The position numbers and the translations under genes were made by a program. The notes beneath the pieces were generated by a model. That model searched no databases. It was given only the letters and a program-made list of their open reading frames with translations, and was not told the DNA's origin. From an uncultured Mucispirillum sp. (GTDB lineage Bacteria > Chrysiogenota > Deferribacteres > Deferribacterales > Mucispirillaceae), in NCBI GenBank assembly GCA_944324495.1, contig CALUWN010000015.1, positions 1 through 39,738 on the forward strand: a DNA stretch of 39,738 nt. The letters are read 5' to 3'. This document shows positions 1-39,738 of the stretch, one piece after another. Numbering within the stretch: position 1 is the stretch's first letter; every line of letters begins with the position of its first letter.

Positions 1-123
1 AAATTAAGCTAATGATATTTTTTATGAGAACTTCTACAACTGCTTAATTTGTTGCAATCGTTTTTAGAATTTACTATATTTCTATTAAATAACCATAGAT
101 GTAATATGATTATATTTTGTATC

Positions 124-152
124 TTGACATTAATAGAATTTAGTCATAAATT
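124..152 (+). promoter_or_regulatory. sigma70-type promoter of the McrB-like gene
   Basis: TTGACA at 124-129, a 17-nt spacer, then TAAATT at 147-152. A start about seven bases downstream would give a short leader carrying the ribosome binding site AAAGAGGG (172-179) ahead of the ATG at 184. The same -35/-10 pair with the same spacing occurs before hrcA in this window, which supports the call. Confidence 0.6.
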
Positions 153-183
153 TATGTAATAATATATACACAAAGAGGGTAAT

Positions 184-2718
184 ATGCGAACATTTATCGG
201 AGTTATTGATATTATTAGAAAAGAAGGGCGTTCCCCATTTTATAACTTTAAACCATTAAGGGAAATAGTTGATGGAGTCCTTATAAAAGTAGATTATAAT
301 GAGTTACTACCAGAATCACAGGCTGAAAACATTAATTTAAGATACACTTTTCAAAACGATGAAGAGTATAATTATATGAGTGATAATTTTGCTAATCGTG
401 AGTTATATGTAATTGATTTTGAAAAAAATGAGTTGGAAGATAATTATAATAATGATAATGAAAGATTAAATACTGGATATCTTTTAAAAATAGATATGCT
501 GCGTAAAAATAATAGAATTAGACCATTATATCAGACTAAAAATATAATACAGATTTACAGCAGTAAAAAAGTCAATAAAGAGAGTTTATCTTCAAATAAT
601 ATTTATATTATAGATGAATATACAGGTATTAGAGAAGGGCAAAAGATATATATTCAATTAAAAGAGGAAAACAGTGATTTTTTTGCAGGACCTTATACTG
701 TACAAAAACAAAAAAATAAAAGTGCTATTGCTCCATCATCTTTTTATATTAATACCAATATAGAAAATAATTATATATTGCAAGGCTATAGAAAAAATAA
801 TGCAGTTGAAATAATTGAAGATAGATACTACACTTGGAATGTAACTGTACTTAATGATAATGATACAGTAGTATATATAGATTGCCTTGATAATCAAGGT
901 TTAGTTGGTTATATTAGAGATATTATTCCTTCTGTAAATGATGATATAAATATTGATGATGCAAAAAAAATTATTGATATTTATAATAAATTTGCTTCTA
1001 ACAATAGTAGTATTCCAGATGATATTATATCATCTCGTAGTAAGCGTTTACAAAGCATTTTCAATGAATTTAGCTCTACAAAAGATTTTATAGACCAGTT
1101 TAGTGATATACTTGTTTCTTATATAGCAAAAAATCAAGAGTCAGAATCTGTAGTAAAGTTAATGAGTGGTGTAGTAGAAAAATACCCTTCTATCGTTTCA
1201 AATTCTGATATTTTTAAAAATCTAGAAGATGAAGTAGATAGACTGCTTCAAGAAAATGAAGATTTAAAAGAAAGAAAAGAAAATGTAGAAGATTCATCTC
1301 AAAAATCTAATCAAGTTGTTTCTAATAAATATGAAAATACGATATCTGAAATTACTAAAAATATTGAAATATTAAACAGCCAGAAAACAGCTATAAAAAA
1401 GGATATAGAAGACTTGCAACAGCGTAGAAAAGAATTAGAAACTGGTATTGATGATATTGAAATTAAACTTAGTAATCAAACAATAGCATTCAAGGAAAGA
1501 ATTATTAATCACTCTGTAGATACTTTTGTAGCTTCAAAAATATCTGTACAGGAAACAGAGTGGAGCAATAAAAAATATGTTACTGATCTTACAAAAAACT
1601 TAGATATTATTAATAATTCAGCAAATTATATATCAATAGAATCTGATGAATTAATAAATTATATTGAAAATGCGATAAAATATGAACGTCCAGATTACAG
1701 CAGAAATGATATTTTAAATTTATTTATTTGTTTGACACAAAGTTTTTTCACTGTATTTTCTGGTAAACCGGGTTCTGGTAAAACATCTATTTGTAATATT
1801 ATTGCAAAATCATTAGGTTTAAATAATATTCAGCTTGAAAATGCTGATGGCAAGTTTACTCATAACCGTTATATACCTGTATCTGTAGAACGAGGTTGGA
1901 CATCTAAAAGAGATTTTATAGGTTATTATAACCCTCTTTCTAAAACATTTAATAGAACTAATAAAGATATGTATGATGCATTAATTACTTTAGATTATGA
2001 ATATAGAAATAATTATTTAACATTTCCTTATATTGTTTTGTTAGATGAAGCAAATCTTAGCCCAATGGAATATTACTGGGCAGATTTTATGAATATATGT
2101 GATAACATAAATGACGAAAGTATAAAAAATCAAATTAATTTAGGGGATAATTATGTATATAATATACCACCTACATTACGATTTTTGGCAACAATAAATA
2201 ATGACCATACAACAGAAATATTATCTCCAAGGCTTATTGACAGGGCATTTATTATATCACTGCCAGAAAGCTATAGTGATATAAAACCAGATGTAGCAAA
2301 ACCTGATTACAAACCAGTCAGCTGGGAAAATATGGTAGATGTGTTTACACCAAAAGAAGATAAAAAAATTAGTACTAAAGTATTAGAAATATATAAAGAA
2401 ATAAAAGAATTATTTTTAAAAGAAAATATATATATAAGCCCTCGTATAGATAAGGCAGTATTATTATATTGTAAAACTGCTGCCAGCTTATTTGAAGAAG
2501 AGTATGGTATAAGCACTGATATTATAGGGCTTGATTATGCTGTTTCTCAAAAACTTTTACCAAAAATTAGTGGAAATGGCGAATCATATAAAAAATGGCT
2601 TAGTGATGAATTATTTAATAAATTAGAAAAACATAATATGCTTAAATCAAAATTTAAAGTTGCAGACATATTAGATAGTGGCGAAAGAAGAATGAATTAT
2701 TTTCAATATTTTGATTAA
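184..2718 (+). CDS. McrB-like AAA+ ATPase with coiled coil (McrBC-type defence, ATPase subunit)
   Basis: Predicted NTP-driven motor of a McrBC-like restriction system. The 844-aa protein has an N-terminal region of about 340 residues that I do not recognise, a charged coiled coil at about 345-440, and a C-terminal AAA+ domain. The Walker A motif GKPGSGKTS lies near residue 527, the Walker B motif LLDEANLSP near 619-627, and a sensor region with NND followed by LSPRLIDRAF near 672-690. These motifs are those of the McrB/DUF2357-associated AAA+ branch. The NTP used (GTP in classical McrB) cannot be read from sequence. The next gene begins 11 bp downstream and encodes a DUF2357/McrC-like nuclease, so the two probably form one complex. 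The N-terminus may sense modified DNA or another trigger; that part is inference. Confidence 0.8.
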   Translation: MRTFIGVIDIIRKEGRSPFYNFKPLREIVDGVLIKVDYNELLPESQAENINLRYTFQNDEEYNYMSDNFANRELYVIDFEKNELEDNYNNDNERLNTGYLLKIDMLRKNNRIRPLYQTKNIIQIYSSKKVNKESLSSNNIYIIDEYTGIREGQKIYIQLKEENSDFFAGPYTVQKQKNKSAIAPSSFYINTNIENNYILQGYRKNNAVEIIEDRYYTWNVTVLNDNDTVVYIDCLDNQGLVGYIRDIIPSVNDDINIDDAKKIIDIYNKFASNNSSIPDDIISSRSKRLQSIFNEFSSTKDFIDQFSDILVSYIAKNQESESVVKLMSGVVEKYPSIVSNSDIFKNLEDEVDRLLQENEDLKERKENVEDSSQKSNQVVSNKYENTISEITKNIEILNSQKTAIKKDIEDLQQRRKELETGIDDIEIKLSNQTIAFKERIINHSVDTFVASKISVQETEWSNKKYVTDLTKNLDIINNSANYISIESDELINYIENAIKYERPDYSRNDILNLFICLTQSFFTVFSGKPGSGKTSICNIIAKSLGLNNIQLENADGKFTHNRYIPVSVERGWTSKRDFIGYYNPLSKTFNRTNKDMYDALITLDYEYRNNYLTFPYIVLLDEANLSPMEYYWADFMNICDNINDESIKNQINLGDNYVYNIPPTLRFLATINNDHTTEILSPRLIDRAFIISLPESYSDIKPDVAKPDYKPVSWENMVDVFTPKEDKKISTKVLEIYKEIKELFLKENIYISPRIDKAVLLYCKTAASLFEEEYGISTDIIGLDYAVSQKLLPKISGNGESYKKWLSDELFNKLEKHNMLKSKFKVADILDSGERRMNYFQYFD

Positions 2719-2729
2719 TAGAGCTTTTT

Positions 2730-4511
2730 ATGTTTGATATAGAAATACTTGTAGATAGTGAACCATTTACAATAAAATTATTTGATAATAATTATATAGA
2801 AGATATTTTATATGATTCTAATAATATCGTAGTATATAATGATAAAGCGTATAGCTTAAAACTTATAGCAACAGAAGATGATAGCATAGAGTTTATAAAA
2901 AAAATTAAGTTTTATATAAATAATCAGGAAGAAAATGTTTTTATCTATAGTGATGGAACATTATTATTTGAAAATAAATATATTTTTTATGACTGTTACT
3001 CTACAGTTCAAATTAATATTGAGTTACTTTTTAAAGATAATAGTAAAATTATATTATATTCACCATATATGGCTGTATATATAAATGATGATAATATGGC
3101 AAAAAATATTAAAGATATGGTGGGGTATATTAATCAATATTCATATTTTTCCTTAGAACATATGGATTATAATAATAAAATTAGTGCAGGTTTAAAAGAA
3201 GGTGGCTATAAAACATTTGAAACATATATCAAAATAGCTTCAAGAATAATAATGTATTATGAAAATAACTATTCATATTTTAAGATAAATTGCAGAAAAA
3301 AAATTATAAAAGAGAATATTGTAACACCAATACACAGAATTCAAAATATTAATGAACAATCGCTTCATTATATTGCAAGGCATTTTGAGCAGTTATCACC
3401 AACTAATTATGATACTGGTATAAAAGTTGATAATAAAAATTATTTTCCACAATATATATCTACAGAATCTATGTTTTATTCTATAGATATATATGAAAAC
3501 CAAGTTATTATTAGTTTCTTGTCTAAAGTATTATATGATATTGATTTACTAATAAAGGATATTGATAATCAGTTTATAGCTGTGGCACATCAATCTTTTT
3601 TAAGTGAAAAGGATAATAAATATGTATCTATTTCATTTCACTTGTTACAGTCTACAAAAACGCAGCTGAAAAAATATATGGAAACTTTATCAAGCATAAA
3701 ATTAAAAATACAAGAATTATATTTTATGTATAAAGAGATTTTTAAAATAAATGAAATCGTACTGTCACATATACCAAAACCAACAGATATTTTTATGTCA
3801 ATACCAAATTATAATCAAATTTATACAGTTATACTGGAATGGTTTAGATTTGGAGCATTTGATTTAGAAAAAAATATGTATTTATTTTCTTTTGCTGGTC
3901 AGTCAAAAATATATGAATACTATATTTTATCAAAACTTCTTACTTCATTTATAGAGCGTGGGTATGTATTGAAAGAACAGAAATACCATGAATACTTTAA
4001 AATTAAAGACAGGCAGGTTATTGATAATATATATATATTAGAAGGTGTAAATAAAGAAATAACAGTATATTATGAACCAACCATCTCATCAGACTATGAA
4101 AATTTTAATACTGGCCCGGTAGAATTATATAGAAATAACTCTGCAAGTTTACATGGTAAATCAGGAGCATATTATTTTCCTGATTATGTTATTAAAGTAT
4201 ATGATAAACATAAAAAAACAAGCAAGTTTATAGTATGCGATGCAAAATTTACTAAATATGAAAATGCCCAGTATAAATATGCCCCAGAGCTTATATTTAA
4301 ATATCTAGTATCTCTTTCCACATTTTCAGAAAAAGATAGTATTGCTGGTCTTGTAACATTTTATGGTAAATGCGAAAATGATGACATACAGCAGTCTTTT
4401 TATGATAAAATGATAAATTATGATAATTTGGCACAGTTTGTAGATGTTATACCAGCAGATGAAAGCAATAATCACTTCATATTAACTCCTAATATAATTA
4501 ATACACTATAA
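2730..4511 (+). CDS. DUF2357/McrC-like PD-(D/E)xK nuclease (partner of the McrB-like ATPase)
   Basis: Predicted endonuclease subunit of the McrBC-like pair. The 593-aa protein has a long N-terminal half of the DUF2357 type and a C-terminal restriction-endonuclease fold. A helix with an acidic residue (KIYEYYIL, about residues 391-398) is followed by FPDYVIKV (Asp near 484) and VCDAKF (Asp about 504, Lys about 506). Together these give the E...PD...DxK signature, so the active site looks intact. Translation starts at ATG 2730 with only a weak AGAG upstream, 11 bp after the ATPase stop, which suggests coupled translation. The family assignment rests on motif pattern and gene order; the precise subfamily is not certain. 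Confidence 0.7.
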   Translation: MFDIEILVDSEPFTIKLFDNNYIEDILYDSNNIVVYNDKAYSLKLIATEDDSIEFIKKIKFYINNQEENVFIYSDGTLLFENKYIFYDCYSTVQINIELLFKDNSKIILYSPYMAVYINDDNMAKNIKDMVGYINQYSYFSLEHMDYNNKISAGLKEGGYKTFETYIKIASRIIMYYENNYSYFKINCRKKIIKENIVTPIHRIQNINEQSLHYIARHFEQLSPTNYDTGIKVDNKNYFPQYISTESMFYSIDIYENQVIISFLSKVLYDIDLLIKDIDNQFIAVAHQSFLSEKDNKYVSISFHLLQSTKTQLKKYMETLSSIKLKIQELYFMYKEIFKINEIVLSHIPKPTDIFMSIPNYNQIYTVILEWFRFGAFDLEKNMYLFSFAGQSKIYEYYILSKLLTSFIERGYVLKEQKYHEYFKIKDRQVIDNIYILEGVNKEITVYYEPTISSDYENFNTGPVELYRNNSASLHGKSGAYYFPDYVIKVYDKHKKTSKFIVCDAKFTKYENAQYKYAPELIFKYLVSLSTFSEKDSIAGLVTFYGKCENDDIQQSFYDKMINYDNLAQFVDVIPADESNNHFILTPNIINTL

Positions 4512-4545
4512 ATTTATTTCTTATATTTATAAAAAATATGTTGTT

Positions 4546-4558
4546 TCGACTAAGTCGA
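4546..4558. promoter_or_regulatory. 13-bp perfect palindrome upstream of the HicA-like gene
   Basis: TCGACT-A-AGTCGA is a perfect palindrome in otherwise AT-only DNA, 44 bp before the HicA-like start codon. Its size and place suit an operator for a small dimeric repressor, but no such regulator is encoded next to it. The role is inference. Confidence 0.3.
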
Positions 4559-4601
4559 CATATAAATTAAAAATATAATGTAAATATATTAGGAGGTTTA
4601 T

Positions 4602-4790
4602 ATGTCTAAAACAATTAAAAAAATTATTAAAAAATATGAAACCCTAGGTTTTATTTTTAAAAATGGTACAAAACATATTAAGGCAGTACATAAGGATACT
4701 AAAAATATGGTAACAATTGCTAGAACACCAAGTGATTATAGGGCATATAAAAATATATGTAAAATGCTGGATAATGCTATGATATTATAA
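4602..4790 (+). CDS. HicA-like small protein, orphan (no HicB beside it)
   Basis: A 62-aa basic protein with the compact dsRBD-like HicA pattern. GTKHIKAVH holds the position of the HicA catalytic His, and TPSDYRAYKNICKML matches the TPSD-x-RA ending common in phage-type HicA-like proteins. HicA toxins cleave mRNA and are normally paired with HicB; the next gene, at 4826, is a 509-aa protein and not HicB. A very strong ribosome binding site (AGGAGG, 4590-4595) fixes the ATG. It could be an orphan toxin, or an RNA-binding subunit recruited into the neighbouring defence module. The HicA family call is fair; toxicity is not shown. Confidence 0.55.
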   Translation: MSKTIKKIIKKYETLGFIFKNGTKHIKAVHKDTKNMVTIARTPSDYRAYKNICKMLDNAMIL

Positions 4791-4825
4791 TTTGTAACAT
4801 ATATACTTATAAAAAGGGGAAATTT

Positions 4826-6355
4826 ATGGATAATAATACTATTAAAAAAGTTCCAATTCCAAAATTAATGCAGATTGCTGTTAGAAAATATAATATGGAT
4901 AATGATATTACTTTTTCACAACAGGCAATAGAAAAGTATATGAGAGGAATTTTTTGTAATGAAAATTCTCCGTATAATTCATATATTGAAAAAGTGCCAG
5001 GAAAGGATAGAAAAGATAATTTTGGATATAATATAGCTGTAACAGATGAAACTATTAATTTAGTTATAAATCTTATTGAACTTTTAGCTGTTAATCAAGA
5101 TATTTTATACAAATTATTTGAAGAAAAGTCATCAGTTAAGCTTCCATTTGCTGATTTTCTTAAATCCAATGATATAATTGGTGAGCTTGTATCATCAAAA
5201 ATAAGTTCTTCAAAACACTTAAGTGATGAAGATATACGGCTGTTATTATATCCAAATAAAATAAATATAGAAAATGATAAGGATAAGTTAATAAGAGATA
5301 TTGAATTATCGTTGCATAATAACCAGTTTTCTGTATCTGAAGAAATAATTAATGAATCACTTTTAAAATATCCAGATGAAATAATACTTTATTATTTAAA
5401 ATTTAAGCTTTATTACAAAGTTGAAAGACTTGCTACAGAAAATTTTAACAGGGAATATTTAACAGAAGATAATATATTAGACCACCCAGAATTACTTGAT
5501 ATATTTGGAGATGATGCTTTTAAATATCGTAATCAAATTATAGATATATTATTAAAAATATTAGAATTATGGCCGGAAGATGAAAGAAAATACAGACCAA
5601 TAAAATATAAAAATATAGATTATGATGAAATCTTATATTATTTAATCAAATATAGAAATATGATGCCAGCAGGATATAAAGTGATTAAGAGTGATAAAGA
5701 AGTAGATACAAGCTGCTATACAGAGCAGTTTTTTAAAGATAGTTATGAGCTTTATCAAAAAGAATGTGAATTATATGATAATGGTGATATATCATATAGT
5801 TATGAGGAGTTTAAGAGAAACAATTTGAATAGGTTTAGAGATAAACATATATCTATTTTTGGCCTAGATTCATATACAAGAGTTCCTTTTGCAGGGCATA
5901 AATATGAAGTAAGCGAAAAAGATAAAAAAATATTATCTTATATAAAAATAAGAGACTCAATTTATGATACACCAAGACAAGTTACACAATATGATATGTT
6001 AGAGCTTTTTAGAACAACAAGCCCAGAAAAGTATTATGAATATTTAAAGCTTTGGAAAGAACAGTTTAATAATATTCAGATTTACGATAATCATAAACCA
6101 TCACCATTTTATTTTATTGAAAAAGTATTGTCTGGATATCATGAGTATCGTGGTGAATTTCTGTATGGTGGAGATAAATATTTCCGAGATGCTTTTGAGC
6201 CAGAGGAGTTAAAATCATTACTTGAAAATATGAAAACAAAATATATAGAATATATTGAAAAAATATTTTCAGTAAATTATACTAGATTTTATATAGCGCA
6301 ACAATGCAATCATGCAGATGATGATTTTGTAGATGATGATGAGTTTGGATACTAA
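4826..6355 (+). CDS. hypothetical 509-aa protein in the McrBC-like module
   Basis: I do not recognise a family. The protein is soluble by eye, without a signal peptide or membrane segments. The middle part (about 155-200) has paired amphipathic helices that resemble a TPR-like hairpin, and the last residues are very acidic (DDDFVDDDEFGY). It starts at ATG 4826 after AAAAGGGG and lies 35 bp after the HicA-like gene on the same strand, so it is probably co-expressed with it. It ends before a strong hairpin at 6471-6500 that closes the module. By position it is a candidate accessory or effector of the defence locus, but nothing in the sequence shows an activity. Confidence 0.6.
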   Translation: MDNNTIKKVPIPKLMQIAVRKYNMDNDITFSQQAIEKYMRGIFCNENSPYNSYIEKVPGKDRKDNFGYNIAVTDETINLVINLIELLAVNQDILYKLFEEKSSVKLPFADFLKSNDIIGELVSSKISSSKHLSDEDIRLLLYPNKINIENDKDKLIRDIELSLHNNQFSVSEEIINESLLKYPDEIILYYLKFKLYYKVERLATENFNREYLTEDNILDHPELLDIFGDDAFKYRNQIIDILLKILELWPEDERKYRPIKYKNIDYDEILYYLIKYRNMMPAGYKVIKSDKEVDTSCYTEQFFKDSYELYQKECELYDNGDISYSYEEFKRNNLNRFRDKHISIFGLDSYTRVPFAGHKYEVSEKDKKILSYIKIRDSIYDTPRQVTQYDMLELFRTTSPEKYYEYLKLWKEQFNNIQIYDNHKPSPFYFIEKVLSGYHEYRGEFLYGGDKYFRDAFEPEELKSLLENMKTKYIEYIEKIFSVNYTRFYIAQQCNHADDDFVDDDEFGY

Positions 6356-6470
6356 AAATGAAATAAATATTATATTAATATTGCTTTATATCTAATTTTA
6401 ATACTACCTGTTATATTATAATAGATAAAGTACAGAAAATAATTTAAGTATAATATACTCAAATTAAAAC

Positions 6471-6500
6471 AGGCAGATAATTTATTACAATTATCTGCCT
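6471..6500. terminator. bidirectional terminator between the 509-aa gene and csx20
   Basis: Perfect 12-bp stem (AGGCAGATAATT, 6471-6482, against 6489-6500) with a 6-nt loop. T-rich sequence follows on the + strand, and AT-rich sequence follows on the other. It lies between convergent genes and touches the csx20 stop codon. Confidence 0.65.
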
Positions 6501-6892
6501 TAATATTTTTCATATGTTCTAAATCTTACATGTTTAAATTCTTTTATTACATTTACTGTGCCATTAATATATTTTTCTTGTATAGAAACCCTTTTTGTAG
6601 TGGTATAGCAAGGAATAAGCCCTATGGAAAAGCTATAATTTATCATCTGGTATGTTGCCCCCATATCACCTTGGATAAGAGCATAATCATCTTGCTTTGC
6701 ATTATTTTTAAGCCATATGCGTATAGGGCTTAATATTTCATATATGCTTTTGTTTTCTGGTGGAATATTGCTCCAAATAGTTTGCAGGTTTTCTGGCATA
6801 TATATAATATTTTTAACATGTAGTTCATTTTTTAGAGCCATAATTTGTTCTTGAGTAAGTTTATGTGAAAGTAAAATAAAAATATCTGCCAT
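6500..6892 (-). CDS. csx20: Csx20-family protein, predicted CRISPR ring nuclease
   Basis: A 130-aa protein matching the Csx20 family: an N-terminal Rossmann-like strand (ADIFILLSHKL), WSNIPPE near residue 40, GDMGATYQM near 74-82, GLIPCYTTTKR near 91-101, and the family ending FKHVRFRTYEKY. Csx20 belongs to the CARF-related set (with Csx15 and Csx16) predicted to bind or degrade cyclic oligoadenylates and so switch off type III CRISPR signalling. It is divergent from cas6, starting 247 bp away, with GGAGA before its ATG. Together with the GGDD-containing Cas10 and the Card1/Can2 gene it completes a signal-output-shutdown set. The ring-nuclease role is from family knowledge, not visible catalytic chemistry. 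Confidence 0.75.
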   Translation of the reverse strand: MADIFILLSHKLTQEQIMALKNELHVKNIIYMPENLQTIWSNIPPENKSIYEILSPIRIWLKNNAKQDDYALIQGDMGATYQMINYSFSIGLIPCYTTTKRVSIQEKYINGTVNVIKEFKHVRFRTYEKY

Positions 6893-7061
6893 AATAGTAT
6901 GTCTCCATTACATATTTATACTTTATACTAAAAACAAAATAAATAACAGTATTATTTATTTAAAATAATTAGTATATAACCTATTAATAAATAATATAAT
7001 ATTAAAATTATATACAGGTTTTTTTATAATGTATTGTAATAATTATATTGTATAAATAATA

Positions 7062-7090
7062 TTGCAAAATAATAATAGTAATGTTATATT
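7062..7090 (+). promoter_or_regulatory. possible promoter of the cas6-csm operon
   Basis: TTGCAA at 7062-7067, 17-nt spacer, TATATT at 7085-7090. It would start transcription near 7097, about 40 bases before cas6. The region is almost pure A/T, so chance matches are easy. Confidence 0.35.
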
Positions 7091-7139
7091 GCATTAGATG
7101 TAACTTAAAGTATTGTAAAATATAATAAAAAGGTTATAT

Positions 7140-8039
7140 ATGCAGATAAATTATCGTAAGATAAAACTGACGTTATTTTTTGAAAAGAAGATAAAAATTA
7201 ATATCCCTTTTGTTTATGTATTTCGCTCTGTTTTAGGTAATGAACTGCATTATCTTTCCTGCGTATTAAAACAGCAGACATGTAATATATGCCCACTGCG
7301 TTTTAAATGTGCATACAGCGTTCTTTTTGAAAACCCTGTTGATAAAAATAATACTGTCATTACAGGCAGAGATAAAGCACCTTCGCCCTATATTATAAAG
7401 GCAGAATATTCTAAAAATGATGAAATAGATAAGGTTGATATAACTGCAATATTTATAGGATATGGTATAGATTATATTTCATATTTTTTACTGGCTGTAA
7501 AAAGAGCAGGTGAAAAAGGTATGTTTAAAGAAAGAATAAAATATAATATGGGCTATATTTCACACATTAATAACGAATACAGTTTAGAGTTTGATTTTAC
7601 AAGTCTGCCTGTTGAAACATACATTTTTGATGAAGGCTGCGGATTATCTCATAAAAAGCTTAATATTCAGTTAATAACCCCATTTAGATACAAAAAATCA
7701 GGCAAATATGAATCTAATATTAATATTAATGATATATTATTGGCTTCAAAACGCCGCCTTGATATGCTTTCAAACTTTTATGGGGATAAAAGTATAACTC
7801 CAAAATTGACTTTTATAGAAAACAGTAAAATAATAGAAAGCAATCTTTCTTGGCAGGACAGCTCAAGATATTCACGCAGGCAGGATACAAGTATGAAAAT
7901 AGGTGGTATTATAGGCTATATAATTGTGGAGGCTGATTTTTCACAGCAGCATTTATCACTACTTGAAGCTGCAAAATTATTTAATATAGGAAAAAATGTG
8001 TCATTTGGTTTAGGGCATATAGATTATGAGGAAATATAA
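7140..8039 (+). CDS. cas6: Cas6 pre-crRNA endoribonuclease
   Basis: Cuts the CRISPR transcript within repeats to make crRNAs for the Csm complex. The 299-aa protein is a RAMP of usual Cas6 size. It carries a cysteine cluster (C41, C48, C51, C57; CNICPLRFKC) seen in many type III-linked Cas6 proteins of the longer kind. The C-terminus has the glycine-rich loop (NIGKNVSFGLGHIDYEEI) of the Cas6_C family. It is first in the operon, after AAAAAGG (7127-7133). Its stop codon overlaps the Cas10 start by one base (TAATG at 8037-8041), implying translational coupling. The catalytic residue cannot be named with confidence, as Cas6 active sites vary. Confidence 0.85.
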   Translation: MQINYRKIKLTLFFEKKIKINIPFVYVFRSVLGNELHYLSCVLKQQTCNICPLRFKCAYSVLFENPVDKNNTVITGRDKAPSPYIIKAEYSKNDEIDKVDITAIFIGYGIDYISYFLLAVKRAGEKGMFKERIKYNMGYISHINNEYSLEFDFTSLPVETYIFDEGCGLSHKKLNIQLITPFRYKKSGKYESNININDILLASKRRLDMLSNFYGDKSITPKLTFIENSKIIESNLSWQDSSRYSRRQDTSMKIGGIIGYIIVEADFSQQHLSLLEAAKLFNIGKNVSFGLGHIDYEEI

Positions 8040-10387
8040 TGGATAATGCAGGCAATACAAAATCTAAAGCAAGTGTTTTTGCGATAGTTATAAATCTGCG
8101 TATTATAAGCAGGCTTTATGGTATAATTTTCAAAGAAAGTAATATAGAAAAAATTTATAGTTCATTTTTTGAGCAAATAAACAGTAAAACAAATTTTCTC
8201 ACTGATTTATGGCAGGAATGTGGGTTTACCTGCCCCATGAGCATTTTTGGCGATGATTTAAAAGAAATAGAAGCAAAAGCTATAAAGGCAGCAAAGGGTA
8301 TGGAAGATAAAAGTGATTATATTGCTGATTTTAATATAACAAAACAGCTTCCACACCTAATTAGCAGTGCCACACTTTTAGATAAAAAGCGTGAAAATGT
8401 TTTTTTGCCTGTTGAAAAATTTAGTAATACTGCAATTTTTCCTGTAAAAGAGAATTATAAATTAGAAGAAATAGAAGAAAAATATAAAAATATATATAAT
8501 GAACTAATTTCAGATATAGTATGTGTATTAAATAATGCGGAAAAAGATAAATCCATACTTATGACAAGTGCTGCTTTAGATTCTATATTTTTTAAATATT
8601 TATCAAATATACCAGCATTTTATACAGGTGATAATGATGATATATCACTATATGAATATGCAAAAGTAGTATCAGCCTTTTCAAGTGCAGGGTATATGCA
8701 AAAAGATGCTCTAAATGATAGCTTTGCATTAATTAGAGGTGATTTTTTCAGTATACAAAATTTTATATTTAATAAAGATGCAGCCAGCAAAAACCCTGCT
8801 AATTTATTAAGAGGCAAATCTTTTTATGTATCTTTAATGTCTGATATTGCTTCACTTAATGTACTTGAAACACTTAATCTGCCGTATTTTAATTTAATGA
8901 TGAACGCAGCAGGTCAGTTTGTAATATTAAGTGATTATAATGATGAAATAAGTCAAAAATTACTTGCATTAAAAAATGAAATGGAAACATGGCTTTACAA
9001 TAAGTACTATGCTTCAGTTTCCATGGGGCTTTCTGTGTTTGCCTGCAGTATAGATGATTTTAATTATTCAAACTTTAATCTACTTTTATTAAAACTTTTG
9101 GGAGAAAAAGAAAAATCAAAAGCAACAAGATTTAATTTAATAGAAGATAAACCATATATTTTTACAGATTATTATAAACATTTTACAGAAAACAGTAGTA
9201 AATGCGAATATTGTGGCATTATGCCAAAAAAAGATAATAAATTTTCAGCCTGCGATAACTGCCTGCTGTACTTGCAGTATGGTCAAAATTTAAGAACAAG
9301 CAAATATTTATATATAATAAAAAATGAAAATGGTGAATTCTTTAATAAATACAACATAAGTTTTGATGAAAATAAAAAGGCAGATGCTTTTATGCGAATG
9401 CATATAGATATGCAGGATAAGGCAGATAAAAGTTATAATTATCAAGATGTTATACATTATAGAAGCTATGTGGCAGTAGATAATGATGTAATACGCTCTT
9501 TTGCAGATATTGCTGCATACAGCATAGATAAAAGTGGTGCAAATATTTTGGCAGTATTAAAAGCAGATGTAGATAATCTAGGGTTAATATTTGCATGTGG
9601 GCTTTCTGAAAAAGACAGTAACGGTAAAGTAACAAGGGGCAGGCTTACTTTTTCAAGAACCAATATGCTTTCCCGTTTAATACACAACTTTTTTTCATAT
9701 CATTTATATATGATTATGCAGGAAAAAAAGTTAAATATATATACAGTTTTTGCTGGAGGGGACGATTTATTTCTTGTGGGCAGGTATGATGAAGTAATAA
9801 AGACTGCAAAAATCTTATATGATGAATTTGAAAGGTTTACAAATAAAAATAAAGAGATAACAATTTCAGCAGGCATAGGTTTTTATAATGACGGCACACC
9901 AGTATGGTTTATGGCAGAGGATGCAGAAAGCAGGCTTGAAAATGCAAAACATTTTAGAGCAAAAGGGCAGGAAAAAAGTATTATAAAAGGTAATATAAGC
10001 CTTCTTTATGGCGAATATAAATATGCAACTTTTTTAAAGGAATACGCAGTTTTTCAAGAAAAAATCAAATATTATGATAAACATATAGATGTATCACATG
10101 GGCTTTTATATAAACTTATGAACTACTGCGATATGAAAATAGAATATGAAAAAGAGCAAAAAGATAATATGGGAAATATTAATTTAAATAACTTGTTATG
10201 GCGTTCTCATTTTCATTATGTATTGGGAAAATTAAGTGTAAAAAATATTCCAAAAGGTGTAAATGCGAAAGAGTTTACAGATAGTATTAAAAATGAACTA
10301 TCAATATATTTTACTGATTTTATAGAAAATAATGCTGTATTACTTAAAACTTTCACAGCATTACAGCTATATAATACAAAAAAATAA
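8039..10387 (+). CDS. cas10: Cas10/Csm1, cyclic oligoadenylate synthase with degenerate HD domain
   Basis: Large subunit of the type III-A effector. The 782-aa protein shows a first Palm domain (LIRGDFFSIQNFIF, about 226-240), a zinc-binding pair CEYC...CDNC (C389, C392, C405, C408), and a second Palm with ADVDNLG near 510 and AGGDDLF (G573-D576), the cyclase motif. The N-terminus lacks the HD pair expected of the Cas10 nuclease. The family segment DISLYDHxK appears here as DISLYEYAK near residue 201-209, so both the Asp and the His are replaced. I infer that ssDNA cleavage is lost and cOA synthesis kept. It overlaps cas6 by one base and precedes csm2 by 15 bp. III-A rather than III-B follows from the csm2-5 neighbours. 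Confidence 0.92.
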   Translation: MDNAGNTKSKASVFAIVINLRIISRLYGIIFKESNIEKIYSSFFEQINSKTNFLTDLWQECGFTCPMSIFGDDLKEIEAKAIKAAKGMEDKSDYIADFNITKQLPHLISSATLLDKKRENVFLPVEKFSNTAIFPVKENYKLEEIEEKYKNIYNELISDIVCVLNNAEKDKSILMTSAALDSIFFKYLSNIPAFYTGDNDDISLYEYAKVVSAFSSAGYMQKDALNDSFALIRGDFFSIQNFIFNKDAASKNPANLLRGKSFYVSLMSDIASLNVLETLNLPYFNLMMNAAGQFVILSDYNDEISQKLLALKNEMETWLYNKYYASVSMGLSVFACSIDDFNYSNFNLLLLKLLGEKEKSKATRFNLIEDKPYIFTDYYKHFTENSSKCEYCGIMPKKDNKFSACDNCLLYLQYGQNLRTSKYLYIIKNENGEFFNKYNISFDENKKADAFMRMHIDMQDKADKSYNYQDVIHYRSYVAVDNDVIRSFADIAAYSIDKSGANILAVLKADVDNLGLIFACGLSEKDSNGKVTRGRLTFSRTNMLSRLIHNFFSYHLYMIMQEKKLNIYTVFAGGDDLFLVGRYDEVIKTAKILYDEFERFTNKNKEITISAGIGFYNDGTPVWFMAEDAESRLENAKHFRAKGQEKSIIKGNISLLYGEYKYATFLKEYAVFQEKIKYYDKHIDVSHGLLYKLMNYCDMKIEYEKEQKDNMGNINLNNLLWRSHFHYVLGKLSVKNIPKGVNAKEFTDSIKNELSIYFTDFIENNAVLLKTFTALQLYNTKK

Positions 10388-10402
10388 CAGGGGAGGTTAT
10401 GT

Positions 10403-10861
10403 ATGAATAATCCATATGGTAAACATGGAGGGGATATTAACCATAATAATAAAAATTCTAATAATGAAACACAGAGTATTAAACCATACTTAAAGGAACT
10501 AACAAAAGATAATTTAGCAGATATGATTAATAAAAATGCAGATGTTATTGCAAAAATAATTAAGCAGGGCTCAAATTCATATACTCAGGTAAGGAAATTT
10601 TATGATGAGCTTTTATCATTACAGAAGCAGGCTCAAGGAAATCAAAATAATGTTGATAGTGGAGAATTTGAAAAAATGCTGCCTATGATATATTTAGTAA
10701 AATCTAAAGCAGCCTATGCAAGGGGCAAGAAGAATATTAATGATAACCTGCTTTCTTTTTTAGTATTTTATATTGAAAAAATAAAAAATATAGAGCAGTT
10801 GAAATATTTTATGCTGTATTTTGAAGCTATTTTAGGCTATTTAAGGCTTCATTCAAAATAA
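10403..10861 (+). CDS. csm2: Csm2, small subunit of the type III-A complex
   Basis: Small helical protein forming the inner filament of the Csm complex. It has 152 aa: an Asn/His-rich, disordered-looking N-terminus of about 30 residues, then an all-helical body ending in YLVKSKAAYARGKK...FYIEKIKN...YFEAILGYLRLH, the usual Csm2 C-terminal pattern. A strong site GGGGAGG (10390-10396) precedes ATG 10403. Position between cas10 and csm3 is the standard order. Confidence 0.88.
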   Translation: MNNPYGKHGGDINHNNKNSNNETQSIKPYLKELTKDNLADMINKNADVIAKIIKQGSNSYTQVRKFYDELLSLQKQAQGNQNNVDSGEFEKMLPMIYLVKSKAAYARGKKNINDNLLSFLVFYIEKIKNIEQLKYFMLYFEAILGYLRLHSK

Positions 10862-10874
10862 GGGGGATAATAAA

Positions 10875-11591
10875 ATGTCATTTAAAATAATACAATATAA
10901 TATAGAAATTATAGTAAAAACAGGGCTTTTTATTGGTACAGGTAATACCAGTATGAGAATTGGTGGGGTAGATAATGAGTTTATACGAAACCCAGCAAAT
11001 AATGAGCCTTATATTCCCGGAAGTAGTTTAAAGGGGAAAATACGTAGTTTATTAGAATATGATGCAGGGCTTTTAGCTGTATCTAGAGATGGCGGTGTAT
11101 TAAATGCAAAAAAAGTGCAGTATGCAAAAAGCCAGAATATAGGCAATACTAAAAATATGGAAAATATTTTAAAACTTTTTGGCACAGCAGCAGATAATAA
11201 ATCATCAAAAGAAAATAATATTGTAGAACAAATAAATTATGGTATTACAAGGCTTTCTTTTTCTGATTTAAATCTGAAAAAAAGTAATAATGAATACACT
11301 GAAATATTTGAAGTTAAACCAGAAACAGCCATAGATAGAAGCACTGGGAAAGCTCATGATGGTGCATTAAGATTTACAGAAAGGGTTGTTGCAGGCACAA
11401 AATTTATAGGGACTATTACTTTAAAAGTGTTTGCAGAAAAACCGCATTATGATAATGAAGAAGAATTTGAAAATATGCTAAAAAGAGGGTTGCAGCTTTT
11501 AGAATTAGATGCACTAGGTGGCTCATCCAGCCGTGGTTATGGCAAAGTTTCCATTATATTTGACGGAAAAGAACTACCAGAACTCGCGTAG
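10875..11591 (+). CDS. csm3: Csm3, backbone RAMP and target-RNA nuclease of the type III-A complex
   Basis: Repeated backbone subunit (Cas7 group) that cuts target RNA at 6-nt steps. In its 238 aa, GLFIGTGNTSMRIGGVDNEF places an Asp at residue 33, the position of the known catalytic Asp of Csm3, so RNA cleavage should be intact. YIPGSSLKGKIRSLLE and ALDRSTGKAHDGALRFTE-like segments (residues about 155-172) are family hallmarks, as is the C-terminal LGGSSSRGYGKV. It starts 13 bp after csm2 with AGGGGG upstream. Confidence 0.95.
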   Translation: MSFKIIQYNIEIIVKTGLFIGTGNTSMRIGGVDNEFIRNPANNEPYIPGSSLKGKIRSLLEYDAGLLAVSRDGGVLNAKKVQYAKSQNIGNTKNMENILKLFGTAADNKSSKENNIVEQINYGITRLSFSDLNLKKSNNEYTEIFEVKPETAIDRSTGKAHDGALRFTERVVAGTKFIGTITLKVFAEKPHYDNEEEFENMLKRGLQLLELDALGGSSSRGYGKVSIIFDGKELPELA

Positions 11592-11619
11592 AAAATTATA
11601 AATCTAATAGAGAATAAAT

Positions 11620-12579
11620 ATGGAATATACATATATTAGTTTAGATATAAAGCCTGTATCATCATTTGCTAGTGAGCTTTCATCAGATACTTTTTTTGGT
11701 CAGATTTGCTATATGCTTTATATGCAGGGATACGATTTAGATGAATATTTAAAGGATTATGAAAATGACCCATTTTTTGTAATATCAGATTGTTTCCCTA
11801 TGGGTTATATTTCTATCCAGCAGATGCCTGTAAAACCAGTATCAGAAATAAATATTTATAATCTTGCTGCAAGAAAAGCATCAAAAAATAAAAATAAAAT
11901 AAAATTAGATGAGCTTATTAGTAAGGGCATATTAACTAGAGAAAAAAACGGGCTTATAAAAGAAACTGTTGATATTTCAAATATGCAGGATAGTTGGAAA
12001 AAATATAAATATGATGTGATAAAAGCTCATATCAATAGATATACAGGCACAACTTTAAATGAAGAATTTGCTCCATATTCTAATATTGAATACAGCTATA
12101 TGGCAAAAAAGGGAGAGTTTTATTTTAGGCTATATTTATATGTAAAAGAAGGTTTTGATGACAATATTATTATTTCAGCTATAGAAAATATAGGCCAAAC
12201 TGGTTATGGCAGTAAAACTTCAACTGGTAAAGGTTTTTTTAAAGTTTATAGAAATGAAAATATCAAGATAAATACAGAAAATAAAGATTCATTTATTTTA
12301 TTAAGTAATACTGTAATTTCAGGAATGGATAAATTTACTAACAAAATGTATTACACACCTGTAACCCGCTTTGGCAAACATGGGATATTAACAGAAAAAG
12401 GCACACCTTTTAAAAATCCATTTGTAATGGCAACAAGTGGAGCATTAGCATTAAATGTAAAAAATGAATGTTTTAATAAAGCCTATGTGGGTAAAGGAGT
12501 ATTTGGATTATCACATCACAAAAATGCAGTATCTCAAGGCTATGGGCTATATATTCCCTTAAAATTGGTGGAAGAATAA
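11620..12579 (+). CDS. csm4: Csm4, crRNA 5'-tag-binding RAMP
   Basis: Cas5-group subunit that holds the crRNA 5' handle and contacts Cas10. The 319-aa protein begins with TYISLDIKPVSSFASELSSDTFFGQICYML, where the S-DT-FGQ pattern is typical of Csm4. GQTGYGSKTSTGKGFFKVY near 190-210 is its glycine-rich loop, and the C-terminal GVFGLSHHKNAVSQGYGLYIPL fits the family. A 28-bp gap separates it from csm3, and csm5 starts one base after its stop. Confidence 0.9.
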   Translation: MEYTYISLDIKPVSSFASELSSDTFFGQICYMLYMQGYDLDEYLKDYENDPFFVISDCFPMGYISIQQMPVKPVSEINIYNLAARKASKNKNKIKLDELISKGILTREKNGLIKETVDISNMQDSWKKYKYDVIKAHINRYTGTTLNEEFAPYSNIEYSYMAKKGEFYFRLYLYVKEGFDDNIIISAIENIGQTGYGSKTSTGKGFFKVYRNENIKINTENKDSFILLSNTVISGMDKFTNKMYYTPVTRFGKHGILTEKGTPFKNPFVMATSGALALNVKNECFNKAYVGKGVFGLSHHKNAVSQGYGLYIPLKLVEE

Positions 12580-12580
12580 T

Positions 12581-13645
12581 ATGAATAAAATATTAAATTT
12601 TAAAATGCAGACTATATCACCTTTGCATATTTCAAGCGGGCAGGAAATTGAGCCATATTCATATATTGTAAAAGCAGAAAATAATGGAGATAAAAGGCTT
12701 TATTATATAAACCTATATGAATTTATATCATTAATTAACCAAGATGAAAGGCAAAAATTAACACAAATATTATCAGAAATAAATGCAAATAACAGCTTAA
12801 ATAACGCTGTGGAATTTGTATATAATCTTTTTAATAAAGAAAAACACAGTGAAGCTGTGCTTCTTGAATATAAGATAACAAACAAATTTTATGAAGAATA
12901 TAAAAAAAGATTAGATAATAAAAATATTGCAAACATTATGCTTTATACCTGTATAAAGGATGGTAATTATAAGCCTTATATCCCCGGTTCTTCTATTAAA
13001 GGTGCAGTAAAAAGGGCATTTGAATATAAGCATGATGCAAGTGGATACAGTAGCGAACTTTTAAAAATGAAAGTAGGTGATAGAGCTGAAAAAGACCCAT
13101 TTAAAATGTTAAAAATAGCAGATTTATATTCTGATAATCTATCAATAAATATAGGCTATGTGAGAGATTTTGCCTTAAATACATTAAATATTGCAGATAT
13201 GCGTATAAATATAATGGCAGAATTTATAAGTAATACAGTAGATTTTGACTTATGCTTAAATATAAATAATAACTATAATAAAGCAGGTATTTATAAAAGT
13301 GAATTATTTGAAAAAGATTTTGAAAGTGAAAAAAGTGTTATATTATTTTTAAATGAATATTTTAAAAGACCATTAGAGCGGGAAATAAAATATTTTTCAG
13401 ATAACGGCAAAAATAACAGCAATGAATTTATACAAAATTATAAAAGATTAAAAGATATGTATGGTGAAAATATTGCATTTATAAATATTGGAAAATTTGG
13501 TGGCAAGCTTATAAAAGTAAACAGGGAAAACGATAAAAGCATTTATGCACGAAGATATTATACAGAAATACCAGAAAAAAATATAAAAGAATATAAGCTT
13601 TCACAAGTTATGCCTATTGGCTGGGTGGCAGTATATATTCCATAA
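12581..13645 (+). CDS. csm5: Csm5, crRNA 3'-end RAMP subunit
   Basis: Caps the Csm filament and is linked to crRNA 3' maturation. The 354-aa protein opens with NFKMQTISPLHISSGQEIEP and contains YIPGSSIKGAVKRAFEY (about 132-148), both standard Csm5 motifs. It ends with LSQVMPIGWVAVYIP, the usual tail. It begins one base after csm4 and is last in the operon. No clear terminator follows; the next promoter is at 13683. Confidence 0.92.
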   Translation: MNKILNFKMQTISPLHISSGQEIEPYSYIVKAENNGDKRLYYINLYEFISLINQDERQKLTQILSEINANNSLNNAVEFVYNLFNKEKHSEAVLLEYKITNKFYEEYKKRLDNKNIANIMLYTCIKDGNYKPYIPGSSIKGAVKRAFEYKHDASGYSSELLKMKVGDRAEKDPFKMLKIADLYSDNLSINIGYVRDFALNTLNIADMRINIMAEFISNTVDFDLCLNINNNYNKAGIYKSELFEKDFESEKSVILFLNEYFKRPLEREIKYFSDNGKNNSNEFIQNYKRLKDMYGENIAFINIGKFGGKLIKVNRENDKSIYARRYYTEIPEKNIKEYKLSQVMPIGWVAVYIP

Positions 13646-13682
13646 GAGCATAGATATATAATATTTAATAACTTAAAAGTAT

Positions 13683-13711
13683 TTGACATGGTGATGGGTA
13701 TAATATATATT
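13683..13711 (+). promoter_or_regulatory. promoter of the HigBA-type toxin-antitoxin pair
   Basis: TTGACA at 13683-13688, 17-nt spacer, TATATT at 13706-13711. GGGAG at 13721-13725 then serves the ATG at 13729. The leader is very short. The TATAAT at 13699-13704 is only 10 bases from the -35 box and is not the likely partner. Confidence 0.6.
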
Positions 13712-13728
13712 AGTATTATAGGGAGATA

Positions 13729-14082
13729 ATGTTGTATAATATATATTTTTACAAAGATAAATCAGGTAAAGAACCTGTTGCAGAATATTTATCAGACTTA
13801 TCAACTAAAAATGATAAAAGTAGCAGAATAAAGCTCAATAAAATAAGGGATTATATAAAATTATTATCAACACATGGTTTATCACTGGGTGAGCCATACA
13901 TTAAACATATTGAAGGTGATTTATGGGAGCTGCGCCCTATTAGAGACCGAATATTTTTTATAACTTGGCAGAATAATTCTTTTATTTTATTGCATCATTT
14001 TTTGAAGAAATCACAAAAAACGCCAAAAAAAGAGATAGATGCAGCAAAAAGAAAAATTAATGATTTAAAATCACGGGAGTAA
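13729..14082 (+). CDS. higB: RelE/HigB-type (phage Gp49-like) toxin
   Basis: Predicted ribosome-dependent mRNA interferase. The 117-aa protein matches the Gp49/HigB pattern: YFYKDKSGKEPVAEYLSDL at the N-terminus, then GLSLGEPYIKHIEGDLWELRPIRDRIFFITW, and a C-terminal HHFLKKSQKTPKKEI-AAKRKI helix carrying the basic and His residues of the active site. The antitoxin gene starts 4 bp after its stop. The toxin-first order is typical of higBA. The pair sits between the csm operon and the CRISPR array, where it could stabilise the island; that is inference. Confidence 0.85.
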   Translation: MLYNIYFYKDKSGKEPVAEYLSDLSTKNDKSSRIKLNKIRDYIKLLSTHGLSLGEPYIKHIEGDLWELRPIRDRIFFITWQNNSFILLHHFLKKSQKTPKKEIDAAKRKINDLKSRE

Positions 14083-14086
14083 AAAG

Positions 14087-14389
14087 ATGAGTAATGAAAA
14101 CAATGTAAAGCAAAAATCTGCTATAGGTAGAAGCTGGGAAGAATTTGAAAAAGATATTTATACTGCAGAAGAAATAAGGGAAAGTGATTTAAGGGTATCA
14201 TTAATAAGTGAGTTTATCCGAGCAAGAGATGAATTAGGAATAAGTCAAAAAAAATTAGAAGAATTAACTGGTGTTAAACAGCCAATTATAGCTAGAATGG
14301 AAAAAGGCTATTCAAACCCACAAATAGAAACAGTTTTAAAATTATTAGCCCCAATGGGTAAAACACTAGCTATTGTTCCAATTAAATAA
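14087..14389 (+). CDS. higA: HigA-type XRE-family antitoxin
   Basis: DNA-binding antitoxin, 100 aa, with a C-terminal Cro/C1 helix-turn-helix (RARDELGISQKKLEELTGVKQPIIARMEKG region, about 46-77). It should neutralise the upstream toxin and repress the shared promoter. GGGAG at 14075-14079 precedes ATG 14087. It ends about 20 bp before the first CRISPR-repeat fragment. Confidence 0.85.
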   Translation: MSNENNVKQKSAIGRSWEEFEKDIYTAEEIRESDLRVSLISEFIRARDELGISQKKLEELTGVKQPIIARMEKGYSNPQIETVLKLLAPMGKTLAIVPIK

Positions 14390-14426
14390 ATATGATATAA
14401 AAAAAGATAAGACCTGATTATAAGGG

Positions 14427-14499
14427 CGAGCGTTGTATGCGAGGTGAGATTTTCCCAAGTGAGTAGCGAGGAAATAGAAAATCTCGCTGGGAAGGGTTA
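14427..14499 (+). repeat. stem-loop element module A inside the first CRISPR repeat
   Basis: A single A module directly after TATAAGGG of a truncated repeat. It begins CGAGCG, has a perfect 9-bp stem (14446-14454 with 14477-14485) and ends near GCTGGG at 14491. The next CRISPR-repeat sequence resumes near 14510. The right boundary is uncertain. Confidence 0.6.
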
Positions 14500-14673
14500 T
14501 AGACAACTAGAGACCTGATTATAAGGGATTGAAACCTTAAAGAGTTCAAATCAGAGTTATCTTCTTTTTTTGAGTTGCATTGATAGACCTGACTATAAGG
14601 GATTGAAACTCAACTATTACTGATAAGTTAGCAAATATTTTATAAGTTGCATTGATAGACCTGACTATAAGGG

Positions 14674-14961
14674 CGAGCGACTTTTGCGAGGACACTTTTT
14701 CCCGACTGAATAAGGAGGAAACAGAAAAAGTGGCTGGGGAGCGTTGTATGCGAGGTGAGATTTTCCCGAGTGAGTAGCGAGGAAATAGAAAATCTCGCTG
14801 GCGAGCGACTTTTGCTCCGCTTCGCTCCGAGTACAGAAAACGGCTTGCCATTAATATGGGCAAGACCCCGTTTTTGCGAGGACACTTTTTTCCGACTGAA
14901 TAAGGAGGAAACAAAAAAAGTGGCTGGAGAGCATACAGATAATGCTAAGCTTTATGAATTT
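14674..14961 (+). repeat. 288-bp composite stem-loop element (C-A-B-C-tail) inserted in a CRISPR repeat
   Basis: Flanked by an 8-bp direct repeat TATAAGGG (14666-14673 and 14962-14969). Modules in order: C (stem 14693-14701/14724-14732), A (14757-14765/14788-14796), B (hairpin about 14837-14874 around CTTGCC/GGGCAAG), C (14883-14891/14914-14922), and a tail ending TATGAATTT. Modules A and C are homologous but with different, perfectly paired stems. The whole is richer in G+C than its surroundings. It carries no transposase and resembles a palindromic MITE or REP-type element. The same A-B-C-tail order recurs at 21155-21380. Confidence 0.75.
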
Positions 14962-15123
14962 TATAAGGGATTGAAACATTTCTCCAGAACCTCTTTTTTA
15001 TTCAGGAAATTGGTTGCATTACTAGAGACCTGACTATAAGGGATTATTTAAAAATTGCAAAAATATAAAATATATGTTACAAGATAACTGTTTAGTTTTT
15101 TTCTAATTAACAGGGGTTTTATT

Positions 15124-15654
15124 ATGGAACATGTATTTGGCAAGTTTAATTATTATGATTTATTTGGTCATTTACTGCCAGGGGTTATTATTGGGCTTTT
15201 ACTAAATTATATAATTACTTCCACTACCCTTGAGATAAATATTAAATTTATTACAGATTCAGTTGTTATTAATTTATTTATATTTTATTTTATAGGGCTT
15301 GTATTAAACCGAGTTAGTGCTGTATTAATTGAGCCGCCGCTTATAAAATTAAATGTTCTCCATAAATGCCCTTATCATCAGATTATAAAAGCAGAAAAAG
15401 AAGACCATAAACTTGTGCAGCTACAGGCTGTTATTATTTCATACAGAACTTTTATTGCTGGTTTTTCACTTGTTATATTACTGCTGATTATATTATTTAT
15501 TTTTGGTATTTTAAATATAAATATTACAGAATTTTTTATTTTACTTATTTCATTATTACTTTTAAATACAGTATTTTTTATATCATATAAAAAGCAGTTT
15601 AATGGATATACTGCCCGCGTTATGTATTATGCTGAAAACAGCCAAAACCAGTAA
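15124..15654 (+). CDS. four-helix membrane protein, putative CRISPR type III accessory
   Basis: A 176-aa protein of unrecognised family. After a short N-terminus (FGKFNYYDLFGHLLPG) it has four hydrophobic segments at about 14-34, 57-79, 112-134 and 138-158, with a basic cytoplasmic-looking stretch between helices 2 and 3 (HKCPYHQIIKAEKEDHK) and a short polar tail. Start ATG 15124 is preceded by AACAGGGG. The Card1/Can2 gene begins 15 bp after its stop, so the two are almost surely one operon. Membrane proteins are often linked to type III loci as outputs or anchors; whether this one is gated, recruits the nuclease or forms a pore is unknown. No CARF domain is visible in it. Confidence 0.75.
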   Translation: MEHVFGKFNYYDLFGHLLPGVIIGLLLNYIITSTTLEINIKFITDSVVINLFIFYFIGLVLNRVSAVLIEPPLIKLNVLHKCPYHQIIKAEKEDHKLVQLQAVIISYRTFIAGFSLVILLLIILFIFGILNINITEFFILLISLLLLNTVFFISYKKQFNGYTARVMYYAENSQNQ

Positions 15655-15669
15655 ATAAGGGTATATTAT

Positions 15670-16740
15670 ATGGAAAATAAAATTTATGATGTTGTATTTC
15701 ATTTAGTTGGTGAAGAAAAAGTGCCTAATTTATTAGGTGTGCTACAGTTATCTTCCAAAAAACATGTGTTTATTAAATCAAAGGATTTTGCTTCTACCTA
15801 TATAAAAAATTTGCTTAATGGTGCTTTATATGATGAAATACTTGTGAACCCTTTTGATATTGATAATGTAATAGCAAAACTGCAAAAATATATTGAAGAT
15901 AATTCCATTAATAGTAAAAATACTGCATTTAATTTAACAGGCGGCACAAAAATGATGTTTACAGGAGCTTATTTAGTTTCAAATGAAATAGGTGCTGATG
16001 CTTTTTATTTTGATACTGCCAATAAAAATATAATTTTTTTAAATGATAACATAACATACCCTATAAAGCAGATTAAAAGTGTAAAAACATTTTTAGATTT
16101 AGGCAGTGAAATATATTATATACAAAATAATGGTAATTCTTCTTTAAGTGCAGAAAGAGCTGCTATGGCAAAAAAATTGTATAAATATTATCAGCAGGCA
16201 AAAAAAATACATACTCTTTATTCTGAAAATAAGGAAAACTTTGAAAGCAAATATTACGGTAAAATATATGTGGAATATTACAGCACTACCAGTTTTAAAT
16301 TGAAAATAGAAGATATAGAATGTATATATAATGATGTTAATTTTTCTGCTTATGTTGATGGTGGCTGGTTTGAAGATTATGTGCTTACTATTTTAAAAGA
16401 TTATGAAAAGCAGGGCAGAATATATGATTTACATTCTGGTATGATTATGGCAGATGTTAAAACACATAGAAAAATGCAAGAATTTGATGCAATATTTACT
16501 GACGGATTAAATCTTTTTATAATAGAACTAAAATCTGGCAATAAAATTGATGTTAAAGATATTAACAAAATAAAGGTTATTACAAATAACTTTGGCGGCA
16601 GATTTGCTCGGCCCGTATTTATATCTATACTTGATAAACAGGGTATTAAAAATAGAGCCATTTTAGATAAAGTGCCATATTTTTATGGTAAAGATTTTGA
16701 AAAACAGTTAATAGAATATCTTGATAAAATACTTATATAA
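15670..16740 (+). CDS. Card1/Can2-type CARF nuclease (DUF1887), cOA-activated effector
   Basis: Predicted nuclease switched on by cyclic tetra-adenylate from Cas10. The 356-aa protein, about the usual Card1/Can2 length, has an N-terminal CARF domain with the ligand-loop motif FNLTGGTKMM (87-96). Its C-terminal PD-(D/E)xK domain shows GGWFEDYVL (E235), QEFDAIF (D273) and IIELKSG (E286, K288), so both sensor and active site look intact. Card1 and Can2 cut ssDNA/ssRNA or nick DNA once active. It forms an operon with the membrane protein upstream and is convergent with the WYL genes, 6 bp apart. The cA4 preference is from family knowledge. Confidence 0.88.
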   Translation: MENKIYDVVFHLVGEEKVPNLLGVLQLSSKKHVFIKSKDFASTYIKNLLNGALYDEILVNPFDIDNVIAKLQKYIEDNSINSKNTAFNLTGGTKMMFTGAYLVSNEIGADAFYFDTANKNIIFLNDNITYPIKQIKSVKTFLDLGSEIYYIQNNGNSSLSAERAAMAKKLYKYYQQAKKIHTLYSENKENFESKYYGKIYVEYYSTTSFKLKIEDIECIYNDVNFSAYVDGGWFEDYVLTILKDYEKQGRIYDLHSGMIMADVKTHRKMQEFDAIFTDGLNLFIIELKSGNKIDVKDINKIKVITNNFGGRFARPVFISILDKQGIKNRAILDKVPYFYGKDFEKQLIEYLDKILI

Positions 16741-16746
16741 TAAATT

Positions 16747-17727
16747 TTATTTAAAATTTTCATTTCTAGCTAATATTTCTTCTTTTATTTTACTGCAAAT
16801 ATCTGCAGGGGATAATGCTTTTACATATTTTCCCAGCTGTAAAATAGATGATATAATTTCTTCCTGTTGGTTTTTATTGTAATATATTTCCATAAATATT
16901 TTATTATCTTTTTCATAAATTATCCTATCATACAATGCAAATTTATATGTAGCACGTTGAAAGGCATTATCTATATTATCTATTTCTATTATAACAGGTT
17001 TATGTAACCGTAAATTATCTATGGTATTTTTAATATTATGCTCTATCTGTTTATATTTTTTTATATCATCATTGATATTAACATTTTCTATTATTAATAT
17101 AGGTATTGTATGTATTGATTTATTTTTGTCATTAAAATAAACAAGGTGTAATGAATCATCTTCCTGCCTGTATTCTATTTTATAAGGCACTATATTTTCA
17201 ATAACAACTTTTTCCTTTGTATCTGTTTTGTTAATGCTGATAGTAATATATTTTTTATTTTCTATTGCACTTATTATTTTATTAAAAATTTCTTTTTCAT
17301 TATCAGTATATATATGTGGTGCTTCATTATTTAGTTTTTGAATATGTATTTCTTTATTTGATAAAATATATGGAAGATTATTAGTATTTTCTAAATCATT
17401 AATAAGCATATTTATAGTTTTTTTATCAAGAAATAAGAAAGTTTTATTATCTTGGAGTATATCATAAAGCCAAGCTCTTTCTGCTTTTGTAAGCCTTGCT
17501 ATAACAGGGTTATTATATACTGGGATTAAATGATTTTTTTCATTTTTATAAAATACGCAGTTATTATTTTTAATTACATATTTTTTTGTCTCAGTAAATG
17601 ATTTTGTTTTATTAAAAAACTGCAATATTTTATATACACTTAAACTATTATTACTTGATAAAACAGTATTAATATAGTTAATTAAATATGTAAAATCTTT
17701 ATTTTTATATTTATTAAATAAGTCCAT
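16747..17727 (-). CDS. WYL-domain protein, probable transcriptional regulator (second of pair)
   Basis: A 326-aa protein with weak N-terminal helices and a C-terminal WYL-like region: IENKKYITISINK and IVPYKIEYRQEDDSLHLVYFNDKNKSIHTIPILII (about 155-215) correspond to the WYL ligand-binding fold, and YNKNQQEEIISSILQLGKYVKALSPADICSKI is the WCX-type ending. WYL proteins commonly regulate CRISPR and other defence genes by binding nucleic acid or nucleotide ligands. Its ATG lies 14 bp inside the end of the upstream WYL gene, so the two are coupled. A clear helix-turn-helix is not obvious, so DNA binding is inferred. Confidence 0.7.
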   Translation of the reverse strand: MDLFNKYKNKDFTYLINYINTVLSSNNSLSVYKILQFFNKTKSFTETKKYVIKNNNCVFYKNEKNHLIPVYNNPVIARLTKAERAWLYDILQDNKTFLFLDKKTINMLINDLENTNNLPYILSNKEIHIQKLNNEAPHIYTDNEKEIFNKIISAIENKKYITISINKTDTKEKVVIENIVPYKIEYRQEDDSLHLVYFNDKNKSIHTIPILIIENVNINDDIKKYKQIEHNIKNTIDNLRLHKPVIIEIDNIDNAFQRATYKFALYDRIIYEKDNKIFMEIYYNKNQQEEIISSILQLGKYVKALSPADICSKIKEEILARNENFK

Positions 17728-19078
17728 ATTTTACCATTAGTTCATTATTATGTTCTTTTAATTTGTTATATAGAAAGGGATTAATATTTTTATCCACTTT
17801 TGCATATCTTCCAAATCCATTTATCCAAGGTATAAGTTCTAATTGGTTTGTGGTATTTATTTCATAAACTATAGTATTTTGGTTGATGTAATCAATAGTA
17901 CCTTTACGCTTTGTGGTACTTATTTTATTTATAATATTTTCTCTTATATTTTTATCTTCTGGCAGGTGAAATATTACTTTTACATAATCGCAGGTAATAG
18001 AATCTGCCACCATCCATTTATATTCAAAATCTTTTTCAAAATTAGTAGATAAATTTTTAGAAGAGAGAGTTTTATTTAATATTTTAAGTTCACTTATTTT
18101 ATCTATTCTTGCATTATAATATTCATTTGTATCTGGGTCAAAACCGTAACAATACTGGCGGTTATATTCATATTCTATAATAATTTTTTCAGGAACTACA
18201 TTTCTATTTACTATTTTATTATCCTGCTCTGTATAATTAAAATTAATTATATTTTTAGAATTTATGGCATCTAATATTTTCCAGCTAATATTATTATAGA
18301 TGGTATTATGCAGTGCTTTATTTTTAAATATAAAAATATTAGAATTAGGAATATAGTGCAGCTTTTCATCCTTTTTCGGATATGAATATATTAGGTATGA
18401 ATAAATAGTATGGGCAAGCATATATCCGGGAACAGAAAGTGGGTGTATATTGTAAAAAAATATAACCATCTCCAAAAGTTTATGAAGCAGCCCTAGATTA
18501 TCTATATTGTTAAGCACATCATTTGATATAATATATAACTGCCTTGCAGTAGTATTTTTTTCTGTTTTATATTTTTCAATAATACCCATATCCACTAAAT
18601 CATCAAAAATACTTTCCACGGTATATGTGGTATCAGTATTTTGTATTCTGTCATTTACATCGCCACATAAATCATTTTTATAAAAAGGTTTCGTCACATC
18701 GGTAATACCTTCCCCAGTGTCATCTATTATACTATTACTTGAAATCAACTGCATAAAGGTAAGATATATTAAAAGCTGCTTATGGGTATATGATGCATAT
18801 CTATATGTTTCTGCAAGATAGTTTATGGGGCATTTATACATATCTACTGAAAATGTGGTAACAGGTCTTTTTTCAATAGTTTTTTTATTAATATATATAG
18901 GTTCTATATAGTTTATTATTCGCCGTAGCATATCACGCTGGGAAGCAGGTAGTTTTTTATGCCTTATATCAAGGTTAATGGAAGGCTTTAAAAACATTTT
19001 GCTTATTATATTTTTAATAGATTCATAATTTTTACGTTCATTTTGAAACTGTTTTGTATTTTTTAATATTTTTTTCAT
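17714..19078 (-). CDS. WYL-domain protein, probable transcriptional regulator (first of pair)
   Basis: A 454-aa protein. Its middle has an extended helical region; the C-terminal part has the WYL pattern INSKNIINFNY...VVPEKIIIEYEYNRQYCYGFDPDTNEYYNARIDKISELKIL (about 268-330) followed by a WCX-like end (LELIPWINGFGRYAKV). The start has GGTGGTG just upstream. It is divergent from the outer-membrane protein gene and leads the two-gene operon with the shorter WYL gene. Paired WYL proteins beside defence islands often act as heteromeric regulators; the target here could be the Card1/membrane operon or the csm operon, which is inference. Confidence 0.75.
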   Translation of the reverse strand: MKKILKNTKQFQNERKNYESIKNIISKMFLKPSINLDIRHKKLPASQRDMLRRIINYIEPIYINKKTIEKRPVTTFSVDMYKCPINYLAETYRYASYTHKQLLIYLTFMQLISSNSIIDDTGEGITDVTKPFYKNDLCGDVNDRIQNTDTTYTVESIFDDLVDMGIIEKYKTEKNTTARQLYIISNDVLNNIDNLGLLHKLLEMVIFFYNIHPLSVPGYMLAHTIYSYLIYSYPKKDEKLHYIPNSNIFIFKNKALHNTIYNNISWKILDAINSKNIINFNYTEQDNKIVNRNVVPEKIIIEYEYNRQYCYGFDPDTNEYYNARIDKISELKILNKTLSSKNLSTNFEKDFEYKWMVADSITCDYVKVIFHLPEDKNIRENIINKISTTKRKGTIDYINQNTIVYEINTTNQLELIPWINGFGRYAKVDKNINPFLYNKLKEHNNELMVKYGLI

Positions 19079-19276
19079 ACACCACCATTATTTTATATAT
19101 AGCATAATTAATTGATAAATAAAATATTGATTTTTAAAATTTCTATATTTTTCTAACCTATTGATATATAAAAGATATTAATAAGTAATAAAATTTTTTA
19201 CAGGTTTTTTTCATACTTACTAATTTTAAATATTATATAAGCATTTTATTAAATTTTACAAAAGGGGTGAAAAATT

Positions 19277-19943
19277 ATGAAAAAGTTTTTATTTGTTTTA
19301 GTAGTATTATTAATGTTTTCTTCTGCTTATGCACAGCAAAAAAAATACGGCAGATACAGCAATATCGCAGGATAACAGAACTTGGATAAATGAGAAATAT
19401 AAAGAAATGTTTAAATATCCAATTACAGTTTCTGGTTATGGTTTTTTTAACTCTTCAGCACTTGCTGTTGGACGACTTAATGGTGTTACTTATGGTATAG
19501 ACAGCCATCTTGGCGGTGGTGGAGCAATTACAGCCAAAATTAGCTTTTTTAGATGGCTTGCACTTGCTTTAGATGTTTCATACAGCGGTGCAACAAGAAG
19601 TGAAGTAGGGGCAACTTCCACATTTGGCACATTTTTATTTAGCCCAATACTTATATTTCAAAGAGAAACTCTAAGAGGGCAGGCAGGTTTTGTGCCGTGG
19701 GTTGGTTTAGGTTTTTCTATTTCTAATAACTCTTGGACTATAAAAGGTGAAAATTATTATGGGCAGACATATACAGATTCTATTTCTAGAGGCGGATTTG
19801 GATTTATTTTTAATGCCGGTGTAAAATATAATATGAAAAATAATGTGTTTGTTGGTGTAAGGACAGATTATTCTGCATCTTCTTTTGAAAATACTACTAT
19901 GAATAACTGGCGTTTAGGGGTGGAAGCAGGATACAGATTTTAA
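19277..19943 (+). pseudogene. outer-membrane beta-barrel protein, signal peptide out of frame (phase-variable or frameshifted)
   Basis: ATG 19277, after AAAGGGGTGA, encodes a textbook signal peptide (MKKFLFVLVVLLMFSSAYA). That frame stops at 19371-19373. The body of the protein continues in the next frame up to 19943: Gly/aromatic-rich alternating strands, ending in GVEAGYRF with a terminal Phe, as for barrel proteins. The switch lies in an A8 run at 19338-19345; seven As would join the two parts into one protein of about 220 aa. An in-frame start at 19329 would lack a signal. Options are slipped-strand phase variation, a true pseudogene, a ribosomal slip at the A run, or a sequencing error. 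The barrel family is not identified. Confidence 0.7.
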
Positions 19944-20001
19944 AGATATTTACTTAATATAAAAACTGTATTATTTTATAAGCATACTAAGGGAAAATAT
20001 T

Positions 20002-20976
20002 ATGAGAAATAAACTAAAACAGCTTTCTTATGATTATAAAGATGTGATAAATGATGTGAAAACCAGTTTAAAACAGGCAAAGAAAATCACATTATCCCTT
20101 ATGCTTATATTCTTTATAACATTTTTAGTATTTTGTATAATAAATATAGCAAGGTTTGAATATATAATATTTGCTTTTATAGCATTTCTTATAGTTAGTA
20201 TGATATTGTATGCAGTATATAATTATATTAAAGAAAGCCAGTATATAATATATAAGAAAAAAATAATACCCGCTGTTTTATCTTTAATAGACAGCTCTTT
20301 AAGATACAGTATGTATAATGGGCATTCGCAAAAAGAATTTTTTTATTCAGATTTATACAGCAGAAATATAACTAATTTTATTTCAAAAGATATGATAAAA
20401 GGTATGGCAGGAAATACTGCCATAAAAATATCCCATATATTTGCAGAGCGGGTGGAAGAAATCCGCAGACATAATTTTAATGATGATGATTTTAATAGAC
20501 ATAGTCAGCAGGTGAAATATCGCCATTATACAGTATTTTCAGGTGTATTTATAAGCCTTGATTTTAATAAAGATTTTAAAGGCATAACAAAGCTGCATAC
20601 AAAGGGAAGAATATTTAATAACAGCGAAGCAGATATGGGAACATTATTTAGCAAATATGAAAAAATAACCTTAGAAAACCAAATGTTTAATAAGTATTTT
20701 GATGTTATAACAACAGATATACAAACAGCACTGTATATATTAACCCCTGCTTTTATGGAGCTTTTGCTAAATATGTATTTTAATTCAAATACAGAGCTTG
20801 GCATATGTTTTAGAAACGGTATTATGTTTATAGCTTTTGAAAATGCATGCTTTTTAGAACTGGGAAACATAAAAGATTATGAAAAAAATATAGAGCTTTT
20901 ATATATGGAAATAAAAAGCCTTTTAAATGTGGTAGATGAACTGCAGCTAAACAATAGAATATGGACTAAAGCATAA
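20002..20976 (+). CDS. DUF3137-family membrane protein
   Basis: A 324-aa protein with two adjacent transmembrane helices near 30-50 and 53-73. The soluble C-terminal domain matches DUF3137: VFSGVFISLDFNKDF (about 180-194), then ENQMFNKYFDVITTD and ILTPAFMELLLNM, and LGICFRNGIMFIAFE near 275. The function of the family is not known; it is anchored at the inner membrane with the domain probably in the cytoplasm. It follows the beta-barrel gene by 58 bp on the same strand and may share its transcript. Confidence 0.75.
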   Translation: MRNKLKQLSYDYKDVINDVKTSLKQAKKITLSLMLIFFITFLVFCIINIARFEYIIFAFIAFLIVSMILYAVYNYIKESQYIIYKKKIIPAVLSLIDSSLRYSMYNGHSQKEFFYSDLYSRNITNFISKDMIKGMAGNTAIKISHIFAERVEEIRRHNFNDDDFNRHSQQVKYRHYTVFSGVFISLDFNKDFKGITKLHTKGRIFNNSEADMGTLFSKYEKITLENQMFNKYFDVITTDIQTALYILTPAFMELLLNMYFNSNTELGICFRNGIMFIAFENACFLELGNIKDYEKNIELLYMEIKSLLNVVDELQLNNRIWTKA

Positions 20977-21154
20977 ATTTTATTTTGACAATATAACTTA
21001 TAAATAATAAAATATAAAAAATGAAATGTTTGAAAGCAAAATATTAAGAGATATGATAAAAAACATAATTTTTTTTATGCTTTTTTGTTTTATTTACATT
21101 ATATATCAATAGGTTATGAATTACCTGTTGTATATTGACCTGAATTTTATAAGG

Positions 21155-21380
21155 CGAGCGTTTTTTGCGAGGTGAGATTTTCCCGAGTGAGTAGCGAGGA
21201 AATAGAAAATCTCGCTGGAGAGCGAATTTTGCTCCGCTTTGCTCCGAGTACAGAAAACGGCTTGCCATTAATATGGGCAAGACCCCGTTTTTGCGAGGAC
21301 ACTTTTTTCCGACTGAATAGGGAGGAATCAAAAAAAGTGGCTGGCGAGCATATAAATAATGCCAAGCTTTATGAATTTAC
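21155..21380 (+). repeat. composite stem-loop element (A-B-C-tail), second copy
   Basis: Same module order and near-identical sequence to 14735-14961: A stem 21174-21182/21205-21213, central hairpin around CTTGCC/GGGCAAG near 21260-21275, C stem 21300-21308/21331-21339, and the tail ending TATGAATTT. The left end CGAGCG again follows ATAAGG of a CRISPR-like repeat, and the right end is followed by CTAAGGGATTGAAC. The flanking direct repeat is imperfect here. Confidence 0.7.
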
Positions 21381-21390
21381 TAAGGGATTG

Positions 21391-21432
21391 AACTTTCCCT
21401 GTTATTGCGATAACTTTCCCTGTTATTGCGAT
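21391..21432 (+). repeat. perfect 21-bp tandem duplication
   Basis: Two identical 21-bp units (21391-21411 and 21412-21432) beginning AACTTTCCCTG lie between CRISPR-like fragments. They look like a local duplication in the decaying array. Confidence 0.75.
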
Positions 21433-21464
21433 ATATATTGACCTGATTATAAGGGATTTTGTAT

Positions 21465-21596
21465 TTGTCATTCTCAAGCATTTAGCGAAGAATATTATAT
21501 TTTTTGATATTTCATATATGTTTAATAAAGATAAATAATTATGGAAGTTTAGTAAAACACAAGCAAGATGCTTTGCTTAACAGCTCAGTATAACAA
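21465..21596. repeat. degenerate inverted-repeat (REP/MITE-like) element
   Basis: The left arm at about 21465-21496 (TTGTCATTCTCAAGCATTTA...) is an imperfect inverted match, over about 32 bases, to 21565-21596 (AAGATGCTTTGCTTAACAGC...). It resembles the widespread TGTCATTCTGAG-type palindromic repeats, here decayed and with about 70 bp of AT-rich centre. Confidence 0.5.
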
Positions 21597-22102
21597 GAGA
21601 TATAGAAAATAGTTTATTAGTATAGATAAATATTTATAAGTTCACTATGTATTATCTATATTAAAAACAGCATCTTTATATAATTTGACTGAAAACTTTT
21701 AAATAACACCCTATCTTTTGTATTTAACCATTATAAATTATTATAAGAATAAATTCTTATTTAATTTAACAATTCTATTTTTAATCTAAAGATTAGTGAA
21801 CTGATTTGATTTTATCTAATTCTTTTGCAATTAGTGAATAAAAATTCACGAAATTAATAAACTTATTCTAAATTTATAATAAGATAAGGTAATCTAATTT
21901 TAAATTTAGATATATCATTTTTTTTAAAATTATTAGTTTATATTTTATTTTAAATTAAATATAACTTATTGTTGTATAATGATAAATACAATATAGTGAT
22001 AATATTTAAAAAGTATTTTATAAAAAATATTTTTTATAAATATAAAATTTTTCTTGCAATTTGTTGTTTTTATGTTAAGTTATTAAAAATAAGGGGGAGT
22101 AT
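21597..22102. other. AT-rich non-coding stretch before rmuC
   Basis: No gene or RNA is recognised. Several small AT hairpins occur (for example TAAGAATAAATTCTTA near 21745-21760). The last bases hold the rmuC ribosome binding site AAGGGGGAG. Confidence 0.5.
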
Positions 22103-23578
22103 ATGCTTTTAGATTATATTATACTGGGTTTATTGGTATTTATTTTTGTTATACTAATATGGTTGATAAAACATTCTAACTCAAATAATAAAGGATTGTT
22201 GCATTTATCAGAGTTTGAAAACAAGATTGGGCAGTTTGATTCATCTTTTCGTGATGAATTTTCTCGTAATAGAAATGAGTTAGATTCCAAGCTACTTTCT
22301 TTTTCATCTATGGTTGATACTAAACTGTCAGAATTAGGCGATAGTTTATTGAAATCATCATCAGATATGAGAATAGAGGTTGGAAATGCTCTGAAAGAAT
22401 TTGAAAAATCTTTTAGGCTTCAGTCAGATAAACTTTCTGAGATACTAGAACAAAAAATAGATTTGTTAAATAAAAATATGTCTGAAAGTGCAAAAGACAG
22501 CAGAGAAGAATTAAAAAAATCACTAGACTCATTTTCCACTCAACTATCAAACAGTATAAAAGAATTTAATGAAACACAGGATAAGTTAAAAGATAATATA
22601 GGCACTAATTTAAATACTATTAGAGATTCTATGGATAAAAAATTAAAAGATATTCAAGAAGATAACAGTAAAAAACTGGAACAAATGAGAGAAACTGTTG
22701 ATGAAAAACTTAATAAAACATTAGAGGACAGGTTAGGAGCATCTTTTAAACAGGTTAGTGACAGGTTAGAGATAGTGCATAAAAGCCTTGGTGAAATGAG
22801 TACACTTGCTCATGGAGTTGGAGATTTGAAAAAGGTATTATCAAATGTGAAGACAAAAGGCATTGTTGGTGAATATCAGTTATATAATATATTAGAACAG
22901 GTGTTAGCTCCAAGCCAGTATGAGCAGAATGTTGCAGTTAAAAAGGGTAGTCAGGAAAGGGTTGAGTTTGCTATTCGTATCCCTAGTAAAGATAGTGATG
23001 ATAAATATATTTACTTACCAATTGATGCAAAATTTCCAACAGATCACTATGAAAGATTAATGACAGCCTATGAAAAAGGCGATACAGGTGAAATATCTGT
23101 GTATTCAAAAGCTTTGGAAAATAATATTAAAAACTTTGCTAAAGATATTCATGATAAATATATAAATCCACCAGTAACAACTGATTTTGCCATAATGTTT
23201 TTACCTTTTGAAGGACTTTATGCTGAAGTTATGCGGATCCCTGCATTATTATCAAATATTCAATCGAAATATAACGTGATAATTACAGGACCTTCTACTA
23301 TTTTAGCTTTGCTTAATAGTCTGCAAATGGGCTTTAGAACATTAGCTATTGAGAAAAAGACAAGCGAAATTGCAAAAACATTAAGTGCAGTAAAAACTGA
23401 CTTTGGAAAATTTGCTGATTTACTTGATAAAACAAGAAAGAAAATTAATGAAGCAGGAAACACATTAGATGAAATTGGGCATAGAAGTAAACAGATTAAT
23501 AGAAAATTAGGAAAATTTGAAGAATTGCCTGAAAATGTTGCAAATAGCATTTTAGGCACAGAAAATATAGAAGAATAG
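22103..23578 (+). CDS. rmuC: DNA recombination protein RmuC
   Basis: Membrane-anchored protein linked to limiting inverted-repeat recombination and implicated in defence against damaged or foreign DNA. The 491-aa protein has one N-terminal transmembrane helix (about 2-24), a long coiled coil (about 35-240), and the RmuC domain with a PD-(D/E)xK-like core: GIVGEYQLYNILEQVLAP near 252-270 and YLPIDAKFPTDHYERL (D308, K310). This is the usual length and layout. ATG 22103 follows AAGGGGGAG. The DUF6979-like gene starts 10 bp after its stop and is probably co-transcribed. Confidence 0.93.
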   Translation: MLLDYIILGLLVFIFVILIWLIKHSNSNNKGLLHLSEFENKIGQFDSSFRDEFSRNRNELDSKLLSFSSMVDTKLSELGDSLLKSSSDMRIEVGNALKEFEKSFRLQSDKLSEILEQKIDLLNKNMSESAKDSREELKKSLDSFSTQLSNSIKEFNETQDKLKDNIGTNLNTIRDSMDKKLKDIQEDNSKKLEQMRETVDEKLNKTLEDRLGASFKQVSDRLEIVHKSLGEMSTLAHGVGDLKKVLSNVKTKGIVGEYQLYNILEQVLAPSQYEQNVAVKKGSQERVEFAIRIPSKDSDDKYIYLPIDAKFPTDHYERLMTAYEKGDTGEISVYSKALENNIKNFAKDIHDKYINPPVTTDFAIMFLPFEGLYAEVMRIPALLSNIQSKYNVIITGPSTILALLNSLQMGFRTLAIEKKTSEIAKTLSAVKTDFGKFADLLDKTRKKINEAGNTLDEIGHRSKQINRKLGKFEELPENVANSILGTENIEE

Positions 23579-23588
23579 GAAGAAAAAT

Positions 23589-24008
23589 ATGAGTACACAA
23601 AAATCTCAAATATCTCAAATTACTAAGGAAGCATTAGAGAGGCTTTTAACTTATCCTGATATTGAAAAAATATCACTAAAAACTATTGAAGGAGAATGGG
23701 AAACAGCAGTAAGAAAATTTTCAACATCTACTACACTTGCTGAAAAAAGCTGCCCTAAGGAAACTTTTTGTGCAATATGTCTATCAGGAAAACTAAAAGG
23801 ACTAAATTTTCAAACAGATTTAATAGATGGAGATAATGCGCATTATGGTAGATATTTAGTTGAATTATTAAAAACAGGAAAATATTCAAAAGATAATAAG
23901 CAGGAATTGTGGAAAAAAGTAGCAAACAAATATCATAATGGTAAAAATTTTACAGATAATGGACAAACTGATGTGGCATTAGTATTTTATGAGTTAGGGT
24001 ATATATAA
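23589..24008 (+). CDS. DUF6979-like small protein
   Basis: A 139-aa soluble protein. The segments WETAVRKF, CPKETFCAICLSGKLKG, ARY..LVELL-type spacing, ELWKKVANKYHNGKN and QTDVALVFYELGYI follow the pattern I associate with the DUF6979 family of unknown function; recall of this family is moderate. AGGAAGAAA precedes the ATG, 10 bp after rmuC. It is followed by the terminator at 24096-24136. Confidence 0.6.
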   Translation: MSTQKSQISQITKEALERLLTYPDIEKISLKTIEGEWETAVRKFSTSTTLAEKSCPKETFCAICLSGKLKGLNFQTDLIDGDNAHYGRYLVELLKTGKYSKDNKQELWKKVANKYHNGKNFTDNGQTDVALVFYELGYI

Positions 24009-24095
24009 GTACTTTTTATGCTTTTCTAAAAACTTGCCATATTATTAGAAAATATTTTAATGGTGTTTATTTTCAAGAGGTTAAATTCCTTTTAC

Positions 24096-24136
24096 AAATA
24101 CAAAAAGGACAGTATTGCTACTGTCCTTTTGTATTT
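24096..24136. terminator. bidirectional terminator between the rmuC operon and tRNA-Ser
   Basis: Long near-perfect inverted repeat: an arm with AAAAAGGACAGTA, a short TTGC loop, then TACTGTCCTTTT and T-rich flanks on both strands. It ends rmuC-DUF6979 transcription and the tRNA transcript running the other way. Confidence 0.8.
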
Positions 24137-24137
24137 A

Positions 24138-24228
24138 CGGAGAGAGAGGGATTCGAACCCTCGATACCGGTTTCCCAGTATACTCGCTTAGCAGGCGAGC
24201 GCCTTCGACCATACTCGGCCATCTCTCC
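24138..24228 (-). tRNA. tRNA-Ser(GCT)
   Basis: Reading the minus strand gives the acceptor stem GGAGAGA/TCTCTCC, a D-arm with GGCCGAG, an anticodon stem with CTGCTAA (anticodon GCT), a long variable arm typical of serine tRNAs, and GGTTCGAATCC in the T-arm. The discriminator is G and CCA is not encoded. Confidence 0.95.
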
Positions 24229-24311
24229 ATCTTATTAACTCGAAGTAAATATATACTTGAATTATTTTATAATGTCAAATAAAAAATAATATTTTTAAAA
24301 ATTTAATCTAC

Positions 24312-24509
24312 TTACATATGTCTGATTTGAGTTTCTATACCATTTTGCTGTGCAAACATTACGCCTCTGCCACACATTGGGGATACAAGCTCACATCTTC
24401 TTGAACACATTGGGCAGTGTGTTGGGACACTGCTTAAATTTATGTTGTTTGAACTTTCATCTTTTTTCTTTTGTTCTTCAAGCTCTTTAAAATATTTATC
24501 CATATCCAT
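24312..24509 (-). CDS. small cysteine-rich protein, probable metal binder
   Basis: A 65-aa protein with an acidic/lysine-rich N-terminal helix and a C-terminal cluster HCPMCSRRCELVSPMCGRG (about residues 32-50) holding four Cys and one His, which suggests a zinc or iron site. AGAGGT precedes ATG 24509. It lies just upstream of tRNA-Ser on the same strand and could share a transcript with it. The family is not recognised. Confidence 0.6.
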   Translation of the reverse strand: MDMDKYFKELEEQKKKDESSNNINLSSVPTHCPMCSRRCELVSPMCGRGVMFAQQNGIETQIRHM

Positions 24510-24630
24510 ACTATTTACCTCTTAAAGTAAAATTAGAAAACTAAATATATATAAATTAGATTTTTTTGCAAGTAAAATCTTGAAAATAATAATAGAATTT
24601 ACATTAGTGTTAAATAAGTCAACATCTATC

Positions 24631-24659
24631 TTGACAGTTTAAAAATAAGGTAGTAAATA
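24631..24659 (+). promoter_or_regulatory. promoter of the DUF486 gene
   Basis: TTGACA at 24631-24636, 17-nt spacer, TAAATA at 24654-24659, about 40 bases before ATG 24702 and its TAGGAG site. Confidence 0.5.
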
Positions 24660-24701
24660 TCATTGGATTATTAGACTTTATTAAATTTTAGGAGCGTTTT
24701 T

Positions 24702-25052
24702 ATGCATATTAGTTTACATCCGGGGATTATCACTGTTTTAATGCTTATTGCATCCAATGTGTTTATGACATTTGCCTGGTATGCACATTTAAAAAATCTA
24801 TCAATGCTTCCATGGTTTGGTGCAGCTCTTGCCAGCTGGGGGATAGCATTTTTTGAATATATGATACAAGTGCCAGCAAACAGAATTGGTTATACTGTTT
24901 TTTCTCTGCCACAGCTTAAAATTATGCAGGAAGTTATAGCTTTAGGAGTTTTTATTCCATTTGTAACATTATATATGGGTAAACCCCTAAATCTAAACTT
25001 CCTGTGGGCTTCTTTATGCCTTTTAGGTGCAGTATATTTTATGTTTAAATAA
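24702..25052 (+). CDS. DUF486/DMT-family small membrane protein
   Basis: A 116-aa, four-helix inner-membrane protein of the DMT superfamily. NVFMTFAWYAHLKNL, WGIAFFEYMIQVPANRIGY and LSLAQLK-like FSLPQLKIMQEVI are the conserved DUF486 segments. The full length fits the family. The substrate is unknown. It is a single gene, with a good promoter at 24631-24659 and TAGGAG before the ATG. Confidence 0.85.
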   Translation: MHISLHPGIITVLMLIASNVFMTFAWYAHLKNLSMLPWFGAALASWGIAFFEYMIQVPANRIGYTVFSLPQLKIMQEVIALGVFIPFVTLYMGKPLNLNFLWASLCLLGAVYFMFK

Positions 25053-25178
25053 ATTATATTTGAAACCTGCTTACTAAAGTTTTTAATCTTAATAGCTTTT
25101 TCCATAGTTAAATATTATAGGCATCAGGTGAATTTTACATTAAATTGTATAAAATAATAATTTTTTTTAAAAAACCAC

Positions 25179-25207
25179 TTGACACTTTTGCCACTGATTA
25201 CTAAATT
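25179..25207 (+). promoter_or_regulatory. hrcA operon promoter
   Basis: TTGACA at 25179-25184, 17-nt spacer, TAAATT at 25202-25207, directly before the CIRCE operator, so HrcA binding would cover the start site. Confidence 0.7.
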
Positions 25208-25211
25208 AGTT

Positions 25212-25238
25212 CTAGCACTCATAAGTGGTGAGTGCTAA
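25212..25238. promoter_or_regulatory. CIRCE operator (HrcA binding site)
   Basis: Inverted repeat CTAGCACTC-N9-GAGTGCTAA, matching the CIRCE consensus TTAGCACTC-N9-GAGTGCTAA in 17 of 18 arm bases. It lies between the promoter and the hrcA start, as expected for autoregulated heat-shock control. Confidence 0.95.
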
Positions 25239-25254
25239 CAAACGAGGTAAGAAA

Positions 25255-26310
25255 ATGGATATGCGTTTCTTAAATGAGCGTGAAGAGCTTGTTTTAAGGA
25301 CAATAATTGATGAATATATAGATACCAGTGAGCCAGTTGGTTCTCGTAATGTTTCTAAGGTTGGGCCATTAAAAATGTCACCTGCTACCATTAGAAATAT
25401 TATGAGTGATTTAGTGGATAAAGGGTTTATAGTTCAGCCTCACACATCAGCAGGCAGAGTGCCAACAGACAGCGGGTATAGGTATTACATTGAAAAATTA
25501 GTTGAGATACAAAACATATCCCCAGATTTTATGGAAGATATTCAAAGGCAGATGAGTATAGACCCTTTGAATGTTATGAATTTATTTCGTCATTTTTCAA
25601 AAAAACTTGGGGAGATGACCCATGCGGTTGGGTTTATAGTATCCCCTAAAATGAATAATATTGCATTAAAACACATAGAATTTGTTAGAATTAATAAAGA
25701 AACTGTTTTAGCAGTAATAGTAGCAAAAACAGGTATGGTGCAAAATGTATTTATAAATGTGGACAGTACTATTACAGATAATGATTTAGTGCGTATGGCA
25801 AACTTTATAAATACGAATTATGAAGGTTTAAGCCTTTATGAAGTTCAGCATATGATACTGCAGGAGCTTCACAATGAAAAAGGTGAGATACGCTCTTTAC
25901 TAGAGCAGGCTGCCAAATTAAGCCAGCAGGTATTTAAAAGCGGAGTTTTTGATGAAGAATTTATATTTGAGGGTATGAAATACATTATAGATACCCCAGA
26001 GCTTAGGCAAAACGGCAGGCTGATAGATGTTTTACAGGCTTTTGAAGAAAAACATCATTTATGTTCTTTATTAGAAGGCTGTATGAAAGAGGACAGTGTA
26101 CAAATATTTATAGGCTCAGAAATAGGGCTTGATAATACAGAAGATTTAGGGATGGTAATAAAACCATACCACAGGGGTGGCAAAATCGTAGGCACTATGG
26201 GTGTTATAGGTCCAAAAAGGATGCGTTACTCTAATGTGGTATCTATTGTAGATTATTCATCAAAAATAATCTCAAAAATGCTTAATGATTTTTATGAAGG
26301 GGATAAGTAA
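25255..26310 (+). CDS. hrcA: HrcA heat-inducible transcription repressor
   Basis: Represses its own operon through CIRCE and is released on heat stress when GroE is occupied. About 351 aa from ATG 25255. It opens with a winged helix (MRFLNEREELVLRTIIDEYI..PVGSRNVSKVGPLKMSPATIRNIMSDLVDKGFI region) and PHTSAGRVPTDSGYRYYI, both HrcA hallmarks; the rest is the HrcA dimer and GAF-like domain, ending GVIGPKRMRYSNVVSIVDY. I chose ATG 25255 because GAGGTAAG stands before it; an upstream GTG at 25225 lies inside CIRCE. Its stop overlaps the grpE ATG by one base. Confidence 0.97.
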   Translation: MDMRFLNEREELVLRTIIDEYIDTSEPVGSRNVSKVGPLKMSPATIRNIMSDLVDKGFIVQPHTSAGRVPTDSGYRYYIEKLVEIQNISPDFMEDIQRQMSIDPLNVMNLFRHFSKKLGEMTHAVGFIVSPKMNNIALKHIEFVRINKETVLAVIVAKTGMVQNVFINVDSTITDNDLVRMANFINTNYEGLSLYEVQHMILQELHNEKGEIRSLLEQAAKLSQQVFKSGVFDEEFIFEGMKYIIDTPELRQNGRLIDVLQAFEEKHHLCSLLEGCMKEDSVQIFIGSEIGLDNTEDLGMVIKPYHRGGKIVGTMGVIGPKRMRYSNVVSIVDYSSKIISKMLNDFYEGDK

Positions 26311-26954
26311 TGAGTGAAGAAAAAGAAAATGTAAATGGCGAAGATAAAGGCTTTAAAATAGAGATAAATTCACCAGAAGAGGCAGCAAAAGAATATGCAG
26401 AGCATATGGAAGCTGAAATTGTAGAAGATAATGCAGAAAAAACATCAGCAGAACCTGTTTTAGAGGAAGAAAATATGGAGTTTGCAGGTGGTGAGCTTGG
26501 CATATTAAAAAAGCAGATAGAAAATTTAGAGAATATTTTAAAAGAAAAAAACGAAGAAATCTTACGCCGTGCAGCTGATTTAGATAACTACAGGAAAAGG
26601 CTTACAAAAGAAACAGAAGATAAAGTTCGCTATGCTAACCAAGCTGTTGTAAAAGATTTTCTTCCTGTTATGGATAATATAGAAATGTCTTTAATGCATA
26701 CTGAGGAAGGCAGCCCATTAAGGCAGGGTATAGAGCTTACTATTAAATCATTTAAAGATGTTCTAGCTCGTCATGGAGTGGTGGAAGTAAATTCTGAAAT
26801 CGGCACTATATTTGACCCAGCAGTACATGAAGCAATAATGATGGATAATAATCCTGAATTTGAAAACAACGCCATAACTTTATGCGTGCAAAAAGGTTAT
26901 CTTTTAAATGAAAGGGTTATAAGACCAGCTAAAGTAAAAGTTAATAAAATATAA
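26310..26954 (+). CDS. grpE: GrpE nucleotide exchange factor
   Basis: Releases ADP from DnaK. The 214-aa protein has an acidic, disordered N-terminus (about 1-65), a long coiled coil (LGILKKQIENLENILKEKNEEILRRAADLDNYRKRL), and the C-terminal beta domain with FLPVMDNIEMSL, FDPAVHEAIMM and VIRPAKVKV. ATG 26310 shares one base with the hrcA stop (TAATGA), so translation is coupled; GAAGGGG lies upstream. Confidence 0.96.
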   Translation: MSEEKENVNGEDKGFKIEINSPEEAAKEYAEHMEAEIVEDNAEKTSAEPVLEEENMEFAGGELGILKKQIENLENILKEKNEEILRRAADLDNYRKRLTKETEDKVRYANQAVVKDFLPVMDNIEMSLMHTEEGSPLRQGIELTIKSFKDVLARHGVVEVNSEIGTIFDPAVHEAIMMDNNPEFENNAITLCVQKGYLLNERVIRPAKVKVNKI

Positions 26955-27023
26955 CATATAAATAAAAGAAAAATAAAAAATTATATATATAACAGCAACA
27001 TATAAGCTGTTTTGGAGGACATA

Positions 27024-28958
27024 ATGGCTCAAGGAAAAGTAATAGGTATTGACTTAGGTACAACAAACTCAGTTGTAGCAGTAATGGAAAACGGTCAGCC
27101 TAAAGTAATAGTAAATGCAGAGGGTATGACAACTACTCCGTCTATTGTAGGTTTTACAGATGGGGACAGGCTTGTTGGTATATTAGCAAAACGTCAGGCA
27201 GTTACAAACCCAGAAAACACAGTATTTAGTATAAAAAGATTAATTGGTAGAAAAGCAGATTCAAAAGAAACTGCCAACGCTAAAAAACACTTACCATATA
27301 AAATTGTGCCAGCAGATAATGGGGACGCTTGGGTAGAAATTAAAGGTAAAAAATATGCACCGCAGGAAATCTCTGCTATGATTTTACAAAAATTAAAACA
27401 AACAGCAGAAGACTATCTTGGTGAAACAGTAACAGATGCAGTTATTACAGTTCCAGCATATTTTAACGACGCACAACGTCAAGCTACAAAAGATGCAGGT
27501 AAAATTGCAGGGTTAAACGTTCAGCGTATTATCAACGAACCAACAGCAGCAGCATTAGCTTATGGTTTAGAGAAAAAAGGCGAAGAAAAAATAGTTGTTT
27601 ATGACCTTGGTGGTGGTACATTTGATGTATCTATATTAGAACTTGGTGACGGTGTATTTGAAGTTAAAGCTACAAATGGTGATACATTCTTAGGTGGTGA
27701 TGACTTTGATGAAAGAATAGTTAAATGGTTATGCGAAGAATTTATGAAAGATAACGGCATAGATTTAGCTAACGATAAAATGGCACTTCAAAGGTTAAAA
27801 GAAGCAGCAGAGAAAGCAAAACATGAGCTTTCAGGTACAACTGAAACAGAAATTAACCTGCCATATATTACAGCAGACCAAACTGGTCCTAAACACTTAG
27901 TTAAAAAATTAAGCAGAGCTAAATTTGAAGCATTAGTATCAGATTTAGTGGAAAAAACATTAGAACCATGTAAAAAAGCTTTAAGCGATGCAGGGCTTAC
28001 AACTTCAGATATCAACGAAGTTATTCTTGTTGGTGGTATGACACGTATGCCGCTTGTACAGCAAAAAGTAAAAGAATTTTTTGGTAAAGAACCACACAAA
28101 GGTATCAACCCTGATGAAGTTGTTGCAATAGGTGCAGCAGTTCAAGGTGGCGTATTAATGGGGGATGTTAAAGATGTACTTCTTCTTGATGTAACACCGC
28201 TTTCATTAGGTATTGAAACTATGGGTGGCGTAATGAATAAAATCATTATGAGAAACACTACTATCCCTGCTAGAAAAAGCCAGATATATACTACAGCTGC
28301 TGATAACCAGCCGTCAGTTACTATTCAGGTACTTCAAGGTGAAAGGGAGATGGCAAGTGATAATAAACTGATAGGTCAGTTTGATTTATCAGGTATTGCA
28401 CCAGCTCCAAGAGGCGTGCCACAAATTGAAGTAACATTTGATATTGATGCAAATGGTATATTACATGTTTCAGCAAAAGATAAAGGCACAGGCAAAGAAC
28501 AGTCTATTGTTATTAAAGATTCTTCAGGTTTATCAGAAGAAGAAATAGATAGAATGGTTCATGATGCAGAAGCTCATGCAGAAGATGATAAACGTAAAAA
28601 AGAATTAGCAGATGTAAGAAACCAAGCTGATACTTTAGTTTACACTACTGAAAAATCATTAAAAGAGCATGGCGATAAATTAGATGCTGCTACAAAAGAA
28701 AACATTGAAAAAGAAGTAGAAAACTTAAAACAAAAATTAACAAGCGAAAATGTTGGTGAAATTAAAGAAGGAATAGACAAACTTTCATCAGCAGCACAAA
28801 AATTAGCAGAAGTTTTATATGCACAAAATAACCAAGCAGGCGATGCAGGAGCAGGAGCAAGCCAAGGCAGTGCATATGCAGAAGAAGAAACTGCTAAAAA
28901 AGATGAAAATGTAGTAGATGCAGATTTTGAAGAAGTGAAAGACGATAAAAATAAATAA
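27024..28958 (+). CDS. dnaK: DnaK (Hsp70) chaperone
   Basis: ATP-dependent chaperone working with DnaJ and GrpE in the cytoplasm. The 644-aa protein starts [20 protein letters not shown] at ATG 27024 (GGAGG at 27014-27018). The ATPase domain shows [13 protein letters not shown] and [11 protein letters not shown], followed by the linker [16 protein letters not shown], the substrate-binding domain, a helical lid, and the conserved acidic end ([12 protein letters not shown]). A small hairpin (AACAGC/GCTGTT, 26991-27011) sits just ahead of the ribosome binding site and may affect translation or mRNA processing; that is inference. A terminator follows at 28992-29026. Confidence 0.98.
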
Positions 28959-28991
28959 GCAGATACTATATAAATAAAGAATAAAATTTAG

Positions 28992-29026
28992 AAGCGTTCT
29001 CAAAGTATATTTGGGAACGCTTTTTT
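28992..29026 (+). terminator. Rho-independent terminator after dnaK
   Basis: Stem AAGCGTTC (28992-28999) pairs with GAACGCTT (29015-29022), followed by a T run to 29026. It separates hrcA-grpE-dnaK from dnaJ. Confidence 0.9.
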
Positions 29027-29029
29027 CAC

Positions 29030-29058
29030 TTGCAAAATCACATATAAAATATTAAAGT
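29030..29058 (+). promoter_or_regulatory. possible separate promoter for dnaJ
   Basis: TTGCAA at 29030-29035, 17-nt spacer, TAAAGT at 29053-29058, just after the dnaK terminator. Having its own promoter would explain why dnaJ lies beyond a terminator. Confidence 0.35.
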
Positions 29059-29097
29059 ATCCATTCACAAATAAATTTTTTAAGGACGGATAAAGCC

Positions 29098-30213
29098 GTG
29101 GCTAGAGATTATTATGAAATATTAGGCGTAGAACGCACAGCAACAGAAGTTGAAATTAAAAAAGCATATAGAAAATTAGCATTACAGTATCACCCAGATA
29201 AAAACCCAGATGATAAGGAAGCTGCTGAAAAATTTAGAGAGGCAGCAGAAGCTTATGATGTTTTATCAGATCCTGATAAGAAAAACCAGTATGATACTTA
29301 CGGCAGAGTAATGGATGACAGTATGGGTGGCTTTAGCTCCACAGGAAGTGTGTTTGATGATTTATTAGGCGATGTATTTGGTGATTTTTTTGGTACATCT
29401 TCAAGGCGTTCAAGGAACAGACCTACTAAGGGGCAGTCTATTGAAATGTATCAGGAATTAACCTTTGAAGAAGCTATTTTTGGTGTAGAAAAAGAAGTAA
29501 AGGTTAAAAAAAGTGAAAACTGTAAACGCTGTGATGGCACAGGTGCAGAGCCGGGTGGTATGAAAACCTGCGAAAAATGTAATGGACAAGGCGTATTTGT
29601 ACAACGTAATGGTATATTTGCAGTGCAGACTACATGCCCTTCATGCGGTGGCAGTGGTAAAGTTATAAAAGAAGCTTGTACAGAATGTCACGGTAAAGGC
29701 AAACATACTATTGAAAAACAAATAAAAGTAAAAATCCCTGCTGGTATTGATGACGGTATGATAATGAGAGTAAGCGGGGAAGGTAATGCAGGAACAAATG
29801 GCGGCCCATCTGGTGATTTACTGCTTCATATAAAAGTAAAAGACCATAAAATATTTAAAAGGGTAGATAACGATCTGCATTTTACACTGCCTATTACTGT
29901 TTTTGATGCAATACTTGGCAGAGAGTTTGAAATAGATTTAATAGACGGTACAAAAGAAATAATAAAAGTAAAACCGGGCACACAGGTGGGCGAACGTATT
30001 ACTTTAAAAGGAAAAGGTGTGCCTTCTGTGAAAGGTTATAATGTGGGAAATCTTTATGTGGATTTAAACATATTAATACCAACAAACCTATCAAAAGAGC
30101 AGAAAGAAATATTTGAAAAAATGCGTGAAGAATCAAAAGAAAGTGATATGTTTGGCTCAAAACTTAAAAATATATTAGAAAAATTTAAAGAGTTTATAAG
30201 CGGTAATAAATAA
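29098..30213 (+). CDS. dnaJ: DnaJ (Hsp40) co-chaperone
   Basis: Stimulates DnaK ATPase and delivers substrates. The 371-aa protein has a J domain with YHPDKNP (HPD near 33-35), a short Gly/Phe region ([24 protein letters not shown]), and four zinc repeats [32 protein letters not shown] (about 142-200). C-terminal beta domains complete it. The start is GTG 29098 ([10 protein letters not shown] follows), with AAGGACGG upstream; no ATG fits the family start. Confidence 0.97.
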
Positions 30214-30266
30214 ATATTGTAAAAAATCTATTTGTATCATATTATATTATGTGAGGTGATTGAAAT

Positions 30267-30689
30267 ATGAGAAAATTTTTACCTATTTTATCTGTTTTAT
30301 TATTTGCAGTAAATGCGTATGCAGTAGATTTTGAAATGATTCCATGCAGTAGCAAAAAGCCTGGAAAAGTAGTGCAGAATGGTAACTGTAAAGAGCTATA
30401 TACTGCTGAAGAAGAAATATTATATGCAAAACTATGTGATTATAAAAATACATCATTAAAAGATGCTTATAATAGTGTAATGGAAAAATATGCCTGGGAT
30501 ATAAAAGATTACCCGAAAGATATTCCTTCAAAAGAGTATGATGCAAATGGAGCATTAATATCAACACCAGCTAAAAATAAAGTTAGTATTGTATATTACG
30601 GTGAAGGGTATTATTTTGAAGGGTTTTTAGTATATGATGAAAAAAATAAAGCTGTAAAAGCTACCATATGCCAGTCAACTAGTAATTAA
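30267..30689 (+). CDS. small secreted protein with four cysteines (paralogue 1)
   Basis: A 140-aa exported protein: signal peptide MRKFLPILSVLLFAVNAYA, cleaved near residue 19. The mature part has four Cys at positions shared with the next gene (in IPC, GNC, KLC, TIC), so two disulfides are likely in the periplasm. The family is not recognised. GAGGTGA precedes the ATG. The next gene, 13 bp downstream, is a tandem paralogue with an almost identical 5' end. Confidence 0.75.
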   Translation: MRKFLPILSVLLFAVNAYAVDFEMIPCSSKKPGKVVQNGNCKELYTAEEEILYAKLCDYKNTSLKDAYNSVMEKYAWDIKDYPKDIPSKEYDANGALISTPAKNKVSIVYYGEGYYFEGFLVYDEKNKAVKATICQSTSN

Positions 30690-30702
30690 TATGAGGTGAT
30701 AT

Positions 30703-31137
30703 ATGAGAAAATTTTTACTTATTTTATCAGTTTTATTATTTGCAGTAAATGCATATGCTGTGGAATTTGAAACATTATATTGTTATGACGGCAATATAGA
30801 TGAAAATTTTTATCAAGCTGAAAAGGCAGGAGAATGTATCAGTTATATTCACAACGAAAGTGGTAATATTGGTGCAAAAATATGCACATATAAAGGAAGT
30901 TCTATTAATGATGTATATAAAAAAGTAATGAAAGCAGAAACTTATGGTGCAAAATATCCAGAAAATATACCAGCAAGTGATTATAATAAAAATGGTTTAG
31001 TAGTAAAATATATGGGTAAAAATAAAGTTAAAGTAACATATAACCAAGTTGAAGGCTATGCAGGTTTTGATTTTATAATAAACCATGATGCAAAAACAAA
31101 AGAAAACGCTGTAACAATATGTAACCAGCAAGGTTAA
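30703..31137 (+). CDS. small secreted protein with four cysteines (paralogue 2)
   Basis: A 144-aa tandem paralogue of the preceding gene. The signal peptides differ at only one residue of the first 20 (Pro/Leu at 6), while the mature parts share only a pattern: four Cys (LYC, GEC, KIC, TIC), VMxx..YP.xIP and KNKVxVxY. GAGGTGA lies ahead of the ATG. A strong hairpin follows at 31144-31166. Function unknown. Confidence 0.75.
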   Translation: MRKFLLILSVLLFAVNAYAVEFETLYCYDGNIDENFYQAEKAGECISYIHNESGNIGAKICTYKGSSINDVYKKVMKAETYGAKYPENIPASDYNKNGLVVKYMGKNKVKVTYNQVEGYAGFDFIINHDAKTKENAVTICNQQG

Positions 31138-31143
31138 TTTTTA

Positions 31144-31166
31144 AGGGTGGTTTTAAAAGCCACCCT
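31144..31166. terminator. bidirectional terminator between secreted paralogues and TrmN6-like gene
   Basis: AGGGTGGTTTTAAAAGCCACCCT: stem AGGGTGG(C/T)TTT with T-rich flanks on both strands, between convergent genes. Confidence 0.8.
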
Positions 31167-31172
31167 CTTATT

Positions 31173-31886
31173 TTACCATAACCCTTTAAATATATTATTA
31201 TATGGCAGAGTAATTTCATTTTCACCCTGCTGAAAAAGCGGCGGTTCAATTATTATTTCACTTTTTCCACCAAGCATACATTCCACAAAAGCAAGTTTTG
31301 CTTTGCTTTTTATATCTTTATGTAAAAACATAAGGCGTTTTGGCTCTAGATTATTACTTTTGCATATATATAATGCTTCTGATAACATATCAGCATCGTA
31401 TGAAAAATAAAGCCTGCCACCGTGTTTTAAATTTCTTTTTGCAAAAAGTACTAAATCTTCCATAGTCATGGTAATGGAAAAGCGGGCTATATTTGCAATA
31501 TTATCTTTTGCAGTTTTGCCTGTACCTTCTTTTCTATATGGTGGGTTGCATACTATACCGTCATATAAGGTGCTTTTTGGAATTTTTCGTATATCTGCAT
31601 TTATTAGCTTTATTTTATCTTCTAAATTACTAAGTTTTATGGTCTGAAGCAAACATTCATACATTTCTTTTTGAAGCTCAATGGCTTCCACATTACTTTT
31701 ATATATTTTTGCAATTAAAGATGCAATTATACCGCTTCCGCTTCCCACATCTGCTATTAATGATTTTTGCTTTGCTTTTGTAAAATAGGCTAATATTAAA
31801 GAATCACAGCCAAATCTAAAACCGCCTTCTTTTAACTGGCATATTTTTAAATCATCAAAAATCATAGTGTCGTAAGTATATTCCAT
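31173..31886 (-). CDS. TrmN6/YfiC-like tRNA (adenine-N6)-methyltransferase
   Basis: SAM-dependent N6-adenine methyltransferase of the YfiC group, which modifies A37 of tRNA1(Val) in E. coli. The 237-aa protein has DVGSGSGIIASLIAK (SAM-binding loop, about 41-55) and the catalytic VCNPPYRK (NPPY near 112-115); the N-terminus FGCDSLILAYFTK is typical. TTGGAG precedes ATG 31886. The exact tRNA substrate in this organism is not certain. Confidence 0.82.
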   Translation of the reverse strand: MEYTYDTMIFDDLKICQLKEGGFRFGCDSLILAYFTKAKQKSLIADVGSGSGIIASLIAKIYKSNVEAIELQKEMYECLLQTIKLSNLEDKIKLINADIRKIPKSTLYDGIVCNPPYRKEGTGKTAKDNIANIARFSITMTMEDLVLFAKRNLKHGGRLYFSYDADMLSEALYICKSNNLEPKRLMFLHKDIKSKAKLAFVECMLGGKSEIIIEPPLFQQGENEITLPYNNIFKGLW

Positions 31887-32190
31887 ATATGCTCCAAATG
31901 CGTAAAAAATGTGTAGAAAATATTAAAAACAAAATATTTTAGTAATTTATGTATATTATTAATAATAAACAAAAAAACAATTTATATTCAAATATACATA
32001 AAAATTAATCATTTTTCAATTAAATATTCATCATAGATTATATTTTTAGAAAAAAGAAAATTATTAGCAAATATTTATAATTTAATATACTTTCAAGCTG
32101 TATAATTTATAAAAATAATATAAAATTCTGCTAAAAATTATTAATTTTTATATCTTGACTTTCATAAAATATATATTAAATTTACCACCT
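31887..32190. other. AT-rich divergent intergenic region
   Basis: About 300 bp between the methyltransferase and transglycosylase genes. It has no recognisable RNA or gene. TTGACT (32155-32160), a 16-nt spacer and TAAATT (32177-32182) form a possible promoter for the rightward gene. Confidence 0.4.
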
Positions 32191-32928
32191 ATGAATACTA
32201 AAGTGATACTTGAAAGAATAGAAAAATTTTTCTATTTCATAACACCACCTTTTTATTTGATGGCGTTGATGCTTGGTTTTTTATCTGTTATCCCGTTTTT
32301 AATGACTCCTTATGTGGATAAAGCATCAGATAGGTACGAGCTTACAATTGCAGAAAATGAAAAGCGTCTGGAAAATATTTCAAAAGAAATATCTTCTATA
32401 ACCCAAGCTAATAATATTTATAAAGAAATATTATTAACCAACTACGCTTTAAGCTGCAGTAATGCAAAAAGGCTCCCAAGCCAAAAACGTTATAATATGG
32501 CAGAAGTTATTACGGAGCAGGCAAAACTTCATAATATTGACCCTTTATTAATAGTAGCCTTAATACAAGTGGAGAGTAATTTTAAGGACAAAGCATTATC
32601 AAATAAAGGTGCAAAAGGGTTAATGCAGTTACTGCCAGACACTGCTGCTTATATCCATGCAAAAAATCATAAAGGTATAAAAGACGTATCAAATCTTTTT
32701 GACATGGAAACAAACATAAAACTTGGTACTGCTTATATGGATTATCTTCTTAAAAAAACAGATGGTAATATAGAGCAGGCTTTAACTGCTTATAATATGG
32801 GCCCAAGTAATATGTACAGGGCAATGCGTAATAATAAAATGCCTAAGAAGTATAGTAATAAAGTATTAACAGTATATAATGATTTACAGAAAAAAGTAGA
32901 AAGTCTTAATATGGCTCAATTAATGTAG
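32191..32928 (+). CDS. membrane-anchored lytic transglycosylase (SLT domain)
   Basis: Cleaves peptidoglycan glycan strands. Read from ATG 32191 the protein has about 245 aa: one transmembrane anchor (FYLMALMLGFLSVIPFLM), a short coiled stretch, then the SLT domain with the catalytic Glu in IQVESNFK, followed by SNKGAKGLMQLLPDTA and ALTAYNMGPSN. The start is uncertain: TTG 32155 is in frame, but it overlaps a likely -35 box, and no clear ribosome binding site precedes either codon. A leaderless start at ATG 32191 is possible. Confidence 0.88.
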   Translation: MNTKVILERIEKFFYFITPPFYLMALMLGFLSVIPFLMTPYVDKASDRYELTIAENEKRLENISKEISSITQANNIYKEILLTNYALSCSNAKRLPSQKRYNMAEVITEQAKLHNIDPLLIVALIQVESNFKDKALSNKGAKGLMQLLPDTAAYIHAKNHKGIKDVSNLFDMETNIKLGTAYMDYLLKKTDGNIEQALTAYNMGPSNMYRAMRNNKMPKKYSNKVLTVYNDLQKKVESLNMAQLM

Positions 32929-32934
32929 GAATAT

Positions 32935-32952
32935 GGGGGATTTTCCCCCCCC
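32935..32952. terminator. possible terminator after the transglycosylase gene
   Basis: GGGGGA-TTTT-CCCCCCC forms a tight G/C hairpin between convergent genes; the T run after it is weak. It contains a C8 homopolymer. Confidence 0.4.
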
Positions 32953-32969
32953 TTATATTTCAATAAATT

Positions 32970-33443
32970 TTATTTATATTCTTCCACATATTTATTAATA
33001 TATTCTATTGTTAATTTAATTACATCTGGTAAAACTTCAGCAATACATTCAGAAAGTTCAGTCCCTGCAGCGTATGATTCTGGCACAACACCAATTAATG
33101 TAACTATTTCTGGTGATTTAGAATGAAGCTCTGCTTGAAAAAGTGTTTCTTGAAAGCCTATTTGATGAGGCGATATTTTCATAGGTACTTTAGAAAGCAT
33201 AATATCTTCTTTTTGATACACTCTAATTGTCCCCGGTTCTTCTTTTAATGCAATAGAATCTATTGCAATTAAAATATCTGCTTCCACAAATTTATGAAAT
33301 GATAAAATACCAGTTGTGCCACAGTCATATATTTCTACATTTTCAGGCCACTGCATTTTTTCTAATTCTCTAATAACATGGATACCAACACCTTCATCTG
33401 TTAATATATAGTTACCTACGCCCATAACAACAATTTTTTTCAT
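32970..33443 (-). CDS. hybD: hydrogenase maturation protease (HybD/HyaD family)
   Basis: Endopeptidase that trims the C-terminus of a [NiFe]-hydrogenase large subunit after nickel insertion. The 157-aa protein begins KKIVVMGVGNYILTDEGVGIHVI (nickel-ligand Glu near 18), with IAIDSI (Asp near 61) and ISPHQIG (His near 93) as further ligands. It is last of a three-gene leftward operon. No hydrogenase structural gene lies in the window. Confidence 0.9.
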   Translation of the reverse strand: MKKIVVMGVGNYILTDEGVGIHVIRELEKMQWPENVEIYDCGTTGILSFHKFVEADILIAIDSIALKEEPGTIRVYQKEDIMLSKVPMKISPHQIGFQETLFQAELHSKSPEIVTLIGVVPESYAAGTELSECIAEVLPDVIKLTIEYINKYVEEYK

Positions 33444-33462
33444 AAATGCTCCAATTTATAAA

Positions 33463-33756
33463 TTATTTATTTATATCCCTGCCAAGTATAAAATATTTCA
33501 GTTTTTCAAAAGTAGTAGGTTTTGTGGAAACTGCTAAGCCTGTAACAGGGTCAAATATTTCTAGTTTATCAAGTTCATGCTGTTTTATTACAACATAATG
33601 GTTTTTTTTATCTATTTCTATTACACCAGTTCTTTCTCTTGGGTTATCTTCTGGTCTTGTATATGTTGATACAATACCTGTAACAATTTCACCGTCTTTG
33701 CAGTATGCTTTTACAAACATACCTTCAGATTTACTCATTTTAAAAAGTGATACCAT
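33463..33756 (-). CDS. hypothetical 97-aa protein in the hydrogenase-protease operon
   Basis: Small, soluble, beta-rich protein (MFVKAYCKDGEIVTGIVSTYTRP near 13-35) of no recognised family. It sits 19 bp upstream of hybD and 8 bp after the 247-aa exported protein gene, so all three are likely one transcript. A role in hydrogenase assembly is only suggested by position. Confidence 0.6.
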   Translation of the reverse strand: MVSLFKMSKSEGMFVKAYCKDGEIVTGIVSTYTRPEDNPRERTGVIEIDKKNHYVVIKQHELDKLEIFDPVTGLAVSTKPTTFEKLKYFILGRDINK

Positions 33757-33764
33757 AATACTTA

Positions 33765-34508
33765 CTACCTCTTAAAAAATCTATTTAAAGATACATTACT
33801 TTGTGAGGAAAGTGGCACAACCTCAGGTTCTTTCCCCTGCCTGAATAATATAAGGTTACCACCTTTTCCATCAAGCGATATTTTATACCCATTAGGAAAC
33901 ATTATTTCTTTAATATTATAATCAGCTTCCTGATAGTCAATTTTTAATGTATGCAGGTTAGCTATTACCTGTCTTCTAACAGTTTCTTGAGTTTGAAAAT
34001 AAACTTCCTGCTCATCTTCATCTAAATATCCATTTTTTAAATCATATATTTCTTTTTCGTTATATTTTATATAAATAACACCCTCATACCCTTTAGCATA
34101 CATGGTTTTTGTGCGTTTATCAAAAATAGGATATATTTTTCTGCCATAATATGTATTTACTTTTTCAGCCAGCGTGTTATCCAAAAGGTCAATTTTATAA
34201 TATGACCTGCCTTTTTTATATAATAAAATATCAGAGCTTTCTTGATTAAATGATGCAAGTTCAGCATATGTATTATTATTAAATTTCACTCTTGAATATT
34301 GGTCTTTTTTAATATACCATATTTGTAGGTTAGCTTTCGTAATAGTATTTAAAAAAATTTCTAAAGGGGCATTGATATTTGAATTAATTGTATTACCTTG
34401 AAGAAATACTATACATTCATTATCAATAATATTGAAAATGGGCTTATCTGCTGCATAAACTGCAGTAAAAAATAACAAAAAAATAAGCGAAAAAGTTATT
34501 TTTTGCAT
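33765..34508 (-). CDS. hypothetical exported protein
   Basis: A 247-aa protein with a signal peptide (MQKITFSLIFLLFFTAVYA) and a beta-rich mature domain, including a segment like the LolA/MucB fold (YNIKEIMFPNGYKISLDGKGG near 198-218); that resemblance is weak. It should be periplasmic. It is first in the leftward operon with the 97-aa gene and hybD. TGAGGGC lies just before its ATG. Confidence 0.6.
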   Translation of the reverse strand: MQKITFSLIFLLFFTAVYAADKPIFNIIDNECIVFLQGNTINSNINAPLEIFLNTITKANLQIWYIKKDQYSRVKFNNNTYAELASFNQESSDILLYKKGRSYYKIDLLDNTLAEKVNTYYGRKIYPIFDKRTKTMYAKGYEGVIYIKYNEKEIYDLKNGYLDEDEQEVYFQTQETVRRQVIANLHTLKIDYQEADYNIKEIMFPNGYKISLDGKGGNLILFRQGKEPEVVPLSSQSNVSLNRFFKR

Positions 34509-34607
34509 ATTGCCCTCAAGGAATTTTATATATTACAATCTTTCTAATTGATAAATTATATCTTTTATAATAGACTTATAATATATTAGTAAACTAAAGC
34601 GAGCAAT

Positions 34608-35591
34608 ATGAAAAGTAAAATTTTATTAATTTTGATAATTTTTTTTATTTTTGTTTCAAGCTGTGCAAGATTTAGTGCATCAGATGCTTATTTATATATA
34701 CCAGAGCTTTACCATAAAAGTGGTGTAGAAGCTTATGATAATGGTAATATTAAAGCAGCACTTCACCTTGCAAAAGCAGCCTGTGATAATTACAGCTATG
34801 ATGACTGTAATCTTTTAGGTAAGCTTTATTTAGAGGGCAGGTATTTAGATAAAGATTATAACAAAGCTGCCTCATATTTTAATAAAGGCTGTATAGGAAA
34901 AAATGGTTACTCCTGCTTGTATATGGGTGATATGTATAATACAGGTTTTGGGGTTAGGCAAAGCGATAAAAAGCGGGATGAATATTATAAACAGGCATTT
35001 GATATATTTTTCCAAGAATGTAATGATAATATTTCTCAAGGCTGTAGAGGGCTTGGGGAAAGTTATTTACTTGGTTATTTAGAAGACCCTTATGAAGAAG
35101 GTGCTAATTATCTTAAAAAAGCCTGTGATAAAAAAGATGATAAATCATGCTTAATATTGGCTGATTATTATTTTTATAAGGCAGATAATAAGAGTGAAGC
35201 GTTTACATATTATAATGCAGCCTGCACAAACCATAACAGCCAAGGCTGTATGAAACTTTTAAATATGTATAACAGGGATAAATCAAAAAATATAAAGGAA
35301 ACATCACCAATCCTTTCAAAAGCTGATAAAATGTGCAAAAGTGGTGCATCAAATTTATGCTTTTATCTGGGTGATATGTATAGGAACTACTCAAGAATAT
35401 CTAAAATAAATTCTGAAAAAAGTTTTGATTATATAAGATATTCCTGCGAGTTTAACCACCCTTATGGATGCAAGGTGTTAGGTGATATGTACTCCACAGG
35501 GTTTGGGGTAGAAGAAAATGATGGCTCTGCAAAATCATATTATTACAAAGCCTGTCAACTGGGGTTTAGTGCTGCCTGTAATAATCAGTAG
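34608..35591 (+). CDS. Hcp-like Sel1-repeat lipoprotein
   Basis: A 327-aa lipoprotein: signal with lipobox FVSSC (Cys 19). Sel1-like helical repeats of about 36 residues follow, most carrying paired Cys (KAACDNYSYDDCNLLGKLYLEGRY; CIGKNGYSCLYMGDMYNTGFGV; KACQLGFSAAC). The Cys spacing is that of Helicobacter cysteine-rich proteins, where each repeat is closed by a disulfide. It should sit at the outer or inner membrane facing the periplasm and bind a partner. The paralogue downstream starts 9 bp after its stop. Confidence 0.85.
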   Translation: MKSKILLILIIFFIFVSSCARFSASDAYLYIPELYHKSGVEAYDNGNIKAALHLAKAACDNYSYDDCNLLGKLYLEGRYLDKDYNKAASYFNKGCIGKNGYSCLYMGDMYNTGFGVRQSDKKRDEYYKQAFDIFFQECNDNISQGCRGLGESYLLGYLEDPYEEGANYLKKACDKKDDKSCLILADYYFYKADNKSEAFTYYNAACTNHNSQGCMKLLNMYNRDKSKNIKETSPILSKADKMCKSGASNLCFYLGDMYRNYSRISKINSEKSFDYIRYSCEFNHPYGCKVLGDMYSTGFGVEENDGSAKSYYYKACQLGFSAACNNQ

Positions 35592-35600
35592 GTGAATAAT

Positions 35601-36224
35601 GTGAAAAAATTATATATTTTAATGATTATGCTTTTATTAATTTCTGCCTGCAGTAAAGCAGAAGATTATGGTGCTAAAGCGTTTGAAAATAAAGATTATA
35701 TAAAAGCATACGCTTTATCAGTAAAAGGGTGCAAGGATAAAAACGGAGAAGCCTGTTATATTCTAGCAAACATTTATAATGGTGGCCTTGCACGCCAGCA
35801 GGACCAGCTTGAAGCTGCCAGATACTACATAAAAGCATGCGATATTGGCAACGGTAGAGCCTGCTATATGGTTGGCAAATTATACAGCACATCAAATATT
35901 GTGCAGCAGGATAAAGACCAGTCTGAATCATATTTTAGAAAATCAAATAAAATATTAATTAAAGAATGCAGCCATGGAAATGCAGAATCATGCTTATATG
36001 CAGGTGCATTGTATTTATACAGCTTAGGCGTACCACATGACAGTAGTAACGCAATGGAATTTTTTGAAAAATCCTGCCAGTTAAATTATGGAGCAGGCTG
36101 CTATACAATAGCATATTTATTGAAACAAGGTACATACGATGTGGCACAGGATATAAATAGAGCAAAAACGTATTTTGATAAAGCATGCAGCTTAGGTTAT
36201 GAAGATGCCTGTAAGGAAAATTAA
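35601..36224 (+). CDS. Hcp-like Sel1-repeat lipoprotein, paralogue
   Basis: About 207 aa from GTG 35601 (KKLYILMIMLLLISACSKA; lipobox ISAC). It has four to five Cys-paired Sel1 repeats (for example GCKDKNGEACYILANIYNGG and ACDIGNGRACYMVGKLYS). I prefer GTG 35601, since AGGTG at 35590-35594 is well spaced for it; an in-frame GTG at 35592 overlaps that site. It is co-transcribed with the larger paralogue. Confidence 0.82.
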   Translation: MKKLYILMIMLLLISACSKAEDYGAKAFENKDYIKAYALSVKGCKDKNGEACYILANIYNGGLARQQDQLEAARYYIKACDIGNGRACYMVGKLYSTSNIVQQDKDQSESYFRKSNKILIKECSHGNAESCLYAGALYLYSLGVPHDSSNAMEFFEKSCQLNYGAGCYTIAYLLKQGTYDVAQDINRAKTYFDKACSLGYEDACKEN

Positions 36225-36372
36225 ATAACCGTTATTCATTAAAATTTAAAATAGTAAAATTAAGTATATATTATAAAATTGATTGGTTGAACTAAACTTG
36301 CAGCGTATATGATTTAGTTTTTTTAATATGAAGTTAATAAAATGCATTAAGCATTATTAGGCTGAAAAACTG

Positions 36373-36427
36373 ACTGGTGAAAAAAAATATTTTTTCGCCA
36401 ATATTAAGGCAGGTGTGAAACCTGCCT
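36373..36427. terminator. tandem hairpins ending the Sel1 and BI-1 operons
   Basis: Hairpin 1 at about 36374-36400 (TGGTGAAAAAA/TTTTTTCGCCA) and hairpin 2 at 36407-36427 (AGGCAGGT/ACCTGCCT). They lie between convergent genes and could serve both strands. Confidence 0.7.
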
Positions 36428-36433
36428 AATTTA

Positions 36434-37174
36434 TTATCTATCTTTTAATTTTGCTAAGAGCCTTAATATTTCAAGATAAAGCCATATGATTGTTACAATT
36501 AACCCAAAAGCAGCATACCATTCCATATATTTTGGAAGCCCACTGTTTTCACCTTCAACAATAAAGTCAAAGTCTAAAATTAAGCTTAATGCTGCTGCGA
36601 TTATAATTGCAACGCTTATGCCAATGCTGATTAAGGAACTGCCATAAAACCAGCTTGGAGTAATACCAAAAAATGATATTACAAACATAACAAGATAAAA
36701 TACAGTAATAGCAGATAAAACTGTTACCATAACTGCTTTAAATTTTTCAGTAGCACGGATGATACCTGCTCTAAAAAGAAACAGCATAAGGAAAAACACT
36801 ATCATGGTACAAACTACTGCTTCTAAAACAATACCATTATAAGCAGCATTAAATACAAACGATATAGCAGCAACAGCAACGCCTTGCAATACTGCATATA
36901 TAACAGATAAAAATGGAGCAGTAGCAGGCTTAAAGCTGATTATAAGTGCTACTACAAAAGCCGCTATTGATGGAACTACAACATAAGGTATAAAAGGTAT
37001 TTGGTTATCCTGTATGTTTGCATCAAGATAGCCATACACTAAAAAAGCTGCAATAGAAAATACAAGCCCTAAGATTAATGTTTTCATAACAGCACCATTT
37101 GTAGTCATTCTGTCAGTGCTTGATACATAAGATGTTTTTTGAAACATTCCTTCGTTTAAAACTGGATTACTCAT
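36434..37174 (-). CDS. Bax inhibitor-1/YccA-family membrane protein
   Basis: A 246-aa inner-membrane protein with seven transmembrane helices. The N-terminus NPVLNEGMF...DRMTTNGAVMKTLILG and the C-terminal LDFDFI-EGENSGLPKYMEWYAAFGLIVTIIWLYLEILRLLAKL are classic for the bacterial BI-1/YccA group (pH-sensitive calcium leak proteins; some interact with FtsH). Its ATG overlaps the stop of the upstream membrane gene by one base, so it is translated from the same message. Confidence 0.92.
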   Translation of the reverse strand: MSNPVLNEGMFQKTSYVSSTDRMTTNGAVMKTLILGLVFSIAAFLVYGYLDANIQDNQIPFIPYVVVPSIAAFVVALIISFKPATAPFLSVIYAVLQGVAVAAISFVFNAAYNGIVLEAVVCTMIVFFLMLFLFRAGIIRATEKFKAVMVTVLSAITVFYLVMFVISFFGITPSWFYGSSLISIGISVAIIIAAALSLILDFDFIVEGENSGLPKYMEWYAAFGLIVTIIWLYLEILRLLAKLKDR

Positions 37175-37956
37175 TAATTCCCTCTCTTATTTTTTTTATA
37201 AATAATATATTTTAATGGAATAATTATAAACCACAATAGTAAAAATACAATAGAAAATGCGTAATAAGTTTGTTTTTTACCTGTAATATTAAAAGAAATG
37301 CTTTTGATTACATACTCCATATTAATAACATATACATTTGAAGCAAGGAAAATTATAATAATATCTGATAATATATAGGCTGTCATATTTCCTGTATAAA
37401 TTTTATATAAAATACCAATTTTATACATAATTAATAAAATTACAGCATAGATAGTAATAGAAGCAATAAATGTAATCACAACAGCACTAAAAAGCTGATT
37501 ATTTTTATTGTTATATGTAATAATCCTTGTGCCTGTTACATATATAGTAACTATTAATGTAATATAAGTATTTGTAATAAATTTTATAGTAACAAAATCT
37601 GTATAAATATTTAAAAACACAAGCCCTGCAAACATACATGATGCAAAAAATATAAATATATAGCCAGAAAATAAATATTTATCGTTATATTTTATAAATA
37701 TTTTTATAACAGCAGCACAAATTATAAGGCTTATAATATTAAAAATAATAATCTCTTTTTTAGAAAGGTTTATATTTTTTAGTATAAAGAATATAATTAA
37801 TGATGATACAGCAAATAAAGCAGCCATAAATAATGATTTAAATAATATGCTTTTAAGTTTTTCAACTTCTTTTGCATTAAGGCTGCCTTTGCGGGAAGAT
37901 ACTTTATTATTAATTAAAGGGCTTTTTAATAAACTATATAAAAAAGTATTATACAT
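37174..37956 (-). CDS. seven-helix membrane protein, possible diverged BI-1 paralogue
   Basis: A 260-aa protein with seven hydrophobic segments (about 40-60, 68-88, 94-115, 125-145, 158-180, 190-210, 228-250). Its start KSPLINNKVSSRKGSLNAKEVEKLKSILFKSLFMAALFAV parallels the NPVL...VMKTLILGLVFSI start of the adjacent BI-1 protein, but the conserved BI-1 acidic C-terminal residues are not seen. I infer a decayed or repurposed duplicate. It overlaps the BI-1 gene by one base and follows the ferredoxin-domain gene by 19 bp. Confidence 0.6.
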   Translation of the reverse strand: MYNTFLYSLLKSPLINNKVSSRKGSLNAKEVEKLKSILFKSLFMAALFAVSSLIIFFILKNINLSKKEIIIFNIISLIICAAVIKIFIKYNDKYLFSGYIFIFFASCMFAGLVFLNIYTDFVTIKFITNTYITLIVTIYVTGTRIITYNNKNNQLFSAVVITFIASITIYAVILLIMYKIGILYKIYTGNMTAYILSDIIIIFLASNVYVINMEYVIKSISFNITGKKQTYYAFSIVFLLLWFIIIPLKYIIYKKNKRGN

Positions 37957-37975
37957 TAAAGTAAACCAATATAAA

Positions 37976-39565
37976 TTATATTTCTAAAAAGTTAGCAAGG
38001 GCTGCTTTTTGAAAATCTGCATCATCTAATAAGTCAATACGTTTTACATTATTAAAGTGCAGTTTCAAATAAGTTGGAACATCCTTTTCTTTAAAAAACT
38101 TAATTGCTTGAATAGTTGCTTCGCCGGGGCGATATATTACTTTATTAGAAAATTCTTTTGGTATAAAATCAAGCTCAAACATTAGATTAATAAGCTCATC
38201 ATGGGTATGTGTTGTATAGAAAATAAGCCCATCTACAACACCTATACAGTCCCTTGTATAATCGATTACAGAGCGGATATATGAACGTATTTGAAAAAGT
38301 TCGTTTAATTCTTCCTGAGTAATAATAATTTCTGCAAACCTGTCCCTGTATAAATAAAAGCCGTCTGGGCTTTCCCCGCCTGTAACTTTTACAGAAAGGC
38401 TTAATGGCACATTTGCTTTTGATAACTCTTTTCTTGATTTTAATTGAAATTTATTATTTATAACTCCGTGTTTTAATAGTAATTTAACAGCCTGTAAAAG
38501 TGCTGAAAGAGTAATACCGTCAATATCTTTTTCTTTATTTTCTCTTGATATTGGTTCTATATTATCATTAAAAGCAGTAATAGGGTTAAGCCCTCTTGGT
38601 TTTACTGCAACTAAATTATTATTTCTTAAAAATGGAAACTGCATATCAGTAAAAAGTTTTGGGGTAGCATAATGGCATCTGTTTAACATATCAAGAGAGA
38701 AAATCAGCTGATTATCATTATCTGCATTTAATATTCTAAAAAAATGAGTAATATCATAGCTTTTGCTGCCACGAGGCATAATCATTTCATACTGCTGAGT
38801 GCCTATTTCAAAGCTCATATACCTAAACATATCCATTTTAGGCTCTGCACCATAGCTGTCGTTGCCTTCTATTAAAACCATAACACGTTCAATATCACGA
38901 ATTTTCAGCTCAGTATATAAAAAATCTGGCAGCATATCGTTATCAATAATATCTCTTAATGGCTCATTATATGGGTGCACTCCCTCTGAAACTATATTAT
39001 CAATAGCAGCAGAATAACAGTAATACCTTATACCAGAACGCTGCTGGATTAATAATATACCGTCTGTTGGCCCTTCTTCTTTTCTAATATCAAAAGTGCT
39101 TTTTGGGGTGCTGTTTTCAGCAAAATCACTTATAGAAACAGTATCATCTATTTCTGGAGCATCTTCTTTTACTTGAGTATTTTCTGTATTATCTGCAATA
39201 TTTTCTTCATTTGCAGATGTATCTTTCTTCTTATTTTGTTCGCTCATAAAAAATTTAGCAGAGGAAGAAATTTCGCTGATATCTATTTCCATATCTTTTT
39301 TAATGTTTTGCTGGCAGGCAAGACGAAAACCTGCATCAATATTGATTTTTGCAAGGCTTAAAGTTTCTTTATAAACAGGTTTTGGAATATAGTTGCCAGT
39401 AAATTTTATGCGGCATTTACCACACTGGCCTGCACCATTACATAATGTAGGGTTTATAAGCTTTTCATCAAGAAGTAATTTATATAGATTAGTACCAGAT
39501 TTTGCCTGTAATGTAATATTTTTATCTTTTATGGTAATATTATAAATCTTTTTTGAAAAAAACAT
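37976..39565 (-). CDS. 2Fe-2S ferredoxin-domain protein with ASKHA-like C-terminus (RACE/RamA-like, divergent)
   Basis: A 529-aa protein. The N-terminal plant-type ferredoxin domain has CNGAGQCGKC (C-x5-C-x2-C, near 42-51) and RLACQQ (about 83) as the four ligands. A Glu/Lys/Thr-rich linker (about 110-160) follows, then a large C-terminal domain whose pattern (LYRDRFAEIIITQEELNELFQIRSYIRSVI...VVDGLIFYTT...FIPKEFSNKVIYRPGEA) resembles the DUF4445/ASKHA domain of reductive activators of corrinoid proteins, though the nucleotide motifs look degraded. It may be an electron-transfer or activating protein; the partner is not in the window. ATG 39565 follows GAGGG. Confidence 0.65.
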   Translation of the reverse strand: MFFSKKIYNITIKDKNITLQAKSGTNLYKLLLDEKLINPTLCNGAGQCGKCRIKFTGNYIPKPVYKETLSLAKINIDAGFRLACQQNIKKDMEIDISEISSSAKFFMSEQNKKKDTSANEENIADNTENTQVKEDAPEIDDTVSISDFAENSTPKSTFDIRKEEGPTDGILLIQQRSGIRYYCYSAAIDNIVSEGVHPYNEPLRDIIDNDMLPDFLYTELKIRDIERVMVLIEGNDSYGAEPKMDMFRYMSFEIGTQQYEMIMPRGSKSYDITHFFRILNADNDNQLIFSLDMLNRCHYATPKLFTDMQFPFLRNNNLVAVKPRGLNPITAFNDNIEPISRENKEKDIDGITLSALLQAVKLLLKHGVINNKFQLKSRKELSKANVPLSLSVKVTGGESPDGFYLYRDRFAEIIITQEELNELFQIRSYIRSVIDYTRDCIGVVDGLIFYTTHTHDELINLMFELDFIPKEFSNKVIYRPGEATIQAIKFFKEKDVPTYLKLHFNNVKRIDLLDDADFQKAALANFLEI

Positions 39566-39605
39566 ATGACCCTCGTACTAAAAATTTATGACTTTATACT
39601 AGACC

Positions 39606-39634
39606 AATATATATGATATATAGCTTCTATGCAA
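39606..39634 (-). promoter_or_regulatory. possible promoter of the ferredoxin/BI-1 operon
   Basis: On the minus strand: TTGCAT (39634-39629), 17-nt spacer, TATATT (39611-39606), about 40 bases before ATG 39565. Confidence 0.4.
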
Positions 39635-39738
39635 TAGATAATATTACTGCTTCACCCCCATTTTTTTTGCAACACCTTATGTCACCTTGATGCGGAGCCA
39701 TTAGGCAAAAAATCTTAAATATAATAAATACAAACACT

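Follow-up and report, generated by a model that had tools for sequence, protein, structure and literature searches.

The CRISPR-Cas locus and its split repeats

The window (the whole 39,738-nucleotide stretch analyzed here, from an uncultured Mucispirillum sp., genome G000) encodes a type III-A CRISPR-Cas locus whose cas genes, repeats and inserted elements lie on the forward strand. An intact cas6 gene for a Cas6 endoribonuclease of 299 aa (positions 7140 to 8039; Pfam PF10040, E = 3.5e-11) and a csm operon (8039 to 13645) with intact ORFs for Cas10/Csm1, Csm2 and RAMP proteins (Pfam Cas10-Cmr2_palm2, Csm1_B, Csm2_III-A and RAMPs) are found upstream of a CRISPR array, with one operon ORF (11620 to 12579) lacking a Pfam match. 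The closest named relative of the Csm3-like protein is 78% identical and lies on a contig of an uncultured Mucispirillum sp. A Gp49-like toxin and HTH antitoxin pair (13729 to 14389), also present in the sister genome G006, separates the csm operon from the array, while a gene for a Card1-like CARF-endonuclease (15670 to 16740) adjoins the array on the other side, with a small unannotated ORF (15124 to 15654) in between.

The array shows regular 36-nt repeats with a ATTGAAAC tag next to cas6 and the csm operon, as is characteristic of type III-A. Its main repeat form, R_a, reads GTTGCATTGATAGACCTGACTATAAGGG-ATTGAAAC, and the 5' half-repeat motif AGACCTGACTATAAGGG (at most 3 mismatches) occurs six times in the window compared with 0.05 expected. 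Following type I and III systems, we take ATTGAAAC to be the 8-nt crRNA tag, with Cas6 cutting just before it. The first repeat is 5'-truncated (AGACCTGATTATAAGGG, 14410 to 14426) and is split by a 64-bp two-hairpin element, copy B (14427 to 14490; nhmmer, 8e-19; covariance model, 1.8e-18), after which come a GAAGGG linker and a variant repeat (14491 to 14535, repeat proper 14500 to 14535). An intact R_a repeat (14574 to 14609) precedes a second R_a repeat of which the 5' 28 nt, ending TATAAGGG, stand at 14646 to 14673, and beyond the insert that splits it lie a single spacer (14978 to 15014) and a degenerate terminal R_a repeat (15015 to 15050). Since Cas6 is predicted to cut just before ATTGAAAC, this insert sits at the predicted Cas6 cut. 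At this point the element also breaks two more repeats, namely the first repeat (14410 to 14426, before 14427) and a repeat of a second type, R_b, whose 5' half (GTTGTATATTGACCTGAATTTTATAAGG) lies at 21127 to 21154, before 21155, so that three repeats of the window are interrupted at one position. Three spacers are intact, two upstream of the insert and one downstream, and exact 23- to 25-mers from them have no match in IMG/VR. An Rfam search over the array region gave only subthreshold matches (CRISPR repeat families and chance hits), none of them convincing for the element.

The insert is a composite of repeated units

The geometry reported in the initial annotation can be read directly from the sequence: 14646 to 14673 is the first 28 nt of the 36-nt repeat (GTTGCATTGATAGACCTGACTATAAGGG), the last 8 nt (ATTGAAAC) reappear at 14970 to 14977, and TATAAGGG stands on both sides of a 288-bp insert (14674 to 14961), its second copy being at 14962 to 14969. 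Deleting 14674 to 14969 restores a 36-mer identical to that at 14574 to 14609. This geometry exactly fits the reading then proposed, a single 288-bp non-autonomous transposon in the repeat at 14646 with TATAAGGG as its 8-bp target-site duplication. What holds of that proposal is that a short, repeated, noncoding stem-loop element lies in a CRISPR repeat and belongs to a family dispersed in the genome and the genus; it is not a single element. The insert consists of three copies of the 64-bp two-hairpin repeat and a 28-nt tail: copy A (14674 to 14737; covariance model, 2.1e-20), copy B (14738 to 14801; covariance model; two differences from the copy at 14427), copy C (14802 to 14927), which carries an extra hairpin (GAAAACGGCTTGCC...GGGCAAGACCCCGTTTT) in its first loop (model match at 14863 to 14927, 1.6e-14; fold z of -3.2), and the tail (14928 to 14955), found by pattern search. 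The right half-repeat that follows (GAATTTTATAAGGGATTGAAAC, 14956 to 14977) is R_b-like in its 5' part and R_a-like in its 3' part, and holds both the second TATAAGGG and the tag. A second composite (21155 to 21393) splits the R_b repeat and contains B (21155 to 21218), C (21219 to 21344), tail (21345 to 21372) and right half-repeat (21373 to 21393), being 95% identical to 14736 to 14961. A further hairpin (GCTCCGCTTCGCTCCGAG...GGCTTGCCATTAATATGGGCAAGACCCCG; window 14814 to 14870, and L121 to L123) recurs in the first loop of the 64-bp element, and its core is also matched in G011, which belongs to another genus of the family.

The tail pattern matches two places in G000 and two in G006, all inside arrays, and the sequence after the tail, GAATTT..TAAGGGATTGAA(A)C, is likewise seen in arrays only. 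We rejected the tail as a dispersed element in its own right, the sole extra match (in G002, outside any array) having 3 mismatches. One may ask whether B-C-tail, or B-tail, moves as one unit in the manner of IS200/IS605, with a target and a right end of its own that both read TAAGG, in which case the direct repeat would arise without any target-site duplication. All four tail copies do end in GAATTTNNTAAGG, insertion in CRISPR repeats is always after AAGG, and the confinement of the tail to arrays leaves room for a right end of its own that resembles TAAGG. Against this, the tail was not found outside arrays, and other copies of the element stop at GCTGG, tailless; we consider such a composite mover unlikely.

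A family of two-hairpin repeats restricted to Mucispirillum

Copies of the 64-bp family were collected with their flanks by blastn and nhmmer. A covariance model gave 219 matches in 10 Mucispirillum genomes, with 2 to 39 copies per genome, and no match in 10 outgroup genomes from elsewhere in the family and order; the family is restricted to the genus. Copies inside CRISPR repeats or arrays make up 6 of 21 in the window's genome and 5 of 21 in G006. A structure alignment built from 23 distinct copies speaks for a small first hairpin and a long second one, with 99.5% of cells paired, two-sided changes in 10 of 16 pairs, and a covariation score of 0.50 compared with 0.18 in shuffles, while slid pairings used as a control were only 35 to 56% paired. 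In both hairpins GA lies opposite GA beside the inner stem, where sheared pairs may form. The unit begins with CGAGYG and ends with GCTGG, at which the copies other than the tailed ones stop. This well-supported family of small structured repeats is apparently new to description.

Insertion after GG without a longer duplication

With respect to insertion sites, 38 of the 62 distinct 5' flanks end in GG, and AAGG is the commonest four-letter ending. One host hairpin is available both empty, AGCCTAACAAAATGCGG joined directly to AGAGCATTATTAGG (L050/L149), and filled, AGCCTAATAAAATGCGG and AGAGCATTATTAGGCT with the element between them (L033, L028, L106). Seen at the junction, AAAATGCGG runs straight into AGAGCATTATTAGG in the empty site, and in the filled site the two are separated by CGAGTG...GCTGG. 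A query of the joined flanks has full-length or nearly full-length matches at more than 12 further places in the genus, and filled copies split it into matches at 1 to 35 and 30 to 88, whose overlap is GG plus a chance match of CGAG to AGAG. The overlap being limited to GG and chance letters, insertion duplicates nothing beyond GG, and the 8-bp repeat around the insert is therefore not a target duplication of the 64-bp family. Genomic copies without target duplication, which the initial annotation had named beforehand as speaking against transposition with duplication, are thus present.

The multicopy host hairpin (AGCCTAATAAAATGC...GCATTATTAGGCT, then a second hairpin, GGCGAAAAAATGTATTTTTTCG) is itself dispersed in Mucispirillum (L050/L149, L144 to L163), and its loop holds the 64-bp element in some copies and lacks it in others. 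Some copies of the element also sit in loops of other hairpins, terminator-like ones included, and a flanking stem of at least 9 bp was found at 7 of 46 sites (15%, compared with 0.9% in mismatched flank pairs). With only 7 of 46 sites showing such a stem, insertion into hairpin loops is ruled out as a rule, and these loops are one kind of target.

No transposase could be linked to the family in the Mucispirillum genomes examined. The window's genome has two near-identical copies of an IS200-like protein of 152 aa that matches PF01797. A Y1 transposase was rejected as the mobilizer, as these IS200-like copies have unrelated ends and several carriers have no such gene: a PF01797 match is absent in G003, G005, G006 and G007, which hold 39, 2, 21 and 31 copies of the element (G005 being only 57% complete).

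A homologous insertion in a sister genome lies between two repeat types

A homologous region is carried by contig C30 of G006, in which four CRISPR repeats have homologous insertions. Its two arrays have leaders that are 97% alike, and each has B in its first repeat (12691 in one, 17928 in the other), joined as GCTGG-GAAGGGTTGTAGAC. The second array starts with R_a repeats and spacers of about 36 nt, then shows an R_a 5' half, B-C-tail and GAATTTGTTAAGGGATTGAAC, and continues with R_b repeats (GTTGTATATTGACCTGAATTTGTTAAGGGATTGAAC) and 30-nt spacers, one of these repeats being split by B-tail. Lying between R_a to the left and R_b to the right, this B-C-tail composite marks the junction of two array types. 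An 8-bp duplication is accordingly not seen at the homologous insertion, since the flanks share only TAAGGG and come from two different repeat types. The letters shared across the split are TAAGGG in the G006 composite and TATAAGGG in the window, and the R_b cases share 12 of 14; there is hence no fixed duplication length, and a genuine duplication would not show such variation. The units also occur apart from one another: each of A, B and C is found on its own elsewhere, and in G006 B-C lacks A and some B copies lack C. Taken with the empty sites, which contradict an 8-bp duplication, these observations make a single transposon very improbable despite the exact fit in the window.

The loop of B reads TTGTAT in R_a repeats and TTTTTT in R_b repeats. 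The window's B at 14738 has the R_a-type loop and is nevertheless followed by C-tail, as is the R_b-type B at 21155, which is the product expected if recombination took place within B. The window's right half-repeat ends in TATAAGGGATTGAAAC, the R_a form, and the other three tail copies end in TAAGGGATTGAAC after GT or AC; a second exchange would explain the TATAAGGGATTGAAAC ending and would extend the letters in common from TAAGGG to TATAAGGG. Although these are draft genomes, finding one and the same arrangement in two of them speaks against an assembly error.

An array type in decay

Beyond short, chance-like matches, nothing in G000 corresponds to the G006 leader. G000 also lacks the Cas1 that is linked to the G006 array, and what Cas1 it has is of a different lineage, common across the genus; the leader and linked Cas1 that go with spacer acquisition are thus absent from the window's genome. 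What is left in G005 and in G003 is a leader with one repeat (L166, G005:C112; L165, G003:C16), and in G006 the place that the array takes in the window, behind the toxin-antitoxin genes, holds one degenerate repeat (L048:9672-9687). The missing leader and Cas1, together with the single leftover repeats in relatives, indicate that this array type is collapsing in the genus and probably tolerates insertions. The leftover repeat of G005 adjoins a csm5-like end and a homologue of the window ORF at 15124 to 15654.

The hairpins might instead be a maintained part of the array, for example a structured leader-proximal unit that aids processing, and not insertions at all. B does lie in the first repeat of three arrays in two species (14427 in the window and the two G006 copies) with the same GAAGGG 3' junction. 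The right half-repeat retains the tag preceded by 14 nt of repeat sequence. In the window this half and the tail fold into a hairpin just before the tag (-3.8 kcal/mol, a value equalled or bettered by 5 of 200 shuffles). For the remaining three copies this folding is weak, and a general restoration of the Cas6 hairpin by the tail was rejected because it is clear in the window copy only. As the same element is dispersed genome-wide, and G005 and G003 keep leader and repeat without it, we regard a maintained unit as highly improbable. If the insert does disrupt Cas6 processing, at most the one downstream spacer would be affected.

Comparison with known mobile repeats

REP sequences are short (21- to 65-nt class), high-copy, intergenic, imperfect hairpins with conserved mismatches and no long target duplication (PMC8266576, PMC6006769). 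The 64-bp family resembles them in being short, high-copy and intergenic, with imperfect, covarying hairpins that have conserved mismatches, and no long target duplication. Unlike REPs, which have a GTAG/GTGG foot and are mobilized by TnpAREP/RAYT, it starts with CGAGYG and has two hairpins; GTAG or GTGG was not found 0 to 2 nt 5' of the hairpin, the 5' flanks being mostly GG, and no TnpAREP gene was found in several carrier genomes. In having subterminal hairpins and inserting on the 3' side of a short fixed sequence with no target duplication, the family recalls non-autonomous derivatives of IS200/IS605; it differs from them in that the IS200-like copies of G000 have other ends and several carriers lack a Y1 transposase match. 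Like the MITEs and insertion sequences reported in CRISPR-cas loci (PMC10359306), in a screen that covered cas genes and not repeats, it is mobile DNA that breaks a CRISPR-Cas locus. MITEs have terminal inverted repeats and target-site duplications, whereas the 64-bp family shows neither at the tested sites: its ends CGAGYG and GCTGG are not inverted repeats, and comparison of filled with empty host hairpins reveals no more than GG in place of a fixed-length duplication. The element is a REP-like family for which the REP foot, a TnpAREP gene in several carriers and the tested hallmarks of MITEs were not found. Prophages that integrate into CRISPR direct repeats, cited in PMC10359306, likewise use the direct repeat as an integration site; the unit here is a 64-bp hairpin repeat without phage genes or integrase. 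In the literature searched we found no report of REP or MITE insertion in CRISPR repeats, and the repeated presence of the element at their Cas6 cut is unusual.

Origin of the insert and implications

The insert is, in our assessment, likely the outcome of nested insertions and of recombination between two arrays, with the second TATAAGGG being CRISPR-repeat sequence and not a target-site duplication. The setting would be an eroding type III-A array whose repeat hairpins end in AAGG(G) just before the tag, in which a genus-specific, non-autonomous, REP-like element that inserts after GG, often AAGG, would have landed several times, presumably mobilized by an enzyme acting on single-stranded hairpins. 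B and C may have built up in tandem, with A inserted later in front of B, and homologous recombination through element copies and repeats would then have brought together a left side of R_a type and a right side of R_b type, so that the second TATAAGGG would be inherited repeat sequence. Against this explanation, no split repeat has the plain product, in which the element is directly followed by GATTGAAAC, and a later deletion or exchange is therefore needed at each of them. The number of separate insertions at CRISPR repeats is uncertain because recombination would have copied some of them, with at least A, B in R_a, and B or C in R_b as candidates.

A more speculative suggestion, which we hold to be possible but doubtful, is that CRISPR repeats of this type are a true hot spot, the enzyme of the REP-like element recognizing AAGG at the foot of the Cas6 hairpin. 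Insertions would then fall exactly at the point of crRNA cleavage and would supply portable homology for array recombination. The locus also cautions against taking every neat, short direct repeat on either side of a CRISPR-array insert for a target-site duplication, since arrays bring repeats of their own. It further provides a case, in a common gut bacterium, of small structured repeats that accumulate in CRISPR repeats where Cas6 is predicted to cut and that apparently drive arrays to recombine with one another.

Follow-up and report, generated by a model that had tools for sequence, protein, structure and literature searches.

The small outer-membrane barrel gene at 19277-19943 of the window, by which we mean the whole 39,738-bp stretch of DNA analyzed (contig 15 of a 2.43-Mb, 62-contig Mucispirillum genome that is 98% complete), is out of frame with its own signal peptide across a run of eight A residues. 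The account we prefer, with slightly better than even confidence, is that ordinary slippage left this allele of a genuine small-barrel gene OFF, and that the A8 run is unlikely to have evolved as a high-rate switch. The switch-like tracts of the genus are probably instead its runs of 9 to 11 G or C residues, which lie in genes and in promoter spacers, those of sibling barrels included. The features of the locus are:

17714-19078, minus strand: divergent neighbor gene of 454 aa, whose ortholog adjoins the barrel ortholog L007 in genome G005.
19079-19276, plus strand: intergenic region, conserved with L007, in which the promoter and ribosome-binding site (GGGGTG, 19264-19269) probably lie.
19277-19375, plus strand: signal-peptide ORF, with ATG at 19277, 32 codons and the stop TAA at 19373-19375; L007 has this N-terminus in frame.
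19314-19943, plus strand: open reading frame for the mature outer-membrane barrel, matching OMP_b-brl, with its first ATG at 19329 and its stop at 19943.
19338-19345, plus strand: the A8 run, with a one-base offset between the two frames across it.
19422-19937, plus strand: part encoding residues 32-203 of the ORF that begins at 19329, where the eight beta strands are predicted.

The sequence-only reading of this DNA proposed a secreted surface protein split at its A run, and most of the particulars hold. A clear signal peptide does open the frame at 19277, and that frame does end in a stop, although two bases away from the position 19371 that was given for it. The eight A residues lie exactly where they were placed. 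The barrel does continue in the next frame, which scores 30.2 bits against the Pfam family OMP_b-brl (PF13505; curated cut-off 28.7) and is predicted to fold into eight strands (pLDDT 74.6 in the best model and 44-50 in the remaining four), with Ail, OmpA, OmpX and NspA as the best PDB fold matches of the predicted barrel. The two frames are open together only in the 59 bases from 19314 to 19372; the A8 run is the repeat tract of that zone, and its length sets the reading frame of the surface gene. In the assembled allele the signal peptide is out of frame with the barrel, so that little or no exported barrel protein would be made from it. Could the barrel frame start on its own? It opens only at 19314, and a start with a signal peptide of its own is absent from it. 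Further inactivating changes in the gene had been named as an observation that would speak against a switch; we looked for them and saw no second defect in the barrel frame through the stop at 19943, which also rules out a decayed pseudogene. Since the barrel carries no other defect, the OFF change looks recent and could in principle revert. The one-base shift of the barrel frame would have come from slippage at the A8 run, at the end of the signal peptide.

The gene appears to be a genuine member of a Mucispirillum family of small, eight-stranded outer-membrane barrels. Barrel relatives are present in all 10 Mucispirillum genomes searched (the window's own genome counted) and in none of 29 other relatives; a scan of genome contigs with query P0002 found no relative. 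By manual reading, the signal peptide is in frame at 28 of 30 family loci, the window's included among the 30; the other two are the window gene itself and L027. Because the same divergent neighbor gene stands beside the barrel in G005, a sister species, we take L007 to be the positional ortholog. L007 is in frame and alignable with the window in its upstream region, and it lacks an A run at the site; it runs off a contig end, and the comparison covers the part 5' of that end. The same kind of N-terminus in frame in L007 rules out a spurious signal peptide in the window. The tract itself is not conserved at the orthologous site, L007 being the only positional ortholog found.

How ordinary is a run of eight A or T residues in this genome? 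We compared run lengths in 439,738 bp of the window's genome (20 stretches and the window) with a first-order Markov expectation. A/T runs of exactly 8 numbered 115 where 121 were expected, and runs of 6 and 7 were above expectation. Runs of 9-10 are strongly avoided (8 found, 62 expected; for all runs of at least 9, 8 against about 72). Within the window itself there are 14 A8 runs, against 36 in shuffles. Since A/T runs of 8 match expectation and longer ones are avoided, A8 is a normal, tolerated length at the upper edge of the genome's range. Among the 123 A/T runs of at least 8 in the sample, 76 lie inside long ORFs, 27 outside them and 19, the window's A8 among these, at ORF edges; one lies where two long same-strand frames overlap.

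These counts bear on two other explanations. One is that the run was misassembled, or its consensus miscalled, and that the gene is really in frame. Consensus errors do tend to fall in homopolymers. But the long A/T runs are not tied to broken genes, as that single overlap in 123 attests, and a home-made scan of the 439,738 bp for signal peptides whose body lies in another frame gave, by eye, only one clean split, that at 19277, among six raw candidates; intact signal-peptide ORFs numbered 67. We consider an error quite improbable. The other explanation is that RNA polymerase, or the ribosome, slips on A8, so that a fraction of the product would be in frame despite the DNA. Poly-A/T tracts are described as slippery for both in the part of PMC3711429 available to us, and the shortage of runs of at least 9 is what one would expect if they were costly. 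The ortholog and the paralogs, however, need no such step, and the 76 runs inside long ORFs are read straight through; we would rank expression by slippage as less probable still than an error.

Do runs of this length change often enough to act as switches? We compared G001 and G006, two species other than the window's, which share about 93% identity across 200 kb of alignment. Of 36 A/T8 sites, 5 had runs of unequal length in the two genomes; of 152 A/T7 sites, 2 did (p = 0.003). Among the A/T8 sites, the inequality was seen at 1 of 23 that are ORF-associated and at 4 of 13 others (95% interval of the latter 9-61%). Point divergence outside ORFs is 6.1%, so that A8 outside genes changes at about five times the per-site rate, a figure drawn from few sites (4 of 13) in neighboring species. 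The lengths of A/T runs in the two species are not independent (chi-square 27 on 9, 4 and 34 pairs), and therefore lengths of 7 and 8 do not flip freely between them. Such slow change, for these few sites in neighboring species, leans against rates of the contingency kind. Nor is mismatch repair missing: MutS and MutL domains were found in all seven Mucispirillum genomes that are at least 90% complete, and in 8 and 9, respectively, of all 10.

The one ORF-associated A8/A7 difference between G001 and G006 is in a lipoprotein gene under a C9 promoter of the kind discussed below. In G006 (L225:11687-12415, also L103) the run is A8 and the gene is one frame of 227 aa; in G001 (L246:7150-7980) it is A7, with a stop in the signal-peptide frame shortly past the run, and a three-frame reading finds the rest of the body open in another frame. 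A barrel paralog in G005 (L027:775-1400) is likewise broken in its signal peptide, which loses the barrel frame at a T7 run, and the rest of its barrel stays open. With the window gene, three Mucispirillum surface-protein genes are thus broken at A/T runs near the N-terminus, and such repeated breaks would fit selection for switching. The lipoprotein and L027, together with the precedent of the Mycoplasma hominis adhesin gene vaa, count against the view that the window's allele is a product of ordinary slippage.

It is possible, then, that the A8 run slips often, that ON and OFF cells are kept together in the population, and that the assembly caught an OFF cell. This dedicated phase variation is what the sequence-only reading had in mind, and part of the set-up is in place: a surface gene is turned off by a one-base offset across a homopolymer at the end of its signal peptide, with the body intact. 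The A8/A7 frame difference in a lipoprotein of the same genus and the break at T7 in L027 speak for it, as do the excess of length changes at A/T8 over those at A/T7 and, so far as the excerpted sources go, the precedents of M. hominis vaa and Listeria monocytogenes inlA. Other parts of the case do not stand up as well. A8 is a background length, run lengths are mostly inherited between the sister species, the positional ortholog has no run, mismatch-repair genes are present, and the switch-like tracts of the genus are of G/C. We think a dedicated A8 switch unlikely, and because of the lipoprotein, L027 and the known poly-A switches we keep it as a serious rival to the ordinary slippage that we prefer.

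The G/C runs present a different picture. In the 439,738-bp sample, G/C runs of 6 and 7 are scarce (3 against 20 expected, and 0 against 3.7), and there is a second peak at 9, with 8 runs of lengths 8-11 where 0.84 were expected. Frames are split at 3 of these 8 G/C runs and at 1 of the 123 A/T runs (Fisher p 0.0006). Over the whole genome there are 37 distinct G/C runs of at least 8 (merged by hand); we examined 36, leaving out the window's C8 at 32945, and 34 of the 36 are 9-11 long where about 0.9 would be expected when the sample expectation is scaled to the genome. Of the 36, 6 are promoter-type; on manual reading of the others, 10 break a frame (L125, two in L130, L170, L175, L179, L182, L183, L192 and L196), 9 are in frame (L121, one in L130, L173, L180, L184, L186, L190, L193 and L195) and 11 are elsewhere or unclear. 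One of the broken genes is in two pieces that match the two halves of a glycosyltransferase of family 8. Others encode a type ISP restriction enzyme, a type I specificity subunit, a sulfatase-family enzyme, an MBOAT acyltransferase, a methyltransferase and a PKD-domain lipoprotein; an arylsulfotransferase, a second MBOAT and an Ig-like lipoprotein are among those whose run is in frame. In the window's own genome, the lipoprotein genes L182 and L183 are split by G9 soon after the lipobox and would be close analogues of the window gene, having its architecture with a G run in place of the A run. To judge from these patterns, the contingency-switch candidates of the genus look like the G/C runs of at least 9, and they make a stronger case for phase variation than the A8 does.

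Some further observations concern G/C runs more broadly. Between G001 and G006 they could be compared at six sites, all outside ORFs; five are equal at 9 and one is 10 against 9. Some other members of the order, G011, G013 and G024 among them, are likewise rich in C9 runs (overlapping counts), so that having long G/C runs is not peculiar to the genus. Very long C runs, of about 20 or more, occur in other genomes of the order (G013:C87, G024:C167). The window's only G/C run of 8, the C8 at 32945-32952, lies between convergent genes; in the region 32936-32952 it stands beside a GGGGATTTTCCCC inverted repeat, an arrangement more terminator-like than promoter-like.

A second setting of the C runs is a promoter module, TTGACA-WT-C9-RTGA-TATAAT, that precedes lipoproteins and barrels. 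The -35/poly-C/-10 pattern matches in 9 of the 10 Mucispirillum genomes, and a reversed control pattern matches at far fewer places. A tighter pattern matched 25 stretches among the contigs of 84,980 species, a search that may leave out the window's own genome; 23 of the stretches are named Mucispirillum, and the other two, L113 and L119, are labelled Armatimonadetes and Clostridia. The loci analyzed hold 54 distinct instances of the module, those two from outside Mucispirillum included; 39 of them have a C9 run and 34 a 15-nt spacer. An ORF follows in 51 instances, and by home-made rules 41 of these ORFs have a signal-peptide-like start, with a lipobox as well in 30 of the 41. The usual spacing between -35 and -10 is 17. 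Since a spacer of 15 nt is shorter than this, C9 may be a weak promoter state, in which case longer C runs would be stronger. Among the sibling barrels, L025, L026 and L028 have the module upstream, and a variant of it stands at L006. The window gene carries none: upstream of 19277 there is no poly-C run between -35 and -10, which rules out poly-C promoter control of this gene, and consensus promoter matches there are near shuffle expectation.

Two other observations on the window and its surroundings may be recorded here. Relatives of the gene downstream of the barrel (20002-20976) are found in two pieces in both G001 and G006 (L218/L221 and L219/L222), with the break near residues 203-206 in each genome, which suggests either a break common to the two genomes or two separate genes. 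At 14420-15045 a longer repeated element breaks into a set of degenerate CRISPR-like repeats (GACCTGAYTATAAGGGATTGAAAC), and the adjoining genes at 7140-13645 resemble a type III CRISPR locus.

What do these findings mean for the bacterium? The A8 allele alone is a modest finding, and its context is weightier. A genus-wide program of surface phase variation, with G9-G11 in genes, the C9 promoter module and slower A7/A8 switches that include the window gene, is a possibility that we entertain tentatively, judging it somewhat doubtful. If the G/C runs do switch, this gut bacterium would randomly vary its surface lipoproteins, barrels, glycan enzymes and restriction systems, with a bearing on persistence under immune and phage pressure, and some 30 loci in the genome, along with a simple promoter module, would be open to testing. 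There is also a general lesson, that a homopolymer frame break should be weighed against the genome's own spectrum of run lengths before it is called phase variation. In the literature searched we found no report of phase variation or homopolymers in Mucispirillum or Deferribacter, and none of the G/C-run repertoire described here; a term look-up in the available part of the M. schaedleri genome paper (PMC5285517) gave nothing relevant on switches.

How does the window gene compare with known systems? In M. hominis, the adhesin gene vaa has a poly-A switch of this length, with slippage at 10^-3 to 10^-4 and both ON and OFF forms seen in isolates, as given in the excerpt of PMC524362 at hand. 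The likeness lies in a surface gene with poly-A near its 5' end, where one length is in frame and its neighbors are out. Unlike vaa as that excerpt describes it, the window gene is known from one allele, its genus has mismatch-repair genes, and A/T8 changes slowly between sister species. In L. monocytogenes, a frameshift in a 5' poly(A) tract of inlA silences a surface protein, as measured in isolates and fusions, and 5' poly(A) or A/T runs are described as general sites of gene inactivation in prokaryotes (PMC2831843, in the portion available). The window gene resembles inlA, so far as that portion goes, in its 5' poly(A) and in a frame offset that would silence a surface gene, here read from comparison alone.

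For promoters the parallel is with Neisseria fetA and porA, where, according to the accessible sections of PMC5320596, a poly-C or poly-G switch lies in the promoter spacer. The sibling barrels and many lipoproteins of Mucispirillum likewise have C runs between -35 and -10, and in this the window gene, which has no C run in its spacer, stands apart. The Mucispirillum module, known from sequence alone, differs from fetA and porA as seen in those sections in standing at several loci per genome, mostly with C9 and a 15-nt spacer.

Contingency loci of the Campylobacter type have intragenic poly-G. Mucispirillum belongs to a different phylum, and the window gene is not among its G-run loci. The genus nevertheless resembles that type in carrying G9-G11 in glycosyltransferase, acyltransferase, methyltransferase, restriction and surface-protein genes, some of them in frame and some broken.
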